Positions 1 to 64,000 of a stretch of 64,000 nucleotides of DNA are shown here, in pieces. How positions within the stretch are numbered: the first letter of the stretch is position 1; each line of letters begins with the position of its first letter. Source of the stretch: a virus; the IMG/VR virus record IMGVR_UViG_3300023257_000007, positions 62,001 to 126,000 of that record. One strand, given 5' to 3'. Below the pieces are notes generated by a model. It searched no databases, had not been told where the DNA came from, and saw nothing but the letters and a program-made list of their open reading frames with translations. The position numbers were made by a program, and so were the translations under genes.

Positions 1-123
1 TATACCTAAGTTACCATAAAGACTGTTTTTAATTATTTTAAGAGGTGCACCTAAATTACCAATCATTCTTCCTTTATATATTATCAAAGGCGCGCCCAAA
101 TTACCCAAAACTTTATTCTGCAT
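1..123 (-). CDS. partial repeat protein, 3' end beyond the left edge
   Basis: Open frame of 41 codons starting at the ATG at 121-123 and running off the left edge. It contains a repeated GNLG unit (GNLGAPL twice, then GNLGI) spaced about 19 residues apart, with basic and hydrophobic residues between; such spacing suits a beta-solenoid or other repeat fold. It overlaps the end of the upstream gene by 11 nt, so the two are probably co-transcribed. I do not recognise the family. A leucine-rich-like repeat in a virion or host-interaction protein is possible, but only the N-terminus is visible. Confidence 0.55.
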   Translation of the reverse strand, partial: MQNKVLGNLGAPLIIYKGRMIGNLGAPLKIIKNSLYGNLGI

Positions 124-649
124 AAAATCTACTCCTCAAAATCATTTTAGAATTATTAATATCTACTAAATCTAACGCTATACTTGACACTATTGCATAA
201 GGTTTAAATAATTTCATATTAATAAGTTTCTCATTAATTTTTTCTACAGTTTCCTCAATTAATAAATTTTCTAAATCTGCAATAATATCTATTCCAACGT
301 GTCTTAAATCTTCTACCTCATTCATTGGTATTATAATAGAAAATTGATATGTCTCTGTCATATGTTTCATATCAACTGCTCTCTGCATAGGTTCTACTTT
401 AATACCATCTAAATTTAATTTAGAAAGTATCTTTATGGATATTGGTAATGTGTTATCTATTTCAGTCACATATTTATTATAAATAGGATTTTCAATATCT
501 CTTGATATATAGGAATTTTTATTCATATCTCTCATTGCATGATATTCAGCATATATAGACATCCATTCCAAATCTTTCTCTTTTATATCTAAATTTTCAA
601 GTACTGGTTTCCATTTATTAATTGATCTTACTTTATCAATATGTTCCAT
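113..649 (-). CDS. hypothetical protein, faint resemblance to the N-terminal arm of T4-like major capsid proteins
   Basis: 178 aa, starting with ATG exactly at the end of the clamp-loader gene (1-nt overlap), so it is translationally coupled. The first 40 residues (INKWKPVLENL, then EWMSIYAEYHA) and residues about 66-86 (LPISIKILSKLNLDGIKVEP) resemble in pattern the N-arm of T4 gp23-like capsid proteins (NKWxPLLE, then a leucine-rich stretch followed by V-x-P-M). The rest is alpha/beta without a motif I know. In T4 the gene after gp44 is the small clamp-loader subunit gp62, but I see no gp62 similarity. Treat the capsid resemblance as a hypothesis only. Confidence 0.6.
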   Translation of the reverse strand: MEHIDKVRSINKWKPVLENLDIKEKDLEWMSIYAEYHAMRDMNKNSYISRDIENPIYNKYVTEIDNTLPISIKILSKLNLDGIKVEPMQRAVDMKHMTETYQFSIIIPMNEVEDLRHVGIDIIADLENLLIEETVEKINEKLINMKLFKPYAIVSSIALDLVDINNSKMILRSRFYAE

Positions 650-1626
650 TAATTATTCATTATATTTTTAAGTTCAGTAATAAAAGATACTAAATGTATT
701 TCAGGATCTAAAGTTTGATCATATTCAGCATTATACTCTTTACACAATTTAATAAATTCCTGTCCTTTTTTAATAGCCAATGTACTATCTTTCTCTAAAA
801 GATATTTAAAAAATGGTCTACCTAACAATTTAAGTAAAACATCCGTTTTATCTCTATAATTATCTAATACAAGATAATAATTCTGACCTACATTATTATC
901 ATTATCCAATATATAGTCATAAAGTTCTAAATTAGTTGAATTTTTTTGTTCTTTTAATATTTCATAATCTCCAATTATTGATACTTCCTGTAAGTCTTGA
1001 ATTGAGGATCTAAAATCTGGAAAATTACTATTGATAATATTCTCTAATATCTGATCATTAATCTCTATTTTTTCAGATTTAGCAACAGTCTTCAAAAAAC
1101 TTAATTGTGATTTTCTAATAAACTGTGATTCATCACTATTTAAAGGTTCAAAATTAATAACATTAAATCTTGATAAAATCGCCATACCTGTTTCATCTCT
1201 TTGAAATTTAGACATACTATTCGCAGTCGCAACAAATCTAACATTATCAGAATGTTCTTCAATAAAACCTCTTAACCCTTCTCTAAATTGTCTAGTTGTA
1301 CCATCAAATTCTTCTAACCACACAGTTTTCATACCTTTATTACCCAGTAAACCATATGTTGTACAGTGATCATCTATCTTTTTTCTAACTGTATCAATAC
1401 CATTTTCAAGTGAACAGTTAATTTTTAAACAATTTGTTCCTTCTGTTAATATTTTTGCGAGTGTAGTTTTACCTATACCAGCACTTCCATAAAATATCAT
1501 ATTTGTTTTAATACCATCTTTAATAAATTTTTCAATTCGTGGTAATAAAAACATTTTTATTTTACCAGATTCTTTAATTAGTGTATTGGGTCTATATTTT
1601 TCCCAAAATAATTTGTCTTTAATCAT
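649..1626 (-). CDS. 44: sliding-clamp loader ATPase, T4 gp44-like
   Basis: 325 aa AAA+ ATPase of the clamp-loader/RFC type, which in T4 opens the gp45 clamp and loads it on primer-template DNA. Visible motifs: Walker A GSAGIGKT (47-54); a Walker-B-like LEEFD (104-108), where the first acid is E instead of the usual D; sensor 1 ATANS (133-137); and an SRF motif (152-154) in the arginine-finger (SRC-box) position. The N-terminal FWEKYRPNTL matches the WxEKYRP start typical of RFC and gp44. Length fits gp44 (319 aa). The gene opens a minus-strand unit and is followed directly by the 178-aa gene. Confidence 0.85.
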   Translation of the reverse strand: MIKDKLFWEKYRPNTLIKESGKIKMFLLPRIEKFIKDGIKTNMIFYGSAGIGKTTLAKILTEGTNCLKINCSLENGIDTVRKKIDDHCTTYGLLGNKGMKTVWLEEFDGTTRQFREGLRGFIEEHSDNVRFVATANSMSKFQRDETGMAILSRFNVINFEPLNSDESQFIRKSQLSFLKTVAKSEKIEINDQILENIINSNFPDFRSSIQDLQEVSIIGDYEILKEQKNSTNLELYDYILDNDNNVGQNYYLVLDNYRDKTDVLLKLLGRPFFKYLLEKDSTLAIKKGQEFIKLCKEYNAEYDQTLDPEIHLVSFITELKNIMNN

Positions 1627-1686
1627 AATTCATAAATTTAAAATTCTGGATATTATACTTAATAATAAAAAGTTAGTTTAAATTAA

Positions 1687-1713
1687 AAAAGCACCATATT
1701 TCATGGTGCTTTT
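1687..1713 (-). terminator. rho-independent terminator
   Basis: Perfect 11-bp stem AAAAGCACCAT / ATGGTGCTTTT with a 5-nt loop. On the minus strand it is followed by a T-run, ending the transcript of the 209-aa gene. It is nearly symmetric, so it could also stop plus-strand transcription. Confidence 0.85.
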
Positions 1714-1735
1714 AAGATTATTTAATATTTAATTT

Positions 1736-2365
1736 CTATGAAATAGGTCCATTTTGATTTTGTGATTGATCTGTAGGGAAATTATATTGATTTTTTTCAG
1801 GTATAAAAGTATCATTTGGAGTTACATCATCTATTTTTTCTTCTGTTTTTATTTCCCAATCTTTTTCTAAATGAAATTCTGATTCATCAACATAAATTAA
1901 ATCATCTAATAATTCATCTGATTTAATACTCATATCTTCTTCTAAGTTAACAACTTTTTCAATTTTATCAAAATTATCAAAATTTTCAAAACCACATTTA
2001 AATGCAATATATTCACAGTAATTTATATTTCTATTTAATTGATCGGCTATATATTCACTATAATCAACTGTTTTATTTAATTGTTCATCTATTTTATCTT
2101 TTTCAAGAATATTAGAAACATCATTTTTATATCCATGATCTTCTAACTCGACCCATTTTTCTAACGGAGAATCTTCTATAGAATTTAGTATTTCAATTCT
2201 TGATTCAAATTCTGTAGGTAAATAATAATTATAAATCGTAGTAGTACCTTTTTGTTGTGTTTTTGGCACAAAATTGATATAATTATTTATTATAATATCA
2301 ATTTCAGATTTACTTCTTCCTTGTCCAACTTGTATATAATGTACTAGAATTAATTCTTTCTTCAT
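1736..2365 (-). CDS. hypothetical acidic protein with a YSEYIA repeat
   Basis: 209 aa, unrecognised. Residues about 100-125 hold a degenerate tandem unit (DYSEYIADQLNRN, then INYCEYIAFKCG), a type of Tyr-Glu-Tyr repeat I associate with uncharacterised phage proteins. The C-terminus is polar and low-complexity (Q, N, P). Monocistronic: its own TAATATATA-type box lies 20 nt upstream and a strong terminator follows. A virion or scaffold role is possible but unsupported. Confidence 0.6.
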   Translation of the reverse strand: MKKELILVHYIQVGQGRSKSEIDIIINNYINFVPKTQQKGTTTIYNYYLPTEFESRIEILNSIEDSPLEKWVELEDHGYKNDVSNILEKDKIDEQLNKTVDYSEYIADQLNRNINYCEYIAFKCGFENFDNFDKIEKVVNLEEDMSIKSDELLDDLIYVDESEFHLEKDWEIKTEEKIDDVTPNDTFIPEKNQYNFPTDQSQNQNGPIS

Positions 2366-2384
2366 AATAATTTTTTTATTTTAA

Positions 2385-2394
2385 TTATATATTA
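2385..2394 (-). promoter_or_regulatory. TAATATATAA box, putative phage promoter
   Basis: Instance of the recurrent TTAATATATA motif, read on the minus strand, 20 nt upstream of the 209-aa gene. Similar boxes stand before many genes here, so I read it as the -10-like element of a phage-specific promoter. Confidence 0.5.
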
Positions 2395-2419
2395 TGAAAA
2401 ATTGGTCCATATCGAAAAT

Positions 2420-2806
2420 TTATTCAGGCAAAGAATTTAAAGTGTTAGGAATATTATCAGATTTTAATATAATATCTGTTACTTTATTAATATATTCTTC
2501 TTGTTTTACAGATTCTAATTTTCTAAGGTATTCCTTCTCTTTTTCTTTATCTTTTAGATGTTCTTTATATTTATCCCAATTACTTTTTGTAATTTTGGAA
2601 AGCACATCTTCAGCTCTTAATATTATATTTTGTAGTCTTATTTGAGCTTTTTCAGGATTTTTAGCTAGTTTAGATAAACTATCCATTTCAAGTAGTAAAT
2701 CATCACACTCTTTTACAGTATCTTCAGAACCACCAAAAATCATGAATAGACGCTTAGCGGCGTCTATTCTATTATACATTATATTAACTCTTTTTCTAAC
2801 TGACAT
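2420..2806 (-). CDS. hypothetical helical protein
   Basis: 128 aa, highly charged, predominantly helical and probably coiled-coil in its second half (KEHLKDKEKEKEYLRKLESV). No recognised family. Starts with ATG overlapping the preceding stop by one base, so it sits in one operon with the genes at 2806-3791. Confidence 0.6.
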   Translation of the reverse strand: MSVRKRVNIMYNRIDAAKRLFMIFGGSEDTVKECDDLLLEMDSLSKLAKNPEKAQIRLQNIILRAEDVLSKITKSNWDKYKEHLKDKEKEKEYLRKLESVKQEEYINKVTDIILKSDNIPNTLNSLPE

Positions 2807-3468
2807 TAAATCATCTTATCTATATTTTCTATTCTAATTTTACCTTTACCAACTAAACTTTCACAACTTCTACTAAAATCTGCTAAAAAATCATTATTTT
2901 CTTTAACAAATAATTTATAATCTATTTGTTTATCTTCATTAATATACTCAGTTGAAGGTAAATAATTAACATTCCAACCTTCATCTAATTTAGTAATAAG
3001 TATTTTACTTTCTGATACAAAAAAGTTTTTAATATCTTTTTCAGACAAATATTCTAAAAAATAATCTTCTGGAATATTTTTCAAATCATTAAGTTGAATA
3101 GTTGATTCTTTAATAACATAGTCTTCATAACTAAATACCTCTTTAGGTTCAGGAATCATATTAAGAGAATCTAATTCATCATATAAAGTATTAACCATAT
3201 TATTTAAAACAGGTAAACTATACATATGAATAGATGAATGTATAGTTGATTCTAATAAAAGATCACTAGTATTTTTAGTATGTTCTTTAATATAATTTTC
3301 AATTTTATCAATCAATTCTTCTTTACCTTTTAAAGTTAAATTTGAAGGTTCATTATCATATTGAATAACAATTTTTTCTTCTATTAATCTACCAATAGTT
3401 TTTCTTAATTGAGAAGGATATTTCTTAGTATATTCTTCTTTTTTATCGTAATTACTAAATTTTTTCAT
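2806..3468 (-). CDS. hypothetical protein with a capsid-signal-like N-terminus
   Basis: 220 aa, unknown. It begins MKKFSNYDKKEE, close to the short Met-Lys-x-Phe-x-x-Tyr start shared by many otherwise unrelated proteins here, which resembles the T4 internal-protein capsid-targeting peptide. Residues about 15-60 look like a small winged-helix or helical domain (SQLRKTIGRLIEEKIV, then LTLKGKEELIDKI). Two nt separate it from the preceding gene, which has the same type of start. Confidence 0.6.
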   Translation of the reverse strand: MKKFSNYDKKEEYTKKYPSQLRKTIGRLIEEKIVIQYDNEPSNLTLKGKEELIDKIENYIKEHTKNTSDLLLESTIHSSIHMYSLPVLNNMVNTLYDELDSLNMIPEPKEVFSYEDYVIKESTIQLNDLKNIPEDYFLEYLSEKDIKNFFVSESKILITKLDEGWNVNYLPSTEYINEDKQIDYKLFVKENNDFLADFSRSCESLVGKGKIRIENIDKMI

Positions 3469-3470
3469 AA

Positions 3471-3791
3471 TTATTTCTTAATTTTTTTACTTTCTACGAT
3501 TAATTCACCATCTTTCCCAACTATTGTTTCATATATTTCAACATCTTTTTCAACTTTTCTTTGAAGTCTTGTTGGATTAGATTTAATTGATTCTAATGTG
3601 AGTATCTTATTTTGAATTTCTTCTCTTTTAATTAAAACAGATAAAGAATTAACTAAATCTTCTTTTCCCTTAATTTCTCCTTCATCTATTTTCAAAGATT
3701 GTTCTATTATATCATAAACATCATACCTAACTTTATCATTTCCTGTATATGGATTATTATTTTCATTTAAAGAATTACTAAAAGTTTTCAT
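3471..3791 (-). CDS. hypothetical small protein with a capsid-signal-like N-terminus
   Basis: 106 aa, unknown. N-terminus MKTFSNSLNENNNP resembles the T4 internal-head-protein leader (MKTYQEF...), with a possible prohead-protease site after the Glu. The remainder is charged and helical. First gene of a three-gene minus-strand unit; its start lies 20 nt from a TATATATACA box. Confidence 0.6.
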   Translation of the reverse strand: MKTFSNSLNENNNPYTGNDKVRYDVYDIIEQSLKIDEGEIKGKEDLVNSLSVLIKREEIQNKILTLESIKSNPTRLQRKVEKDVEIYETIVGKDGELIVESKKIKK

Positions 3792-3810
3792 AGTTCTATT
3801 TTAATTTATT

Positions 3811-3820
3811 TGTATATATA
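3811..3820 (-). promoter_or_regulatory. TATATATACA box upstream of the 106-aa gene
   Basis: Variant of the recurrent TTAATATATA box, about 20 nt from the ATG at 3791. It lies in the divergent spacer shared with the clpB-like gene. Confidence 0.4.
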
Positions 3821-3842
3821 AATTTTTAAAACTCATTCAAGA

Positions 3843-3880
3843 ATCAAAATTTTTCATTTTTTTATTCTGAAAATTTTGAT
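3843..3880. repeat. imperfect inverted repeat in a divergent promoter region
   Basis: ATCAAAATTTTTCA and TGAAAATTTTGAT form a 13-bp stem with one bulged T and an 11-nt T-rich loop, midway between the divergent 106-aa and clpB-like genes. It could be an operator or a cruciform; the symmetry is seen, the function is inferred. Confidence 0.45.
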
Positions 3881-3935
3881 ATATTTATATCAAATTACAA
3901 AACAAAAAATATTACATATATAAACTAAATAAACA

Positions 3936-6092
3936 ATGGAAGAAAATACAGAAAATACAAATCAACCAAAATACCCTTGGTTAGCAAAATTTGCAATAAA
4001 TTTAAATGATTATGCATCTAAAGGTAAATTAAAACCAGTAATAGGTAGAGACGAAGAAATTCGTAGAATATTACAAATACTTTCCAGAAAAACTAAAAAT
4101 AATCCAATAGTTATAGGTGAATCAGGTGTTGGAAAAACATCTGTTGTTGAAGCATTAGCCCAAAGAATAGTTGATGGTGATGTACCTGAAAATCTTAAAG
4201 ATAAAGTAATAGCATCTTTAGATTTAGCTACATTAGTTGCTGGTGCAAAATATAAAGGTGAATTCGAAGAAAGAATACAAACCATTGTAAAAGAAATAAT
4301 TGAATCTAATGGTCAAATTATACTTTTTATTGATGAAATTCACACATTAGTTGGTACAGGTGGTGGAAATGGTGCAATGGATGCTGCAGGTATTTTAAAA
4401 CCTATATTATCAAGAGGTGAAATTAGAGCAATTGGTGCAACAACTATTGATGAATATAAAAAATCAATTGAGCAAGATAGAGCATTAGATAGAAGATTTC
4501 AAACAGTTATGATTGATGAGCCTGATAAATTTCAATCAATTTCAATTTTAAGAGGTATTAAAGATAGTTTTGAAAAACATCATGATGTTAGAATAGTAGA
4601 TAGTGCTATTATAAGTGCTGTAGAATTATCAATAAGATATGTATCTGATAGATTTTTACCAGATAAGGCTATTGATTTATTAGATGAAGCTTGTTCTAAA
4701 TTAAGATTAGAAATAAATTCTGTACCAGGTGAAATTGATGAAATATCTAGAAGAATTCAACAATTAGAAATTGAAAGAGAAGGTTTAAGAATGGAAGGAA
4801 ACAATAAAAAAGTTTCAAAAATTACATCTGAAATAGATTCATTAACTGAAAGCTTAAAAACTTTTAATTTACAATGGAACAAAGAAATAGAACTTGTTGA
4901 TAATATTAAAATATTAAAAAAAGATTTAGCTGGATATAATAATGATATCGAAAAATTTAGAAATGAAGCATATTACGAACATGTAGCAAAATTACAATAT
5001 GGTATAATACCAAAAGTAGAACTAGAAATAAAAGAACTAGAAGATAAACTTAAAGAAATACAAAAAGGTGTCCAACTTGTTGATGAAGAAGTTGATGGTG
5101 AAGATATAGCAGAAATTGTAGCAAAATGGACTGGTATACCAGTTTCAAAAATGTTAAAATCTGAAAAAATAAAATTAGTAAATCTTGAAGATGAATTACA
5201 TAAAAGAATTATTGGCCAAAATGAAGCTGTAACAGAATTATCAAACGCAGTAAGAAGAAGTAGATCCGGATTACAAGATACAAAAAAACCAATTGGTTCT
5301 TTTATTTTCTTAGGAACCACCGGAGTTGGTAAAACAGAAACAGCAAAAGCACTAGCTGAATATTTGTTTGATGATGAAAATGCAATGGTAAGAATTGATA
5401 TGAGTGAATATATGGAAAGACATGCCGTAGCTAAATTAATCGGTCCCCCTCCAGGTTATATTGGTTATGAAGAAGGTGGTCAATTAACAGACCAGGTAAG
5501 AAGAAAACCTTATTCAGTAATTTTATTTGATGAAATTGAAAAAGCTCACCCTGATACATTTAATACCTTATTACAAGTATTAGATGATGGTAGATTAACT
5601 GATAATAAAGGTAGAACTGTTGATTTTAAGAACACTATTATTATTATGACTTCTAATATTGGTTCTCATATTATTAGAGAAAATTTTGAAAAATTAACTG
5701 ATGAAAATAGAGAAGAAGTTATTAAAAAAACCAATGATGAAGTAATGGAAGTTTTAAAAAATACTGTAAGACCAGAATTTTTAAATAGAATTGATGAAAT
5801 TGTGACATTTCAACCATTAACAAGAGAAGAAATTAAAAAAATTGTAGTATTACAATTTAACTCAATCAAGAAAAGATTACCAGACGTTGAATTAGAATTA
5901 ACAGAAAAAGCTCTTGATTATTTAACATTAAAATCATATGATCCTCAATTTGGAGCTAGACCAGTTAAGAGAACATTACAAGATACAATTTTAGATGATT
6001 TATCAATGTCAATTTTAAAAGATGAAGTTAAAAAAGATGATGCTATTTTAATTGACTATGATGGTGAGAAAATAACATTTGACAATAAATAG
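3936..6092 (+). CDS. clpB: ClpB-type AAA+ disaggregase lacking the N-terminal domain
   Basis: 718 aa Hsp100 protein with two AAA+ modules. NBD1: Walker A GESGVGKT (61-68), pore loop KYKGE (105-109), Walker B LFIDEIH (130-136). A coiled-coil middle domain occupies about 265-390. NBD2: Walker A GTTGVGKT (460-467), Walker B near 528 (ILFDEIE), then GPPPGYIGYEEGG. There is no ClpP-binding IGF/IGL loop between the second Walker B and the sensor region, and the M-domain is near full length, so it resembles ClpB rather than ClpA/C. It lacks the roughly 140-residue Clp-N domain. Known ClpB threads aggregated protein with DnaK help; a phage copy may support virion protein folding or late-infection proteostasis (inference). 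It stands alone behind an A-rich leader. Confidence 0.92.
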   Translation: MEENTENTNQPKYPWLAKFAINLNDYASKGKLKPVIGRDEEIRRILQILSRKTKNNPIVIGESGVGKTSVVEALAQRIVDGDVPENLKDKVIASLDLATLVAGAKYKGEFEERIQTIVKEIIESNGQIILFIDEIHTLVGTGGGNGAMDAAGILKPILSRGEIRAIGATTIDEYKKSIEQDRALDRRFQTVMIDEPDKFQSISILRGIKDSFEKHHDVRIVDSAIISAVELSIRYVSDRFLPDKAIDLLDEACSKLRLEINSVPGEIDEISRRIQQLEIEREGLRMEGNNKKVSKITSEIDSLTESLKTFNLQWNKEIELVDNIKILKKDLAGYNNDIEKFRNEAYYEHVAKLQYGIIPKVELEIKELEDKLKEIQKGVQLVDEEVDGEDIAEIVAKWTGIPVSKMLKSEKIKLVNLEDELHKRIIGQNEAVTELSNAVRRSRSGLQDTKKPIGSFIFLGTTGVGKTETAKALAEYLFDDENAMVRIDMSEYMERHAVAKLIGPPPGYIGYEEGGQLTDQVRRKPYSVILFDEIEKAHPDTFNTLLQVLDDGRLTDNKGRTVDFKNTIIIMTSNIGSHIIRENFEKLTDENREEVIKKTNDEVMEVLKNTVRPEFLNRIDEIVTFQPLTREEIKKIVVLQFNSIKKRLPDVELELTEKALDYLTLKSYDPQFGARPVKRTLQDTILDDLSMSILKDEVKKDDAILIDYDGEKITFDNK

Positions 6093-6136
6093 TAGTTTAT
6101 ATATTTGTAGAGAAATTAATTTTTTGGATGGCTTTT

Positions 6137-6146
6137 TTAATATATA
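6137..6146 (+). promoter_or_regulatory. TTAATATATA box deciding the next start
   Basis: Exact copy of the recurrent box, ending 5 nt before the ATG at 6152. Its position inside the longer open frame that begins at 6128 argues that the real start is 6152. Confidence 0.5.
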
Positions 6147-6151
6147 CAGAT

Positions 6152-6790
6152 ATGAAATATTTAAAAAAATATGAATCTTGGCAGAGTATGGTTGGCACTA
6201 AGTTAAATGTCGGTCTTAAAAAGCATGTAGGTTTATATGATAAAGATCCAGAAACAGTAAAAGAATATTTTACAGAATTAAAAAATGATGAAAATTATAA
6301 AATACTAGACAAGAAGAGTAAAAATGAATATTTAGAACAATATATGAAATACTTTTTGAGACATTTTAAAGAAAATTCTGAATATTCTGAATTAATAAAA
6401 GATGAAGTGTTTAAAGATATCTATCCTTCAATAATACGTAATGAAGTTGGTTACAATTACAAAAATCTAGATGAAGAAACATTGAAATACTTTATAGGAT
6501 TTTCTGGTAAGAAAAATAAAGGTATGTACTATTCACTAGAAAAATTAGCAAAAATTTTAAATACAAATCAATATAATGATGAAAGACAAAATTTTTTCAT
6601 AGAACTGTATATAGATCAGTTAGTCTTATTTAAAAATGCAAATAAAAGTAAAGATTTATCTAGAATTATATACTCAAAAATATTTCAATTATTTACAGCA
6701 GGTAAAACAGGAAAAAACATGATTAAAATCACAGAAATGTTAGAAAAAAAAAGGAATTCTTACGAAAGAAATATCAAATTATGTTTTTAA
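6152..6790 (+). CDS. 5' part of a frameshifted gene, capsid-signal-like N-terminus
   Basis: Unknown helical protein. I start it at 6152 rather than 6128 because this gives the N-terminus MKYLKKYESWQSM, of the capsid-targeting-like type, and places the TTAATATATA box just upstream. The frame ends 38 nt after a run of nine A (6744-6752). Removing one A joins it without a stop to the next open frame, giving one protein of about 341 aa. It is therefore either disrupted, mis-sequenced at the homopolymer, or expressed by slippage. Confidence 0.65.
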   Translation: MKYLKKYESWQSMVGTKLNVGLKKHVGLYDKDPETVKEYFTELKNDENYKILDKKSKNEYLEQYMKYFLRHFKENSEYSELIKDEVFKDIYPSIIRNEVGYNYKNLDEETLKYFIGFSGKKNKGMYYSLEKLAKILNTNQYNDERQNFFIELYIDQLVLFKNANKSKDLSRIIYSKIFQLFTAGKTGKNMIKITEMLEKKRNSYERNIKLCF

Positions 6791-6803
6791 TTTAAATGGT
6801 AAT

Positions 6804-7178
6804 TTGCGTTCAGATCCATTAGGAATAACAGATTTTATCACGAGACCTGAATTTCTATCAAAGTTATCTGAATATTATGATGGTGATATAAATAATATCA
6901 TAACTAAAAATATCTTACAAAGAATCGGTTTTTATAATGCTAGTTTAAACTTCTCAAAAGGCACTTCATATGCTACTACAGGTCCTAATTACTATGATGT
7001 AGAAAAACTCGTTTCTGGTTTTTTGAAACAACCAGATTTTTCTCTAGAAGATTATATTGAAAAATTCATTGATGCTGACGAAGATAGATGGCGAAGTATA
7101 AGGAAAACGTATAAAACAGATAAATTAAAAGAAAAATATAAATACTTTAGCGAAGCTGGTAAACTCGGATTATTTTAA
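6804..7178 (+). CDS. 3' part of the frameshifted gene
   Basis: 124-codon frame opening with TTG. The frame is already open and protein-like upstream of that codon (from 6753: GILTKEISNYVFNLNGNL), which shows it continues the preceding gene after a one-base shift at the A9 run. The sequence (SDPLGITDFITRPEFLSKL) is unfamiliar. It ends with a 4-nt convergent overlap with the homing endonuclease gene. Confidence 0.55.
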   Translation: MRSDPLGITDFITRPEFLSKLSEYYDGDINNIITKNILQRIGFYNASLNFSKGTSYATTGPNYYDVEKLVSGFLKQPDFSLEDYIEKFIDADEDRWRSIRKTYKTDKLKEKYKYFSEAGKLGLF

Positions 7179-7909
7179 GTATTTATATTATCAAGAAGTT
7201 CCTTTAAATATTTTTTCTTATTCGATTTATATTCTTCTTCAATTATTCTAATTAATTTAATATTATTATCTAGACAATATTCATCTAACAATTTATCTAG
7301 ATGAACAACCTTTTCATATTTTTCTGGTGTGCCTAATTTTTCATATAATTCTTTTGATCTATGCCAAATACCATCATATTCAATAAATAATTTCCTGTCA
7401 GAAAAAGTTATATCAACAGATTTACTATCAATTTTATTAAATGTTATTATCCTATGTGATTTAACATTATGTTCACCATATATTTTTTTGAGATACTTTC
7501 TTATTTCACGTTCACCCTTCGAAGAACATCTACTATTATTTGGTCCTCTTAAATTTTGAATACATTTTTCTCTATATTCTAAATCATTATTTAATTTATA
7601 AATAATTGATTTACTTATTTTATCTTTAGTTTCTTTACTATGTTCTCTCGTATTTGCACATGATCGACTACAAAAATATTTTTCTTTAATTGGAAATTTT
7701 TTAGATGGTTCTTTTACATTAAATTTAACACCACAATTATTACATATTACTTCATAATCAGTTACAACTCCTTGCTCATTTATCATTCTTTTGTGTCTGG
7801 CTTTAATAAGATTATCCTTTGAAGGTTTTTTATGTTTCCATCTTATGTGATTGGCTTTAATTTTAGCATTATCAAATTCTTCATCACAATATTCACAAGT
7901 ATATTTCAT
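7175..7909 (-). CDS. freestanding homing endonuclease, zinc fingers plus Vsr/EDxHD-like nuclease
   Basis: 244 aa. N-terminal C2H2 finger (CEYC at 5-8, with H-x4-H near 20-25), then a second zinc site (CNNC and CSRSC), a NUMOD3-like stretch (SKETKDKISKSI) near 92-103, and a C-terminal Vsr-fold nuclease with SSKGEREIRKYL, VDITF and FIEYDGIWH; the D-x-H arrangement resembles EDxHD homing endonucleases. Such genes spread by cutting homologous phage DNA. It lies between the frameshifted gene and the tmRNA, carries its own TAATATATAG box, and is not inside an intron. Confidence 0.8.
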   Translation of the reverse strand: MKYTCEYCDEEFDNAKIKANHIRWKHKKPSKDNLIKARHKRMINEQGVVTDYEVICNNCGVKFNVKEPSKKFPIKEKYFCSRSCANTREHSKETKDKISKSIIYKLNNDLEYREKCIQNLRGPNNSRCSSKGEREIRKYLKKIYGEHNVKSHRIITFNKIDSKSVDITFSDRKLFIEYDGIWHRSKELYEKLGTPEKYEKVVHLDKLLDEYCLDNNIKLIRIIEEEYKSNKKKYLKELLDNINT

Positions 7910-7927
7910 TTTTCATATTATTTTTAA

Positions 7928-7937
7928 CTATATATTA
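7928..7937 (-). promoter_or_regulatory. TAATATATAG box of the homing endonuclease
   Basis: Recurrent promoter-like box on the minus strand, 19 nt upstream of the ATG at 7909. Confidence 0.45.
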
Positions 7938-7980
7938 AAACTACGAGGTTCAATTCAATACTATTCCAAATACATAAAAC

Positions 7981-8008
7981 AAAAAAGCCACATAATGTGG
8001 CTTTTTTT
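7981..8008 (-). terminator. terminator of the tmRNA transcript
   Basis: AAAAAAGCCACA / TGTGGCTTTTTT stem with a 3-nt loop and a T-run, placed 3 nt beyond the 3' end of the tmRNA on the minus strand. The near-perfect symmetry may also insulate the other strand. Confidence 0.85.
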
Positions 8009-8010
8009 AG

Positions 8011-8587
8011 TGGAGCATTCGGGATTCGCTTTTTTATCCAAAAATTTCTTAATGGCGTGGACTATATCATCAACCTAATTAGGTTGCCGGGCGCTCTAGG
8101 ATGTATGTCATCTAGTCTCTGAACCTTCCATTTCTAAATTAATAGCTTGGCTGCTGATTGCCGTATCTTTTTTTAAAAGACTTAGGGTTCCAGCAATTCA
8201 CCCAGTTTTTTCATTATATGTTACCATATAAGGGGTCCGAATTTAAACCCGAGTTCACAACAAGTTCCAGTTCGCTTTCTACAGATATATTTTATTTTTT
8301 CACAAACAAACAAAATATTCAATCTTTTTTATTTCAGGAAAATTGAAAAATCCCTATTCTATTTTATTTAAATACGATTAGACGTGTCGTACTTGTTGAT
8401 TTGTCTAGGCAACCACTTCCAGAGCAGATTCAACAACTGCTTCTTGTGAAGTTACAATATCAAAGATATCATCGGCTATTTCTATATTGCCATTTAAAAT
8501 TGTTTATCTCCGTATTTTACTTGAACTGAGATTTGACAAGATCTGCTTACTAACCTTCATCGAGAGTGTCTAAAGCCTGTATGCCCC
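8011..8587 (-). ncRNA. ssrA: tmRNA (SsrA RNA), interrupted by a group I intron
   Basis: The 5' end at 8587 reads GGGGCAT followed by GGCTTTAGACA, the tmRNA 5' signature. The 3' end at 8011 reads ATGCTCC-A. These form a 7-bp acceptor stem with a G3-U70 pair, the alanine identity element, and discriminator A73. T-stem TCGGG / CCCGA and T-loop TTCGAAT appear only after removing 8029-8245. A P2-like helix (GCAGAT with ATCTGT, followed by AGAAAGC) also matches tmRNA. Spliced length is 360 nt, normal for tmRNA. A tag frame ends at the TAG at 8405-8407 with ...SALEVVA; the resume codon is not certain. CCA is not encoded. Function: rescue of stalled ribosomes by trans-translation. It follows a tiny DUF5320-like gene and precedes a strong terminator. 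Confidence 0.9.
8029..8245 (-). other. group I intron in the T-loop of the tmRNA
   Basis: 217-nt ORF-less intron. The 5' exon ends GGGTT; intron-internal GGACCC pairs with it to form P1 with the canonical U-G at the splice site. P2 is TTATATG-GTAA-CATATAA with a GNRA loop. Core elements follow in the group I order P, Q, R, S: AATTGCTGGAACCC (near 8185-8198), AATCAGCAGCC (near 8149-8159), TTCAGAGACTA (near 8114-8124) and GATATAGTCC (8059-8068); R and S pair as P7. The intron ends in G at 8029, and the 3' exon CGAATCCC completes the T-loop. It lies between T-loop positions 55 and 56. Confidence 0.9.
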
Positions 8588-8594
8588 ATATTTT

Positions 8595-8747
8595 TTAAGA
8601 ACGTTGTCTACCTTGACCTCTACCTACACCTCTACCATTTCTTTGTCCATTATTAGAATTATTTTCTTCTGATGGTTTACATTTACCTAAACCTCTTCCT
8701 GTTCTAGGTCCGTTTTCATTTGGGCCTTTTCCATTTTGATTTGCCAT
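8595..8747 (-). CDS. DUF5320-like glycine/arginine-rich small protein
   Basis: 50 aa, rich in Gly, Asn and Arg. The motif GPRTGRGLGKC in the middle and the GRGVGRGQGR tail match the style of DUF5320 proteins (GPxTGRGxGxC), whose function is unknown. ATG at 8745-8747, stop 8 nt before the mature tmRNA 5' end, so the RNA is probably processed from a transcript that also carries this gene. A TAATATATAA box lies 16 nt upstream. Confidence 0.65.
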   Translation of the reverse strand: MANQNGKGPNENGPRTGRGLGKCKPSEENNSNNGQRNGRGVGRGQGRQRS

Positions 8748-8762
8748 ATTTACTTTTTTATT

Positions 8763-8772
8763 TTATATATTA
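8763..8772 (-). promoter_or_regulatory. TAATATATAA box for the small gene and tmRNA
   Basis: Recurrent promoter-like box 16 nt upstream of the ATG at 8747. It is the nearest candidate promoter for the tmRNA. Confidence 0.5.
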
Positions 8773-8803
8773 TTCTATTTATACTGAATTTTTCTAAAAA
8801 AGT

Positions 8804-9196
8804 TTATTCTTTATCTAAAAGTGGTATAATTTGATCTTGTATTTCTTCTTGTGTAATACCAGGATATTTTTCTAAAATATTATTATATAATGTAGTACTC
8901 TCTTCTTTTAAAGATTCAATTTTTTCAAAATTAGGTTGTAATTCTTTTTGTGTCTGTAACATAACTCTTTCAATATCATTCAACTTAGAATTTAACTCTT
9001 TTTGAAATGGTTCATCAGTTTCAACTATACCATTATAATCTTTAACCATCCCCTCTAACAGAGAATAAATATTATTTATTTCTCCTTTATATTGATTTAG
9101 AATTTTTTCTTTTTCTTTTATTTTTTCTAATTCAATAAAATACTCTTTTCGTATCCTAATAGCAGAATAAATATATTGTTTATTAATTTTCGACAT
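8804..9196 (-). CDS. hypothetical coiled-coil protein
   Basis: 130 aa, almost entirely helical with heptad-like leucines and isoleucines (residues 20-110). Its start overlaps the end of the 462-aa gene by 14 nt, so the two are co-translated. No family recognised; it may be a partner or chaperone of the upstream protein. Confidence 0.6.
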   Translation of the reverse strand: MSKINKQYIYSAIRIRKEYFIELEKIKEKEKILNQYKGEINNIYSLLEGMVKDYNGIVETDEPFQKELNSKLNDIERVMLQTQKELQPNFEKIESLKEESTTLYNNILEKYPGITQEEIQDQIIPLLDKE

Positions 9197-10571
9197 GCGC
9201 TTTATAACCTTTTTTCTTTGCTGTTTCTGGTAAACAATCTATAACTTTACCTTTTTCATTTACAAATTTATATTGTTGTTTACCTGTTTTAGTTATTTTA
9301 CCTGGTATCAACTTTTTTTCTTGTGTAACAATAATAGATTCTGTTTTAACAAGATTATTATTTTCTTTAACTGATTCAATAACTTCTTCAATTTCTTCAT
9401 CTTTTTTAGAATTATCAATCATTTCATCAAACAATTCTTTATGTTCACCATAAACCTCTGACTTAATTTTATTATAGATTTTCTTTTTCAATCCTGGTAT
9501 ATCTCCTAACAAATCTTTTAACATTTGTTGAGCATAATAATCAATAACATCACCTTTTAGATTCTTTGCAAACATTCTAATAAATGCTGGTTCGGCTATT
9601 TTTTCTTTTATACTTATATCAATAGAAATATTATATACTTTTTCCAACATATCAAACATACTATTAGCCATATTATTTACAGCATTATTTTGTATAGGTT
9701 GTTCTATTGTTTGTTCAACTGGTTGTTTCATAACATCTGTATTAATTTTATTAAGAACTTCATCAGTATTAACAATAGGAGCTTCAATTGCTTTTTGAGC
9801 CTGCCATTCCATCACTCTTTGTGAGTATGGATCACCTTGACCTGCATCAATTTGTTGTTTTCTTATAAGTTCTTCTCTTGGTGTTAACCCAGTTTCAGGA
9901 TTAACTTTAGATTTAGGTTTTTGTGGAACATTTTGTTTAATTTGTAAAACTACATTTGGATCATCTTCATCCACTTGTTTAAATTTAGACAAATCTTCTT
10001 CATTCAATCTAGTTGTCATTTTTAGTTCGCCTCTTTGTTCTGCTGTAGTATTCCACTCTCTCCTTACTAAATCAGCCCTTTGTTCAAGTGATAATCCATC
10101 TTCTTGTTTAACATTATTCTCATTCATTTTAACCTCTGTTTTCATACTTTCAGGAACATCAGCAACTTTTGTTGTATCTACATTTTTAAGTTGATTTGAA
10201 ACTTCCATTATAGAATTATTATTACCATATAAAAAATCTATAGCATCTACTACTTCTATATTTTGAGGTGGTAATTGCCCAGTATTTTGTAAAAATTTTG
10301 TACTTTCTTGTATTTTCTTTTTGTTATTAGCAATATCAGCTTGCATTTTTTGTTCTGGTGTCATAGGTTTTTCAACTTTTATTTGTGTCTTTTGATTCAT
10401 AAAAGATTCAGGGTCGACAGTTTCTAAATAATCATAATACGGAGTAAACATATTAACAAACAAATCTCTTTTTATTTGTACTCCATTACTCAATTCAATA
10501 AACATATCATTAGTATTATCAACTATATGTACTATTTCTTTAGTCTTATTATTTTTAAACTTCTCTGTCAT
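9183..10571 (-). CDS. hypothetical protein, Q/N-rich centre with a helical C-terminal domain
   Basis: 462 aa. The first 70 residues look like a small beta domain (IVHIVDNTNDMFIELSNGV). The middle 75-300 is polar and low-complexity with many Gln, Asn and Glu. About 300-400 is helical (MFDMLEKVYNISIDISIKE). The C-terminus is a short basic beta motif (KITKTGKQQYKFVNEKGKV, residues about 430-448). That last motif recurs in the small zinc protein near 25.6 kb (KKGNKRYIFITEDGKEV), suggesting a shared mini-domain. Virion or DNA-binding roles are possible; I do not recognise the family. Confidence 0.6.
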   Translation of the reverse strand: MTEKFKNNKTKEIVHIVDNTNDMFIELSNGVQIKRDLFVNMFTPYYDYLETVDPESFMNQKTQIKVEKPMTPEQKMQADIANNKKKIQESTKFLQNTGQLPPQNIEVVDAIDFLYGNNNSIMEVSNQLKNVDTTKVADVPESMKTEVKMNENNVKQEDGLSLEQRADLVRREWNTTAEQRGELKMTTRLNEEDLSKFKQVDEDDPNVVLQIKQNVPQKPKSKVNPETGLTPREELIRKQQIDAGQGDPYSQRVMEWQAQKAIEAPIVNTDEVLNKINTDVMKQPVEQTIEQPIQNNAVNNMANSMFDMLEKVYNISIDISIKEKIAEPAFIRMFAKNLKGDVIDYYAQQMLKDLLGDIPGLKKKIYNKIKSEVYGEHKELFDEMIDNSKKDEEIEEVIESVKENNNLVKTESIIVTQEKKLIPGKITKTGKQQYKFVNEKGKVIDCLPETAKKKGYKAHVEN

Positions 10572-10708
10572 TTTATATTTTATATTTTTTTGTTATACTT
10601 TATATTTGATTTTTAGTTTTTAAAATTCTTTAATTTTATATATAGATGATAATGAAACTCAAATTAAATTAAATTTTAAACCGATTTTAAATTAAAATAT
10701 ATATCATT

Positions 10709-11188
10709 ATGAGATACAAATCATTAACATATAAAGGTGAAACCTATACAGAACAATACAAAATAGACGATATATTAATATCAGAAAATTTTAGTTGGAT
10801 TTTAGATGCTGAAATTGAAAATGCAGACATTGAAATATCTAAAGAAACATTAATTTGGAACAATGGATTATGGTATAATGGTGCTTGGACTTATGGTGTT
10901 TTTAGAAATGGTGAATGGAGATATGGTGTTTGGAAAGGTGGTGTTTGGTATAACGGCACATGGAAAAATGGAAGATTTGAATCTGGTATAATTTTTGGTG
11001 GTAAATTTATAAATGGTATTATATTAGGACAAGAAATAAGGGGTGGTGAATTTATAAATGTTGATATTTCTGACCAAGTAAAACGAAGTGATATTGGTGA
11101 TTCCAATAATGATAATATACCTGCTCAAGGTGAGTCAATTTTAGAAAATGTCCTAAGTTTTAAACTATTTATTAATCTTAAAAATTAG
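10709..11188 (+). CDS. W-x-N-G repeat protein, MORN-like
   Basis: 159 aa. Residues about 50-110 contain at least nine short units of the pattern W/F-x-x-G-x-W/F (LWYNGAWTYGVFRNG, then YGVWKGGVWYNG), a MORN- or beta-hairpin-like repeat known from phage and bacterial surface or structural proteins. An N-terminal segment (MRYKSLTYKGETYTE) precedes the repeats and the tail is polar. The promoter-like AATATATATC lies just before the ATG. A tail-fibre or decoration role is plausible but inferred. Confidence 0.6.
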   Translation: MRYKSLTYKGETYTEQYKIDDILISENFSWILDAEIENADIEISKETLIWNNGLWYNGAWTYGVFRNGEWRYGVWKGGVWYNGTWKNGRFESGIIFGGKFINGIILGQEIRGGEFINVDISDQVKRSDIGDSNNDNIPAQGESILENVLSFKLFINLKN

Positions 11189-11270
11189 TCATTTAATATC
11201 CTTCTAGGGACATCCTTCGCTTAGTTCCCGTTCAAGACCTTAAATAGGTAGATGATTGGAGGAAGGTGGG
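11189..11270. other. GC-richer intergenic island of unknown function
   Basis: About 80 nt between convergent genes, clearly richer in G and C than the surroundings. It holds GGGAC / GTTCCC, an imperfect hairpin around a CCTTCGC loop region, and purine runs GGAGGAAGGTGGG. I found no complete tRNA, intron core or ORF. It may be a terminator-like structure or the remnant of an RNA element. Confidence 0.3.
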
Positions 11271-11471
11271 TTACTGAATGTTCGAGTCATTCGTGTCTAA
11301 TCTTTTCATTAAATCCTTAATTAATTTTTCAATTATTTTAATAGAATTTTGTAAATAAATACATTCAACACATCTTTTCGACATACCATGACTGGTCATG
11401 AGATCTGTTCTAATACTTTCTAAAAGTTTTTTACTATTATTTAATTTACTAATTATTTCAGTTTTTTCCAT
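11271..11471 (-). CDS. hypothetical small helical protein
   Basis: 66 aa with an amphipathic helical pattern and a Cys-x-x-Cys (CVEC) near residue 34. No family recognised. Monocistronic on the minus strand, convergent with the repeat-protein gene. Confidence 0.5.
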   Translation of the reverse strand: MEKTEIISKLNNSKKLLESIRTDLMTSHGMSKRCVECIYLQNSIKIIEKLIKDLMKRLDTNDSNIQ

Positions 11472-11568
11472 AATTGAATATAACCATTAATATCTAAAAT
11501 AAAAAATAAACAAAATTTTTATTTAAACATATAAAATGATGTAAAACTAAAAAACAATAAACAAAAAA

Positions 11569-12636
11569 TTGATTAGTTACTTCGGAGGAAAAGCAAAAAT
11601 GGGTGAGTGGATATATCCATTTATTCCAAAAAACATTAAAACATACGTAGAACCTTTTTCAGGTGCTTTTTGGATTTATTTTAATACAAAAAATGATTTC
11701 ACACATTGTGATAAAGTTGTATATAACGATATTAACAAATATATGTTAAATCTTATGTATTGTGCTAAAGATCATCAAAAATTACTTGCAAAAATTGAAA
11801 GTGAGTTAAAACCAGGTGGATTTTTATACAATCCACACAAATTTAAAACACCAGAATATAAACAAGTTTATAAAGATTTGTATTATGAATATAAACATTG
11901 TAGAGATAAAAATAAATTCTTAGAAGATCCTATTTTTGAAATAGGTGACTATGATGCAGCAGTTAAATATGCATTTTTAATAACTTCAGCGTTTAATGGT
12001 TGTTTTCCTAAAGCTGCAGGTTTTTCAGGTATTGCAACCAATGGAAAATATAAATTACAAACATTTATTAATAAACTAAATAAAAAAGCAATTCAAGAAA
12101 AACTTGAAAGTATCACAGACTTTGAATTATTTGATTTTGAAGATTTAATTAAAAAATATGATAGTGAAGAAACTTACTTCTATTTAGATCCACCTTATTT
12201 CGATCCAAAAGGTAAAAGACTTGATTGGTATGGTGTTAAAGATGATAGTATGTTTGGTGTTGGTGGTCATGAAAGATTAGCTAATTTATTACAAAATACT
12301 AAAGCAAAATGGTCTCTATCTTACTATAATTATCCACAATTAGAAAAATGGTATCCAAATACAAAATACAATTGGGAATCTAAAGATTTCTTTAGAAGTT
12401 CTGCTTCTTTTTCAGACAACAAAGATGTGAAAGGAACTGAAATATTGATAATGAATTATAACTTTGAAGAGGAAGAGTATAAAAATAAGATGAAAAAATC
12501 TATACCTACAATAAAAGAAAAATTTAAAGATTGTACTGAAGAAGAATTTCCAAATAGAGAAAACGATAAAATATTACTCAACAAATTAAAAGATATTGGT
12601 GATAAAATGAACGAAAACGATGACTTCTGGAACTAA
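11569..12636 (+). CDS. D12-class DNA adenine N6-methyltransferase
   Basis: 355 aa Dam-like enzyme that transfers methyl from S-adenosylmethionine to adenine in DNA. Motifs: N-terminal YFGGKAK, matching the FxGGK SAM-binding start; VEPFSG near 28; NDIN near 53; and the catalytic DPPY near residue 203 in FYLDPPYF. It starts with TTG at 11569, which places YFGGK at residues 4-8 as in the family. A roughly 60-residue charged tail (from about 300) is extra. It overlaps the Nudix gene by 17 nt. A second, shorter D12 methylase lies at 21.8 kb. Likely role: self-protection from restriction or regulation. Confidence 0.88.
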   Translation: MISYFGGKAKMGEWIYPFIPKNIKTYVEPFSGAFWIYFNTKNDFTHCDKVVYNDINKYMLNLMYCAKDHQKLLAKIESELKPGGFLYNPHKFKTPEYKQVYKDLYYEYKHCRDKNKFLEDPIFEIGDYDAAVKYAFLITSAFNGCFPKAAGFSGIATNGKYKLQTFINKLNKKAIQEKLESITDFELFDFEDLIKKYDSEETYFYLDPPYFDPKGKRLDWYGVKDDSMFGVGGHERLANLLQNTKAKWSLSYYNYPQLEKWYPNTKYNWESKDFFRSSASFSDNKDVKGTEILIMNYNFEEEEYKNKMKKSIPTIKEKFKDCTEEEFPNRENDKILLNKLKDIGDKMNENDDFWN

Positions 12637-13060
12637 TATTTATAAATCAGCTGGTTTAGCTTTAATTAAAGATAATAAATTATTATTAGGACATCCCGCT
12701 AATAGTAAAAGACAAAATTTTTATAGCATTCCAAAAGGACAAATACACGAAGGAGAATCTAAAATTGATGCTGCAATTCGTGAAACTAAAGAAGAAATCG
12801 GAATAGATATACCAATATCTATGATAAATACTGAACCAGAATATAAAATAGAATATAAAAATAAAAAAGGCGAACATTATAAAACAGTATATTATTATAT
12901 TGTATATTTACCAAATAATTTTATAAGTGATATTATATCCATAGAACAATTACAACCAGAAGAAATAGATTATGCTGAATTCTTAACACATAAAGAAGCA
13001 GAATCTAAAATATTCTGGAGATTTAAACCAATTTTAAAACATATTGAAAATGAAATTTGA
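12620..13060 (+). CDS. Nudix hydrolase
   Basis: 146 aa with a complete Nudix box at about 40-62 (G-x5-E-x7-REUxEExGU, here ending RETKEEIGI). Family members hydrolyse nucleoside diphosphates linked to another moiety; the substrate cannot be told from sequence. T4 NudE is a phage precedent. Start overlaps the methylase gene by 17 nt; the ATG of a decayed gene overlaps its end. Confidence 0.85.
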   Translation: MTSGTNIYKSAGLALIKDNKLLLGHPANSKRQNFYSIPKGQIHEGESKIDAAIRETKEEIGIDIPISMINTEPEYKIEYKNKKGEHYKTVYYYIVYLPNNFISDIISIEQLQPEEIDYAEFLTHKEAESKIFWRFKPILKHIENEI

Positions 13061-13293
13061 TTTCATTCTTCGATAAATGCAATGTCTGCATTATGTGAAA
13101 AAACTCTTTTTCTAAATTTTATTACGAAAAAAGAGATAAAGTTTATAAAACACAAAAATTACCTATAACATCAAAATTATCAAAATTTACCACATTTGAT
13201 TTAAATTCAATATTAGAAAGATCTAAGGAAATTTCTAAATATGGTATTAAAGAATGGTTAATTGGTGATCAACTTGATAACATCATATTATAA
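13050..13293 (+). pseudogene. decayed gene beside a homing endonuclease
   Basis: Protein-like sequence exists in three successive frames: MKFDF at 13050, SINAMSALCEKTLF further on, then a third frame from about 13106 (FYYEKRDKVYKTQKL ... IKEWLIGDQLDNII) ending with TAA at 13291-13293. No single frame spans it, so it looks like a gene of about 80 codons with at least two frameshifts. It overlaps the 3' end of the convergent homing endonuclease, so the insertion may have accompanied its decay. Confidence 0.5.
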
Positions 13294-14176
13294 AGAATGA
13301 TTCTAATATTTGTATAACATTTTCATCATAACGTATTCTTATCAAATCGATATTGTTTTCTTTACAATATCGATTTTTTATTTCGTCATTGTTTTGTGTT
13401 TCTTTTAATTTTTTCCAAATTTTATTTTCTCTAAAATGTTGTTCACCATCATATTCAATACACAAATTATGTTTTGGTAAATAAAAATCAAAAGGTAATG
13501 GTAACTTATTTCTACAATCTTTAAATCTAAATTGAATTTCAAAGTCAATATTTCTATCTGATAGATAATTTCTTATTTGTGTTTCACCATGAGACATTCT
13601 ACATATTGGACAACCTTTACCAGATAGGTGGTTGTTCGGTGTTTGATTAAATGTACCATGTTTATCACATATAATTTCAACTTTTGAAATTGCATTTACA
13701 TATTTAACATCACAATAATCATACATATCACCGTGTTTTAATTTTGATTTTTTAATAAATTCTTTCGTATTAGATCTATATGTACCATCACACTTTGGAC
13801 ATCCAGAAACATAATGAGATCTTGGTTCTTGTTCAAAAACACCGTGTTCTGGACACACAATTTTAACCTTGGTTTTATTATTTTCATATTCAACTAAATC
13901 ATAAATATATTTATCACCGTGTTTTAATTTTGATTTTCTAATAAAATCATCGTTTTTAAGAGAAAACAATTCGTTTTTATGTTCTGATGAACATTTTGTA
14001 CAACCACCACCTCTCATATGGACATCTGGTCTTTGTTTAAAAATTCCATGTTTATTGCAAATGATATTAACACATAAACTATTTTTAATATAATTCACTA
14101 AAGAATAATCATATCTAAGTCCATGTTTTTTGATAGATTTTTCAACAAAAATCATAGTATTATACTTTACAGGCAT
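13283..14176 (-). CDS. homing endonuclease, DUF723-like repeats plus Vsr-like nuclease
   Basis: About 297 aa from the ATG at 14176; a TTG at 14206 would add 10 residues. Three tandem units of the type F-x-x-K-S-x-x-K-HG-x-x-Y-x-Y ... I-x-C-x-x-HG-x-F-x-Q-x-P-x-x-H-x-x-G-C-P-x-C cover about 10-200, as in DUF723-type DNA-binding repeats of phage homing endonucleases. The C-terminus (GETQIRNYLSDRNI, FDFYLP, CIEYDGEQHF) is a Vsr/DUF559-like nuclease with E, D and D-x-x-H catalytic candidates. It is a freestanding mobile gene between the decayed gene and the GMP-reductase-like gene. Confidence 0.8.
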   Translation of the reverse strand: MPVKYNTMIFVEKSIKKHGLRYDYSLVNYIKNSLCVNIICNKHGIFKQRPDVHMRGGGCTKCSSEHKNELFSLKNDDFIRKSKLKHGDKYIYDLVEYENNKTKVKIVCPEHGVFEQEPRSHYVSGCPKCDGTYRSNTKEFIKKSKLKHGDMYDYCDVKYVNAISKVEIICDKHGTFNQTPNNHLSGKGCPICRMSHGETQIRNYLSDRNIDFEIQFRFKDCRNKLPLPFDFYLPKHNLCIEYDGEQHFRENKIWKKLKETQNNDEIKNRYCKENNIDLIRIRYDENVIQILESFFII

Positions 14177-14224
14177 ATTTTTAATAATTTTTAAGTAATG
14201 ATTCAAACATTATCTAATATATTT

Positions 14225-14234
14225 TATATATAAA
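14225..14234 (+). promoter_or_regulatory. TTATATATAA box upstream of the GMP-reductase-like gene
   Basis: Variant of the recurrent box, 10 nt before the ATG at 14244. A further TAATATAT lies a few bases upstream. Confidence 0.4.
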
Positions 14235-14243
14235 AGTAAAAAT

Positions 14244-15347
14244 ATGAAATTTGATTTTGACGACATTTTAATACAACCATCTACAATAACTGACATAGTA
14301 AGTAGAGATAATATTCCCGTATATGATGAAAATGGTATGTTACCATTATTCACAGCACCAATGGACACGGTAGTGAATTTAACAAATTATAAAATATTTT
14401 TAGAAAATGGTATACGTGTTGTTTTACCAAGGACAATAAATGATATTTATGATTTGCCTTATGATGAAAATTCAGAATATTTATGGTTTTCTTATGGTTT
14501 AAATGATATTGATAATTTATTTTTATCTGATATAACTGGCACGAAAGTTGATTCAAGATCATATCTTATCCAAGATTATTTGAAAAATAATAGATTATTT
14601 ATTTTAATTGACATAGCTAATGCTCATATGACCAAATTACACAACCAAATCAAATCATTAAAAGATAAATATAATGATATGTTAGAAATAATGGTTGGTA
14701 ATATAGCAAATCCAGAAACTTACAAAATATTATCTGATTTAGGTGTCTGGGGAGTTAGATGTACTATAGGAAACGGTTCAGGTTGCCTTACAACAGAAAA
14801 ACTAGGTTTAGGTTACCCATCAGCATCTTTAATAAATGAATGTTATGACATATCACTAACATTAAATAAACCGGCTAATATTATAATGGATGGTGGTTTA
14901 AAAGAAGATCGAGATTTTATTAAAAGTTTTGCACTAGGTGCAGATTTCTGTATGAGTGGTGGAGTCTTCAACAAAGCATTAGAAAGTTGTGCTGATACAT
15001 ACACACAAAATGTTAAACATGACTGGGGAACAGAACCTGGATCTTTAATTGATCAATATCATGAAGATACAGTTAAAATGTTTAAAAATGGTACAAAATT
15101 CTTTAAAAAATTTAGAGGAATGAGTACTAAAGAAGTTCAAAAATCTTTAGGAAATAAAGTATTGAAAACATCCGAGGGTATAACTAAAATGAACCCTGTA
15201 GAATATACATTAGAAGGCTGGGTAGATAACTTTAAACATTATTTAAGTTCTGCTATGTCATATACAAATAGTAATAATTTACAAGAATTTAAAGGTGTTA
15301 AATATAACATGATTACTCAAAACTCATTTAAAAGATATAATAAATAA
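14244..15347 (+). CDS. GMP reductase / IMP dehydrogenase family enzyme
   Basis: 367 aa (beta/alpha)8 enzyme. DDILIQPS at 6-13 and TAPMDTV at 37-43 are the family's N-terminal signatures; the catalytic loop is GNGSGCLTTEKLGLGYP (176-192) with Cys181; DGG at 216-218, GADFCMSGG at 232-240 and FRGMST at 290-295 bind phosphate and nucleotide. The GYP after the loop favours GMP reductase over IMPDH, and there is no CBS domain. GMP reductase converts GMP to IMP with NADPH; IMPDH does IMP to XMP. The loop departs from the usual GSVCTTR, so the direction is uncertain. Purine pool control during replication is the likely purpose. Confidence 0.85.
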   Translation: MKFDFDDILIQPSTITDIVSRDNIPVYDENGMLPLFTAPMDTVVNLTNYKIFLENGIRVVLPRTINDIYDLPYDENSEYLWFSYGLNDIDNLFLSDITGTKVDSRSYLIQDYLKNNRLFILIDIANAHMTKLHNQIKSLKDKYNDMLEIMVGNIANPETYKILSDLGVWGVRCTIGNGSGCLTTEKLGLGYPSASLINECYDISLTLNKPANIIMDGGLKEDRDFIKSFALGADFCMSGGVFNKALESCADTYTQNVKHDWGTEPGSLIDQYHEDTVKMFKNGTKFFKKFRGMSTKEVQKSLGNKVLKTSEGITKMNPVEYTLEGWVDNFKHYLSSAMSYTNSNNLQEFKGVKYNMITQNSFKRYNK

Positions 15348-15461
15348 TATGATTAAACCAGGTGATATAGTAACGAAGTAAAAAATGGAAATTTTAAAGA
15401 ATTTTTTATTTAATAGTATTTTATTAAATTTATAAGAATTTTTATCGAAAAACAGAGAAAC

Positions 15462-15971
15462 ATGAAAAACAGAGAAATCGAAAGAAAATGGTTAATAAAT
15501 AAAAAAGATTTACCAGAACTAACAAAAATGCCTTATATTAATATAACACAAGGTTATATGAAAAGTGATGGTGAGCTTACAATAAGATTGAGACAATCTC
15601 TTTATATGAGATATTCAAATGATTTAATTGGTGAAGAATATACAATGACAATAAAAGGCGCTGGACTAAAAGATAGAGAAGAAAGAGAATCTGTTATTTG
15701 GAAGCCTCAATTTTCTACATTTTGGCCACTATGTCGAGAATACACAATACACAAACATAGATATGAATATACTGGCGTAAATAATAATATAATACAAATA
15801 GACATATTTAAAAATGAATTTAAAGATCTTTATATGTTAGAAATAGAATTCAACACATTAAAAGAATGTGATGAATATGTATCAGAAGATTGGTTTGGTA
15901 AAGAAGTAACAGAAGACTTCAAATATTCAAACTTTTATATGGCAGTAAACAAAAAACCTATTTTAATATAA
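15462..15971 (+). CDS. CYTH-domain triphosphate-binding enzyme
   Basis: 169 aa. The ExExK signature is present as EIERKWL (residues 5-11), followed by TIRLRQ (39-44), TMTIKG (about 61-66) and LEIEF (about 127-131), the alternating charged strands of the triphosphate tunnel. CYTH proteins hydrolyse inorganic or nucleoside triphosphates, make cAMP or cleave thiamine triphosphate; which applies cannot be decided. It is followed 14 nt later by a small unknown gene. Confidence 0.85.
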   Translation: MKNREIERKWLINKKDLPELTKMPYINITQGYMKSDGELTIRLRQSLYMRYSNDLIGEEYTMTIKGAGLKDREERESVIWKPQFSTFWPLCREYTIHKHRYEYTGVNNNIIQIDIFKNEFKDLYMLEIEFNTLKECDEYVSEDWFGKEVTEDFKYSNFYMAVNKKPILI

Positions 15972-15985
15972 TTAATATACTTTTT

Positions 15986-16330
15986 ATGATTAAAAATTTT
16001 AAAATGTTTGATAATATTGATAAATTCACAGAAATTATCAAATCAGAAATTAAATTAAGTGAAGAAAAATTCAAACTTAAAATTGAACCAGAAGATCAAG
16101 AAAAAGAAATAGATATTATAATTAAAACTTTTGGTGAATATGATTTCAGTAATGGTATTTCAAGTGAAATATATCAAAAATTGTTTAATGAAATAGTTAC
16201 AAAAGTAAATAAATTATTAGATAAACAATTAAATTATTATTTTTGCAATACTCCTGAAGGAGAAACAAAAACTAGGTATAATTGTCATTTACACAGTGTA
16301 ATATTTAGATTATTTATCTTGCTTCAATAA
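15986..16330 (+). CDS. hypothetical small protein with a capsid-signal-like N-terminus
   Basis: 114 aa, unknown. Begins MIKNFKMFDNIDKF, of the same general type as the other capsid-targeting-like leaders. The body is helical and acidic; the last 25 residues contain two Cys and two His (CNTPEGETKTRYNCHLH) that could bind zinc. Confidence 0.5.
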   Translation: MIKNFKMFDNIDKFTEIIKSEIKLSEEKFKLKIEPEDQEKEIDIIIKTFGEYDFSNGISSEIYQKLFNEIVTKVNKLLDKQLNYYFCNTPEGETKTRYNCHLHSVIFRLFILLQ

Positions 16331-16339
16331 AATTAAAAA

Positions 16340-16606
16340 TTAAAAATCTCGTTCATATCTCCTAATTTTTTCTTTCCCAATTCTAATATCAAACTCTTTA
16401 AGAAATGAATTTGGTATTTTAATGTCATACTCTTCAAAATTTTTAAGTATCTCTAATCTCGTAAAATCACACTCTGAAATTCCTATACTCCACTCTTTTA
16501 CCCAAAGTCCCCAACTCTTTTTACTTTTAATAACTCCATTTAATATGTTTGGATGTTTAGTATAAATTGGTTTATCTTTATATAAACCATTATCAAATTC
16601 TTTCAT
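16340..16606 (-). CDS. hypothetical protein, possibly lacking its true start
   Basis: 88 aa from the first ATG (W-rich: KKSWGLWVKEWSIG). The same frame stays open and protein-like upstream to 16816 (ENAGSNDGLYKKGL ... NGKNCKICMKEFDNGLY), about 70 more residues with a second copy of the N/D-GLYK motif and a Cys-x-x-Cys, but no ATG, GTG or TTG begins it; the first sense codon is ATA after a TAA. Either an ATA start is used or the start codon has been lost. Function unknown. Confidence 0.45.
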   Translation of the reverse strand: MKEFDNGLYKDKPIYTKHPNILNGVIKSKKSWGLWVKEWSIGISECDFTRLEILKNFEEYDIKIPNSFLKEFDIRIGKEKIRRYERDF

Positions 16607-16822
16607 ACAGATTTTACAATTTTTACCATTAATATCAAATATAATTTCAGGATTATACGTTCCAGAAAAGGAAAGTATATTGCATCGGTAAGATTTAAGA
16701 AAGAAACAAAATATTTCATTAAAACTATTTGAATGTTTTTGTTTCTTCTTATTTTTTCTTGTTAGGCCTTTCTTATAAAGACCATCATTGCTTCCAGCAT
16801 TTTCATAATCTTTTATTTATTT

Positions 16823-17053
16823 TTAGGTTGATATTTCAAACGTAGACCATGAAATTTTTCCAACATTTGAATATAAATTGTCTAATTTTTCAGCAAAATA
16901 TTCAAACCATTGTTTATCTTCTTTTGTTAAAGTATATCCATTTTCTAATTTACTTTTATAATCTTTAATAACATTTAAGTCATTAAGAAATAAATAAAAT
17001 GTTTCAGAATCAAGATTTTCTACTATTTTATTAATATTATCTAAATCTTTCAT
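16823..17053 (-). CDS. hypothetical small protein
   Basis: 76 aa, acidic and helical, no recognised family. Its ATG begins one base beyond the 3' end of the tRNA-Ala gene, so it is probably cotranscribed with the tRNA array and released by tRNA 3' processing. Confidence 0.5.
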   Translation of the reverse strand: MKDLDNINKIVENLDSETFYLFLNDLNVIKDYKSKLENGYTLTKEDKQWFEYFAEKLDNLYSNVGKISWSTFEIST

Positions 17054-17054
17054 G

Positions 17055-17126
17055 TGGAGCCTACGGGAATCGAACCCGTGTCTTCTGAGTGCAAGTCAGA
17101 AATAATAGCCTCTATACGAAGGTCCC
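17055..17126 (-). tRNA. tRNA-Ala (UGC)
   Basis: 72 nt. Acceptor GGGACCT / AGGCTCC with the G3-U70 alanine identity pair and one A-C mismatch; anticodon loop CTTGCAC gives UGC; T-arm ACGGG-TTCGATT-CCCGT. CCA is not encoded. Last tRNA of the array. Confidence 0.9.
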
Positions 17127-17133
17127 ATTTTTG

Positions 17134-17207
17134 TACTCCCGATTGGACTCGAACCAACAACTTCTGCCATGTAACGGCAGCACTCTACGCAATTGAGCTA
17201 CAGGAGC
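17134..17207 (-). tRNA. tRNA-Val (UAC)
   Basis: 74 nt. Acceptor GCTCCTG / CGGGAGT, anticodon stem CTGCC / GGCAG with loop GTTACAT (anticodon UAC), T-arm GTTGG-TTCGAGT-CCAAT. No encoded CCA. Confidence 0.88.
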
Positions 17208-17212
17208 GTTTG

Positions 17213-17286
17213 TAGTCTCGATGAGATTCGAACTCATGACCTCTTGCACGTCAAGCAAACACTCTAACCAACTGAGCTACGAAACT
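17213..17286 (-). tRNA. tRNA-Val (GAC)
   Basis: 74 nt. Acceptor AGTTTCG / CGAGACT, anticodon stem TTTGC / GCAAG with loop TTGACGT (anticodon GAC), T-arm ATGAG-TTCGAAT-CTCAT. A purine G at position 37 is unusual for Val, so the amino-acid identity is less sure than the tRNA itself. Confidence 0.82.
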
Positions 17287-17290
17287 ATAG

Positions 17291-17361
17291 TACTCTCGAA
17301 GGGACTCGAACCCCCACTAAGGGTTTAGAAGACCCTTGTGCATCCATTACACCACGAAAGC
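17291..17361 (-). tRNA. tRNA-Arg (UCU)
   Basis: 71 nt. Acceptor GCTTTCG / CGAGAGT, anticodon stem AGGGT / ACCCT with loop CTTCTAA (anticodon UCU, reads AGA), T-arm GGGGG-TTCGAGT-CCCTT. AGA is the favoured Arg codon in these AT-rich genes. Confidence 0.9.
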
Positions 17362-17362
17362 A

Positions 17363-18055
17363 TTAACACATTTTCAATTTTTTAATTATATCACTAATAG
17401 TGCCTTTTGAAGCACAAAAATATTCAGCAATTTTAACTTGTTTAATATTTTGATTAAAATACATATCATAAACTTTTTCTCTATCAATTTTTGGTTGTTT
17501 ATATTTCAAATTATTAGATTTTTCTATAATTTCATCAAGATTTTCGTAGAAAAATTTTGAATCTGTATGTTTTATTGTGTGACAATTTCTACATATTATT
17601 TTACATTTATCTAATTCATTTTGTACTTTTTCACTCAAATCTTTTATACTATCAAATCTACTAGTTATATCACTTAAAATAAAATCCTTATTTCTTTCAT
17701 GATGAAAATTTAATGACGAATTACATTTATTATATCCACATATATAACATTTATCATCACCTAAATATTTTAAATAAATGTGTTTGTTGTGTCTCTTATT
17801 AGAAACTTTGCCAATTTTTTCATGTAATTCTTGATGACAATTTTGACAATATAATTCACACTTTTTTAACTCTTTCTCTATTATATTCCAGCTATAATTT
17901 CTTAAAACATTTAATGATTCTTTTTTATCATCTATATGATGAAAACACAATTTTAATATATTATCTTCACCACACATTTTACAAGAACCACCAAGTAATT
18001 TAACTGCTTTGTACTTTTTAGCAAAAACTAATATTTTTGTTGATAATTTTTTCAT
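17363..18055 (-). CDS. HNH-type homing endonuclease inside the tRNA array
   Basis: 230 aa from the ATG at 18055; an upstream in-frame ATG at 18100 would lie within an inverted repeat. Two tandem HNH-like zinc units: CKMC ... FHHID ... CQNCHQELH (N-half) and CYIC ... FHHERNKD ... CRNCHTIKH (middle). The C-terminal 45 residues form a helix-turn-helix (EKVYDMYFNQNIKQVKIAEY, then GTISDIIKKL). Its stop lies 2 nt from tRNA-Arg. The gene splits the array into groups of four; target specificity is unknown. Confidence 0.8.
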   Translation of the reverse strand: MKKLSTKILVFAKKYKAVKLLGGSCKMCGEDNILKLCFHHIDDKKESLNVLRNYSWNIIEKELKKCELYCQNCHQELHEKIGKVSNKRHNKHIYLKYLGDDKCYICGYNKCNSSLNFHHERNKDFILSDITSRFDSIKDLSEKVQNELDKCKIICRNCHTIKHTDSKFFYENLDEIIEKSNNLKYKQPKIDREKVYDMYFNQNIKQVKIAEYFCASKGTISDIIKKLKMC

Positions 18056-18101
18056 GTTCGAGGTTTTAATTTTATATATTAAAATTAAAACCTCGAACAT
18101 G
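18053..18101. repeat. perfect 22-bp inverted repeat bordering the HNH gene
   Basis: Two 22-bp arms (outer bases CATGTTCGAGG...) around a 5-bp centre. The left arm contains the start codon of the HNH gene; the centre carries the minus-strand TAATATATA promoter-like box. Much longer than the terminators here and without a T-run, it may be an autoregulatory operator, a structured leader, or the footprint of insertion. Confidence 0.8.
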
Positions 18102-18108
18102 AAATTTG

Positions 18109-18182
18109 AGCGAATGAACGGATTCGAACCGTCACCTCAACTTTGGAAGAGTTATATGCTAACCATTAAACACCACATTCGC
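18109..18182 (-). tRNA. tRNA-Gly (UCC)
   Basis: 74 nt. Acceptor GCGAATG / CATTCGC, anticodon stem TAACT / AGTTG with loop CTTCCAA (anticodon UCC), T-arm GACGG-TTCGAAT-CCGTT. Confidence 0.88.
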
Positions 18183-18192
18183 TTATTTCTTG

Positions 18193-18265
18193 ATCCCCCT
18201 GTCGGAATCGAGCCGACTTCCCCGATTTACAAGACCGGACATAATCCATTAAATGCTTAGGAGGA
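18193..18265 (-). tRNA. tRNA-Thr (UGU)
   Basis: 73 nt. Acceptor TCCTCCT / AGGGGGA, anticodon stem CCGGT / ATCGG with loop CTTGTAA (anticodon UGU), T-arm GTCGG-CTCGATT-CCGAC. Confidence 0.88.
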
Positions 18266-18273
18266 ATATATAG

Positions 18274-18353
18274 AACCCCAAGTGGGACTCGAACCCACAT
18301 TTTCAATTCCAATTACCGATAACTGTTTCGAAGACAGAACGGATTACTGAGGT
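18274..18353 (-). tRNA. aberrant tRNA-like gene, Arg (UCG)-like, no normal D-arm
   Basis: 80 nt. Acceptor ACCTCAG / TTGGGGT (7 pairs, two wobbles) and T-arm GTGGG-TTCGAGT-CCCAC are sound. An anticodon-like hairpin CTGT-CTTCGAA-ACAG would give UCG, but it starts only 9 nt after the acceptor, leaving no room for a D-arm, and about 22 nt lie between it and the T-arm. Either a D-armless tRNA with a long variable region, or a decayed tRNA. Confidence 0.5.
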
Positions 18354-18362
18354 ATTTATTTG

Positions 18363-18436
18363 TATAAGCGGTGAGAGTCGAACTCACAATAATCCTCAGT
18401 CCAAGTGAGGCAACCACGCCAATGGATCGCGCCTAT
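18363..18436 (-). tRNA. tRNA-Pro (UGG)
   Basis: 74 nt. Acceptor ATAGGCG / CGCTTAT, anticodon stem CCTCA / TGAGG with loop CTTGGAC (anticodon UGG), T-arm GTGAG-TTCGACT-CTCAC. First tRNA of the array, 36 nt downstream of the leader terminator. Confidence 0.9.
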
Positions 18437-18471
18437 ATTATTACAAAAAATCAAAGAACTTACTCCAGAAA

Positions 18472-18513
18472 ACAAAAAACCTCAACCAATGGTTTGAAAC
18501 ACTGGTCGAGGTT
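18472..18513 (-). terminator. terminator between the leader ORF and the tRNA array
   Basis: AACCTCGACCA / TGGTTGAGGTT stem (one G-T wobble) with a 14-nt loop, followed on the minus strand by TTTTTTG. It lies downstream of the codon-rich mini-ORF and upstream of the first tRNA, the position of an attenuator. Confidence 0.75.
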
Positions 18514-18528
18514 GTGGTTTGATATATG

Positions 18529-18550
18529 GAGGATTAAATTACAAATCCTC
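18529..18550 (-). promoter_or_regulatory. hairpin enclosing the leader stop codon, candidate anti-/pre-terminator
   Basis: GAGGATT / AATCCTC, 7-bp stem; the TAA of the leader ORF lies in its 8-nt loop. Its GAGG could alternatively pair with the CCTC of the terminator's 5' arm, so mutually exclusive folds are conceivable. Confidence 0.45.
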
Positions 18551-18646
18551 AAACTCTAACAGTGTAGGTATAACGGTGCCGGCCACGGGTCTCGTCGGAG
18601 TCCCTGTGCGTACTACTACTGCCATTATGTTAAAGTTTAAATTCAT
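18539..18646 (-). CDS. 35-codon leader ORF sampling four-box codons
   Basis: Starts at ATG 18644-18646 (an internal ATG at 18623-18625 is possible) and ends before the hairpin and terminator upstream of the tRNA array. Between codons 9 and 28 it is almost entirely Ala, Val, Arg, Thr, Gly and Pro: all four Thr codons, three Val, three Pro, and GC-rich forms such as CGC, GGG, CCG, GCC and GGC that look rare here. The tRNAs downstream serve these same six amino acids. A CAATATATAA-like box lies upstream. The stretch also forms a CTC-CGAC-GAG hairpin, so a structured RNA is the alternative reading. Confidence 0.5.
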   Translation of the reverse strand: MNLNFNIMAVVVRTGTPTRPVAGTVIPTLLEFEDL

Positions 18647-18744
18647 TTTTATATCAATTTTTTCGTATTATTATATATTGACCGTAAAAAGTCAAATTTT
18701 TCTATTTTTATATTTATCACAAAAGTAGTTAAAAGTTTTTAAAA

Positions 18745-19575
18745 TTAAAAATTTTTTGTCATTTTATTTTCAAAAAAGGAAAACAACTTTGATATATATC
18801 GAGAATAATTTTTTATTTGATTGTTGTAGATTTTTAAAAAGTTATCTATAAATAATTTTTGTTCTTTTTTAGAAGAATTATTTATAAATAATTCTTCTTC
18901 TTCACCATGTTTTAATTTTTTTAATAATTCAAACGCTGATAAAAATTTGTTCAATTTAAGTTCTGATAAATCATTAAAAAGTTGCAATAAATTTATATCC
19001 TTTAAATAATAAAAATTTTGATAAAAATCGCTTTTTTTAACTAAATTATCAATTGTTTCATTTTCATTTAATTCATAATTTTTTATTTCGTAAACAATTT
19101 TACTAAAATCCGCTTTTACTTCAGCTGACGATAAAGAATAAAACACATCTATGATTGTAGATATTTGTTTATCATTTTTAAAAAAATCATACATTGAAAT
19201 TATTGACATTTCATCAACACTTGTTAATTCTTTGCCTTTATTTTTCACCCAATCATAAGCATGAAACAATTCGTGATTTAATAATCCATGAGTTGTCTTA
19301 TATGAATCTAAAACCAAATATATAATCGAACCATTTGGAATATATTCTGATTTATGTTGATCAAATGATGAAAATCTATTATTCAATTTTGCATAATCTT
19401 CTTTGAATTCTATAATTATTTTGGATATACCTATATTAAGTATTTTAACATCTATTTCTTCAATATTTTTTAAATCCTCTTTATTTTCAACATAATTTAT
19501 TATATAAGTAGTTAATTCTTCAACTTCTGTTGAATATCCTGATCTTTCTATAATAAAATTACCAAAATTTAACAT
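18745..19575 (-). CDS. putative HExxH metalloprotease with a capsid-signal-like N-terminus
   Basis: 276 aa. Zinc-protease signature HELFHAYDW near residue 101, preceded by a hydrophobic strand (GSIIYLVLDS). The N-terminus MLNFGNFIIERSG closely parallels the T4 capsid-targeting pattern (x-F-x-x-F-I-x-E), with a potential cleavage after the Glu. If real, the protein could be packaged and injected, but this is inference. A TTATATATTA-type box lies 5 nt upstream. The rest is helical and unknown. Confidence 0.6.
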   Translation of the reverse strand: MLNFGNFIIERSGYSTEVEELTTYIINYVENKEDLKNIEEIDVKILNIGISKIIIEFKEDYAKLNNRFSSFDQHKSEYIPNGSIIYLVLDSYKTTHGLLNHELFHAYDWVKNKGKELTSVDEMSIISMYDFFKNDKQISTIIDVFYSLSSAEVKADFSKIVYEIKNYELNENETIDNLVKKSDFYQNFYYLKDINLLQLFNDLSELKLNKFLSAFELLKKLKHGEEEELFINNSSKKEQKLFIDNFLKIYNNQIKNYSRYISKLFSFFENKMTKNF

Positions 19576-19605
19576 ATGTTTATATATTAAAAATTTTTTG
19601 TCATT

Positions 19606-19941
19606 TTATTTTCTTTCTTCTGGGTCACCACAAAAAACACAACATTCATCACTATAATATCCATTCACATAAACATATACACATTTATCAATAGGATTAT
19701 CTATATGATTACAATCCCATCCCCAATAAGCGCCATAATATGGATCTCCTATATCTTCTAATTTAATAGATTCATCATCTCTTTCTTTTAAAACATATTC
19801 TTTAATCCATTCTGATTTCTCTTTAAGGATTTTTTCTCTTTCTACTTTTTTCTTAGTTTCAGTGTCATGTTTAATTGCTTCTTTTTCTTCAAGAAATAAT
19901 TGACCATCTTCTGTTTGCCATGCATCTACTTTATTTATCAT
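19606..19941 (-). CDS. hypothetical protein
   Basis: 111 aa; N-terminal AWQTEDGQLFLEEKEAIKHD is a small motif common in phage proteins of unknown role. A helical middle is followed by a Cys-rich C-terminus (DKCVYV ... DECCVFC) that may bind metal. Overlaps the upstream 259-aa gene by 4 nt. Confidence 0.55.
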   Translation of the reverse strand: MINKVDAWQTEDGQLFLEEKEAIKHDTETKKKVEREKILKEKSEWIKEYVLKERDDESIKLEDIGDPYYGAYWGWDCNHIDNPIDKCVYVYVNGYYSDECCVFCGDPEERK

Positions 19942-20717
19942 TTTATTAATTCTTTAATATTAACATTTTCATCTTGTAAATTAAACCAATTTCTTAATTT
20001 CTTTCTTAAAAATAATTCATCCTTAGATCTTTCAATATCTTCTTCGGCTTTCTGTATCTCAACTTTATGTTTATCTACATCTGTATTATACAAACCAAGT
20101 AATTGATTACTAATAGAAATTATTTTTTTCTCATTACCAACTTGATCTTCAGAATCAACTAAACATTTACTTATAATTTCATTATCTTTCCACCAATCCT
20201 TACTCTTAATCTTTTCAATCTCATCATCGTTGAAGGATATATCATTAACATACAAATTATCAAGTTTTAACATAACTTCCAATTCACCAGAATTTCTCTT
20301 CAACCATTTTGAATAATCTTTCATAAGTTTAGGATTCCTAATTATATTCAAATCAGAAGGACTAATAAACTTTTCTAAGTTCTCTCTATCATCATCAATA
20401 TCATGTTTTTCTAAAATACCCAAATATAATCTTACAAAATGTAAATATATTCCTTTATGTTTGTGATATTCACCATCAGTACCTTCATCTTCCCAGACAT
20501 TATATCCTTTTGTTGGCATGTAAAAGCAATTTGATTCTGGATGCCCTATAGAACCACCAGTATGACATCTTTTAACAAGTCCTTCCTCGATCAATTCATC
20601 TATGTATAAAGCATATTCACTAGATTTTACTTTTACAATTCCTGACAATCCTTGACCACTTTGAACTTGTACGTCAATAATAGTTTTATAGACATCTGAT
20701 TTAGTTATTTTACCCAT
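19938..20717 (-). CDS. hypothetical protein
   Basis: 259 aa, unrecognised. Residues 1-70 look like a winged-helix (SDVYKTIIDVQVQSGQG ... YIDELIEEGLVKRCH, then a small wing). The C-terminal 70 residues are helical. One base separates it from the M42 peptidase gene, so they form one operon. Confidence 0.55.
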   Translation of the reverse strand: MGKITKSDVYKTIIDVQVQSGQGLSGIVKVKSSEYALYIDELIEEGLVKRCHTGGSIGHPESNCFYMPTKGYNVWEDEGTDGEYHKHKGIYLHFVRLYLGILEKHDIDDDRENLEKFISPSDLNIIRNPKLMKDYSKWLKRNSGELEVMLKLDNLYVNDISFNDDEIEKIKSKDWWKDNEIISKCLVDSEDQVGNEKKIISISNQLLGLYNTDVDKHKVEIQKAEEDIERSKDELFLRKKLRNWFNLQDENVNIKELIK

Positions 20718-20718
20718 A

Positions 20719-21783
20719 TTATACCTCCAAATAATTAAAAGGTCCTTTAATACCTTTATTTAACAATACTTTATACAATAATTTTATTGCATCTTTTACG
20801 TCTTTTTTATGAACAGTTTCTACTGTTGTGTGCATATATCTCATACCCATTTTCAATAATCCTGTTGGAATACCATGAGGATAAGAATAAGAATCTGCAT
20901 TTGTTCCTGAACTTCGTCCCATCGCAATTAATTGATAGGGTAATTTCTCATCATTGCAAACATCTTTCAAAAGTTTTAAAACATTCTTGTGAATAGATGG
21001 AGCATTAGCCAAAACAATACCTTCACCAGCAGTTATAGATCCTAATTTAGCAGCATCATATGCTGGACTTGTAGTGTCATGTGTCACATCAATTGCAATC
21101 GCAACATTAGGTTCTATTTTATTTGAAGCCATTTTAGCGCCATATAAACCTACTTCTTCTTGAACTGCATTAACAATAACTAATTTATAGTCAAGTTTTA
21201 TTTTCTTTTTACTCAATTTCTTTAGAACTTGTGATGTAATATAACCACCGATTTTATCATCTAATGATCTACCACAATGATATTCTCCTAAATCCATATA
21301 ACCATCTGTCATTGTAATAGGAGTTCCAACCTCAATTCCTTTATCTAAAACTTCTTTTTTACTTGAAACACCAATATCAATAAAACACTTACTTATTTCT
21401 ACTTTAAATGTCTTATCTTGAACGTGAATGGCTGGATGACCAAAAACACCATTAACTTTACCTTTTTCACTCCAAATATCAACCCTAGATGAAGGAGTAA
21501 TATGCACATCAGAACCTCCAAGTCTACCAACTTTGATAAAGCCTTTATCAGTTATATCATGTACAAAAAATCCAATTTCGTCAGCATGAGCATCAATTAA
21601 AACAGTATAATCGCTGTTTAAGTCACCAAAATATGCATATGCGTTACCATAATCATCAACATCTACTTTTTTAGCATATTGTTTAATATAGTTAACCCAC
21701 ACCATTTGACCACCAAGTAAAACTTCATACCCACTAGGTGATGGTGTATTAACGTATTTTTTCAAAAATTCTTTTTTATTCAT
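20719..21783 (-). CDS. M42-family (glutamyl/deblocking) aminopeptidase
   Basis: 354 aa cocatalytic metallopeptidase of the tetrahedral TET type. Conserved residues: DAHADEIG (64-71) with His66, SLDD (173-176) with Asp176, QEE (208-210) with the catalytic Glu pair, AIDVTHD (230-236) with Asp232, and a late His near 325 in RYMHTTVE. Length is standard for M42. These enzymes trim peptides from the N-terminus in the cytosol. It is unusual in a phage; peptide recycling together with ClpB and tmRNA is a possible use (inference). Confidence 0.9.
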   Translation of the reverse strand: MNKKEFLKKYVNTPSPSGYEVLLGGQMVWVNYIKQYAKKVDVDDYGNAYAYFGDLNSDYTVLIDAHADEIGFFVHDITDKGFIKVGRLGGSDVHITPSSRVDIWSEKGKVNGVFGHPAIHVQDKTFKVEISKCFIDIGVSSKKEVLDKGIEVGTPITMTDGYMDLGEYHCGRSLDDKIGGYITSQVLKKLSKKKIKLDYKLVIVNAVQEEVGLYGAKMASNKIEPNVAIAIDVTHDTTSPAYDAAKLGSITAGEGIVLANAPSIHKNVLKLLKDVCNDEKLPYQLIAMGRSSGTNADSYSYPHGIPTGLLKMGMRYMHTTVETVHKKDVKDAIKLLYKVLLNKGIKGPFNYLEV

Positions 21784-21844
21784 ATTTATGATTTTAATTA
21801 TTAATTGAGAAATTTAAGGAAATTTTTAGAATAAAAAAATATTA

Positions 21845-22534
21845 TTAATAATTCATTATTAATAGTTCTTCGTGATAAGAATATTTTTTCTTAACGATGT
21901 TACAGAATTTAGAGTATTCTGGTACTAGATAAAAATCATAACAAGATAACATGAACTTACCTTTAATGTTTTTTAATAAGAAAAATAAATCTTCATGTGA
22001 TTCCTTTGTAAAATCATGATTATCGTATCTATGTTCAAAACCATAATACGGTGGGTCAATATAGAAAAATGTATTTCTATAATCGAATTTATTTATCACA
22101 TATTTATAATCTTCGTTTAATACGTAATTTACATATTGATATTTATCTTTAAAATCTGATATATTACCCCAAGACATTTTATCACTATAACCAGATCCAA
22201 TATCTCCAACCGCATTACAATGACATAATAAATATAAATATTTCAAAGATTTTTCTTGTTGAGTTCCTTCATTAATAGTGTCTTTAAATTCAAGATATTT
22301 TTCTTCACTTGATTCTATATTCTCAATTAGATTTGTAAAATGTGGGTTTTTTAAGTGTCGAAATAAATAATAATTATCTTTATTAATATCATTATATACA
22401 CTAATAAGAGGATTGTTAATTGACAATCCTATTCCATACATACCACCAAAAGGTTCAACATAACATGTAAAGTTAGGTGTGTAAGGCAAAATGAATTTTT
22501 TAAATTTGGATTTTTCTCCAAGATAGGGTATCAT
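21845..22534 (-). CDS. D12-class DNA adenine methyltransferase
   Basis: 229 aa. YLGEKSKF (4-11) is the N-terminal SAM motif, VEPFGG near 26-31, NDINKD near 48, and the catalytic DPPYYG near 160. Shorter than the 11.6-kb paralogue and without its charged tail; the two probably have different target sites. Starts with a 4-nt overlap on the 231-aa gene. Confidence 0.88.
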   Translation of the reverse strand: MIPYLGEKSKFKKFILPYTPNFTCYVEPFGGMYGIGLSINNPLISVYNDINKDNYYLFRHLKNPHFTNLIENIESSEEKYLEFKDTINEGTQQEKSLKYLYLLCHCNAVGDIGSGYSDKMSWGNISDFKDKYQYVNYVLNEDYKYVINKFDYRNTFFYIDPPYYGFEHRYDNHDFTKESHEDLFFLLKNIKGKFMLSCYDFYLVPEYSKFCNIVKKKYSYHEELLIMNY

Positions 22535-23226
22535 AATATTCCAAGTTTAGCTGCTTGTATTTCTGCTTTATATTTTTCTTTTTGTTTCTTTGTTAATAAA
22601 GTTTTAATATTATTAATAGCAAAAGGATAATTCTTTAGTATTACATTTATTATATTAGATTTTTCAAGATGAACATTTAGATCTCTGAAAATCCAACTAT
22701 TTTCTGGTAATTTCGATATTCTAATAGCAATCGCTTTTTCTAATTCTTCTGTTGTTTTATAACTCTGTTCTACCCACATCCTACCATATTTTGAATCTAA
22801 ATAACCATAGCCATATTTTATAATAACATCTTCGATAGGAAGATTATCAAATCTATAATCATCGCCACCCAAATTAGTTTGACCATCTGTGAGTTTATAT
22901 AAAAACATATCCATAGATCCATCACTTTGAAGAAAACCTTTTATATGTGTAGTAGATTGCAGATCTTGTAATAATACTTTTTTTCTAAATATATCTTCAA
23001 ATTCAATTGGTGTTATTCCTAAACCCTCAGCAACAAAACTCACAACATTATCATAAAGTTCATCAGCATCTGGTAATCTATCATATGTAACAAAAGAAGA
23101 GGCAGAATAATAATAATTATTATCTTCGTTAAATTTATCGACTTGTTCTTTTATAAGATGAAGAAATTCATCTACATCCATGTTTTTGTGTGTTCGTAAT
23201 ATAGTATGTTTATCGTAATTTTTCAT
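22531..23226 (-). CDS. hypothetical protein, paralogue of its upstream neighbour
   Basis: 231 aa. Shares with the 243-aa neighbour the core IIxYGYGYxxxxYGRMWV (about 137-154) and the C-terminal ending A-x-x-x-GIL, so the pair arose by duplication. No known family. Overlaps both neighbours by 1-4 nt. Confidence 0.6.
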   Translation of the reverse strand: MKNYDKHTILRTHKNMDVDEFLHLIKEQVDKFNEDNNYYYSASSFVTYDRLPDADELYDNVVSFVAEGLGITPIEFEDIFRKKVLLQDLQSTTHIKGFLQSDGSMDMFLYKLTDGQTNLGGDDYRFDNLPIEDVIIKYGYGYLDSKYGRMWVEQSYKTTEELEKAIAIRISKLPENSWIFRDLNVHLEKSNIINVILKNYPFAINNIKTLLTKKQKEKYKAEIQAAKLGIL

Positions 23227-23957
23227 TATAGTATTCCCATGTTTCTTGCTTCTATAAAACCATGTTGATCTTTTAGTAAAGGTTTTATTTCATCTGACTC
23301 ACTTGATCTTCCATCAATAATATCTATTACATTTTTAGGTATAATAGTTGTTGATGTTGTGTTTTTTAGAATCTTAATCAAATTCTTTAAACTACACATT
23401 TTAAGTGAATTATTTAAATGTTCATCAACCTCAGGATAATCTTCATTATTTAAACATCTTATAATTTTATTAGTTGCATCATCTTCAAAACTTTTAAAAG
23501 TATAATTGGAGTTAGTTATCCATAATTTACCGTATTCTGTTTTTGTGTAACCATATCCATATCTAATTATATTATCATATTCGCCGCCTGTATCTTTTAA
23601 GTTAAAACCACCTAATTCTACATCTTTATTATCGCCAAGTATTTTATAAAAGAAATAATCGACTTCTCCGTCCATCGCATAAAAACTATAAGTATTATCG
23701 TGGAATTGTTCAATAGTCATATGTTTTTTAATATGTTCAATGAGTTCGAATTTACTACCACTCCATTGACCATGTTCGTGAAAATATTCATATATATGTT
23801 CTACAACGCCATCATATATATATTTTAAAGTATCACCTCTAGAAGCTAAATTTGTACCACTAAAACCACCATTAATACTCAAACATTCTTTTAAATCCCA
23901 TATAAACTTTTCCCATACAGATTTTTTTTCTAAAAAATTATCATAATTAGTTAACAT
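23226..23957 (-). CDS. hypothetical protein, paralogue of its downstream neighbour, capsid-signal-like N-terminus
   Basis: 243 aa. N-terminus MLTNYDNFLEKKS resembles the capsid-targeting pattern (x-Y-x-x-F-L-E). The core IIRYGYGYTKTEYGKLWI (about 131-148) and the ending EARNMGIL match the adjacent 231-aa protein, which lacks the leader. A TAATATATAG box ends 5 nt before its ATG. Function unknown. Confidence 0.6.
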   Translation of the reverse strand: MLTNYDNFLEKKSVWEKFIWDLKECLSINGGFSGTNLASRGDTLKYIYDGVVEHIYEYFHEHGQWSGSKFELIEHIKKHMTIEQFHDNTYSFYAMDGEVDYFFYKILGDNKDVELGGFNLKDTGGEYDNIIRYGYGYTKTEYGKLWITNSNYTFKSFEDDATNKIIRCLNNEDYPEVDEHLNNSLKMCSLKNLIKILKNTTSTTIIPKNVIDIIDGRSSESDEIKPLLKDQHGFIEARNMGIL

Positions 23958-23961
23958 AATA

Positions 23962-23971
23962 CTATATATTA
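23962..23971 (-). promoter_or_regulatory. TAATATATAG box almost abutting the start
   Basis: Only 4 nt separate the box from the ATG at 23957; if it is a -10-like element the message would be nearly leaderless. Confidence 0.4.
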
Positions 23972-23974
23972 AAA

Positions 23975-24952
23975 TTAAAATTTTCTATTTTTAATATAGT
24001 TGGTGAAATTGAAAGATTGATCTTCTTTATCATCTATCATCTCTTTGGTGATATCAATTTCATTTACTTTATCAAATTCTAATTTCTCTTGAAAAAAATG
24101 TTCTGACGCATCTTTACATTCACTAGAAATGTAAGTCATTGATGGTATAGACCTCATCAAGAAGAATTTTTGTAACATTCTACCAGTTTTTAAACCAACT
24201 TTATCATCATCACAAAAAATATTTATTTTAGAAGGTTCCAATAATAATAATTTATATAATTGTAAACCTGACCACATAGCAGAAGACACTGACACTGATT
24301 TTAAATCCTGTTCAGATAATGCATACATATCAAATATTCCTTCAGTTATCCATATCTCGTCACCTTTATTAATTTTATCAGAATTATAAACATCTAATTC
24401 AGGACAAGATTGAGTATATTTCAATTTACCAATATCTGATATTTTTCTAGTTGTTATATTTTTAAGAATACCATTTTCATATAAGGGAATAACAATACCT
24501 CCACCTTCTAAACCATCATCTAAGATTGGTTTTAATAATGGATGACATGTTGCACCAATTTTAATAAGCGCATCTTCGTCTTTTATGTGTGATAGGGAGG
24601 ATAATTTATATTTTTTGATAAGATTTTCATTGATACCACGGTCAATTAACCATTGATATTCAAAATTCTTTGATAATAAGTGTTGGTGAGATTCTTCTAC
24701 AAGTTCTGTGTATTTTTGTAGGTCTTGGATGGAATAATTTATGTCTTCTGCTTGTAAATTCAATTCATCTGAATTCACTTCAATTGTTTTATGTTCGTCG
24801 AATTGACTTTTAATAAAACTAAATTGTTTTTCTATTTCTATTAATTCAGGACTATATTCTGTCCAATCAACAAAGTTGAGTAGAACACCTTCTAGTGACC
24901 TATTATTGAATAGTATAAAGTGTAATTCTTCTACACTATATTTATTTTTCAA
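23975..24952 (-). CDS. TOPRIM-domain primase-like protein
   Basis: 325 aa. TOPRIM motifs: WITEGIFDMYAL (201-212) with Glu204, and INIFCDDDKVG (243-253) with the DxD. Before it, WLIDRGINENLIKKY (101-115) is the substrate-recognition helix typical of DnaG and T7/T4-type primases, and GGIVIPLYENG (151-161) the strand leading into the catalytic core. No N-terminal zinc-binding motif is visible and no helicase domain follows. Start is a TTG overlapping the previous stop (TTGA). Likely makes replication primers, or it is an accessory TOPRIM protein. Confidence 0.8.
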   Translation of the reverse strand: MKNKYSVEELHFILFNNRSLEGVLLNFVDWTEYSPELIEIEKQFSFIKSQFDEHKTIEVNSDELNLQAEDINYSIQDLQKYTELVEESHQHLLSKNFEYQWLIDRGINENLIKKYKLSSLSHIKDEDALIKIGATCHPLLKPILDDGLEGGGIVIPLYENGILKNITTRKISDIGKLKYTQSCPELDVYNSDKINKGDEIWITEGIFDMYALSEQDLKSVSVSSAMWSGLQLYKLLLLEPSKINIFCDDDKVGLKTGRMLQKFFLMRSIPSMTYISSECKDASEHFFQEKLEFDKVNEIDITKEMIDDKEDQSFNFTNYIKNRKF

Positions 24953-25089
24953 CGCCTTTTCTTATTTTTATTATCATATTCTTTTAAATACAATTCTTCC
25001 TCTTCTGTTGCTCTTTTTGAACTATATTTAATCGTTAATATGAATGATAATGTAGAAATAACAATAAACCCTATAATTACGTACATCAT
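24949..25089 (-). CDS. small single-pass membrane protein
   Basis: 46 aa. Residues 3-22 (YVIIGFIVISTLSFILTIKY) form one transmembrane segment, followed by a highly charged tail (KRATEEEELYLKEY). Starts within the stop of the 94-aa gene (ATGA overlap) and ends in the TTG start of the primase-like gene. Confidence 0.6.
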   Translation of the reverse strand: MMYVIIGFIVISTLSFILTIKYSSKRATEEEELYLKEYDNKNKKRR

Positions 25090-25370
25090 TTGCTTTCTTC
25101 GTTAATTTTAGATAATAATATTTCTAGTTTAGTTAATACATTATTAACTTCTTTGAGTTTTTCTTTTGATGATTCGTCATCATTCATGTAATATTCTTCT
25201 ACGAAAACTTGCAATTTTGTAGATATATCGTACATTTCTTGAACGTTTTCAATCAATATTGCTTCATCTTTTTCTAGGTTAGTTGCAATATCTCTACCAG
25301 TTTCTTTTTCAATAATTGAATAAACTGCTTCATATCCTTCCGGGCTCTCATTTACTTTAATCCATTTCAT
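25086..25370 (-). CDS. hypothetical small acidic protein
   Basis: 94 aa, helical and acidic (KLQVFVEEYYMNDDESSKEK), no family recognised. Part of a tightly overlapped run of four small genes (24949-25893). Confidence 0.55.
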   Translation of the reverse strand: MKWIKVNESPEGYEAVYSIIEKETGRDIATNLEKDEAILIENVQEMYDISTKLQVFVEEYYMNDDESSKEKLKEVNNVLTKLEILLSKINEESK

Positions 25371-25534
25371 TTTTCAATTCCTTTTCTTCTTTTTAATAAA
25401 ACTGTTATTTTATATTCAGCGCCTTGATATTTCTCAGTATATGTGACAATTTCCCAATTTTCTTTACCGAGTTTATTTATTTTATCAGTGTTTGGATACC
25501 TCAACCAGTAACATACACGTTTATATTCCCACAT
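25367..25534 (-). CDS. hypothetical small protein
   Basis: 55 aa starting MWEYKRVCYWLRYPN and ending KRRKGIEK. Start overlaps the previous stop (TAATG) and its TGA overlaps the ATG of the next gene, the usual coupling in this operon. Unknown. Confidence 0.55.
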   Translation of the reverse strand: MWEYKRVCYWLRYPNTDKINKLGKENWEIVTYTEKYQGAEYKITVLLKRRKGIEK

Positions 25535-25893
25535 TAATCTTTGGTTTTAGGTGTTAATCCTTTTTTATCTCCTGTTTCTGCTAACAAAGTTACTTCTTTA
25601 CCATCTTCAGTAATAAAAATATATCTTTTATTTCCTTTTTTGGTTGGTTCTCCTTCGATCCAACCTTTTGTATCAATTACTTTTTTCTTTTTTCTTTTTG
25701 TGTATGGTTTTGAAATTGTTCCTTCCGGTTCTTTTTCTAGACATTTTTCACATCTTAATCCCCAATGGGGTATAATACCATCAATAAAGATCCAGAACAC
25801 GTCAACATCTATAAAAAGACCATAACAACCTGAACAGACTTTCCTATTATCTTTCTTTTTCTCTTTCTTCTTCCAATATTGATTATTAGCCAT
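25534..25893 (-). CDS. zinc-ribbon protein
   Basis: 119 aa. CSGC (20-23) and CEKC (48-51) make a four-Cys zinc site. A basic linker follows, then a C-terminal mini-domain (KKGNKRYIFITEDGKEVTL) like that at the end of the 462-aa protein at 9.2 kb. Role unknown; nucleic-acid binding is plausible. Confidence 0.6.
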   Translation of the reverse strand: MANNQYWKKKEKKKDNRKVCSGCYGLFIDVDVFWIFIDGIIPHWGLRCEKCLEKEPEGTISKPYTKRKKKKVIDTKGWIEGEPTKKGNKRYIFITEDGKEVTLLAETGDKKGLTPKTKD

Positions 25894-25944
25894 AATTATT
25901 TATTTTTAAGTTTCAATTAGCAATATAATAAAAATTTTCTTGAT

Positions 25945-25971
25945 AAAAAAAGCCGTTCACAGAACGACTTT
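25945..25971 (-). terminator. rho-independent terminator
   Basis: AAAGCCGTTC / GAACGACTTT with one mismatch and a 3-nt loop, followed on the minus strand by seven T. Ends the transcript of the 146-aa gene. Confidence 0.7.
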
Positions 25972-25976
25972 ACTAT

Positions 25977-26417
25977 TTATTCATAAACTGTTATAGTTTT
26001 TTCCTTAGGGAATACCTGCAATACTTTTTCATATGATGTTGTTTCATCATCAAAATCGCCTTGTCCATATTTATGATAGTTCCAAGAATAATAATTTTCA
26101 CCTACTTTTATAATGTACTCATTTGTCCAAGCACCATGATCCATATCTGTATCTACAAATGTGTTATGTTGAATTATACTAATATTATATTTTTTACACA
26201 AATCTATAACATCTTCGTATCTACTCCAATTCACCTTGTGTATGAATTCATAAGCATCACTTACATCTTTAAAATATTTATCTATTAGTCCCATTTTATG
26301 AGCCTCTTCCAATTCTGTTTTTGACATACCATCAGAAAATATATTATTTAAAAATTCAGTTAAATCAGTATATTCTTGTTTCTCATTTTCGTTTAAAAAG
26401 CTATCAAATTTCTTCAT
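25977..26417 (-). CDS. hypothetical protein with a capsid-signal-like N-terminus
   Basis: 146 aa. Leader MKKFDSFLNENEKQ strongly fits the shared pattern and offers a cleavable Glu. The body has an unrecognised alpha/beta fold (SIIQHNTFVDTDMDHGAW). One base from the preceding gene. Confidence 0.6.
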   Translation of the reverse strand: MKKFDSFLNENEKQEYTDLTEFLNNIFSDGMSKTELEEAHKMGLIDKYFKDVSDAYEFIHKVNWSRYEDVIDLCKKYNISIIQHNTFVDTDMDHGAWTNEYIIKVGENYYSWNYHKYGQGDFDDETTSYEKVLQVFPKEKTITVYE

Positions 26418-26418
26418 A

Positions 26419-26706
26419 TTATTGGGGATTAATTCCTTTGCCTTGTTTCCAATTAAGTATACTTTGTATATCTTCTAGTGAATAATTATCATATAAATCT
26501 TTTACCAACTCATATTTATCCATATCACTTAAAGTATTTACTTCTAGTATTTCACCTTCAATTTCGTCATGTTCACTAAGATAATCTCTTAATTCTTCCA
26601 ATTCTTCATCGTCACAATCATTAATATATTCTTTGATGTCACCAGAATCTATTTCTACATCAACATACTCATCGAATTCAACACTTATTCTTTTATTTAT
26701 CCACAT
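26419..26706 (-). CDS. hypothetical acidic protein
   Basis: 95 aa from ATG 26706 (MWINKRISVEFDEYVDVEID). An upstream ATG at 26751 would only add residues encoded by the overlapping end of the previous gene, so I prefer the later start. The composition is very acidic (DCDDEELEELRDYLSEHDEI), as in DNA mimics or small regulatory proteins, but nothing is specific. Confidence 0.55.
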   Translation of the reverse strand: MWINKRISVEFDEYVDVEIDSGDIKEYINDCDDEELEELRDYLSEHDEIEGEILEVNTLSDMDKYELVKDLYDNYSLEDIQSILNWKQGKGINPQ

Positions 26707-27031
26707 TTTCTTCTTCTTCTTTTTTAAGGTTATTAAATTTATTATATGCACGACTTAACGCGTCTTCTGTATCTGTACCACAAAATGTAGAATAGCACCA
26801 AGCATACTTACCAAAATCTTCATTTGACGGAAAAACTTCACCACCTTCAATAAAATTACCTTTTATTTTTCGGTCTTTTCTTGATCTAATTATGAAAACT
26901 TCATATGCAATCGTCATTTCACATTCTTCTTTATAAGAGTCTATTTGTCTATAGATAGCAAATTTTTCATCTCTTTCAATTAATTCGTAATCATACCCAT
27001 TCTTTCTTTGGTGTTGTTGTAATTTTCTCAT
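26693..27031 (-). CDS. hypothetical protein
   Basis: 112 aa, alpha/beta (YELIERDEKFAIYRQID ... YEVFIIRSRKDRKI), ending in a Glu/Lys-rich helix. Unknown family. First gene of a small operon; a TTATATATAAG box lies 20 nt upstream. Confidence 0.55.
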   Translation of the reverse strand: MRKLQQHQRKNGYDYELIERDEKFAIYRQIDSYKEECEMTIAYEVFIIRSRKDRKIKGNFIEGGEVFPSNEDFGKYAWCYSTFCGTDTEDALSRAYNKFNNLKKEEEENVDK

Positions 27032-27050
27032 TTAATAAAAATTATTTTTT

Positions 27051-27061
27051 CTTATATATAA
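27051..27061 (-). promoter_or_regulatory. CTTATATATAAG-type box
   Basis: Palindromic variant of the recurrent box, 20 nt before the ATG at 27031. Confidence 0.4.
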
Positions 27062-27112
27062 GAACATTCATGGGTCAAAAAACTTATTACAGAAATATAA
27101 GATAAATTAAAA

Positions 27113-28447
27113 TTAAAATCCAATTTTATTTGAATTTGATGAAATAGCATGTTCTAGAATTTCATTATCCTTCTTTAAAGCATAAATATCAGCCAATGAC
27201 AATTTCTTATCTTTACTCTTATTTATCATACTAATGATGTCTTTCTCTTCAATTTCAATATTCTTAGCCAATATCAAAGATTCTTCTAAATCCAATTTAG
27301 CAAACTCTTTACGAGCAAGAAGTCTTTCTGGTCTCATTAAAGCACCATCAATATTCTTTACATCTGTATTAAATGTTGCTATAATTTGAACACCCAAAAT
27401 ATCATTTAATAAACCATCTGTTAAATTTAATAAATTAGTTATACCTATATTCCTTCCTGTTTGTCTAGATTCTAATAGTGGTTCAGCATCTTCTATTAAA
27501 ATAATACCTTTCTTATTATCAAATGAATTAGCCCAATCAGCTATAAAATTAATAAAACTTGGATCTGTTATAGAATCAACCATAGCTGGCGAAAAATATA
27601 GTATATTTGCATCTGATTTTGTTAATTCTTTTAAAAGTTGTCTTATATAAAAGGTTTTTCCTGTACCAGGCAAACCATGTAATAAAACTAATCCTTTAGT
27701 ATCTTTTTTCAGTTTACTAACTAATTTTTCATGAAATATGTCAAATCCAACACCATAATGTAAATCTGGAAAAGTCATATCTTGTATTTTATCATCTAAA
27801 TAAAAATCTTTAATAAAAAGTTCATTATTCTCCATTGAAACCATACTTATTGATATTCTTTCATCTTTATAATCAACTTTAACATTTTTAAAAATATCAA
27901 TTATCTTTTGATCTATTTCTTTTGATCTATTAGTTGAATTAAATGAAGGTTTTAAAATTTCATGATATTCAACTAATTTATCTCTCTTATTTTCAACACC
28001 TATATCAATTTTAGGATTATCAAAAAAATTAGAAGCAAAATCACTTTCTAATAAAAGTAAATACCCTTCATCAAGGTAAAATATTTCTTTTCTATCAATT
28101 GTTTTATTATATTTATAATAATGTGTACTATCTTCAAACAACTTTTCACATTTTGGAAATTTTTTCTCTATTTCAATCATAAGTTTATCATAAAAATAAA
28201 AATCAGCATCATGATTAAAATTTCTTATAAGTGAAGGTTTTTCTTTAAATCTTTCTAGATATTCTTGTAGAATATTAAATTCATCTGGATTCTTATTTCT
28301 ACCACTAGAAGTAGTAGATATTATTAAATCTGAATTCATTTTCTCCCAATCAATGAGATTATTTCCCATATATAATTCTTTATTTTTTCCGTAAAATATA
28401 TTAAATAATACTTCAATTGTTTGTTTTTTTTTACAAATCCTGTTCAT
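27113..28447 (-). CDS. AAA+ ATPase
   Basis: 444 aa. C-terminal AAA+ module: Walker A GLPGTGKT (about 257-264), Walker B IILIEDAE (about 307-314), sensor 1 ATFNTD (about 346-351), and a MRPERL arginine stretch (about 359-364), in the style of Bcs1/spastin-class AAA proteins. The N-terminal 230 residues are unrecognised and probably select the substrate. It overlaps by 17 nt the end of the large tail gene, so it is made together with tail proteins; a role in virion assembly is an inference from position. Confidence 0.75.
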   Translation of the reverse strand: MNRICKKKQTIEVLFNIFYGKNKELYMGNNLIDWEKMNSDLIISTTSSGRNKNPDEFNILQEYLERFKEKPSLIRNFNHDADFYFYDKLMIEIEKKFPKCEKLFEDSTHYYKYNKTIDRKEIFYLDEGYLLLLESDFASNFFDNPKIDIGVENKRDKLVEYHEILKPSFNSTNRSKEIDQKIIDIFKNVKVDYKDERISISMVSMENNELFIKDFYLDDKIQDMTFPDLHYGVGFDIFHEKLVSKLKKDTKGLVLLHGLPGTGKTFYIRQLLKELTKSDANILYFSPAMVDSITDPSFINFIADWANSFDNKKGIILIEDAEPLLESRQTGRNIGITNLLNLTDGLLNDILGVQIIATFNTDVKNIDGALMRPERLLARKEFAKLDLEESLILAKNIEIEEKDIISMINKSKDKKLSLADIYALKKDNEILEHAISSNSNKIGF

Positions 28448-31400
28448 CTTGAACTGTTTGCCCCCTAATTAACCACTCATAATTTTGTGGTGATTTTGGT
28501 GAAAAAGAAAATCCTTTACCATTTTCTCTTGCAGCATTAAATTCTTCTGCTGTAGCATCAATAGACATTTTCAAAGGGCAAATACTTTGTAATCCTGGTA
28601 TAGGTATAGGAAGTGATGATGTTATCAATTCCAACACAAAACAAAATAATTCCATAACTACATTAAGATGCAATTTTGGTAAACCTATCATTGCAATTAA
28701 TTCCATTCTGTCCATAAGAGCCATTAAACCAGAACATTGAGATATTTGAAATTTTGACAAACCTTCTAATTTACTCATAGGCAAATTTACATTTGGTAAT
28801 TTTGCTTGTATCTTACCAAGATCAAACTTAGGAAATGAAGGTGTTGGTGGAGTTATATCAGATAATTCGAATATAATACTATTAATTTTGATACTTGGTA
28901 ATTTTAATTTAGTCAAAACCTGTGCCAAATCAACAGGTGATATTTGGAAATTAGGTGCATTAATACTTGGCAAGTTTAATGAATCAAGTGCTATATTAAA
29001 TTCTGGTATTGAAACATCTGGTAATTTTAGAGAAGAAAACGCGGCAGATAATTTCCCAATATTTAAAGGAATAGATTGTGGTAAATTTACATTAAGATTA
29101 GGTATATCAACATTTTTTAAATTAAATTTAGGATTATTTCTTGCTGTATCTAACATCTCATCATTAGTATCATCTATTCTCTTTTTAGTTTTATCCGCAA
29201 AAGGTTTCATCAAAGGCGATAAAATTTTCATTATCAAATCCCCAAAAAAATCTAAAGAAGGCATCAACATTTTAACAAGTTCTCCTATTTTCTTAATTGC
29301 TCCAGGGATATTGAGCATTAATACTTTTTTTACTATATCTAAAATTGTCATTACAATATTAATCATAAAATTTAAAGGGAACATAATTAAATTTCTAACT
29401 AAATCAATTGATGTAAATATAAACGAGGCTATCGGTGGTATACAAGGCATATCTTTAATAATATCATTTAATTTTGCAAAACTAGATGCTTTAAAATTAG
29501 GCATACCTGTATCAGGATCTCTAAAACCAGCCAATGGATCAGAATCACTTGATAGAGGTTTCAAACCAACATCAATTCTAAATGCATTATTTTCTAAAAT
29601 ACCAAAAATAGTTTCACCATTTGTTTCTCTTTCATTTGAAAGTCTTAAAATATCAGTAAAATCTACAGTTAAATTATCAACTGTTTCCATATATTCATTA
29701 TAATCTAAAACATAATCTAATCTTTGATGTGAAGTAAAAAATTGAATCTTATCTTTATAATTATAAATCAATTTGAAAAAATCCATTTTAAACTTTTTAT
29801 AATTATATCTAGTATACCCATCAATTGTAATATTCTGATTTTTAGTTGGATTTCCAAGTTCATCAGTATCTTTATGATACTTTTTATCTATTTTATAATT
29901 ATATCTACCACGATATGTTAAAGGAAGACCACCAGAACTTTTAATCCATGATAAATCATCTTTTATATATTTACCATTATCATCTATTCTATATTTAACA
30001 GTATTCCAAAAATTATATTCAAAGGTTTTCTTTAAAATATTATAAAATGTTATTCTATCATTTCCTAATAAACCTTCAGCGCCACGCCACGCAGAAAAAC
30101 TTTTAGGTTCATTTTTTATAATATTACCACTACTACCTTTTACTGGATATTTTTTCTTCATTATTCTTTGTGCTTCTTCAGGTAATTTATCCCAATTAGC
30201 CCAATCAAAACTTTCCAATAAAAAATATACTTTACTTCTAAAACCGTTATCATTATCCAATTGTGCATCAGTTATACTATTCCATAATCCATGTATTTCA
30301 TAAATATCACCTTCAATATTTTCTTCCTTTGTATCTAATTCAAAATTTTTAAAAAAATCCCAAGAATAATACCATTTAAAACCATTGACATCTAAACCAT
30401 TTTCTCTATAAAAATATGGTAAATATGGTTTACCATTTGGATCAGTATAATTTGCAATTTTCATAATATATTCAAATTGAGCAATAGGATCCTTAGTTAT
30501 ATTTTCAATCCAGTCAAATTCACTTATATCAATTTCTGGTAAATCACCTAAAACATTATTATCATCATTTGCAAAATATTCAGCAAGTTTATCTAATAAT
30601 TCTTGTGGCACAGGTAAATCACCTCTACCTAGAAATTTTTGAATCACTTCGAATGGTTTTGTTATTAAATCACCAATGTTTAAATCTATAAAATTAATAT
30701 CAAAATTAACATCAAGATCAGATGTTGGTAATTGAATTTCAGGTATTTTTAAACCAGGTAACTTAATTCCAAATTTTTCTAAAGACAAAGCATTAACACC
30801 TTTAAATAATTCAAACTTATCAAAACTTGGAAATTCAATTCCTGCAAACCCTAAAGGAAAAGAAGGTATAGGTAAAGATAAATAATTAAGAGGTTTTGCT
30901 AATAAATCTATAATAAATCCTTTAATGTCTGTTACTATTTTAATAAGAGGTTTTAAAACATCTATGATAATATTTTTAATTTTAATTATAATTTCTTGAG
31001 CAAATTTTATACCGTTTTTAATTCCTAATGATATTGTTGATGGTTTACTTAATTGTAATGCAATCCACGCAATATTTGGTATTTGTAGAGGATTTCCATA
31101 GAGATTCGCATCACCAAATTCCATATTAGCAAATAATCCAGATGATAAAAATGCAAAAGGTTCTAATAACTTAAGAAAATTTTCAATTGGAATACCAATT
31201 AACTTGTACAAAAATCTAATATAAATATCAAGTAAATTTCTAATACCGCCGCTTTGTTTAGGTAATTTATTTTTATCATCTCTAGTTAAATAACCATCAA
31301 TATCAGGAATCACATCATCAAGATTTTCAATAGGCATTGAAGTAATTTTAGTAATATTACATTCACTATCTTTCTCAATACTTGCAAAAACCAACGAAAG

Positions 31401-31490
31401 AAATTCATCTTTAATTCTTTCTAATTTAATAGGGAGTATTGTACTAGCACCAAATTCTACATTTACTGGCACATATGGAGGTCCTGACAT
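28431..31490 (-). CDS. large hydrophobic tail-region protein, candidate tape measure or baseplate protein
   Basis: 1019 aa. Long hydrophobic helical stretches (about 165-205, 700-770) alternate with proline-phased segments of the type LP-x-(L/I)-x-(I/L)-P (GIKLPGLKIPEIQLP; LNLPSINAP), repeated through 215-280 and 800-930. The hydrophobic helices suit a tape measure, the LPxxxIP repeats suit a beta-rich baseplate or fibre. It lies downstream of the sheath, tube and gp26-like genes, consistent with a tail protein. I do not recognise the exact family. Confidence 0.6.
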   Translation of the reverse strand: MSGPPYVPVNVEFGASTILPIKLERIKDEFLSLVFASIEKDSECNITKITSMPIENLDDVIPDIDGYLTRDDKNKLPKQSGGIRNLLDIYIRFLYKLIGIPIENFLKLLEPFAFLSSGLFANMEFGDANLYGNPLQIPNIAWIALQLSKPSTISLGIKNGIKFAQEIIIKIKNIIIDVLKPLIKIVTDIKGFIIDLLAKPLNYLSLPIPSFPLGFAGIEFPSFDKFELFKGVNALSLEKFGIKLPGLKIPEIQLPTSDLDVNFDINFIDLNIGDLITKPFEVIQKFLGRGDLPVPQELLDKLAEYFANDDNNVLGDLPEIDISEFDWIENITKDPIAQFEYIMKIANYTDPNGKPYLPYFYRENGLDVNGFKWYYSWDFFKNFELDTKEENIEGDIYEIHGLWNSITDAQLDNDNGFRSKVYFLLESFDWANWDKLPEEAQRIMKKKYPVKGSSGNIIKNEPKSFSAWRGAEGLLGNDRITFYNILKKTFEYNFWNTVKYRIDDNGKYIKDDLSWIKSSGGLPLTYRGRYNYKIDKKYHKDTDELGNPTKNQNITIDGYTRYNYKKFKMDFFKLIYNYKDKIQFFTSHQRLDYVLDYNEYMETVDNLTVDFTDILRLSNERETNGETIFGILENNAFRIDVGLKPLSSDSDPLAGFRDPDTGMPNFKASSFAKLNDIIKDMPCIPPIASFIFTSIDLVRNLIMFPLNFMINIVMTILDIVKKVLMLNIPGAIKKIGELVKMLMPSLDFFGDLIMKILSPLMKPFADKTKKRIDDTNDEMLDTARNNPKFNLKNVDIPNLNVNLPQSIPLNIGKLSAAFSSLKLPDVSIPEFNIALDSLNLPSINAPNFQISPVDLAQVLTKLKLPSIKINSIIFELSDITPPTPSFPKFDLGKIQAKLPNVNLPMSKLEGLSKFQISQCSGLMALMDRMELIAMIGLPKLHLNVVMELFCFVLELITSSLPIPIPGLQSICPLKMSIDATAEEFNAARENGKGFSFSPKSPQNYEWLIRGQTVQDEQDL

Positions 31491-31509
31491 TTATTAAATA
31501 TATTTTAAA

Positions 31510-31519
31510 TTATATATTA
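31510..31519 (-). promoter_or_regulatory. TAATATATAA box before the large tail gene
   Basis: Recurrent box, 20 nt before the ATG at 31490. Confidence 0.45.
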
Positions 31520-31527
31520 TTTAATCT

Positions 31528-32406
31528 CTATCCTTTAATGAAATTATTAAAAGTTTTTAAAAATTTACTTTCCAATTTAATTGGGAATTTTACTGGTTCT
31601 TGTAAAGTTGTTTGAGTAGTTTTAAATCTATTTAAACTATTACTTGTTACTAAATGTGTAAATAAACTCAATGTACTATTATTAATAGATTGAATAGCTA
31701 AATCAAATAATTCATCATTAGTATTTCTAAGAATTCTATCAAAAACCATTTGAATATCATTAGCATAATAAATATTTTCTTGTTCATCATCATAAAAATG
31801 AACTGTATTATATTGATCTTGTTTCAAAGGAATAAATTTTTCATTATCAATTTTCATACCAATTAAATGTTCTAATAATATTTCAGTTTTCTTTAAACTA
31901 GTGAGACTTGAATGTCTTGATTCTAATCTATCACCAACAAAATATATTTTAAATATACTAAGATCTATATCTTTTAAATATTTTCTTAAATCATTTAAAA
32001 GTTTTTGATAATGTTCTCTGTTATTTCTACCAGTTAATATTGCTATATCTACATTTTCATTGTCTTGTAAATGTCTAATATTATTAACTAAAAATTTAAT
32101 AGGAGTTTCATTTAATCTTTCTTCATCAAAAGTTTCAACAAATGAAACACCAAGATTTTCAATGGAAATAGTTCTTTTCTTTAGAATTTTATCAAAAAGT
32201 TTTCTACTTATATAATAATCATCATTATTATAACTTATACACAAATTATCATTTTTATATAGACCATTCTGAATCATAAACATATCATGTTTAGATAATT
32301 TAATAATTGGTATATTTGGTTTTCTTTTATCAATTATCCAAATCTTATTATCTAAATACCATAGAGTATTATCAAGGTCAAAAAAATGTATTTCTCTGTT
32401 TTCCAT
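31528..32406 (-). CDS. HAD-superfamily phosphatase-like protein in the tail region
   Basis: 292 aa from the ATG at 32406 (an upstream TTG adds one residue). HAD motif I FFDLDNTLW (8-16) with the D-x-D pair, motif II ILTGRN near 120, a Lys near 172 and motif IV YDDEQ near 210. Two long inserts and a C-terminal helical tail. HAD enzymes remove phosphate from small molecules, nucleic-acid ends or proteins; the substrate is unknown. It sits between tail genes behind its own TTAATATATA box, so it may be a passenger rather than a tail component. Confidence 0.75.
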   Translation of the reverse strand: MENREIHFFDLDNTLWYLDNKIWIIDKRKPNIPIIKLSKHDMFMIQNGLYKNDNLCISYNNDDYYISRKLFDKILKKRTISIENLGVSFVETFDEERLNETPIKFLVNNIRHLQDNENVDIAILTGRNNREHYQKLLNDLRKYLKDIDLSIFKIYFVGDRLESRHSSLTSLKKTEILLEHLIGMKIDNEKFIPLKQDQYNTVHFYDDEQENIYYANDIQMVFDRILRNTNDELFDLAIQSINNSTLSLFTHLVTSNSLNRFKTTQTTLQEPVKFPIKLESKFLKTFNNFIKG

Positions 32407-32430
32407 CAATTATTTTGAGAATATTTTCTT

Positions 32431-32440
32431 TTATATATTA
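32431..32440 (-). promoter_or_regulatory. TAATATATAA box for the HAD gene
   Basis: Recurrent box on the minus strand, 25 nt from the ATG at 32406, directly after the T-run of the preceding terminator. Confidence 0.45.
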
Positions 32441-32471
32441 AAAAACCCATTTCATTTTGAAATGGGTTTTT
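32441..32471 (-). terminator. rho-independent terminator
   Basis: 14-bp stem AAAAACCCATTTCA / TGAAATGGGTTTTT with a 3-nt loop, immediately after the 80-aa gene on the minus strand. Confidence 0.88.
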
Positions 32472-32473
32472 AT

Positions 32474-32716
32474 TTAAAATTTAGGAACATTGAAATTTGG
32501 AGTTTTAAAATTACCAGGATTAAAATTATTCATATTCGGAACTCTACTGGTTTGTTCTTTCTCAGATTTTCTTTGTCTCTCATTTTCTTCTTTATTTCTC
32601 TCATTCATGAGTTTGATAATTTCTTCAAACTCCCAATATGGCATATCATCCCATTTACTAAATGGTATATTTTTTTGCCACAAGAATTCAAATTTATTCT
32701 GAATCAAAGTTCTCAA
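32474..32716 (-). CDS. small tail-region protein, possible tail-assembly chaperone
   Basis: 80 aa; helical DDMPYWEFEEIIKLMNERNK (24-43), then a charged linker. The frame begins with TTG inside the end of the gp26-like gene (23-nt overlap) and is open further upstream; the first ATG (Met25) is at 32644. Its place after tail-tube and hub genes and its small charged helical nature recall phage tail-assembly chaperones, which are often made by frameshifting from an overlapping gene. Function is inferred from position. Confidence 0.55.
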   Translation of the reverse strand: MRTLIQNKFEFLWQKNIPFSKWDDMPYWEFEEIIKLMNERNKEENERQRKSEKEQTSRVPNMNNFNPGNFKTPNFNVPKF

Positions 32717-33665
32717 AGAAATCTGGAATAACGAAAAGACTTGATGCGCCGTCGGGAAACGTCATTTCCGTGTGGACCTCCTCTCCACACGATGGACATT
32801 TCATTTTCAATCCTTTAAGACCAAACTCCATTAAATTTACTGCTTGATTTAAGATTTGAAATGTTTTCATATTCATTCGCTTAAACTCTTGTTCTTTTTC
32901 TTTAATACCATCATCTGAAATAGAAGATCTATCCCACAACATATATGGTATAATTTTCATAAAAGATACATTTGGATTTTGTTCACGTTGAACTTTACCT
33001 TTAATATTATCAAAAAATATTTCTTGTATTCCAATAGTTGGTGGAGCTAATCTATATTTTGCATCTTCAACATCAAATTCAAAGGCTCTAATATTTTGAT
33101 TATAATATTTTCCAAGTTTTTCAGACATTTCATGTTTCTCAAATGTACCATCTATTGTTTGTGATGATGTTGCTCGAAAAGGTATTTTAAAATCATGCGT
33201 ACAATATTTACATGTTACTTCTTTAGCAATTGAATTACCTTGTTGGAATGTTAATTCTCTGATCATAAAAATTAAAAACATTCTATCACCATCTTTAATA
33301 TCTTTATAAGAACCCATTGACCCATTTGGAAATAAAACTTTAATACAACCAGATAATAATTGGTTCATTTTTTCAGTAACATCCATTATATTTCTATCAT
33401 CCACAACTGAATATGCCTGTACTTCAGACACTGAAGCTGCTCTAATTTTAATTAGTGTTCCCGGTTTATAAAATATACCTAACGGTAAACTTGATATATC
33501 AACATTTAAATAACCTAATTCAGCGTTATCATTTTGTTTATTCATATTGGTAATTTCTTTTTTAATATCACCAATATCACTTTGTAATGAATCTTTTTCA
33601 TCACTATCAAGATAATTATTTAAATAATCCATTTCGTTTTTTTCTTTATCTTTATCATTTATCAT
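32694..33665 (-). CDS. 26: T4 gp26-like baseplate hub/assembly protein with zinc ribbon
   Basis: 323 aa. The segment SLPLGIFYKPGTLIKIRAAS near 55-74, then SEVQAYSVVDDRNIMDVTEK and DRMFLIFMIRELTFQQG, matches the pattern of the T4 gp26/baseplate-protein family. Zinc ligands: CKYC (near 176) and CPSC (near 299). It lies two genes after the sheath and next to the tube gene, where baseplate components are expected. The first 50 residues are an acidic, disordered-looking leader. In T4, gp26 helps assemble the central hub; equivalence here is by family resemblance. Confidence 0.6.
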   Translation of the reverse strand: MINDKDKEKNEMDYLNNYLDSDEKDSLQSDIGDIKKEITNMNKQNDNAELGYLNVDISSLPLGIFYKPGTLIKIRAASVSEVQAYSVVDDRNIMDVTEKMNQLLSGCIKVLFPNGSMGSYKDIKDGDRMFLIFMIRELTFQQGNSIAKEVTCKYCTHDFKIPFRATSSQTIDGTFEKHEMSEKLGKYYNQNIRAFEFDVEDAKYRLAPPTIGIQEIFFDNIKGKVQREQNPNVSFMKIIPYMLWDRSSISDDGIKEKEQEFKRMNMKTFQILNQAVNLMEFGLKGLKMKCPSCGEEVHTEMTFPDGASSLFVIPDFFENFDSE

Positions 33666-33685
33666 TAAAAAATATTTATTTTTAA

Positions 33686-33695
33686 TTATATATCC
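33686..33695 (-). promoter_or_regulatory. GGATATATAA box before the gp26-like gene
   Basis: Variant of the recurrent box, 21 nt before the ATG at 33665. Confidence 0.35.
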
Positions 33696-33737
33696 ACCAT
33701 ATTCAATCCATCCATTAAAAAAAAATTTTAAATATAA

Positions 33738-33763
33738 AAAATCCTCAATTTATTGAGGATTTT
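33738..33763 (-). terminator. terminator after the tail tube gene
   Basis: 11-bp perfect stem AAAATCCTCAA / TTGAGGATTTT with a 4-nt loop and A/T flanks, just beyond the tube gene. Confidence 0.85.
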
Positions 33764-33785
33764 AAAAATATTATTTAAGTATTTA

Positions 33786-34412
33786 TTAATAGTAATAATC
33801 TTGCCAATAATCTACGACAAACTTAGCAGCAAAGTCATCAACAATTTCAGCTGAAGCCCAATCTAAAGCACCACCTTTAAAACCTTCAAAGCCTGTTAAT
33901 TGAGCATTATAATAAACAACTCTTCTTATAATATGACCTTCTCTGTCATGTACGTGAACTACAATTTGGCCAACCATGTTTCTCTTATAATGTAAAGAAC
34001 CATCTTCATTATTCCATGCTAAATCATACCAATCTTTTACAATTCTCCATGTAGGTATTTGAAATGGACCAGCACTTTGAGGTGAAGATGCCCATGATGG
34101 CATGTTCGTTGAATCACCCATTGATTGTTGATTCAAATTAAATTTAATACTAATATCTTTCAAAGACGTTTCGTTTGGCATACCCATATACTCACGAGTA
34201 CTATATTTATAACGTTGTTGTTTAGTTTCAATATCTGGATAACTAGGTAATGTCGCCGTAACAGCTTGTTGTGTTAAAAAGGCTACAGTTTCGCCTCCCC
34301 ACAAGTTCTGTAATGGTACAGGTAATACAAAAGTCACTTCAAATAGATTTTTATATACTGGTTCCCATAGCTCTCTTGCTGTTGTAATGTTATTAAAATG
34401 TGGTAATGGCAT
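33786..34412 (-). CDS. 19: tail tube protein, T4 gp19-like
   Basis: 208 aa. The N-terminal RELWEPVYKNLFEVTFVLP and the central EVDIETKQ-like / STREYMGMPNET segments, then YDLAWNNEDGSLHYKRNM and VYYNAQLTGFE, follow the gp19-type tail-tube fold (Hcp-like beta barrel that stacks as hexamers inside the sheath). Length is close to T4 gp19 (163 aa), with a modest extension. It follows the sheath as in T4 (18-19), but with a homing endonuclease inserted between them, and has its own box and terminator, in keeping with high expression. Confidence 0.85.
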   Translation of the reverse strand: MPLPHFNNITTARELWEPVYKNLFEVTFVLPVPLQNLWGGETVAFLTQQAVTATLPSYPDIETKQQRYKYSTREYMGMPNETSLKDISIKFNLNQQSMGDSTNMPSWASSPQSAGPFQIPTWRIVKDWYDLAWNNEDGSLHYKRNMVGQIVVHVHDREGHIIRRVVYYNAQLTGFEGFKGGALDWASAEIVDDFAAKFVVDYWQDYYY

Positions 34413-34445
34413 AATTTCATATTTATTTTTTATAAGTTCTTATTC

Positions 34446-34455
34446 CTATATATTA
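34446..34455 (-). promoter_or_regulatory. TAATATATAG box of the tail tube gene
   Basis: Recurrent box 34 nt upstream of the ATG at 34412. Confidence 0.5.
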
Positions 34456-34478
34456 AATTTTCTTTCACAATTATATAT

Positions 34479-36200
34479 TTAATTCAAAAAACCATTTTTT
34501 AAAATACCCCACTCAAAACATATATGACCAGAATTATTTATTCTGTAAATACCCCTTTCTAACATTATATCATGCTCTGTTCTATTTGCATCATAACCAT
34601 CTTTAACCAATGTTTGTTTTCTATAATTATATCTATGCCTTCTAACACCATCAACTATGTAATGATAACCTGGTTTTGTTGTGTGACTCCTATTAAAATT
34701 TAAATTATCATAAAGATTGCCTTTACTCCAACTTCTATCAGCATAAGAAACTATTTTTTTCGGATCATAATTTTTAATAAAATATTTAAACAATTTACTA
34801 GCACCACCAACAATATTTGTGTTTAATTTGTTGCAAAACCTTAATAACTCAAAATCATATTTTTTAATAACACCTATACCCAATCTATTCTTACCAAACG
34901 TCATTAAAGAAACTAATTCATTTTCATAATATAATCCTAATTTAACACTAGATCCAACAAAACCTTGTATATGATTATTATCTAAAAATTCTCTTATTAG
35001 TTTATTATCGTTAATTTCCTTTATTTGTGTTTTTCTAGCATAAATTTTATTTGGTGTTTTACCTAATTTATTTAATATCATTGATTTAACTATATTTTGT
35101 TTATATTTCCAATCATCTTCATAAATATGGATTAATTGAATATCCTTTTCTTCACATTTTTCTGTTTTATTTAAATGATATCTATCAGATTTATATAATT
35201 CATTATGCCAATATAAACCATTAAATTCAAAAGCTAATTTTAAATCTGGTAAATAAATGTCTAATTCTAATGGCTTTATTATATTTCTTTTATTATTTAA
35301 AATTGTTTTGTCATAATTCGATTTAATATAATTTAAGAAATCAATTTCAAGTCCAGAAACTGATTTTAAAATAGGATTGCATTTAGTACATAACAAAGTA
35401 TTAGATCTTCGTCTACTATTCAAAAGAACATAACTTATTTCAAATTCGTGTCCTTTTTCACACATCATTAAATATTTTTTTTCTTCTAAATTTAAACTTA
35501 TTACATCATAATCTTCATAATATTTTAAATATTTATTCATGATTGTTTTTCTTAAACTTTTAATCATTCTGTCTTTTAAATCAATATTATGTAATGGTAC
35601 AATCACACCATATTTTTCTTTCATTGTTCTTTGTCTTTTAATTTTAACTAAATCCAATTTTGAAACATTATCAACTCCATATTTACTCAAACACGTTTCT
35701 TTATATCTATTATAAATTTCAACTGATTTTAATGGACTACTGACATTATAATTATCCTTTAGTGTTTTTAAAGATTTTTTATGAATTTCTTCATTTTGAA
35801 TAGGTGAATTATAACCATATTTTTTAATATTAGTTTTGATAATCTTTTCTTTTACTAAAATATTTTCTGATGGTGTTTTTGTACCAAATTTATCTAAACA
35901 TGTTTGCATTCTTTTATTTTTAACATGATTACTTTTATTCATGCATTTCTTAGAACAAAAAGTATAATATCCAATATTAGAATTCTTAAATTTGACAAAA
36001 TTACCACATTCACATATTACAATATTTTTAATATCATTATACCAATGATAAACTTGTTGCTTAAATGGTAAATCATCTAAACCATTTTCAATTACATATT
36101 TTTGTATTTCTTCTAGTATACTAGTAAAATACTTTTCGAGATAATTCTTTCTGAACATTTTACCAGATGAATCTAGATTTTCACTAAAAATACTTTTCAT
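34479..36200 (-). CDS. large freestanding homing endonuclease between sheath and tube
   Basis: 573 aa. A zinc knuckle (CECG ... CSKKC) near 83-104 is followed by at least five DUF723-like repeats of the type T-C-L-x-K-(F/Y)-G-(V/T) (about 115-225), a Vsr/EDxHD-like nuclease (SGLEIDFLNYIK, LELDIYLP, LAFEFNGLYWHNE, about 300-355), and a C-terminal domain (ARKTQIKEIND ... NHIQGF, LGLYYENELVSLMTFGK) seen with large T4-like phage homing endonucleases. Placement between two conserved tail genes is typical of such elements. Confidence 0.85.
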   Translation of the reverse strand: MKSIFSENLDSSGKMFRKNYLEKYFTSILEEIQKYVIENGLDDLPFKQQVYHWYNDIKNIVICECGNFVKFKNSNIGYYTFCSKKCMNKSNHVKNKRMQTCLDKFGTKTPSENILVKEKIIKTNIKKYGYNSPIQNEEIHKKSLKTLKDNYNVSSPLKSVEIYNRYKETCLSKYGVDNVSKLDLVKIKRQRTMKEKYGVIVPLHNIDLKDRMIKSLRKTIMNKYLKYYEDYDVISLNLEEKKYLMMCEKGHEFEISYVLLNSRRRSNTLLCTKCNPILKSVSGLEIDFLNYIKSNYDKTILNNKRNIIKPLELDIYLPDLKLAFEFNGLYWHNELYKSDRYHLNKTEKCEEKDIQLIHIYEDDWKYKQNIVKSMILNKLGKTPNKIYARKTQIKEINDNKLIREFLDNNHIQGFVGSSVKLGLYYENELVSLMTFGKNRLGIGVIKKYDFELLRFCNKLNTNIVGGASKLFKYFIKNYDPKKIVSYADRSWSKGNLYDNLNFNRSHTTKPGYHYIVDGVRRHRYNYRKQTLVKDGYDANRTEHDIMLERGIYRINNSGHICFEWGILKNGFLN

Positions 36201-36218
36201 AATAGGTTTCTTTTATTC

Positions 36219-36228
36219 CTATATATAA
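36219..36228 (-). promoter_or_regulatory. TTATATATAG box of the large homing endonuclease
   Basis: Variant box 19 nt from the ATG at 36200, directly after the sheath terminator. Confidence 0.4.
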
Positions 36229-36230
36229 AA

Positions 36231-36265
36231 AATTAAGAGTTAAATGTATAATTTAACTCTTAATT
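36231..36265 (-). terminator. terminator after the tail sheath gene
   Basis: 15-bp perfect stem AATTAAGAGTTAAAT / ATTTAACTCTTAATT with a 5-nt loop, 20 nt beyond the sheath stop. Confidence 0.8.
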
Positions 36266-36284
36266 TATTTTTATTTATTTGATT

Positions 36285-39200
36285 TTATAAAAATCCACCG
36301 GATTCTATATCACCTTTTTTCAGAATTGTAATGTTATTAACAATTATACCCATTCCTTTAATGATTTCAATATATGTATCTAATACACCCATTTGAAGAT
36401 CAATTATGTAATTTGTATTATTTGTTATATCCATTACATTTTTGTAATCGTATAATGCATCTGAATCTTGTAATGATTTGCAAATCTCATCAGCTCTGAA
36501 CTTAATTTCAGCTCTAATTTCAGGAGTATTAAATCTCCATTGGTATCTTAGTAACATATCATATAACTGATTCTCTAGTTCAATTAACACTTCTCTTGAG
36601 TGAATAACACTTAGTGAACTGTAAGGGAATACTTGAGCAGTATTTTCAGAATTAATGCAGTAACCTGCATTTCTCTTATATGTTATTGGATTTGCACCCA
36701 TTTGGAACATGTTTTCTAAATCAGTATTACTGAAGTCCATTTCTGTTCCACCGATACCGTTAACTCTACCATTAGTTACACCAGCCATAATTGTCCAAGG
36801 TTGTAATCCTGGACCACCAGTAAACTTCTGCATATAAGTTGTAGCAGCGTATGATGAAGGTGGTACATATTTAGGTACACCATTATCACTTACTCTAACA
36901 TATGGGAAGAAATATCCAACACATGTTGCACCAACTCCACCAGCGAAGTCATATAAGTAAGGAGGACTAAGGTCTTCATTACCACCTTTCATTATGAAAT
37001 ATGTACTAACTGCACCTGTTTGTTCACCAGCAGCATCAACTTCCATGAAGTTAGGATTTACAGACTTTTTGAAGTCTCTAAGACTTGGCATATTTATGAA
37101 GCCTAAGCAGTTTAATTTTTCACCACATAAGTCAACTAATTGTTGTTTTGGAATGACATTAGATGAAACACCACCTACACTAACACTATAAGGAGCTAAA
37201 CCTAAACCAAATGAATCAACTAAATATCTCCATGTGATTTTATTTTTATTTACTAAAGCTTTAGATAAATTTGTTGTACTATCTAATACTGTTAAAATTG
37301 TATTTTGTCTAGCGTCAGTGCCATCAGGCATTGATAAACTACTAATCTTAAATGGTCTTATATCAATTCCTTTATATGTTGAAACGTAACTATCAATACT
37401 TGAATATTGAGTTGTCATCCAATCTGCTGTTGTTGCTGTAGCACTTGGTATGGCATCATTATCAGTTATCTTTATTGAAGCATCTGTTTCAATTATTTTC
37501 AATGTACTATCACTAGGATCTACTGTTGTATTTAAAATTCTAGTTAACCTTTTAGGTACTCTACCATTTGAATATAAACCAGTACTTGAATTATAAGTAG
37601 CATCTGGATCTGTAGGATCAGTTGTTGGAATATAAGCTTCTAACATATCACCACGTTTTAGTTCAGCATATCTTGTTCTATCTACTTTAATAGTTAAAAC
37701 ATTTGCTGGATAATTACTAGTAACAAAACTTTCAATTTCTACTGTTTGTCTATAACTTCCAATATCTGATACAACTGATAAAGCATAAGCATATATTGTA
37801 CTCCAATTATAAACTGGATCTGGATCACTTGAACCAGCAGAACTTGCATTTTCTACGAAATCAACTGTTAAGTTATCAGATGAATCAATCCACATCTTAA
37901 GATAAATCTTATTAGTCGAAGCATTTGCATCTACAAAGTAATCATCGTTAGCTATTTCACCGCTATAGAAATCTAAATACATTGTTGAGTATTTAGCTAC
38001 GACACCTGCTGCATTCTCACCTGTTATACCAGAAGTACTTAAAGTTTCAAGTGGTGCGTCTATTGTAATCATTCTATCTGTGGAATTTGTAGCGTGCATT
38101 ACGAACTCGTCATCTGTATAGAATATTAATATCTCACTACCATTATAAAATTCGGCAGGATTTGTAATATTTGTTAATGTTATTGTATAAGGATCATCAG
38201 TTATCACGTAATTTGTACTAATTTGATGTTTGTATCCTGTTCCACTATTAATAATAACTGCTTTATTATTTGCTAGAGTAGTTGATAATTCATCATGATA
38301 TTGTAATTCTCTTACTGAATTATAACTTGTTCCTGTCGCATTAGGGAATGTTAATGTTAATGTGCTATTTGGAGTACTATGTTCGATAGTTAATCCCATT
38401 GTTTGATAAACATTACTTAAAACTATTGGATTATAAGTTGATGTTGTGGTACCACTAACATATAGAAGTTCTACATATCCTAAAACAATAGCAGAAGTGT
38501 TACTAAATGTTGGTTGTGCAAGAGCACCTGGTGTGCTTTCTGTACCTTCATATGTTAATATATCTTCTGAACCTTTCAACATATAAACTACATCAACTCT
38601 ACCTACTGTAGAACCTGTAGTAACCAATGTTAATGGCTCGAATTGAACTGTTGTTGTACCCGTGTCTAATGTTTGTTTTGTGTCTGCAACAAAATATGGA
38701 TCAGCACCAAATGAAAAGGCTTGATTATTTATTGTTGCTAAAACATCTGTTGTTATAGTTATTCCAGAAACTGCAGTTCCATTAGGATCTAATAATGTGA
38801 AATTATTAATACCAGGAGCAGAAACTGAAGGATATACTACTGTATATTCTAAAGTAGAATCAACACCAGTGAATGATTTATTGAATGTTATGGTTGCACC
38901 ATTTATACTTGTGATAGCACTTACTACTGTAGAAGATGCCAATGTATCACCACTTACAATACTCGTAATGTAAAGATTTTCAAATGATGTATCACCTGTG
39001 ACAACATCATTAACATACCAGTTTGTGAATCCACCTGTTGTTCTACCGTAACTAGCATTCCATGCAGCTGTTAAATCTGCATCATAATTAGCAAAAACGT
39101 TTGATTCTGCATCTAAGAACTTATTAGCCAATGATACAGTTTCTGTAACTGATTGGTTATATGACATAAAATTAATACTATCTAATTGAGTACCAACTAA

Positions 39201-40163
39201 TCCGTCACCAATTATATCAATTTTACCGTTTGGATAATCTGCACTCATTAATAAATCTTCATTATATGAGCAGAAAATACCTGTTTTATCTGTGTCTGCA
39301 TTAATATTACTCTTAATGTAAAGATCTCTATTATTTAAATCTCTAAAGTAAGGTAATAGTGATGTATCATAATATCCTAATATTGTTATGTTAGTTTCAG
39401 ATATGAAATCACTAACTGTTCCTTTAATTAAACCTGTAGTATCAAAATAAGAACTCCATGTTGTATCAACTGATAATGAATTATAATCTGTCCAATCACC
39501 TTCAACTATAATAACTGTAACTAAATAATCTGAAATCCAGTCAGTTGGATTAATATAAGTAGGAACTTTAGTTCTACCACCATACCACCATTCGGCAGTA
39601 ACATCAAATCCTGTTAAACTTGATTTAAACATAAATACTGTAACAGCCTTGTTGTTAAGGTTTGTAAAATTAAGTAATCTATCATCTGACCATGTTGTTA
39701 GACTCTTAAGATAATCTTGGAATGCAATATCATCTCTTTCCCAGAAATCTTGTCTATTGAATATCTTACTATATGGTATAGTAACTTTTGTACCTTGTGA
39801 AGTTGGATAGTTTGCATATTGAGATGCAACTGACATTGAATCATATTCAATTAGATCTCTCGTATCATTAGTTGACAGTAAATTAAGTGCCCAAATCGGA
39901 CCACTCTGTAACATTTTTAAACATGTTCTGTGGAAATAAGAACCTTTGTTTTCTAATTGTCTATCTAAATCACCGAACACAGTTGCAAACGTAGTTGGAT
40001 TGTCTATATAAACTGGCTTATTGATAGGCCCTTTCTTTGAAAAACCTGGTACTAGATTTATAAGAATATCTTGTACTGGTAACTCAATAGGTGACTGATT
40101 TATTTCTTCTATGAAAATGTCAGGTCTTTTATATTTTCCTAAATCTTTTTGTTGAATTGGCAT
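36285..40163 (-). CDS. 18: contractile tail sheath protein with large insertions
   Basis: 1292 aa, about twice T4 gp18 (659 aa). The N-terminal 130 residues (KYKRPDIFIEEINQSPIE ... LINLVPGFSKKGPIN) and the C-terminal 270 residues (GAVSTYFIMKGGNEDL ... PWTIMAGVTNGRVNGIGG ... LIELENQLYDMLLRYQWRFN) carry the conserved sheath handshake and core domains. In between, about 350-900 is a Thr/Ser-rich beta insertion with Ig-like character (TSTYNPIVLSN; TVVYPSVSAPGINNF), probably surface-exposed domains. The gene has its own box and terminator. Sheath contraction drives the tube through the host envelope. Confidence 0.88.
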   Translation of the reverse strand: MPIQQKDLGKYKRPDIFIEEINQSPIELPVQDILINLVPGFSKKGPINKPVYIDNPTTFATVFGDLDRQLENKGSYFHRTCLKMLQSGPIWALNLLSTNDTRDLIEYDSMSVASQYANYPTSQGTKVTIPYSKIFNRQDFWERDDIAFQDYLKSLTTWSDDRLLNFTNLNNKAVTVFMFKSSLTGFDVTAEWWYGGRTKVPTYINPTDWISDYLVTVIIVEGDWTDYNSLSVDTTWSSYFDTTGLIKGTVSDFISETNITILGYYDTSLLPYFRDLNNRDLYIKSNINADTDKTGIFCSYNEDLLMSADYPNGKIDIIGDGLVGTQLDSINFMSYNQSVTETVSLANKFLDAESNVFANYDADLTAAWNASYGRTTGGFTNWYVNDVVTGDTSFENLYITSIVSGDTLASSTVVSAITSINGATITFNKSFTGVDSTLEYTVVYPSVSAPGINNFTLLDPNGTAVSGITITTDVLATINNQAFSFGADPYFVADTKQTLDTGTTTVQFEPLTLVTTGSTVGRVDVVYMLKGSEDILTYEGTESTPGALAQPTFSNTSAIVLGYVELLYVSGTTTSTYNPIVLSNVYQTMGLTIEHSTPNSTLTLTFPNATGTSYNSVRELQYHDELSTTLANNKAVIINSGTGYKHQISTNYVITDDPYTITLTNITNPAEFYNGSEILIFYTDDEFVMHATNSTDRMITIDAPLETLSTSGITGENAAGVVAKYSTMYLDFYSGEIANDDYFVDANASTNKIYLKMWIDSSDNLTVDFVENASSAGSSDPDPVYNWSTIYAYALSVVSDIGSYRQTVEIESFVTSNYPANVLTIKVDRTRYAELKRGDMLEAYIPTTDPTDPDATYNSSTGLYSNGRVPKRLTRILNTTVDPSDSTLKIIETDASIKITDNDAIPSATATTADWMTTQYSSIDSYVSTYKGIDIRPFKISSLSMPDGTDARQNTILTVLDSTTNLSKALVNKNKITWRYLVDSFGLGLAPYSVSVGGVSSNVIPKQQLVDLCGEKLNCLGFINMPSLRDFKKSVNPNFMEVDAAGEQTGAVSTYFIMKGGNEDLSPPYLYDFAGGVGATCVGYFFPYVRVSDNGVPKYVPPSSYAATTYMQKFTGGPGLQPWTIMAGVTNGRVNGIGGTEMDFSNTDLENMFQMGANPITYKRNAGYCINSENTAQVFPYSSLSVIHSREVLIELENQLYDMLLRYQWRFNTPEIRAEIKFRADEICKSLQDSDALYDYKNVMDITNNTNYIIDLQMGVLDTYIEIIKGMGIIVNNITILKKGDIESGGFL

Positions 40164-40184
40164 AGTTAATACTTTATTTTTTAC

Positions 40185-40194
40185 CTATATATTA
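40185..40194 (-). promoter_or_regulatory. TAATATATAG box of the tail sheath gene
   Basis: Recurrent box 22 nt before the sheath ATG at 40163. Sheath, tube and both homing endonucleases near them share this element. Confidence 0.5.
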
Positions 40195-40306
40195 AATATA
40201 TTTTTCGAATTATCTTCAACTATTATATATAAAGTTGAAAATGTAACAAATTTCGTAAAATAAAATAGGTAGGATTTTCATTACCATCCGTATTTTTAAT
40301 TATATA

Positions 40307-41497
40307 TTAAATTAAATTTCTCAAATGATAATTGAAAACTAACTTAACCTCTTCTGAATATTTTTTTGGATATACTACAGAATCATGAATAGTAAAGATC
40401 TTAATGTGTGGATATTTCTTTGCAATATCGCTCACAACCTTACCATAAATAAAATCACTTTCCATTCTCTGCAATTTATGACTCAACGATTTATAAGTAT
40501 CGTCTAAACTTTTTAATTCTTTTATATACTCTAAAACACTCGGGTATAATTCACCAAAAATGTTATTTTCTCTGTTTCCATTATTATTTCCAAATAAAAC
40601 CTTAAACATCATCAACTTAGCATCAGTCCTTGTTTTAAGTTCAAGTGGAAATCTTTCAGTAAATTCATCATATATTAAACCATTTTTAACAATATCAATA
40701 AATCTTATAACTTCTTCATTTAATTCATCTATCTCTTGTTTTAAATATAAACCAAAAAAGAAAGGTTGTGAATTTTTAATATCAACTTCATCAACAGGCT
40801 CACCATCAATCTTCAAAAATCTATTTCTAATTTCTTTTTTAAGTATCGTAAAATTAGTGTGCATTCTACCATAACCATCAAATTTAAAAAATATATTGCC
40901 TGTTTGTATTCCATCGACACTATTATGATTACGTAAATATTTACTATTCTCCATTTCACCATTTTCCCATAAATCATCAATATAATCTATCGACTTTTGA
41001 TAATCTATCTGTACATAATATAAATAATCAATTAATTTCTTTCTAATTTCAATATCTATTGGACTATTAACATAGGTTGTAAATGATCTCTCTAAATAAT
41101 CCTTTTGATATTTTTTCATTAAGATTTTATCATCAACCACACATTTAGTTATTTCTAAGTCTGTTATATTTAATTTATATGTTTTGGCTTTTTTTGAAAC
41201 ATAATAATTAGAGACCAAAGTCATAAATCTTTTTTCAATTAAATAATTAATATAATAATTATAATATTTTCCATATTTATTTCTTAATAATACAGACCAT
41301 AAATTAAATTTAACTTCATTAGTAAAAAAATATTTTATTACTAACTCATGAATTATATTTATTAAGTAATCTGTTTTTAAATTAATACCATTATATGGTA
41401 TCTTCTTTATTCCAGTTAAATATTCATATTCTTTTGGAATAAATTGATATAAATATTGTCTATCTTTTGGTAAAATTATATTTGTTTTATGGAACAT
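40307..41497 (-). CDS. compact family-A-like polymerase palm protein
   Basis: 396 aa. The C-terminal half carries ordered polymerase-like motifs: motif A VDEVDIKNSQPFFFGLY (235-251) with Asp239, motif B-like TRTDAKLMMFKVLFGNN (289-305) with Lys294, and motif C FTIHDSVVYP (368-377) with His371-Asp372, plus MESDFIYGKVV (345-355) like the late palm helix. This is the layout of A-family DNA polymerases and their mobile-element relatives, but there is no exonuclease domain and the N-terminal 200 residues are unfamiliar. Whether it is a replicative, repair or plasmid-type enzyme is unknown. It is transcribed toward the sheath gene and divergent from the next gene. Confidence 0.6.
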   Translation of the reverse strand: MFHKTNIILPKDRQYLYQFIPKEYEYLTGIKKIPYNGINLKTDYLINIIHELVIKYFFTNEVKFNLWSVLLRNKYGKYYNYYINYLIEKRFMTLVSNYYVSKKAKTYKLNITDLEITKCVVDDKILMKKYQKDYLERSFTTYVNSPIDIEIRKKLIDYLYYVQIDYQKSIDYIDDLWENGEMENSKYLRNHNSVDGIQTGNIFFKFDGYGRMHTNFTILKKEIRNRFLKIDGEPVDEVDIKNSQPFFFGLYLKQEIDELNEEVIRFIDIVKNGLIYDEFTERFPLELKTRTDAKLMMFKVLFGNNNGNRENNIFGELYPSVLEYIKELKSLDDTYKSLSHKLQRMESDFIYGKVVSDIAKKYPHIKIFTIHDSVVYPKKYSEEVKLVFNYHLRNLI

Positions 41498-41692
41498 TAA
41501 TGAAATTATTTTTTCTTTTGAATTTAAATTATTATTTTAGAAAAGTTTATGGTTAAATTCTTAAGATGCATCAAAAGCTATTTCCACATGAAACGAAGAT
41601 TTGGTGCAAAATTATGATAGTATTCTAATTAATTAATTTTTTTCTTTAAGAAAATTTTCTTATTTTAGAAGAACATTAAAACGAAAAAAATT

Positions 41693-42283
41693 ATGGATGA
41701 AAATATAAAAAAATCATTAGAATCTTTAAGTAAATCTATTTGTTCAAAACTTGTAGATAAAAATATAAATTTAGATGAATTAATTTCTAATCATTTATCA
41801 ACTATTAAATTGCTTTATCCTGATGTTGAAAATTTAGAAAAAATATTTACTGATATTGTTCTTAAAGAATCAAAAAAGTATTATGAATCAAAGAAATTTA
41901 AAGTAAGATGTATAAAAACACATAATACATTTTCACATAAATATAATAGAGGTTCAATTTATACTGTAATTGATGAATTTAAACAAGTTGGTATACATAA
42001 TAATGATGATGAAGAACATTATTATAAAATTAAAGATGATAATAATAAAATTGTATTAGTTGAGCCAAATCATTTTATTAAAATTGAAGATGAAGAAAGT
42101 TTAGCAGATATGAAAATAGAATATGTAGATGATGAATTAATAATTTCTACTTATGATGGACAAGCATTAAAAATAGAAAGAAAAAATATTGATATTTTTT
42201 TAAGAGAATTACATAAATATTCTTCATCGTATATTAAAAATGATAAATTAGAAAAAACTTTAATATTTTTTGAAAGTAAATAA
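41693..42283 (+). CDS. hypothetical protein
   Basis: 196 aa. The middle (KFKVRCIKTHNTFSHKYNRG ... YTVIDEFKQ) looks like a small SH3-like beta barrel; the ends are helical. No family recognised. The 195-nt spacer upstream, shared with the polymerase-like gene, holds A/T tracts but no clear box. Confidence 0.55.
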   Translation: MDENIKKSLESLSKSICSKLVDKNINLDELISNHLSTIKLLYPDVENLEKIFTDIVLKESKKYYESKKFKVRCIKTHNTFSHKYNRGSIYTVIDEFKQVGIHNNDDEEHYYKIKDDNNKIVLVEPNHFIKIEDEESLADMKIEYVDDELIISTYDGQALKIERKNIDIFLRELHKYSSSYIKNDKLEKTLIFFESK

Positions 42284-42327
42284 AGACAACAAATTAAAAA
42301 TAAATAAATTAAATAAATTAAATTACT

Positions 42328-42846
42328 ATGAGAAACAGAACAAAATACAAAAACATTTTTATTGCTTTAGGAATAATTTTAATAATTGTTGCTGCTATAG
42401 CTGCATTTCAATTTTCATCGTCAAATTCGGTTATTACTGATAATAAAACACTAGAATCAAAAAACAAAAAATATGTAAAATTATTAACAAATAATAAAAA
42501 ACTTGTTGAATCGAAAGATTCAACAATAATTTCCCTGAAACAGAAATATAACAAATTAAATACATCATTTGTAGATTCATTAGAAAATTTAGAAACAAAA
42601 TATGCATCAAGGACAATTAAAAATAATCTTAATTTAAATTCAACTTATTGGTATGTATATTTCGAAACATCTAAAATTAGAGGATATGATATAATTAAAT
42701 TAAAATCTGATTGGAATTTAAATGAAGCATTTGAAAAAATTAAAAAATCATCAGAATTAAAAGACGACGATTTTATCGGAATCCAAAGTAGATGGCAAAC
42801 TTCTGAGTGGGATTATATAAAATATTATAAAAAATTAGAAGAATAA
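42328..42846 (+). CDS. membrane-anchored coiled-coil protein
   Basis: 172 aa. One N-terminal transmembrane segment (FIALGIILIIVAAIAAF, about 11-27) with a basic N-terminus, then a periplasm-facing or cytoplasmic coiled coil (about 40-95) and a small C-terminal alpha/beta domain. This topology would suit an inner-membrane spanin or an exclusion protein, but no lysis genes are next to it. It overlaps the RNA ligase start by 1 nt. Confidence 0.55.
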   Translation: MRNRTKYKNIFIALGIILIIVAAIAAFQFSSSNSVITDNKTLESKNKKYVKLLTNNKKLVESKDSTIISLKQKYNKLNTSFVDSLENLETKYASRTIKNNLNLNSTYWYVYFETSKIRGYDIIKLKSDWNLNEAFEKIKKSSELKDDDFIGIQSRWQTSEWDYIKYYKKLEE

Positions 42847-43499
42847 TGAAATCGTACCCACATCTATATTACTGGAATAAAGGCATAATGGGAGAACCTA
42901 TTTATGCCTTTAATAAATTTGATGGCTCAAATATTAGAGCCGAATGGTCAAGAAAATTAAGTAAAAAAACTAATTTCACTAATGGTTTTGGTAAATTTGG
43001 CACAAGAAAACAATTAATTAACCACGTCAATGAACAATTTGGAGAGTCCGTTGATATCTTTATGGATAAATATTCAGAAGATTTAGATAAAATTTTCAGG
43101 GAAGATAAACAATTTAGAAATATGAGAACAATGACTGTTTTCATGGAATATTTTGGTGAAAATTCATTTGCTGGATTTCATGAACCTAGTGATGAAAAAG
43201 ATGTTGTAATATTTGATGTAATGCAATTTCAAAAAGGCTGGGTTAAACCAAAAGATTTTGTTAATACTTTTGGACATTTACATATACCAGAAATAGTTTA
43301 TCAAGGTAATTTGAATATGGAGTTTGTAAACAAAGTTAAAGAAGATTATTACAAACTTGATGAAGGTGTTGTAATAAAAGGTATAAGAAAAACTAAAGGT
43401 CAAGATATTGTTTGGATTGTAAAATGTAAAACAAATAAATGGATTCAAAAAGTTAAAGGAAAATATGGACAAACAGCCATAGACAAAGAATTTAACTGA
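42846..43499 (+). CDS. RNA ligase, Rnl2-like nucleotidyltransferase
   Basis: 217 aa. Motif I KFDGSN (24-29) with the AMP-accepting Lys24, motif III FMEYFGE (about 100-106), motif IV DEGVVIKG (about 175-182) and motif V IVKCKTNKW (about 193-201). This is the catalytic core of T4 Rnl2-type ligases that seal nicked or cleaved RNA. The usual C-terminal domain of about 90 residues is missing: the frame ends at TGA 43497-43499, yet the +1 frame stays protein-like for 29 more codons (to 43587). RNA ligase may repair tRNAs cut by host defence. Confidence 0.85.
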   Translation: MKSYPHLYYWNKGIMGEPIYAFNKFDGSNIRAEWSRKLSKKTNFTNGFGKFGTRKQLINHVNEQFGESVDIFMDKYSEDLDKIFREDKQFRNMRTMTVFMEYFGENSFAGFHEPSDEKDVVIFDVMQFQKGWVKPKDFVNTFGHLHIPEIVYQGNLNMEFVNKVKEDYYKLDEGVVIKGIRKTKGQDIVWIVKCKTNKWIQKVKGKYGQTAIDKEFN

Positions 43500-43587
43500 G
43501 GGAGGCGAAGCCGTATTAAAAAAAGATATTTCGAAGGTGATACAAGTCTATTATAAAATATCCATTGATAAACCGTTAACAATATAA
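43498..43587 (+). pseudogene. out-of-frame continuation of the RNA ligase
   Basis: In the frame one base ahead of the ligase frame, 29 codons read EGGEAVLKKDISKVIQVYYK and on to PLTI before a TAA. It looks like the start of the lost C-terminal domain and points to a frameshift at the ligase stop. GGC-GAA-GCC forms a small hairpin here. Confidence 0.4.
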
Positions 43588-43647
43588 GAAGTTTCTGAAT
43601 TCAAATCTTTTAAGATTGATGTCTGTGAATTGTTCAAAGGTTTTCAT
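43576..43647 (-). CDS. 23-residue mini-protein consisting of a capsid-signal-like leader
   Basis: ATG at 43645-43647, four bases after the stop of the 123-aa gene. The product begins MKTFEQFTDINLKRF, the closest match in the window to the T4 internal-protein leader MKTYQEF, and then stops after 23 residues. It may be a truncated packaged protein or a chance ORF; the opposite strand is also protein-like here. Confidence 0.3.
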   Translation of the reverse strand: MKTFEQFTDINLKRFEFRNFLYC

Positions 43648-43650
43648 ATA

Positions 43651-44022
43651 TTATCCAGCTCTACCAGGTTTGTGAAGAGTAGTGAAACGTTTCCATTGAC
43701 TTATGAAATCAGGTTTACTATTAGTTTTAGCTATTTCCGATTCTTTCTTGTTCTTTTCTCTTTCTCTTCTATTTCTCTCAATGGTTGATTTAGTATCAGA
43801 TTTTTCTTTTTTATCAATTTTTTCATCTTCTTCATCAAGTAAATCTATATCATCTTCATGAAGATCAACTACACCAGCATCACTAACTGTATCTTTACTA
43901 GGAGCACCAGTTTGACCTGCACCAAACCAATTAGAATTACCATCTAATCTATTATTTGCAGTATTAGATTGATCTAATGGAACATTATGTTGCCATTCTA
44001 AATAAAATTTTAAATGTTTCAA
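43651..44022 (-). CDS. hypothetical charged protein with a capsid-signal-like N-terminus
   Basis: 123 aa. Leader MKHLKFYLEWQH matches the shared pattern. The middle is Gly/Asn-rich, then strongly acidic (LHEDDIDLLDEEDEKID) and basic (ERNRREREKNKK), i.e. largely disordered; the C-terminus FISQWKRFTTLHKPGRAG is probably a conserved tail. A TTATATATAA box lies 19 nt upstream. It could be a packaged internal protein. Confidence 0.55.
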   Translation of the reverse strand: MKHLKFYLEWQHNVPLDQSNTANNRLDGNSNWFGAGQTGAPSKDTVSDAGVVDLHEDDIDLLDEEDEKIDKKEKSDTKSTIERNRREREKNKKESEIAKTNSKPDFISQWKRFTTLHKPGRAG

Positions 44023-44040
44023 AACTATTTTAATTTTAAC

Positions 44041-44050
44041 TTATATATAA
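44041..44050. promoter_or_regulatory. palindromic TTATATATAA box between divergent genes
   Basis: Lies 19 nt from the minus-strand start at 44022 and 36 nt from the plus-strand start at 44086; being palindromic it could serve either. Confidence 0.4.
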
Positions 44051-44085
44051 AAAACACACAAAGGAAATTTAAAAATTATTAATTT

Positions 44086-44310
44086 ATGAGTATATTTATT
44101 GTTACTTATTTAAGTAAATCAAAAAAACCTCAAACGAAAAAATTTACAACATCAGCTAATTCTAGTGATGATGCGTCTTTTAATTTTAGAAAATCTGGAA
44201 TTAAATATTTAAAAGTTTTCAACATTAAAGAATCAACATCAAACTGTTTAGGGAATATTTTTCCTGATTTACAAAATCTTAAAGATAAATTAGAAAATGA
44301 AGAAAATTAA
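44086..44310 (+). CDS. hypothetical small protein
   Basis: 74 aa, small alpha/beta (MSIFIVTYLSKSKKPQTKKF ... KYLKVFNIKES), unknown. Overlaps the start of the following membrane protein by 14 nt. Confidence 0.5.
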   Translation: MSIFIVTYLSKSKKPQTKKFTTSANSSDDASFNFRKSGIKYLKVFNIKESTSNCLGNIFPDLQNLKDKLENEEN

Positions 44311-44590
44311 AATCAATTTTACATTAATAATAGCAATATTAAACACATTTGCTTTTATAATTAATCCACTATCTATTATAGGTCTAGTAAATTTATTTTT
44401 TGCAATTTACTTCATAAGAAGCGTTTATAAACATTATAGGAAAAAATATGTGGAAAAAATTACTATTAAAAAGAAAAAAGAAGAAGAATTTGTGAAAAAT
44501 TTTAGAAATTCAATAAAAAAACACAAAAAATTCGAAAAAGAATATGATTATATCAAAATTGATAAATCACCCGTTGAATTTAGAAATTAA
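44297..44590 (+). CDS. small membrane protein
   Basis: 97 aa. Two closely spaced hydrophobic segments (about 7-23 and 27-43) followed by a very basic cytoplasmic tail (KKKKEEEFVKNFRNSIKKHK). Function unknown. The end overlaps the convergent 308-aa gene by 24 nt. Confidence 0.5.
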   Translation: MKKIKINFTLIIAILNTFAFIINPLSIIGLVNLFFAIYFIRSVYKHYRKKYVEKITIKKKKEEEFVKNFRNSIKKHKKFEKEYDYIKIDKSPVEFRN

Positions 44591-45493
44591 TTTAGTAACT
44601 AATTTACTTCCTGAATTTGTCAAACTAAATAACTTATTATCATTTTGATCTATTAATCCACGGTGATATAATTCAATTATATTATTAACTAATTCTTTAA
44701 AATCTAATTTATGTAAATATAAATCATTTTTTAAAAATGATATTTTTCTAGGTTTAATATATAGTTTATATAATATTGCAAATTCTAATTTTGTCACCTT
44801 ATTTGAACTATACACAAATCTTTCATATAGAAATTCTACATGAAATTCTTCATTATTTCTAAATATTTTCATTATTAAATTGTCGAATTTATTTTTAATC
44901 TTATTAAAAATATCAGTTCCATAATATTTTAAACCAACTAAAGTAGCACCAACTCCAGTTAAGGTTACAGATTTTAAAAATTCTACTAAATTTATATCAT
45001 TTATATTTACATCTACTAAAACACTAATAAAAGGTACTAATAAAATAGAATAAATAAATAAATCTCTTATTCCTTTTATAACTTTACCAAAATTACTAGC
45101 TAATATAGAAAATAATTTTTTTACATTTTTTATAACATCAATAATCATTTTTAACAATTCATCTAAGCCTTTTTCATTAATAATTAATTTTGCTTTATGA
45201 ATAGAATTTTTATTTTCTTTTAATAAAATTGCTAAAGCTGTTATTGTTAATAAAATAATATCAAAAACTCTTAATTCATATCCTGTATTCTTAATAATAC
45301 TCTCAATAAAAGGGTAAAAAGCAGTAACGGATGTACCAAAAGTGGCTATGAAATAATAATTTAAACCTATTTCTTTAATTACATTTTTTTGTTCTTTTTG
45401 CCAAGTTGAAATTTCTCTTTTTTCAAATAATTTATACAGAATCTCACTTTCATTATCTTCATTATAACTTTTATAAGAATTAATATGTTTCAT
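44567..45493 (-). CDS. membrane protein with a capsid-signal-like N-terminus
   Basis: 308 aa. Leader MKHINSYKSYNED, then about four transmembrane segments (near 47-66, 77-92, 145-165, 178-192) and a C-terminal winged-helix-like cytosolic domain (VTKLEFAILYKLYIKPRKIS ... LYHRGLIDQNDNKL). A membrane protein with this leader is unexpected if the leader targets the capsid. A TAATATATAG box ends 6 nt before the ATG. Function unknown. Confidence 0.55.
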   Translation of the reverse strand: MKHINSYKSYNEDNESEILYKLFEKREISTWQKEQKNVIKEIGLNYYFIATFGTSVTAFYPFIESIIKNTGYELRVFDIILLTITALAILLKENKNSIHKAKLIINEKGLDELLKMIIDVIKNVKKLFSILASNFGKVIKGIRDLFIYSILLVPFISVLVDVNINDINLVEFLKSVTLTGVGATLVGLKYYGTDIFNKIKNKFDNLIMKIFRNNEEFHVEFLYERFVYSSNKVTKLEFAILYKLYIKPRKISFLKNDLYLHKLDFKELVNNIIELYHRGLIDQNDNKLFSLTNSGSKLVTKLISKFNG

Positions 45494-45498
45494 AATAT

Positions 45499-45508
45499 CT
45501 ATATATTA
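45499..45508 (-). promoter_or_regulatory. TAATATATAG box almost abutting the start
   Basis: Recurrent box 5 nt from the ATG at 45493, as seen at 23962 and 63438. Confidence 0.4.
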
Positions 45509-45601
45509 TTTTTTTATTTATAAAAAATTTTCTATATTGAATTAGGAAAATAAAGAAAAAAGGAAAAATTCAACCTTATTTAAATTTAAAAATATAATTA
45601 G

Positions 45602-46456
45602 ATGGCAGAAAAATTCAATTTTACTAAAACATATGATAAAGATAATATTTTTAACACATTAAACAATTTAAAAATATATCAACAAGGCAACTATATTATC
45701 ACCAATTATAAAGGTAGACCTATCAGTGAAACAAAGGTGACAAATAAATATCAAATTTTTGACTTTTCTTCATTTGCAAAAGAAATTGTTGGGGAAGTTG
45801 AAAATTATTTTACCCCAGAAACATATAAACTAAGAATAAGAAAAGGTATTCAAGAACTCAGATTAATTGGCGAAGAAGTTTATATAAACGGTGAACAATA
45901 TCATAAAATGTTAAATATTTTAAACTCAACAGATAAATCAAGAGCATTACAATTAAATATTGGTCTTATTAGATTTATTTGTACAAATGGTGTAATTGCG
46001 GCAGTTGAAGACGAATATACAGGTTTTAAAAATAAACACTATAAATCATCATTGCCTGGTGCTGTTGAAGATTTTATGAAAAACCTTAACAAATTCAATA
46101 TTATACTTGATAAACAATCAACTATAATTGAAAGTTTATCAACAAATATAATTTCATTACAAGAATTAGCTGCAAAGTTAACTTTAGATGAACATGGTGT
46201 TATCAAAGAAAACAGACTTCTTAAATTGAAATCTTTTACTAAAAAATTATTAACTTCAAAAACAGATAAATTAAATATTAAACTGTTAAACGAAGAACAA
46301 ATTAAACTATTAAATTATCCTGAAATATTTCAATCTACGAAAGTTGATATCGAAATACCAGCTTATCAAGCGTTTAATAACTATACAGAATTATTCAGAG
46401 AATATGATAGTTCAGTAATTAAAAGAGAAACAAATAGAATATTAGAATTAGTATAA
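45602..46456 (+). CDS. DUF932-like protein
   Basis: 284 aa. The central ALQLNIGLIRFICTNGVIA (about 119-137) is the DUF932 hallmark (R-x-x-C-x-N-G), found in phages and plasmids, function unknown. Length matches the family. It precedes the sigma factor gene but is separated by a 140-nt spacer. Confidence 0.7.
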   Translation: MAEKFNFTKTYDKDNIFNTLNNLKIYQQGNYIITNYKGRPISETKVTNKYQIFDFSSFAKEIVGEVENYFTPETYKLRIRKGIQELRLIGEEVYINGEQYHKMLNILNSTDKSRALQLNIGLIRFICTNGVIAAVEDEYTGFKNKHYKSSLPGAVEDFMKNLNKFNIILDKQSTIIESLSTNIISLQELAAKLTLDEHGVIKENRLLKLKSFTKKLLTSKTDKLNIKLLNEEQIKLLNYPEIFQSTKVDIEIPAYQAFNNYTELFREYDSSVIKRETNRILELV

Positions 46457-46597
46457 AGAATTTTTGAAAAAATTTGTATTATTTTCAACTTTTAAATATA
46501 TTTATAATATATAATAGAATGTTTTTTAACAAAAAAGAATTATAAAAAATATCATTAATTTTGTTATTGGCATTGTAACTAAAAAACAAAAAGTTTT

Positions 46598-47194
46598 ATG
46601 GGAAAAAATAAACATGAAGTCAAATTCAAAGAAGCAACTGGACAAGAATTTTCTAAATTTTATCAAGATCAAATGCCTAGATTAACTTGGCATCTTTCAA
46701 ATTATACAAAAGATTTTGAAGTAGCAGAAGATTTTGCAAATGACGCATTTGAACAAGCCTTAAAAAAAATTGAAACTTATGATAAAAATAAGTCTCAAAT
46801 TCAAACTTGGTTATACACAATTGCTAGACACATTGTTATTCAATCTTGGAATAAAAAGCAAAAAATGCCATCCGTCTCAATTGATAAAGAATATGACGTA
46901 AACCTTTCATTAAGTACTTTTTTACCTTATGAAGATGGAAAAGAAGATTTAGAAAAGTATAATACTTATGTTGAAAAGGCTAAGATTATAAAAGAAGTTA
47001 TTAAAAATCTTCCTCCTAAATACAAAGAAGTCATGGAATTAAGAGAATTAGATAATATGCAATATAAGGAAATTGCGAAGTATCTTAAGAGAAACGAATC
47101 TACTGTTAAATCTCAAATTCGAAAAGGACGTGAATTAATAAGAGATAAAGTGCAGAAAAAATTCGATTACATTGATAAACATGGACTGGAATAA
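46598..47194 (+). CDS. ECF-type RNA polymerase sigma factor
   Basis: 198 aa. Region 2 (about 18-85): FEVAEDFANDAFEQALKKIE, then QTWLYTIARHIVIQSWNKKQ, the core-binding and -10-recognition helices. Region 4 (about 128-180): LPPKYKEVMELRELDNMQYK, EIAKYLKRNESTVKSQIRKG, a helix-turn-helix for -35 contact. No sigma 1 or 3, as in the ECF group. T4 uses the sigma-like gp55 for late genes; this protein is the obvious candidate to recognise the recurrent TTAATATATA box (inference). Its own gene lacks a clear copy of that box and is followed by a terminator, which fits expression before the genes it would control. Confidence 0.88.
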   Translation: MGKNKHEVKFKEATGQEFSKFYQDQMPRLTWHLSNYTKDFEVAEDFANDAFEQALKKIETYDKNKSQIQTWLYTIARHIVIQSWNKKQKMPSVSIDKEYDVNLSLSTFLPYEDGKEDLEKYNTYVEKAKIIKEVIKNLPPKYKEVMELRELDNMQYKEIAKYLKRNESTVKSQIRKGRELIRDKVQKKFDYIDKHGLE

Positions 47195-47203
47195 CCCAAT
47201 ATT

Positions 47204-47231
47204 AAAGAGCCTTGTTTTTACAAGGCTCTTT
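47204..47231 (+). terminator. terminator after the sigma factor gene
   Basis: 11-bp perfect stem AAAGAGCCTTG / CAAGGCTCTTT with a 6-nt loop. Confidence 0.88.
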
Positions 47232-47263
47232 CTACTTAAACTTATTAATAAAATTAACATATA

Positions 47264-47473
47264 ATGAGTAATATTTCGAAAGAAAATAAAAAATTAGCTA
47301 AAAACTGGTTTATAAAAAACATTGATAAATATAATCTATCAACTTGGGATGATGAAGATGATTCATACAAATTATTTGAAGATCTACATAAAGATACAAG
47401 CATTAATTATGAAGATAAATTATATTATAGAGAAGTTTTTACATTAGCCATGAAAATAAAAGATGAAATATAG
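47264..47473 (+). CDS. hypothetical small protein
   Basis: 69 aa, helical and acidic (DDEDDSYKLFEDLHKD). Unknown. Overlaps the next gene by 11 nt; first of a run of coupled genes to about 50.1 kb. Confidence 0.5.
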   Translation: MSNISKENKKLAKNWFIKNIDKYNLSTWDDEDDSYKLFEDLHKDTSINYEDKLYYREVFTLAMKIKDEI

Positions 47474-47798
47474 AGTTTTTAAAGAAAGTATAGGATGGAG
47501 TGAAGGTTTATTTATATTTCCATTTGAAATTAAATTTAGTGAAATTAGTAATTTTCCACAAACACATTTTATATGTAAAGATAATTATTTAGGAGAATTT
47601 ACATTTGATTTAAAATTTTTAAAAATTTTAAATCAAGGTAAAATTAATGATAAAACTTTTTGGTTTGAATATTTGTTCGAACATGATTCAGATGATTCAA
47701 TTAAAAACAAAAAAGAACCTTTAATGAGAGAAGAACCTAAAATTGTCCCTAAAATAGTTCCTAAAAAGCAATTACCTGAAAATGAAAGTCTATTTTAA
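47463..47798 (+). CDS. hypothetical protein
   Basis: 111 aa, beta-rich (FPFEIKFSEISNFPQTHFIC) with a proline/lysine tail (PKIVPKIVPKKQLPE). Unknown. Its stop overlaps the ATG of the DUF4326-like gene. Confidence 0.5.
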   Translation: MKYRVFKESIGWSEGLFIFPFEIKFSEISNFPQTHFICKDNYLGEFTFDLKFLKILNQGKINDKTFWFEYLFEHDSDDSIKNKKEPLMREEPKIVPKIVPKKQLPENESLF

Positions 47799-48139
47799 TG
47801 TGTAAAGTTGTTCATTTTAAAAAAGACAATTATGATATTTATATTGGTCGTTTACCTAATGATGAATATAATAAATGGTCTTATCCAAAATGTTTATCTG
47901 AACAAATGTCAGGTGTTACAAGAATAGAGAAAATAAATGCTTATGAATATTATTTAATTAATAATGAAGAATTGATGAATAATTTACATGAACTTAAATA
48001 TAAAACTTTAGGATGTTGGTGTAAAGACAAAGGAGGCGGAGGTAAAAAATGTCATGGAGACATAATTAAAAAATACGTAGATAAATTAGAACTTAAAGAT
48101 AAACAAAAAAATCTTAATTATAATGATTGGGATTTTTAA
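47798..48139 (+). CDS. DUF4326-like protein
   Basis: 113 aa. VVHFKKDNYDIYIGR at the start and LGCWCKD ... CHGDII near 80-98 are the DUF4326 signatures (VYIGR and LxCWCxP ... CHGD). The family is common in phages; function unknown, and the conserved Cys/His suggest a metal site. Confidence 0.8.
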   Translation: MCKVVHFKKDNYDIYIGRLPNDEYNKWSYPKCLSEQMSGVTRIEKINAYEYYLINNEELMNNLHELKYKTLGCWCKDKGGGGKKCHGDIIKKYVDKLELKDKQKNLNYNDWDF

Positions 48140-48220
48140 AGAAAAATGATTTGGAATTGATTTTTTTTAACAAAAAAATTTAGTATTTTAGTAATAGGTA
48201 AAAAAAAAGAATGATATGTG

Positions 48221-48610
48221 ATGAACAAAGATAAAATAATACCTACTCACAATGGTTTAGAAAGAATAAGAACATATACAATAGAAGAAGTTTTTAAATG
48301 GATTGACGATAATCCAAGAAAAACATACTGGGAAGACGGAGAATATAGGATTAAAATGACACGAGCAAAAATTTTTAAAAAGAAAGGATTAATTTGCTCT
48401 ATATGTGGGCTCGAAGGACTCTATTTTATATTAGAAAAAGATAAAGGCGGTGGTATACACTTAGATTTATATGGTTTAGAAAATGAAGTTGAAATATTAC
48501 TCACAGTTGACCACATAATTCCTAAATCTAAAGGTGGTATAAATAATATAATAAATTATCAAACCATGTGTAAATATTGTAATGAATTAAAATCAGATGA
48601 TAACTTTTAA
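48221..48610 (+). CDS. HNH endonuclease
   Basis: 129 aa from the ATG at 48221 (a GTG three bases earlier is possible). CSIC (near 60) and CKYC (near 116) are zinc ligands; TVDHIIPKSKGGINN and NYQTMCKYCNELKSD form a canonical HNH fold with the catalytic DH. It may be a homing nuclease or act in DNA processing. A GC-poor spacer of about 80 nt precedes it. Confidence 0.85.
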   Translation: MNKDKIIPTHNGLERIRTYTIEEVFKWIDDNPRKTYWEDGEYRIKMTRAKIFKKKGLICSICGLEGLYFILEKDKGGGIHLDLYGLENEVEILLTVDHIIPKSKGGINNIINYQTMCKYCNELKSDDNF

Positions 48611-48623
48611 AAATTAAAAAATA

Positions 48624-48875
48624 ATGAAAAACGAAAAAACAAACAAAGAAGAAATAAAAATTAACGGTAAAGATCTTTTAAGTAAGATTAAAAAGGTAAT
48701 TAAAGAAGGTAATGTTAAAAAAATTACAGTCAAAAATTCAAAAGATGAATCAGTATTAAGTATTCCTGTTACAGCAGGTCTATTAATGTTAGTAATTGCA
48801 CCTTATCTTATAATTATAGCATCTCTTACTGCTTATGCTATTGATTATACACTTGTAATTGAAAGAAAAGAATAA
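48624..48875 (+). CDS. DUF4342-like small membrane-associated protein
   Basis: 83 aa. GKDLLSKIKKVIKEGNVKKI (15-34), then a strand SVLSIPVTAG and one hydrophobic segment (LLMLVIAPYLIIIASLTAYA). This matches the DUF4342 pattern (LLxxIKxLIxEGNVRRI ... IPLTxG). Function unknown. Confidence 0.7.
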   Translation: MKNEKTNKEEIKINGKDLLSKIKKVIKEGNVKKITVKNSKDESVLSIPVTAGLLMLVIAPYLIIIASLTAYAIDYTLVIERKE

Positions 48876-48878
48876 AAT

Positions 48879-49268
48879 ATGTTATATTTCTTATTAGGAT
48901 TATTATCAGGAATTATATTAACAACATTTTATCTAATTTACAAATTTAAAAATTCCTTTAAATTTATAAATTACAGAATTGATTCAATTGAACAAGAAAT
49001 GTATGATGAATCAAATTCAATATACAATATGGTTGAAAAAATTGTAGATGATGTTAATAATAATAAAAATGTTATTCAAGATATTGATAAAGATACTAAC
49101 ATATTGGCATCAAATCAAAAATTAATAAGTGATTTAATATTAGATAAAAATAATACTAAAAATAACAAATCAACAAAATTAACTATTGATAATGTTTTAG
49201 ATAAAATTAGTAGTGAAGGATTAGAAAATCTAACAGATGAAGAACGTGACATTTTAAATAATATGTAA
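48879..49268 (+). CDS. membrane-anchored coiled-coil protein
   Basis: 129 aa with an N-terminal transmembrane segment (YFLLGLLSGIILTTFYLIY, 3-21) and a long coiled coil. Placed between the DUF4342-like and HAD-like genes and overlapping the latter by 1 nt. Unknown function. Confidence 0.5.
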   Translation: MLYFLLGLLSGIILTTFYLIYKFKNSFKFINYRIDSIEQEMYDESNSIYNMVEKIVDDVNNNKNVIQDIDKDTNILASNQKLISDLILDKNNTKNNKSTKLTIDNVLDKISSEGLENLTDEERDILNNM

Positions 49269-49891
49269 TGACAGACTTTGAAAAAATATATAAATTAGAA
49301 ACTGGAGAATATCCTAGTCGCATAGATATGCATTCTGAAAGATCTATATTTACTAGTGAATATGTTGAATGGTTAGAAGAACGACTTGATTCTAGTAAAC
49401 AAAAACCAATGGTTAGAACAATCAAAAGAATGTTTAACCATTCTTTTAAAAAAGAATGGTATGAAACATACTGGGGTTTTGATTTGCATGGTACTATTTT
49501 AATTCCAAATCATATTAAAGGTCATTTAGATACAGAATTTTATCCTTATGCAAAAGAATGTATGCAAATATTATCTAAAAGAAAAGATGTTAAAATGTTT
49601 ACATGGTCTTCATCACATCTATATGAATTAGAATCATATATAAATTTCATGAAAGAAAATAACATTGAATTTGATTATATACAAGAAAATCCTGAAATAT
49701 CATCAAGTAAAGGTTTTTTCGGTTATTATGAACAAAAACCTTATTTTAATGTTATGTTTGAAGATAAATCTGGATTCTTTCCAGAAGAATGGAAAGACAT
49801 ATATAAATTACTAAAATACTATGAAAATAATAATATTTATCCAAATCCCGAATGGGATATGAAAACTGAACCAGGTGGTTCTCTAGAATAA
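49268..49891 (+). CDS. HAD-like hydrolase
   Basis: 207 aa. Motif I WGFDLHGTIL (about 69-78, D-x-H-G-T), motif II KMFTWSSS (about 107-114), and VMFEDKSGF (about 160-168) as the distal acidic motif. This resembles small phage HAD proteins annotated as hydrolases. An N-terminal helical part of about 60 residues is extra. Substrate unknown. Overlaps both neighbours by 1 nt. Confidence 0.65.
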   Translation: MTDFEKIYKLETGEYPSRIDMHSERSIFTSEYVEWLEERLDSSKQKPMVRTIKRMFNHSFKKEWYETYWGFDLHGTILIPNHIKGHLDTEFYPYAKECMQILSKRKDVKMFTWSSSHLYELESYINFMKENNIEFDYIQENPEISSSKGFFGYYEQKPYFNVMFEDKSGFFPEEWKDIYKLLKYYENNNIYPNPEWDMKTEPGGSLE

Positions 49892-50121
49892 TGAGTTTAA
49901 ACATAAATTATAAAATAAAATGTTATACATCTATTAAAACAGAAAGTTTCATAATGGAGTATTCTTCAAATAAATTTGCTGAAAATTTAGATAAATTAAT
50001 ATCTGATATTATTAAAAAAGCAGAAAATCAAGAAAATGTTGAAGTTTACGATTTTAATATCGCAATTGATGCGGATAATAATTATCATATAATTATCAAA
50101 TATAAAAAATACGAAAATTAA
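49891..50121 (+). CDS. hypothetical small protein
   Basis: 76 aa with a beta-alpha-beta pattern (INYKIKCYTSIKTESFIMEY ... YDFNIAIDADNNYHIIIKYK). Unknown; coupled to the HAD-like gene. Confidence 0.5.
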   Translation: MSLNINYKIKCYTSIKTESFIMEYSSNKFAENLDKLISDIIKKAENQENVEVYDFNIAIDADNNYHIIIKYKKYEN

Positions 50122-50137
50122 AAAAATAAATAAAATT

Positions 50138-50512
50138 ATGACAAAACAACTAACAACAGAGGAATTTAAAGAAAAAATATTTGACTTTACTCAATTAAAT
50201 GAAAATAATCAAAAATGGCATTTTAAAGGTGGTAAACCTTGTATAATTGATTTTTATGCAGAATGGTGTGGACCTTGTAAAATGGTAGAACCAATTCTTG
50301 AAGAATTATCAGATGAATATTCTCAAATTGATTTTTATAAAGTTAATACTGAAACAGAATCAGAAATTTCACAAGTATTTGGTATTAAAAGTATACCAAC
50401 AATACTTTTTATTCCACTTGAAGGTGATCCACAAATTAATATGGGTGCACTTCCTAAAGAAGATTTTATAGAAGGTATAAATAATGTTTTACTAGGAAAG
50501 GAGACTGAATAA
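50138..50512 (+). CDS. trxA: thioredoxin
   Basis: 124 aa. Active site WCGPCK (43-48) in a thioredoxin fold (IIDFYAEWCGPC, then IKSIPTILFI with the cis-Pro). Reduces protein disulfides; in phages it often supplies electrons to ribonucleotide reductase or acts as a polymerase factor (T7). No such partner is in the window. Confidence 0.92.
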   Translation: MTKQLTTEEFKEKIFDFTQLNENNQKWHFKGGKPCIIDFYAEWCGPCKMVEPILEELSDEYSQIDFYKVNTETESEISQVFGIKSIPTILFIPLEGDPQINMGALPKEDFIEGINNVLLGKETE

Positions 50513-50685
50513 TGAGTTGGCCAGCCTCACACCCTATCAAAGGACGGATAGATTGGAATGAACTTTCACTAGATGAAATGGTTGAATTCCTAAGAAGCAA
50601 ATATATGTTTCTATCTTCTGGTGAAGCTAAATGTGTAATGGAATTGATAGATTTCTATGAAAAACATAAAGAGGTTGACAAATAA
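50512..50685 (+). CDS. hypothetical small protein
   Basis: 57 aa (MSWPASHPIKGRIDWNELSL ...), start overlapping the thioredoxin stop as TAATG, helical C-terminus. Unknown. A terminator follows 16 nt later. Confidence 0.6.
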   Translation: MSWPASHPIKGRIDWNELSLDEMVEFLRSKYMFLSSGEAKCVMELIDFYEKHKEVDK

Positions 50686-50700
50686 GAAGTAAATCTTAAT

Positions 50701-50737
50701 AAAAATCCTAATATAATTTTTTATGTTAGGATTTTTT
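50701..50737 (+). terminator. terminator of the thioredoxin operon
   Basis: AAAAATCCTAA / TTAGGATTTTT stem with extended pairing across a T-rich loop, directly followed by a promoter-like site. Confidence 0.8.
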
Positions 50738-50740
50738 CGT

Positions 50741-50748
50741 TATATTTG
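50741..50748 (+). promoter_or_regulatory. TATATTTG, Bacteroidota-type -7 element
   Basis: Matches TAnnTTTG and lies 29 nt before the ATG at 50777. A near-identical site with identical spacing precedes the gene at 60778 (shared core TTATATTT-AGTATTAATAA with one difference), so this looks like a host-type early promoter. Confidence 0.55.
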
Positions 50749-50776
50749 AGTATTAATAACTAAAAAATATAAAACT

Positions 50777-51073
50777 ATGGATTTTAAAAACGCATTTATT
50801 GACGACTTACTTTATAGTATGAATGAATATTTACCTAAATTAAAAACAATTGCATGGTATCCAGAACCTTTCACAATTATTCTAATTTTAGGAGAAAATG
50901 TTTATGATTTTGATTATGAAAATAAAATGAAATTATACGAAATAACTGAAGAACTTTGTGATGAATATGAATATAATTTCGAAAAAATAAAAGAAAAATT
51001 AAATGTTATTGAATCAATTATATCAGAAGGTAAACACACACTTAATTATAATCATATAGACGAAAATGAGTAA
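50777..51073 (+). CDS. hypothetical small protein
   Basis: 98 aa, acidic, alpha/beta (TIAWYPEPFTIILILGENVYD). Unknown. First gene after the terminator-promoter junction, overlapping the NadD-like gene by 8 nt. Confidence 0.5.
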   Translation: MDFKNAFIDDLLYSMNEYLPKLKTIAWYPEPFTIILILGENVYDFDYENKMKLYEITEELCDEYEYNFEKIKEKLNVIESIISEGKHTLNYNHIDENE

Positions 51074-51968
51074 ACAGAAAAAAGTATCAGATAAGTTTGA
51101 AGAAGCTTTTGATTACACTCCTCTAACCGAAAGGAAAGAAGATATTCAAAGACAATTCTACAAAGTATTTAATGGTGATGGAAAAGACCTTAAAAAAGGA
51201 ACCGGAAACCTTATTACTTCATTGATTGCACTTTGCGAAGAATCAGGATGGGATTATGAAGAACTTGTCGATGATACATTAAATATAATTGATGCAAGAA
51301 TGGATCAATATAAATCACTTGGTAGAAAAGTTAGAATTGCAATTTATGGTGGAGCTTTTAATCCAATTACTAAAGGTCATATTGAAGTTGCACAATTTGT
51401 ATTAAATACAAGTAGATTATTTGATGAAGTTTGGTTTATGCCTGCATTTGGTCATATGTATAATAAAGAATTAGAATCTACTAAAGATAGATTAAATATG
51501 GCTAATTTAGCTTTAAATGATGGTCGAATAAAAGTATTTGATTACGAAATTGAAAATCATATGAGCGGTGAAACTTTTAGATTAGTTAAAAAACTAAAAG
51601 AAGATATTAAATTTAAAGATAAGTTTGATTTTTCATTCATTATAGGAATAGATAATGCAAACACATTCGACAAATGGGTTAATTATAAACATCTTGAAAA
51701 ACTTATACCATTTGTAATAATTCCAAGGAAAGGATATAAAACAGAAGAAGGTGTTGATTGGTATAGAAAATCACATCACATCTTTTTGGCAGGTGATGTT
51801 TATTCTTCTCCAATTAGAGAAATATCTTCAACAGATGTAAGAGAAGTCATTAAAAATTATTATGAATCAGATGATATTGAAGAACAATTTGCGTTAATTG
51901 AAGATTTAAGAGAAATGGTTGGAAATGAAGTATCAGAATATATTATAGAAAACAAATTATATAACTAA
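51066..51968 (+). CDS. nicotinate/nicotinamide mononucleotide adenylyltransferase-like
   Basis: 300 aa. From residue 91 a nucleotidyltransferase fold: IAIYGGAFNPITKGHIEVAQ with the (H/T)xGH signature (103-105), VWFMPAFGH, FIIGIDNANTFDKW, and ISSTDVREVI, which matches the ISSTxxR motif of NadD. It would join ATP and NaMN or NMN to give NaAD or NAD. The 90-residue N-terminal helical domain is an unrecognised extension. Phage NAD salvage is known (NadV/NadR systems), but no NadV partner is seen here. Confidence 0.85.
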   Translation: MSKQKKVSDKFEEAFDYTPLTERKEDIQRQFYKVFNGDGKDLKKGTGNLITSLIALCEESGWDYEELVDDTLNIIDARMDQYKSLGRKVRIAIYGGAFNPITKGHIEVAQFVLNTSRLFDEVWFMPAFGHMYNKELESTKDRLNMANLALNDGRIKVFDYEIENHMSGETFRLVKKLKEDIKFKDKFDFSFIIGIDNANTFDKWVNYKHLEKLIPFVIIPRKGYKTEEGVDWYRKSHHIFLAGDVYSSPIREISSTDVREVIKNYYESDDIEEQFALIEDLREMVGNEVSEYIIENKLYN

Positions 51969-51979
51969 AACAAAAAACT

Positions 51980-52720
51980 ATGTTAGGATCTAAAAGAAGA
52001 AAAATTAATAAATTAGAAAAAGAAAACACAGAACTAAAAGAAAAACTTGAAAAAAAGAACAAGAAAAAAGAGAAAAATGGACCAGGTTTTTGGACAAGTA
52101 TAGGAAATTCTTTAAAATCTAAGAAAAGAAAAGAATCTGAAGCTGAAGTTGAAAAATTAAGATTGGAAAATGAAAAATTAAAAGAAAATAAAAAAACTAA
52201 ACTTGGCGAAGGTATCCAAAATATTGAAGACAAATCCAACGAAATTACTGGTGATATTTGGACTAAAATTAGTGAAATGTCAGATAAAATGAACTCATCT
52301 ATTTTTAATGGTGCAAATGTTGCAAATGATACAGGTAACAAAATAATTGAAAATCTTAAAGATAAAATTGGTGAATTATCTGATCAAGCAACTGACATGA
52401 AATTAGAAGAAATTCTTTCTAATAATTTCAATGAAAGCCTTTTTGTGAAGGCTATATTAGAAGGTAAAATAAATTTTACTTTTAAAGGCGAAAGAAATAT
52501 TTATGATTTTATGACAGTTACTGGTACTAAATATATCTGGAAATCAGATTATGAATATTTTGAATTTACATTACTTAGAAAAGTTGATAAAACTGCTGAA
52601 TTCATATTCAAAATCAATCATATTGATGTAAAAGTTACAATGATTCATGTAAATTATAATAGATTGTATAATGCAATTATAAATAAAAAAGATGAAACTC
52701 AATTAATTTTAACAAAATAA
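51980..52720 (+). CDS. hypothetical coiled-coil protein
   Basis: 246 aa. A long Lys/Glu coiled coil (1-75) with an internal GPGFWTSIGNSLKSKKRK hinge, a second helix region, and a C-terminal beta-rich domain (about 155-240). Unknown. Followed 2 nt later by a tiny gene. Confidence 0.5.
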   Translation: MLGSKRRKINKLEKENTELKEKLEKKNKKKEKNGPGFWTSIGNSLKSKKRKESEAEVEKLRLENEKLKENKKTKLGEGIQNIEDKSNEITGDIWTKISEMSDKMNSSIFNGANVANDTGNKIIENLKDKIGELSDQATDMKLEEILSNNFNESLFVKAILEGKINFTFKGERNIYDFMTVTGTKYIWKSDYEYFEFTLLRKVDKTAEFIFKINHIDVKVTMIHVNYNRLYNAIINKKDETQLILTK

Positions 52721-52722
52721 AA

Positions 52723-52848
52723 ATGTGGTATAAAATAGCAAAAAGTTTAATAGTTGCGGCATTGGCGGTAATATCAACAAAAGTTTCTTTTGATGTGATG
52801 AAAAAATCAGATGAAAAGATAGAAAAAGAAAATAATAAAAATGGATAA
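52723..52848 (+). CDS. hypothetical mini-protein
   Basis: 41 aa: hydrophobic N-terminal helix (IAKSLIVAALAVISTK) with a charged tail, resembling a small membrane peptide. Its end overlaps the start of the next gene by 8 nt. Confidence 0.5.
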   Translation: MWYKIAKSLIVAALAVISTKVSFDVMKKSDEKIEKENNKNG

Positions 52849-53275
52849 ATCCATAGAAGAATATCAAGAAAGTCTAGAAAATAAAGAAATTATTATAGAA
52901 TTACTTAAAGAAAAAGTTGATAATCTAAATATAGAATTAGAAAATTATAGTTTTGAAATGATACAAACCACCAAAAATGGGTATAAAATGTATCGTCTCG
53001 ATCCATATTTTAAAGAAACTAAAATCGAAGAATTACAAGATTTTAGAGATAATATAAAAAATCCCACCATAAAGAAAATTACACAAGAGATAATTTTTTG
53101 TATAGACAAGGAAGAAATACCTGAAATTGTCCTTCTAAATGAAAATGAGTATCAAATTTTACAGGAATATTTCGATGAAATACTTCAAAATGATAATGAT
53201 AAAAAAATTCACCTTCCCGAAATAAGTTTAACAGTATATGTTTGCAAGGATTTGAAAAAATTAATTGTAAAATAA
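52841..53275 (+). CDS. hypothetical protein
   Basis: 144 aa. N-terminal coiled coil (SLENKEIIIELLKEKVDNLN), C-terminal alpha/beta part (PEISLTVYVCKDLKKL). Unknown. Confidence 0.5.
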   Translation: MDKSIEEYQESLENKEIIIELLKEKVDNLNIELENYSFEMIQTTKNGYKMYRLDPYFKETKIEELQDFRDNIKNPTIKKITQEIIFCIDKEEIPEIVLLNENEYQILQEYFDEILQNDNDKKIHLPEISLTVYVCKDLKKLIVK

Positions 53276-53413
53276 TTTAAACTTGACTATCTAATTAAAA
53301 TATATAAAGTTGTAGTAGAAAATTTTGGTCTTGTTAGTTTTGAGTCAAATGGCTTTAGAATCGTAAAACGATGAAAAAATTAGCAATTCAAAAACAAAAA
53401 TAAAAAATTAACT

Positions 53414-54388
53414 ATGACACATTACAGAATGTCGGACAGAGATCCGAGTGCCGTTATTATGGCAAAAAATCCACGCACTGGTTCCCTAGAGGAACTAAAA
53501 ATCTACATAGGAAATATAGTATATCTACAAGATAGACAAGAATTCCAACTTAGATTATTTAATCCAACCCACGAAAAACTTGGTGTACAAATCAATTTAA
53601 ATGGGAAAATTAATGATCAAGTCCTAATATTAAACCCAGGACAAGATTACACAATTGATCGTTTTCTTAACGAACAAAAAAAGATGTTATTTGAAACCTA
53701 TTCAATAGATGGTGGAAATGCATCAGCTAAAAAAGCAATTGAACTTAACGGTTTAGTTGAAATCAATTTCTTCAAAGAACAAAATCATTCATACACAACT
53801 ACTACAACTGGTGTGAATAATATTCAATTCGGATCTAACTTTACTATCACAAATTCAAATTCTAGATGTTATGATTCAGGTACTATAAATTTAGGCGATA
53901 TGAATCAAATGCGGACGACTACAAAAGAAACTGATAACTCAATCTTTTTTTCATCAGATTTAGGTGATGTTCAAACAGGTGATTTAACTATAGACGGTGG
54001 TGATTTAACTACAGATAGTTTAACTACAGATAGTTTAACAATTGAAGGTGATTTAACTGTAACAGGTGACTTAAATCTTACATCTTCACAAAAACTTTCT
54101 TCAAAAGGAAAAGGTAAAGGTAAACGTAAAAGAATATCTAAATCTATTAAATCTGAAAAAGTTGAAACAGGTAGAGTAGAAAAAGGTAAAATATCAAACC
54201 AAAACTTTCAACATGTTGAAGTTGAATTTGATACTAATTCACCTATATTAACTCTAAATTATCAACTTAAACCAATAAGTTCTAAGACTTATGAAGTCAA
54301 AGAAATTAGAAACTATTGTTTAGATTGTGGTTACAGAATAAGAAAACAATCATGGATGTATTGCCCAAAATGTGGTGAAGAATTATAA
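53414..54388 (+). CDS. beta-repeat protein with a C-terminal zinc ribbon
   Basis: 324 aa. About 190-230 holds an aspartate/threonine repeat (GDLTIDGGDLTTDSLTTDSL) typical of short beta-solenoid turns. A basic GKGKGKRKR stretch follows near 235. The final 25 residues (CLDCGYRIRKQSWMYCPKCG) are a double-CxxC zinc ribbon like that on bacterial regulatory and AAA/VWA-associated proteins. It immediately precedes the VWA gene, so they may work together. Function unknown. Confidence 0.55.
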   Translation: MTHYRMSDRDPSAVIMAKNPRTGSLEELKIYIGNIVYLQDRQEFQLRLFNPTHEKLGVQINLNGKINDQVLILNPGQDYTIDRFLNEQKKMLFETYSIDGGNASAKKAIELNGLVEINFFKEQNHSYTTTTTGVNNIQFGSNFTITNSNSRCYDSGTINLGDMNQMRTTTKETDNSIFFSSDLGDVQTGDLTIDGGDLTTDSLTTDSLTIEGDLTVTGDLNLTSSQKLSSKGKGKGKRKRISKSIKSEKVETGRVEKGKISNQNFQHVEVEFDTNSPILTLNYQLKPISSKTYEVKEIRNYCLDCGYRIRKQSWMYCPKCGEEL

Positions 54389-54421
54389 TCCAAAAGGATA
54401 TTAAAAAATAATCTAAAAATA

Positions 54422-55069
54422 ATGAAAACAACTAAAATAAACAATGAATATACAAAAATTATTTGCATCCTTGATAGATCAACATCAATGGGTGTTATAA
54501 TTGATCAAGCAATTAATGGATTTAATGAATTTTTAATTGGACAACAAAATTGTGAAGGTAAAGCTTCAATGACAACTGTTATGTTTGATTCATCATATGA
54601 AAAACTATACGAAAATATAGATATTCATAAAGTTGAAAAATTCAACAGAAAAACATATTCTCCGAGAGGATGTACAGCGCTTTATGATGCAATAGGTGTC
54701 ACAATAGATGAAGAAATTGATAATCTAGGAGAAATTACATTAAAAGATAGACCAGATAAAACATTGTGTGTTATTTTAACAGATGGTGAAGAAAATTCAA
54801 GTAAACAATATAATCAATCTAAAATTAAAACATTGGTTGATGATATGAAAGAAAACTTTAACTGGGAATTTATTTTCTTAGCCGCTAACCAAGATGCAGC
54901 ATTAGCCGCAACTTCAATCGGTATTTCAACTGGAAATTCTATGACATTTGACTATTCAGATGATGGTATTAATGCCGCTTATACTACATTAAATGTTGCT
55001 GCTTCTAATTTTAGAAGTGCTTCAAAAGGTGTAAAAACGGATTCTTTGATAGAAGACATTGAAGAATAA
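54422..55069 (+). CDS. VWA-domain protein
   Basis: 215 aa. MIDAS motif DRSTSMG (17-23), Thr in SPRGCTALYDAIG (near 80-92), and VILTDGEENSS (near 118-128) define a von Willebrand A domain coordinating Mg2+. A second VWA protein and a MoxR ATPase lie close by. A terminator follows. Confidence 0.85.
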   Translation: MKTTKINNEYTKIICILDRSTSMGVIIDQAINGFNEFLIGQQNCEGKASMTTVMFDSSYEKLYENIDIHKVEKFNRKTYSPRGCTALYDAIGVTIDEEIDNLGEITLKDRPDKTLCVILTDGEENSSKQYNQSKIKTLVDDMKENFNWEFIFLAANQDAALAATSIGISTGNSMTFDYSDDGINAAYTTLNVAASNFRSASKGVKTDSLIEDIEE

Positions 55070-55090
55070 TTTAGAATAATTCTAAATAAG

Positions 55091-55119
55091 AAAGTCCTCA
55101 AATTTTTTGAGGACTTTTT
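55091..55119 (+). terminator. terminator after the VWA gene
   Basis: AAAGTCCTCAA / TTGAGGACTTT stem with a 5-nt loop and a T-run. Confidence 0.85.
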
Positions 55120-55162
55120 ATTTTTTAACACATATATTTATAAGAAAAATAAAAGTAAAAAA

Positions 55163-55495
55163 ATGAAAAGATTTGACGAAAAAAAACATATATTAGAACA
55201 ATATCAACAAATGATAAATAGCTTCGATAAATTACAAATCATTTCAATTTATCTCAAATATATCATTGATAATGTTGAAACTGATAAAGATCTTTTAGAA
55301 TTAGACTTAGATTTACCAATCTTAAATAATCAATTTTCAATTGATGGAGATAAAATATACAGATTTCAACTTGAAATAGATAAACTGTTTAATAAACTAA
55401 AAATAAACAAAAATATAAAAATAGATGATGCAAGATTCATCGAAATTAGTAAAAGATTATTAGAATATGCAAAATCAAAAGACGAAGCCGCTTAA
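55163..55495 (+). CDS. hypothetical helical protein
   Basis: 110 aa, helical, leader MKRFDEKKHILEQYQQM weakly like the capsid-signal type. Overlaps the VWA-metallopeptidase gene by 29 nt. Unknown. Confidence 0.5.
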   Translation: MKRFDEKKHILEQYQQMINSFDKLQIISIYLKYIIDNVETDKDLLELDLDLPILNNQFSIDGDKIYRFQLEIDKLFNKLKINKNIKIDDARFIEISKRLLEYAKSKDEAA

Positions 55496-56981
55496 TGTTG
55501 ACTTAAGTAAAATCATTAAGAAAGAAAACGCACATCCACTACTAGAAAACGCAATTATTAGAATGATATCAACATCACACTTACCATATTACGGTGAGTT
55601 TGCTCTTTTTGTTACATTCATTGAAGCAAAAATAGGAACATGTGGTGTAAGTGTTAATAAAAACGGTAATATGATATTTTATTGGGATCCTGAATGGGTC
55701 TCAAAACAATCAATGGGTTCTACTATATTTGTAATGGTACATGAAATTTTTCATTTATTATTTTCACATATTAAAAGGACAGTAGGTTATAATAAGAATC
55801 TATCTAATGTTGCACAAGATATGATTATTAATTCAATTATATATTCAGATCTTATGTTAGGTGAAAAATTGGGACCTGGTTATGAAAATTTTATAGAAGT
55901 TCCACTAGATGATGATGGTAAAAACACAGCATTATTTGTACCTAAAGAATATGATGGACCTTGGGTATTTGAATCTTTATATAAATGGTTGAAAGAAGAA
56001 TATAAAGAATGGAAAGAAGAAAATTCGGACAAATGTAATGACGGAAAATTAACCATTAATGTTGACAAAGATGGTAATATGACTATGCCTGGAAAAGAAG
56101 ACGAAGGTGGTGAACAAGAAGAAGATGGTGAAAATGGAGATCAAGAAAGTGGAAATGAAAAGGGTAAAGAAAAACTAGATTCAACTGGTAAGCCAATATA
56201 TGGTCCTTATGCTGAATCAGATTACCAAGATCAAAAAAGTGGTGAAAAAAGACACACAGACATTGATTGTTATTCTAAAGAACATATTTTTGAAGGTTTA
56301 GAAAGTAGTAAAGGTTTAACATTGGATTGTCACTTTGATGATGAAGTACCAGAAGAAATAAGAAGAGAAGTTGTAAATAGTGTAATGCAAAACCTTAAAA
56401 ATAGAGGTTTAGAAACATCAGATATTGCCGAAACATTAAGAAAACTTCAAAAATCTGAAAAAGATTATCTTAAATATATTAAAAGAAGTTTAAGTCACCA
56501 TGTATTTGGTACTAAAAAAATGAAATCTATCACCAAACCAAATCGTAGAGGTATCTGGGGATTAAAAGGCAATAGAAAATATAAAACAAAAATCAATTGT
56601 ATTTTAGATACATCTGGTTCTATGAGTGGTGAATTTGAAAAAGCTCTAGCTTATATTTTTCAAAATGATATTTCAGTTAACCTTATACAATGTGATACAG
56701 AAGTAAAAGATTTTATTGAAGTGACCGACAAAAATCAACTTAATCAAATGGAAATTAAAGGTTTAGGTGGCACAACACTAACACCAGGTATAAAATATAT
56801 TGCAAATAATAAAGATTTAAATAAATTAAATACAGTTATTCTTACAGATGGATATGTTGATCAATTAGATTTTACAGGTGTAAAAGGAAAAGTTTTGATT
56901 ATATCAAATTCTGTTGAATGTCCTATATTAAAATCAAACAATAAAATTAAGCAGATTATTATTGATAAGTCAAATGATTAA
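55467..56981 (+). CDS. DUF2201-type metallopeptidase-like/VWA protein
   Basis: 504 aa. N-terminal putative zinc-protease region with HEIFHLLFSH (92-101). A long Glu/Asp/Gly-rich linker covers about 200-270. The C-terminal VWA domain has DTSGSMSG from Asp381, GLGGTTLTPGI near 432-442 and VILTDGY near 455. This is the DUF2201 architecture whose genes pair with MoxR AAA+ ATPases; such pairs remodel protein complexes. The MoxR partner is at 58.8 kb, with mobile and translation genes in between. Confidence 0.85.
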   Translation: MQNQKTKPLNVDLSKIIKKENAHPLLENAIIRMISTSHLPYYGEFALFVTFIEAKIGTCGVSVNKNGNMIFYWDPEWVSKQSMGSTIFVMVHEIFHLLFSHIKRTVGYNKNLSNVAQDMIINSIIYSDLMLGEKLGPGYENFIEVPLDDDGKNTALFVPKEYDGPWVFESLYKWLKEEYKEWKEENSDKCNDGKLTINVDKDGNMTMPGKEDEGGEQEEDGENGDQESGNEKGKEKLDSTGKPIYGPYAESDYQDQKSGEKRHTDIDCYSKEHIFEGLESSKGLTLDCHFDDEVPEEIRREVVNSVMQNLKNRGLETSDIAETLRKLQKSEKDYLKYIKRSLSHHVFGTKKMKSITKPNRRGIWGLKGNRKYKTKINCILDTSGSMSGEFEKALAYIFQNDISVNLIQCDTEVKDFIEVTDKNQLNQMEIKGLGGTTLTPGIKYIANNKDLNKLNTVILTDGYVDQLDFTGVKGKVLIISNSVECPILKSNNKIKQIIIDKSND

Positions 56982-57014
56982 TCAGATAATAAGTGATTTT
57001 TTAACAGATGGTTT

Positions 57015-57024
57015 TTAATATATA
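57015..57024 (+). promoter_or_regulatory. TTAATATATA box of the homing endonuclease
   Basis: Exact copy of the recurrent box, 9 nt before the ATG at 57034. Confidence 0.5.
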
Positions 57025-57033
57025 AAAATAAAA

Positions 57034-57864
57034 ATGATTATTTGTGAAATTTGTAAAAAAGAATTAAAAAATAGAAAATCTTTAGGATCACATTTGTGTA
57101 AATCACATAAAGAAATATCAACTAAAAAATATTATGACAAATATTTTCTCATAGAAAATGAAAATATTTGTAAAAATGAAAATTGTAATAATACAACTAA
57201 TCAATTTAAAGGTTTAACTAAAGGTTATATTAAATCATACTGTTCAATTTCTTGTGCTAGAAAATCAAAAGAAGTTATAGAAAAACAGAAAAAAACATGT
57301 TTAGAAAAATATGATAATGAAAATTATAGAAATATAAACTCATATAAAAAAACGTGTTTAGAAAAATATGGTAAAGAAAATGCTTTATGTAAAGGCACTA
57401 AATCATATAATAAAAAAATAAATACATGTTTAGAAAAATATGGCGTTGAAAATGTATTTAGTGATGATGATATATGTAAAAAAATAAGATTAACAAATGA
57501 AAAAAGTGGTTTTTGGCAAAAAAGAGATGTGTTAAATAATTTTCAACATTATTATGAAGAAGTTAAGAAACTAACAAACAAAAACAAAAAATTATTATTT
57601 GAAAAATGGAATGGTGACGATTATTATGATAATGAATATATTTTTAATAATTTTGTATTAAATAATAATGATAACAATTATCCTAGTGTAGATCACAAAA
57701 AATCAATAAAATATTGTTTCATAAATAAAATATCACCAAAAAAGTGTTCAAATATTGACAATTTGTGCATTACTAAAAGAATTATTAATATTATTAAAAA
57801 TAGTGATGATGAATTAGAATTTAAAAATCAATTAAAACAAATAGTAATAGATAAAAAAGATTAA
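57034..57864 (+). CDS. homing endonuclease, C2H2 finger, DUF723 repeats and HNH-like domain
   Basis: 276 aa. N-terminal finger CEIC ... HLCKSH (4-25), a second zinc site (CKNENC ... CSISC), three to four repeats of the type TCLEKYG-x-EN (about 87-148), and a C-terminal HNH-variant (YPSVDHKKSIKYCF ... IDNLCITKRIINI) with the DH pair. A freestanding mobile gene that separates the VWA gene from YqeY, PTH2 and MoxR. Confidence 0.8.
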   Translation: MIICEICKKELKNRKSLGSHLCKSHKEISTKKYYDKYFLIENENICKNENCNNTTNQFKGLTKGYIKSYCSISCARKSKEVIEKQKKTCLEKYDNENYRNINSYKKTCLEKYGKENALCKGTKSYNKKINTCLEKYGVENVFSDDDICKKIRLTNEKSGFWQKRDVLNNFQHYYEEVKKLTNKNKKLLFEKWNGDDYYDNEYIFNNFVLNNNDNNYPSVDHKKSIKYCFINKISPKKCSNIDNLCITKRIINIIKNSDDELEFKNQLKQIVIDKKD

Positions 57865-57868
57865 TTAA

Positions 57869-58261
57869 ATGAAAAATAAAATTAAAAAAGAACGCTTAAT
57901 AGCGATGAAAAATAAAGAAAACATTAAAAAGAATGTTCTAGGTGTCTTATTAGGAGAATTAGATAGAGTAGATAAAGATCCTACTAAAGAACAAATTATT
58001 AAAACTATTAAAAAAATAATAGATGCAAATATTGAAGTTGGTTCAGAAATTACACTAAAAGAAAATGAAATATTACAAAAATATATGCCACAATTATTAT
58101 CAAATTCTGAATTAGAAATTATTATTAATACTCAAATATCATATAACGAATATAAAGGTATAAAAGACATGGGTAAAATAATGGGATTTCTTTCCAGTAA
58201 TTATATAGGTCAATATGATGGTAAAAAAGCAAGTGAAATAATAAGAATTAAATTAAATTAA
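57869..58261 (+). CDS. YqeY/GatB-like domain protein
   Basis: 130 aa. Pattern of the GatB/YqeY domain: RLIAMKNKENIKKNVLGVLL near the start, ILQKYMPQLLSNSELEIII (about 69-87) and DMGKIMGFLSSNYIGQYDGK (about 99-118). In GatB this domain binds tRNA; YqeY proteins are presumed tRNA-related. Four nt before the PTH2-like gene. Confidence 0.8.
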   Translation: MKNKIKKERLIAMKNKENIKKNVLGVLLGELDRVDKDPTKEQIIKTIKKIIDANIEVGSEITLKENEILQKYMPQLLSNSELEIIINTQISYNEYKGIKDMGKIMGFLSSNYIGQYDGKKASEIIRIKLN

Positions 58262-58264
58262 AAA

Positions 58265-58771
58265 ATGGAAGTAAAAAAAGTATTAGAAAAAAGAATGTAT
58301 TTCTTAACAATGTATAATATATCACCTATTCAAAAAGGTATTCAGTGTGGTCATGCAGCGTTAAGATATGTGAAAGAATGGAAAAATGAAAAAGATGTCT
58401 GGGATTTTATTGAGGATCATGAAACATGGATTATTTTAAATGGTGGAACATCTAATATTGGTGGTTTTGGAAGAGATAAAAACAAATTACACATAGAAGG
58501 AACAATGGAAAAACATTTAAAAACATTAATTGAATATAGAATTAAATGTACACCTTTTTATGAACCAGATTTAAATAATTCATTAACATCAATTTGTTTT
58601 ATTGTTGATGAAAGAGTTTTTAATAAAGAAGATTATCCAGATTTAGATGATTATTTACAAAATGATACTGGTGAATGGAGAGGTAAGACATATGACAAAT
58701 GGTTAAATATAATAGGTGGTGAAAAGATAGCTTTCTTAAAAGAATTTTTATCACAATTCAAATTAGCATAA
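58265..58771 (+). CDS. peptidyl-tRNA hydrolase 2-like protein
   Basis: 168 aa. YFLTMYNISPIQKGIQCGHAALRY (12-35) corresponds to the PTH2 N-terminal helix (KGK-x-x-AQ-x-x-HA), and FYEPDLNNSLTSICFIV (about 98-114) to the EPDL-x-x-x-LT signature. PTH2 frees tRNA from dropped peptides. The family Lys and Gln positions are partly replaced, so catalysis is not assured. It sits with the YqeY gene and, across the window, tmRNA. Confidence 0.65.
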   Translation: MEVKKVLEKRMYFLTMYNISPIQKGIQCGHAALRYVKEWKNEKDVWDFIEDHETWIILNGGTSNIGGFGRDKNKLHIEGTMEKHLKTLIEYRIKCTPFYEPDLNNSLTSICFIVDERVFNKEDYPDLDDYLQNDTGEWRGKTYDKWLNIIGGEKIAFLKEFLSQFKLA

Positions 58772-58799
58772 TATTAATTAAACATTAAAAATATACAAC

Positions 58800-60083
58800 A
58801 TGGCAAAAAAACAAAATCCAAACAATACTAAAAAAATTAGTAAAAAGAAAGTAGAAGATTTAAAGAAAAGATTGGAAAATGAACAAAAACCATTTATACA
58901 TCAATACCCAATTAAAAATCTAAATGAAAAGGAAGAAAATTATTTCAGACAAATGGCATCAAAAGAAGGTGTACTATTTATAATGTCTGAACCTGGTTTA
59001 GCTAAATCAGCTATGATGAGGAGTATATCAAGTAAACTAAATCTACATTATATTGATCTTAGATTAAGTATGATGGATGAAACAGATGTTGGTCTTTTTC
59101 CAGACAAAGACGAAATAGAAGTTGAAATTAATGGTGTGGTTAGAACAGAAAAATTCCTATCTCACATTATACCAGAATGGGCTTGGTCTGCAAACAATCC
59201 ACCAAATAATAAAATTGGAACATTAATTCACTTTGAAGAATTAAATAGAGCACCATTATCAGTTAGAAATGCATCTTTGCAGATTCTTCTTGAAAGAACC
59301 ATTGGATTTAGAGGGTTTAAATTCAATGAAAATGTATTTATGGTATCAAGTGGTAATTTAGGTGATGAAGATGGTACAGATGTTGAAGAATTTGATGCTG
59401 CTCTTTATGGTAGATTAATTGTTCAAAGACATACATTAAGTTTACCAGATTGGAGAAAATATTATGGTGACGAACATGTACATTCAGCAATTGTAAGTTT
59501 TTTAAATGCCAATCCAGAATATTTCTATGTAAAAAGAAGTGAAAAAGATGAAAATGAAAAAGTATACGCATCACCAAGAAGTTGGACATTCTTAAGTAAA
59601 ATGATTGATGCTAACTATGGTAAAGAAGCATCACCACAACTATTCTTAGATTTTGTGGCTAGAGTCGGCCATGGTTATGTAGGCGCAGCTTGCCAACCAT
59701 TTTTAAGATATTGTAGAGATATTGATAAAATTACTATTCAAGATATTTTAGATAAATATAGTCAATATCAAGATGAAGGAAAGGTATTTATTAGAGATAA
59801 GAGATCTGAATTACTTCAAAAGTTAAGAAAAGTTAAAGTTGCAAAACTTAAACCAATTCAAATTGAAAATGCTAAATTATTTTTATTAGATATTAGAGCC
59901 GATGAAGTTGCAGCATTTATTATAGATATGTTAGATAATGACCTTATATATCATAAAGACCCAACATTAGATGATCAAGATATTCTAGATTTTTTAAGAG
60001 ACCCAAGATTTGAAAAATTTAATGATTTAATATACGAAAATGTAGATGATGATGATGAATTTTTGAATATAAACAAAGATTAA
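58800..60083 (+). CDS. MoxR-like AAA+ ATPase
   Basis: 427 aa. Walker A SEPGLAKS (63-70), MMDETDVGLFPD (91-102), Walker B LIHFEELNRA (142-151), and the MoxR hallmark LQILLERTIGFRG (160-172), then sensor VSSGN and LYGRLIVQRHTLSLPDW for the arginine fingers. These ATPases act with VWA proteins as chaperones that insert or remove cofactors or subunits; the VWA partners are at 54.4 and 55.5 kb. Terminator follows. Confidence 0.88.
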   Translation: MAKKQNPNNTKKISKKKVEDLKKRLENEQKPFIHQYPIKNLNEKEENYFRQMASKEGVLFIMSEPGLAKSAMMRSISSKLNLHYIDLRLSMMDETDVGLFPDKDEIEVEINGVVRTEKFLSHIIPEWAWSANNPPNNKIGTLIHFEELNRAPLSVRNASLQILLERTIGFRGFKFNENVFMVSSGNLGDEDGTDVEEFDAALYGRLIVQRHTLSLPDWRKYYGDEHVHSAIVSFLNANPEYFYVKRSEKDENEKVYASPRSWTFLSKMIDANYGKEASPQLFLDFVARVGHGYVGAACQPFLRYCRDIDKITIQDILDKYSQYQDEGKVFIRDKRSELLQKLRKVKVAKLKPIQIENAKLFLLDIRADEVAAFIIDMLDNDLIYHKDPTLDDQDILDFLRDPRFEKFNDLIYENVDDDDEFLNINKD

Positions 60084-60097
60084 CTTTTACATTTTTT

Positions 60098-60134
60098 AAA
60101 AAAATCCCAAAAACACTTTTTTGGGATTTTTTTT
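60098..60134 (+). terminator. terminator after the MoxR gene
   Basis: Long A/T-flanked stem AAAAATCCCAAAAA / TTTTTTGGGATTTTT with a 3-nt loop and a T-run. Confidence 0.85.
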
Positions 60135-60206
60135 ATAAATTTTTAAACATTTTTTATAATTGAGACAATATGAAAGTGATATATAATAAAAAATAAATGA
60201 AATGAA

Positions 60207-60674
60207 ATGAAAAACAAAGATCTTATTACATTAAACACAGCATTACAAGAAGTTTCAAACATAAAAGGTAAAGATTTTGCTTATGCTGTTTTTAAAAATA
60301 AAAATTTAATTGAAAAAGAATTAGAAATTTTTAATAAATTACAAAGAGAACCTCACCCAGAATTTCGAAATTATGAACAAGAAAGAAATATATTGTGTAT
60401 TACACATTCAGTAAAAGATGAAAATGGAAATCCCAATATCAAAGATAATAAATATGAAATAGATGCTGTTCAACAAGTTGATTTTCAAAATGAATTTGAA
60501 GACCTAAAAGAAGAATATAAAGAAGTTATAGAAGATATGCAACAAGCAGAAAAAGATTATAATGATTTTCTTGAAAAAGATTCTTTGATAGTTTTAATTA
60601 AAGTTAAATTTAATGATTTACCAGAAGAAGTTGATGCTGTTTTTTTAGAGAGAATTAAATATATGATTGACTAA
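60207..60674 (+). CDS. hypothetical protein, DUF1617-like
   Basis: 155 aa, helical with a central beta hairpin; the region DFQNEFEDLKEEYKEVIEDM and the overall layout recall DUF1617-type phage tail or head-tail proteins, but the match is weak. Monocistronic between two terminators. Confidence 0.5.
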   Translation: MKNKDLITLNTALQEVSNIKGKDFAYAVFKNKNLIEKELEIFNKLQREPHPEFRNYEQERNILCITHSVKDENGNPNIKDNKYEIDAVQQVDFQNEFEDLKEEYKEVIEDMQQAEKDYNDFLEKDSLIVLIKVKFNDLPEEVDAVFLERIKYMID

Positions 60675-60692
60675 ATTAATCGATAATTAAAT

Positions 60693-60723
60693 AAAATCCT
60701 GCTTTTTTGGTGGGATTTTTTTT
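60693..60723 (+). terminator. terminator
   Basis: AAAATCC / GGATTTT with extra wobble pairs across a T-rich loop and a T8 run, directly before a promoter-like site. Confidence 0.75.
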
Positions 60724-60741
60724 ATTCTTGAATCTTTTCCT

Positions 60742-60749
60742 TATATTTA
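60742..60749 (+). promoter_or_regulatory. TATATTTA, twin of the 50.7-kb promoter
   Basis: Same core and the same 29-nt spacing to ATG (60778) as the site at 50741; one base differs from TAnnTTTG. Confidence 0.5.
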
Positions 60750-60777
60750 AGTATTAATAATTGAAAAATCAAAAACT

Positions 60778-61614
60778 ATGAAACTAAAATCCTTTATGCC
60801 AACAATTTGTCCGGAATGCGAAAGTAAACTCGTTATTGAAGAAGGTAAAAAAGAGGATGTAATTAGACTTATGTGCAAAAATCCTAAATGTAAAGGAACT
60901 GCTATTAAGAAATTACAAAAAGGTATCAAAGCTTTAGAAATAAGAAATTTAGGACCCTCCACAATAAAAAAACTTTATTTATCAGGGATTGAAAATAGTT
61001 TTGATTTATTTAATCCAGAAATATTTAACGAAGAAAATCTTTGTAATGGATACTTTAAAGAAGGAAGAGCATTAGAAAAAATAATGGATTCAGTTGATAA
61101 TGTTGAATCAATTGCAATTGAAAAAGCCATTCTATCACTTCAAATAATGGTTGAAAAAGAAGAAGGTGAAGGTTTTATATCTATTGGTGAATCTTTATCA
61201 GAACAAATTGGTAGAATGATGTCAGGTGTTGATTTTGATTATGATGGTTTAAGTATTCAAGTAAGAGAAGAAGTACAAAACGAAAAGAGTCCACTTTATC
61301 TTAAAATTAAAAGTGCTCTCCAAGAATTTGAAAATAATGATATTGAAATAGATAAATTTAAAAAAGTTGAACCATTAGATTTATCAAAACTTAAAAAAGT
61401 TAAAAAACAAGTAACACTTATTGGCGAACCAACAACTATTGATATGACAACAGAAGAATTCTTAAACAAATTAGAATGGGGTGTTGTAGATATTAAAAAT
61501 AGTGATATGTTAATCGTTGAAAATAAAAATATAGAAAACGAAATTGTTGAATACGCAAAAGACGAAGGTATTAAGATAATGACATTTAAACAAATTAAAT
61601 TATTATTTCTATAA
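60778..61614 (+). CDS. NAD+-dependent DNA ligase C-terminal half (subunit-B-like)
   Basis: 278 aa. A four-Cys zinc finger (CPEC at 11-14, CKNPKC near 38-43), a helix-hairpin-helix region (KALEIRNLGPSTIKKLYLSG, about 52-71) and a C-terminal BRCT-like domain (about 205-278) reproduce the C-terminal order of bacterial LigA. The nucleotidyltransferase (adenylation) domain is absent, so it cannot seal DNA alone. Some large phages split NAD+ ligase into two subunits; the A subunit would be outside the window. A lone BRCT protein follows. Confidence 0.75.
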   Translation: MKLKSFMPTICPECESKLVIEEGKKEDVIRLMCKNPKCKGTAIKKLQKGIKALEIRNLGPSTIKKLYLSGIENSFDLFNPEIFNEENLCNGYFKEGRALEKIMDSVDNVESIAIEKAILSLQIMVEKEEGEGFISIGESLSEQIGRMMSGVDFDYDGLSIQVREEVQNEKSPLYLKIKSALQEFENNDIEIDKFKKVEPLDLSKLKKVKKQVTLIGEPTTIDMTTEEFLNKLEWGVVDIKNSDMLIVENKNIENEIVEYAKDEGIKIMTFKQIKLLFL

Positions 61615-61620
61615 TATTAA

Positions 61621-61740
61621 GAAAAAATTAAAATAGTAAAAGAATTTTTTCCAGAATGGGATGGTGATTATGATAATGATGAATTTGAACCAATAAAATG
61701 TGTGACATTACACACCGGTGAAATATTATTGGGAACATAA
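61621..61740 (+). pseudogene. gene remnant without a start codon
   Basis: 39 sense codons read EFFPEWDGDYDNDEFEPIK and LHTGEILLGT, protein-like and acidic, but no start codon follows the preceding TAA. Probably a 5'-truncated gene. Confidence 0.4.
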
Positions 61741-61899
61741 TGACTATCAAAGATGTTAAGTGGACACCAAAAATAAATATATTAACAATTAAGTGTGATT
61801 GTTCTATAGAGTTTTTATGGCCCACAAATGTAAGTTCATGAAGAAGCAAAAACATGGGACGAAAATATAAAAGTCGCAAAACTAAAATTAAATAAATAA
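61740..61899 (+). pseudogene. frameshifted small gene, CDC zinc-type motif
   Basis: ATG overlaps the previous stop. 33 codons (MTIKDVKWTPKINILTIKCD, C, then EFLWPTNVSS) end at 61841, and the frame one base ahead continues HEEAKTWDENIKVAKLKLNK to 61899. The IKCDC ... PTN pattern suggests a lost zinc-ribbon protein. Confidence 0.4.
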
Positions 61900-61901
61900 A
61901 T

Positions 61902-62153
61902 ATGGCAAAAGTAATTGAAATGACAGGCAGCCCTAAATCAGCGGGTTTTAAAACAAAATCTACTTTTTTAGAAAAATTAGCAGAATTTGGATTTACACAA
62001 TCTAAAATGAAAAAGAAAGATAACCCAGTAGATATATTAGTAACAAATGATCCTGGATCTACAACATCTAAAATGACACTTGCCAATGAATTAGGTGTTG
62101 AAATTATGACTTATGAAGATCTTAAAGATTCATTCAATTTAGAGGTAGATTAA
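61902..62153 (+). CDS. stand-alone BRCT-domain protein
   Basis: 83 aa. VIEMTGSPKSAGFKTKSTFL, then DILVTNDPGSTTSKMTLANE, LGVEIMTYEDL: the (x)-TG-x ... LV-x-N/S-D ... K-x-x-x-A-x-x-LG-x-x-I-x-(T/S) layout of BRCT domains, as at the end of LigA. It may replace or help the BRCT of the adjacent ligase subunit. Confidence 0.75.
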   Translation: MAKVIEMTGSPKSAGFKTKSTFLEKLAEFGFTQSKMKKKDNPVDILVTNDPGSTTSKMTLANELGVEIMTYEDLKDSFNLEVD

Positions 62154-62196
62154 AAACTTTTTAACTGTAAGACACTATAATATAAACCAAAAAATT

Positions 62197-62646
62197 TTAA
62201 TTGTATTTCGTTCTTCGATTTACTTTTTGAGTTATTTCAAAAAGTAAATCAAGAATATAATTGTCACATTCTTCATTTTTCGTTTCTTCTATTGGAACTG
62301 GATTTTCGAAATTTGGATTTTTTTCCGCTCTTTTTTGATCATCTCTAAACCATTGATCTTCATTAATATAATATTCAAATCTCAAACCATTATCTAAAAT
62401 AATAATTATCATATCATTTTTACTTTCACTAGAATCAGATGAATTACTAAGTCTAACATCTTTAATTTTACCACCAGGTAAAGTTTGTAAAACTTTCCCA
62501 ATATATTCACTAAAATCTAGATCAGATCTATTATTTCTTTGAAATTCTGATTTCCAGTCATCAAATTCATGTCTATCATCTTGATTTAAAGAACCATAAA
62601 TATCTTTAAGTTTATTAAAATTCTCGAATTTTTTTAAGTATTTCAT
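62197..62646 (-). CDS. hypothetical protein with a capsid-signal-like N-terminus
   Basis: 149 aa. Leader MKYLKKFENFNKLKD; then acidic helical and beta parts (KNDMIIIILDNGLRFEYYIN). A TTATATATATTA box lies about 32 nt upstream. Unknown function. Confidence 0.55.
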   Translation of the reverse strand: MKYLKKFENFNKLKDIYGSLNQDDRHEFDDWKSEFQRNNRSDLDFSEYIGKVLQTLPGGKIKDVRLSNSSDSSESKNDMIIIILDNGLRFEYYINEDQWFRDDQKRAEKNPNFENPVPIEETKNEECDNYILDLLFEITQKVNRRTKYN

Positions 62647-62688
62647 AATCGTTTTTTTTTTTTGTGGTTATTGATATTATATATATTA

Positions 62689-62961
62689 TTAAGTTGAAAT
62701 ATTTTTAGAGAAATTTTTTACAAATGGTATATAAATTTCTCTATAAGGTGACTCATTTTTAATTTGAGGGTGTTTATTAACTAGTTTTTTTAACCTATTT
62801 AATTGTTCATCTATATCATCTATTTTAGTAATATCATCTAACATTTCTTCTAAATCTTTTATTTCTAATTTATAAAGACCAAGTTGATCGCTTACTGATT
62901 TCCAATCTTTATCATTATTGAATGTATCATTCCATTCGTTGAATTTTCTTAAGTATTTCAT
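62689..62961 (-). CDS. hypothetical protein with a capsid-signal-like N-terminus
   Basis: 90 aa. Leader MKYLRKFNEWNDTF, then a helical body (LEEMLDDITKIDDIDEQLNR). A GATATATAAT box lies about 25 nt upstream; the spacer is nearly identical to that of the adjacent 149-aa gene (shared GATATTATATAT/TATCAATAACC), suggesting duplication of the regulatory region. Confidence 0.55.
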   Translation of the reverse strand: MKYLRKFNEWNDTFNNDKDWKSVSDQLGLYKLEIKDLEEMLDDITKIDDIDEQLNRLKKLVNKHPQIKNESPYREIYIPFVKNFSKNIST

Positions 62962-63028
62962 AATCTTTTTTTTGGGTTATTGATATTATATATCAACAAA
63001 AAAAAATGGTTTTTAACAAGATTGAAGA

Positions 63029-63433
63029 TTAAAATAATTCTTTTTCTAATTCTTTCATACATTGAATAACACCAAATTTGGTACCTTCCAATATAAAATC
63101 ATATAAAGAAAATATATTATTACTCTTTGGTGAATCATCAAACCAATTATTATCATTACAAATATCATCAACATCACTTTGATATTTCAAATAAAAATTA
63201 AAAATATCTCCATTCTCAACAAAATCTTGTAATTTACCTGGTTCTGGGTCATTAATGTAATCTCTGATAAAATTTTGAACATTAACCAATTCAGTTGTAT
63301 TATCAACTGAATTATCTAATAAATCTAATACTCCTCTCTTTAAAGAAATATATTGTTCGGTTAGTTTATCTTTAAGAGTATCTTCAAGATTCTCTTTTAT
63401 CATTTTTGAATATTCTTCTGTAAATTTTTTCAT
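63029..63433 (-). CDS. hypothetical protein with a capsid-signal-like N-terminus
   Basis: 134 aa. Leader MKKFTEEYSKMIKENLED, then a helical acidic body. A TAATATATAG box lies 5 nt from the ATG. Third of three such genes in a row. Confidence 0.55.
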   Translation of the reverse strand: MKKFTEEYSKMIKENLEDTLKDKLTEQYISLKRGVLDLLDNSVDNTTELVNVQNFIRDYINDPEPGKLQDFVENGDIFNFYLKYQSDVDDICNDNNWFDDSPKSNNIFSLYDFILEGTKFGVIQCMKELEKELF

Positions 63434-63456
63434 AAGACTATATATTATTATATTTT

Positions 63457-64000
63457 TTAAAAATCTGATGCATTTAATAATGTGTATTGATAAATACCAC
63501 CTTCCAATTTAGTTCGATATTTTTCACATAAAGACATAAATCTTTGAAAATCAGACCAATAATGTATTACTTGACAACCTGCAGACCATGATTTAACACC
63601 ACTCCCTGGTGATGATTTTTCGGTACCTACCTTAGTAGAATGTATATTAATACCTCCACCTTCACTACTATTAATATTATAATGAAAAGTTCCGTTTTTT
63701 GTAGGATCTCTATGAACTGGTAAATTATAAGTAGGGTTCAACGCTCTATATCTAGCAGAATTAGTTTGTTTATGATATCCAAGTTTATATGTAAATTGTC
63801 CCTCTTTTAAAATTGAACAACCTTTAGAATTTAATAATTTTTTAAGGTAATAAACTCCAGGTTTTGTAGTACATTCAAATTCTTCAACAATATCATCATA
63901 TACAACTAGCATAGTATCATTCCAATTATTCGGTTTATCAGCGTTTCTAACTCCTATTAATTGAAAAGGTTCAATCCATTTGTATTTTTTTAGTTTAAAA
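63457..64000 (-). CDS. partial cell-wall enzyme-like protein (endolysin/LD-transpeptidase-like), 5' end beyond the right edge
   Basis: The frame is open to the right edge (181 codons visible), so the Met at 63912 is internal: upstream it reads KWIEPFQLIGVRNADKPNNW. Landmarks are NDTMLVVYDD, TTKPGVYYLKK, GQFTYKLGYHK, a GINIHST strand and VKSWSAGCQVI, the His ... SxGC arrangement of L,D-transpeptidase-like folds often found in phage endolysins of Bacteroidota. It probably acts on peptidoglycan at lysis or entry; catalytic use of the Cys is inferred. Confidence 0.65.
   Translation of the reverse strand, partial: FKLKKYKWIEPFQLIGVRNADKPNNWNDTMLVVYDDIVEEFECTTKPGVYYLKKLLNSKGCSILKEGQFTYKLGYHKQTNSARYRALNPTYNLPVHRDPTKNGTFHYNINSSEGGGINIHSTKVGTEKSSPGSGVKSWSAGCQVIHYWSDFQRFMSLCEKYRTKLEGGIYQYTLLNASDF

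Follow-up and report, generated by a model that had tools for sequence, protein, structure and literature searches.

How can a phage tmRNA gene serve ribosome rescue when its T-loop is cut in two, and what keeps the interrupting DNA in place? The question arises from a gene at 8587-8011 on the minus strand of the 64,000-nt stretch analysed here (the window, bases 62001-126000 of a 348,222-bp virus record), in which the T-loop is interrupted between U55 and C56. The window has a G+C content of 25.6%, and its products include a tail sheath, a clamp loader and a number of homing-type nucleases. ARAGORN with standard settings called no tmRNA in the genomic window, and with a lowered threshold it returned two permuted-type calls on the unspliced sequence, which the Rfam tmRNA model scored at 8.2 bits (cut-off 47). 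Once the flanks were joined, 8246 to 8028, a tmRNA was called from 8587 to 8010, one base beyond A73; the span 8011-8587 agrees with G1 to A73. The 5' exon (8246..8587, minus), assigned from the ARAGORN start on the joined sequence and from a pairing table, comprises the 5' strand of the acceptor stem, a D-like region, the tag frame, a putative pseudoknot region, the 5' strand of the T-stem and U54-U55, while the 3' exon (8011..8028, minus) runs from C56 to A73 (CGAAT CCCGA ATGCTCC A), with the CCA incompletely encoded. In the pairing table, the acceptor stem is paired at all seven positions, including G3-U70, and is followed by A73, and the T-stem (5/5) and the T-loop UUCGAAU are complete only after 217 nt (8245-8029) are taken out, which would leave the exon junction ...GGGUU^CGAAUCCC. 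The tmRNA elements named in a first-pass annotation, made from the letters alone, are present on the minus strand.

The tag reading frame called by ARAGORN, DDIFDIVTSQEAVVESALEVVA plus stop, lies at 8405..8473 (minus) directly after AAUAGCC. Tags of tmRNA usually end in ALAA, and the one in the window ends in VVA. In the phage tmRNAs compared (8405-8473 minus, L004 and L008-L013) the tags as called have 17 to 33 aa, which is long, and their C-termini read VVA, VSVA, VAVA, VLA or ILA. A pattern scan placed an intrinsic terminator-like hairpin immediately 3' of the tmRNA (7981..8007, minus), one of two such hairpins in 7150-9250 against 0.4 expected from shuffles. On the other side, a small ORF of 50 aa, read from the sequence (8595..8747, minus), stops 7 nt upstream of the tmRNA and may be co-transcribed with it, in which case 5' processing would be required.

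The 217 nt removed (8029..8245, minus) are a minimal group I intron, as the first-pass annotation had proposed. In the covariance-model check named beforehand, where a blank was to count against that proposal, Rfam Intron_gpI (RF00028) matched at 8256-8038 (minus) with 100.2 bits and an E-value of 1.8e-26, against a cut-off of 50. P1 forms as GGGUU:GACCC with a U-G pair at the splice site, P2 (8214..8231, minus, from an RNA fold) is capped by a GUAA loop of the GNRA type, the P, Q, R and S elements follow in order in the Rfam alignment, and the last base is G. Among ten related introns, 30 of the 48 consensus pairs show two-sided changes. The conserved core (P, Q, R and S; P3-P8) as scored by the covariance model, the splice-site U-G, the terminal G and covariation confirm the class of the insertion, and with the ARAGORN call after joining they bear out the reading of a viral tmRNA split in its T-loop. 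A whole-window cmscan at the gathering threshold with fast filters reported tRNAs only and missed the intron; together with the blank standard ARAGORN run, this means that such split tmRNAs slip past standard annotation. In the ARAGORN controls none of 5000 dinucleotide-shuffled versions of the joined sequence was called. Of 514 possible deletions of 217 nt, 10 were called, their offset from the exact deletion ranging from -2 to +7. The program alone therefore cannot set the junction to the base, which is fixed instead by the U-G rule, the terminal-G rule and an empty-site relative described below.

We infer that the intron is spliced in cells and that the joined RNA is active as tmRNA. The partners of T-stem pairs 49-65 and 50-64 flank the intron, and in eight intron-split viral tmRNAs (which include the near-copies L012 and L021) plus the intronless L008 these positions appear as T-A, C-G, G-C or A-T and are kept paired, the sole exception being one mismatch in L021. 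In each of the three tRNA-Ala genes in the pairing table the T-stem carries one T-T mismatch. The compensatory changes across the intron suggest that the joined RNA has been selected, and they speak against a decayed gene that has lost splicing in a phage relying on the host tmRNA. Decay would agree with the A at the last intron base of L004 and L249, with the T-stem mismatch in L021 and with the unusual tag ending; in the window, however, all splice rules are obeyed and acceptor stem and T-stem are fully paired, and we consider decay very improbable.

The 735-kb phage LR756501 (L004), presumably the 735-kb phage of PMC7162821, with which it agrees in size, has its tmRNA split at the same place as the window. 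A second viral tmRNA, that of L008, lacks the intron, carries an unbroken GGGTTCGAATCCCC arm and is 85% identical to the L004 tmRNA; judged by this comparison, it is a natural empty site for the L004 intron. It scores 75.6 bits with the Rfam tmRNA model (cut-off 47) and is 54% identical to the window tmRNA; an intronless allele from the window's own species was not found. In LR756501 the tmRNA is followed by a nuclease gene and then by a DHFR-like ORF (recognised by eye), and in L008 the tmRNA and the DHFR-like ORF are present with the nuclease gene absent between them. The LR756501 intron ends in A, and splicing of that copy may be poor.

The first-pass annotation had further proposed that the split couples rescue to intron folding, GTP level and timing of infection. 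An intron kept as such a switch would make sense in that the tmRNA is completed only by splicing, so that control of splicing would be control of the tmRNA. Nothing in the promoter, terminator and Rfam scans points to regulation by GTP level or infection timing, however. Bacteroidota-type promoters occur in the window at chance level (8 found, 7.9 expected) and so give no pointer to the host. The L008 tmRNA, closely related to that of LR756501, does without the intron; the tmRNA matches of the huge phages LR756500, LR756504 and Lak-C1 run over the full Rfam model and above its cut-off (95.5, 65.2 and 49.4 bits), with ARAGORN calling a tmRNA among these three in LR756500 only; and the intron holds no own-strand ORF of at least 60 aa. 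This part of the proposal thus found no backing, and we regard a switch as extremely improbable. An SmpB gene was not found in the 348-kb record, and host SmpB may serve the phage tmRNA. About 2 kb from the tmRNA, 3936-6092 (plus) encodes a ClpB-like AAA+ protein without N-domain (ClpB 1051 bits, not reaching the cut-off of 1232; ClpA 702 bits), and in L011, L012 and L013, too, a protein of that PHROG is encoded some 2-3 kb, by coordinates, from the split tmRNA. A Clp pair of the phage's own for degrading tagged proteins was considered and dropped, since the protein is more ClpB-like than ClpA-like and a ClpP gene was not found.

Split genes of this kind also occur in other viruses. Scans of viral contigs with a pattern of the S element plus the 3' half of the T-loop gave 14, 4 and 63 stretches, of which 9, 2 and 8, respectively, were retained as T-loop introns by filters and reading. 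L019, L020 and L021 were taken to duplicate the window, L013 and L012, respectively. Counting each distinct gene once and adding L004 and L182, we arrived at 18 viral RNA genes with an Rfam-recognised T-loop group I intron, a lower bound of a chosen kind, as the scans fix T-loop letters and one filter demands U at -1. Thirteen are tmRNA genes (window, L004, L009, L010, L011, L012, L013, L187, L216, L221, L234, L239 and L249), four encode tRNA-Ala (L016, L104, L106 and L182) and one tRNA-Pro (L247). The joined-sequence filter is imperfect, having missed L009, L010, L021 and L104, which were accepted on other grounds. ARAGORN called 16 of the 18 after joining; for L009 and L010, the two without a call, the assignment as tmRNA is based on stems, tag and alignment with other split tmRNAs. 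The last intron base is G in 16/18 (A in L004 and L249), and the insertion site is U55/C56 in 15. In the remaining three (L104, L106 and L182) it is U54/U55, and in L104 and L106 the guide of the tRNA-Ala intron is shifted along with this one-base-earlier site, GCCCAC or GCCCAU for GUGGGU as against GACCC for GGGUU. A splice-site U-G was present in 12 of 13 P1 rows, near-copies included; for L004 the script chose another 4-bp pairing, and manual reading found the U-G alternative.

A tree of 14 introns gave no resolved branching and did not recover the T-loop introns as one clade, and the window intron is as similar to a psbA intron (67% identity) as to most other T-loop introns (63-70%); both results count against the T-loop introns having arisen only once. 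A further viral tmRNA, L183 1879-3290, has a candidate intron of 195 nt between U59 and U60 of the T-loop; Rfam did not recognise this intron, and the gene was left out of the 18; the nuclease ORF of L183 has an in-frame TGA at a conserved Trp, suggesting that TGA is read as Trp. GOLLD RNA lies within about 2 kb of the split tmRNA in L216 (7078-7485, 322 bits) and L249 (9693-10107, 328 bits). No bacterial candidate was retained: among 81 genome-contig stretches the joined-sequence filter kept one, L026, an intact tRNA-Gln T-arm joined to a second T-arm; eight others inspected by eye were unrelated; and in the Aquimarina class 3 of 395 genomes fit a looser pattern, by chance to judge from the matched strings. 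Bacterial relatives at this subsite may well exist, and PMC11915505 reports some. A tmRNA match in Lak-A1 was an edge artefact over a tRNA.

What could move an intron without an ORF of its own? Beginning 101 nt after A73, a gene for a free-standing putative homing endonuclease of 244 aa lies behind the tmRNA (7175..7909, minus). By eye, its product has an N-terminal C2H2 finger and zinc ribbon and a C-terminal nuclease-like part with the motif IEYDGIWH, a part that we take to resemble EDxHD/Vsr-like enzymes. PHROG 559 (HNH endonuclease) matched it with an E-value of 1.6e-11, no convincing relative was found in Pfam or the PDB, and a single-sequence AF2 model was unusable (pLDDT 39.9). The protein is 47% identical over 244 aa to the product of the ORF that follows the split tmRNA in LR756501 at a distance of 92 nt, and a search of 50,697 phage records gave three matches, two of which, LR756501 and LR756503, identical here, cover at least 80% of the nuclease. 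Behind the split tRNA-Ala genes of L106 and L104, at 91 and 90 nt, lie ORFs that share the finger domain (47% for L106) and have an HNH-type C-terminus. In the window, L004, L104, L106 and L182 the distance from gene to nuclease is 90-101 nt. Endonuclease VII-like genes stand about 60 and about 100 nt behind the split tmRNAs of L010 and L216 instead. Altogether, a nuclease gene begins no more than about 100 nt downstream of 7 of the 18 split genes (window, L004, L104, L106, L182, L010 and L216); in the other 11, considering ORFs above about 70-90 aa and with a short flank in L247 and L012, none was seen directly behind.

The finger domain was matched at E<1e-45 in 5 of 15 records, once in each (window, G008, LR756501, G009 and G010), and all five matches lie directly behind an intron-split T-loop gene; the cases are not all independent, since G008 is almost a twin of the window and L104 is close to L106. 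A sixth record, Lak-C1, gave weaker matches (E 4.6e-10 and 2.5e-5), with no split gene shown alongside. A scan of IMG/VR with the finger domain yielded 15 loci, three being cases already known and L176-L178 near-copies. With L004 included, a same-strand tmRNA or tRNA gene ends about 31-109 nt upstream of the nuclease gene in 14 of 16 loci, several of them near-copies, and in 12 of those 14 it is a tmRNA or tRNA-Ala gene. In L179 a tmRNA-like gene is convergent with the nuclease gene at about 4 nt, and in L180 no RNA was recognised upstream; with the Rfam tmRNA model L173 (40.9 bits) and L179 (28.9 bits) fall short of the cut-off of 47.

Several observations around these genes are recorded here in their own right. 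The spacer between tRNA-Ala and nuclease in L104, L106, L176 and L182 contains a block TCGATT-N-ATTCTCCAC that resembles a tRNA 3' end and occurs 14 times in 3.37 million bases of collected loci, both strands counted, many of these loci overlapping because they derive from the same contigs. The window has additional homing-type nuclease genes at 34479-36200 (minus), 55467-56981 (plus) and 13283-14206 (minus); the product of the last is about 32-34% identical, across some 100 aa, to the C-terminal half of the partner nuclease and of its counterpart in LR756501. A GIY-YIG-like ORF, identified by eye (L151 1457-2107), is found a few hundred bases upstream of the L016 split tRNA-Ala, and in L221 an ORF beginning MKKCKWCDQIFDTSD, with a zinc-finger-like start, lies about 1 kb behind the split tmRNA.

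The intron might be an old, neutral self-splicing passenger and the nuclease one of the many phage homing genes near tRNAs, with no functional link between the two. The 11 of 18 viral split genes with no nuclease seen directly behind would fit such a passenger, as would the several other nuclease genes of the window and the general presence of homing-type genes in phage tRNA clusters, where SegB is co-localised with tRNAs of many isotypes (PMC13096335). However, in the carriers the finger family is not scattered but gives one strong match per genome, behind the split gene in all five, the spacing is held at 90-101 nt in five loci, and LR756501 and the window phage keep the pairing at only 47% nuclease identity. 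We therefore consider an unlinked passenger unlikely. The adjacent nuclease, the empty site, and the fact that relatives of both intron and nuclease sit at tmRNA and tRNA-Ala genes together make a selfish mobile element a better fit than regulation.

Our preferred reading, which we consider probable, is that the phage tmRNA becomes functional only after the intron removes itself, and that the ORF-less intron spreads with the adjacent nuclease by collaborative homing. The anatomy, an ORF-less intron next to a putative free-standing nuclease gene, matches that of such a pair. The group I intron would excise itself from the T-loop to leave a complete tmRNA; in a co-infecting phage the zinc-finger part of the nuclease would bind an intact tmRNA or tRNA-Ala gene in its 3' portion, the C-terminal part would cut the gene there, and repair off the carrier would copy intron and nuclease gene together. 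The carrier's own gene would be spared, its T-arm being interrupted by the intron. The pairing at rescue-RNA and alanine-tRNA genes suggests selfish DNA specialised in one loop of tRNA-like genes. For the wider idea of a phage homing endonuclease family specialised on alanine-type tRNA-like genes (tmRNA and tRNA-Ala) at the end that holds the T-arm, a family which would keep one zinc-finger targeting domain and swap its nuclease domains, we see the balance as even.

Should the nuclease act at this loop, intronless relatives that carry its gene might be protected by an altered T-arm. Altered T-loops were found in the intronless carriers L173 (CTCGAAA), L176 (ATCGTAA), L175 (ATCGTAC) and L179 (TCTCGGA), and ordinary ones beside the nuclease gene in L184, L174 and L185. 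Among tmRNA and tRNA-Ala neighbours four of five loops are altered (L173, L175, L176 and L179, not L184) versus 16 of 79 other tRNAs (Fisher p 0.011), and with tRNA-Cys and tRNA-Ser neighbours added four of seven (p 0.048), in groups picked after the data had been seen and with the loops of L173, L179 and L184 read by hand. The test counted L177 and L178 with L176 and left out L180, L120 and L121; the tRNA-Ala neighbours of the last two belong with another nuclease family, the L121 loop being ordinary and that of L120 not parsed. The altered loops are only suggestive of protection; the nuclease family may help to account for the odd T-loops of huge-phage tRNAs. The 13-bp T-arm GGGTTCGAATCCC is intact elsewhere in carriers (one copy in G000, two in G008, three in G009, one in G010 and nine in W01), in tRNA genes where checked. 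A target consisting of this arm alone was accordingly rejected, and either the target must reach beyond the T-arm or the homing model is wrong. In L179 (2450-3640) the tmRNA-like gene with the altered T-arm and convergent nuclease gene is accompanied by a second canonical tmRNA-like 3' end past the nuclease gene, as though the first end of the gene had been pushed aside.

T-loop introns in bacterial tmRNA genes have been published, and so, separately, have tmRNAs of phages and collaborative homing; among the matches listed in a search of the open-access literature by titles and abstract openings, we found no viral tmRNA with an intron and no tmRNA-targeting homing nuclease, and hence no viral setting of a split tmRNA with its partner gene. 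Phage-encoded tmRNAs have been reported (PMC4131195, PMC9004378), with tmRNA genes in 402 of 18,146 phage genomes (PMC9004378), and resemble the present gene in being carried by phages, while the word intron is absent from both main texts. Huge phages are also known to carry tRNA introns, namely the Lak megaphages (PMC6784885); the available part of that source does not describe T-loop group I introns or a partner nuclease. The closest RNA counterpart is the bacterial intron-form tmRNA gene (Nawrocki, Petrov and Williams 2025, PMC11915505), whose 883 sequences at four subsites bear out the first-pass remark that bacterial tmRNA genes can be split in this way. In both, a group I intron interrupts the T-loop after a U at -1 and ends in G, and by our own count the U55/C56 site of the window is position 3 of that study, reported there only from the class Bacteroidia. 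The differences lie in the carriers, bacteria there and viruses here, although that database includes 79 phage tmRNAs; in length, with an average of 293 nt for 843 founding introns there and 217 nt in the window; and in the homing gene, intron-borne in 36 of 883 cases there and a separate nuclease gene behind the tmRNA here. The mostly ORF-less bacterial introns leave the puzzle of how they reach new tmRNA genes, and the viral reservoir described here comprises 18 genes, seven of them closely followed by a nuclease gene through which the intron could spread.

SegB is a GIY-YIG enzyme. In T4-like phages it cuts inside tRNA genes at the motif RAWTSGAAC (PMC13096335), which by our own reading would be the complement of the T-loop sequence GTTCSAWTY; a term search of the main text of that paper gave no mention of T-loop or T-arm. 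Phage origin and putative cutting in tRNA-like genes are common to SegB and the present nucleases, SegB differing in having no intron partner reported in that text. In cyanophage S-PM2, the free-standing nuclease F-CphI cuts the intronless psbA allele and the intron shields its carrier (PMC6083498, PMC3984707). F-CphI is the prototype of such a partner, and the endonuclease VII-like genes of L010 and L216 are of its class (PMC6083498). The likeness to the pair proposed here extends to an ORF-less group I intron, an adjacent free-standing nuclease and protection of the carrier gene by the intron; the difference is that the putative targets are tmRNA or tRNA-Ala genes and that the nucleases are apparently of three types.
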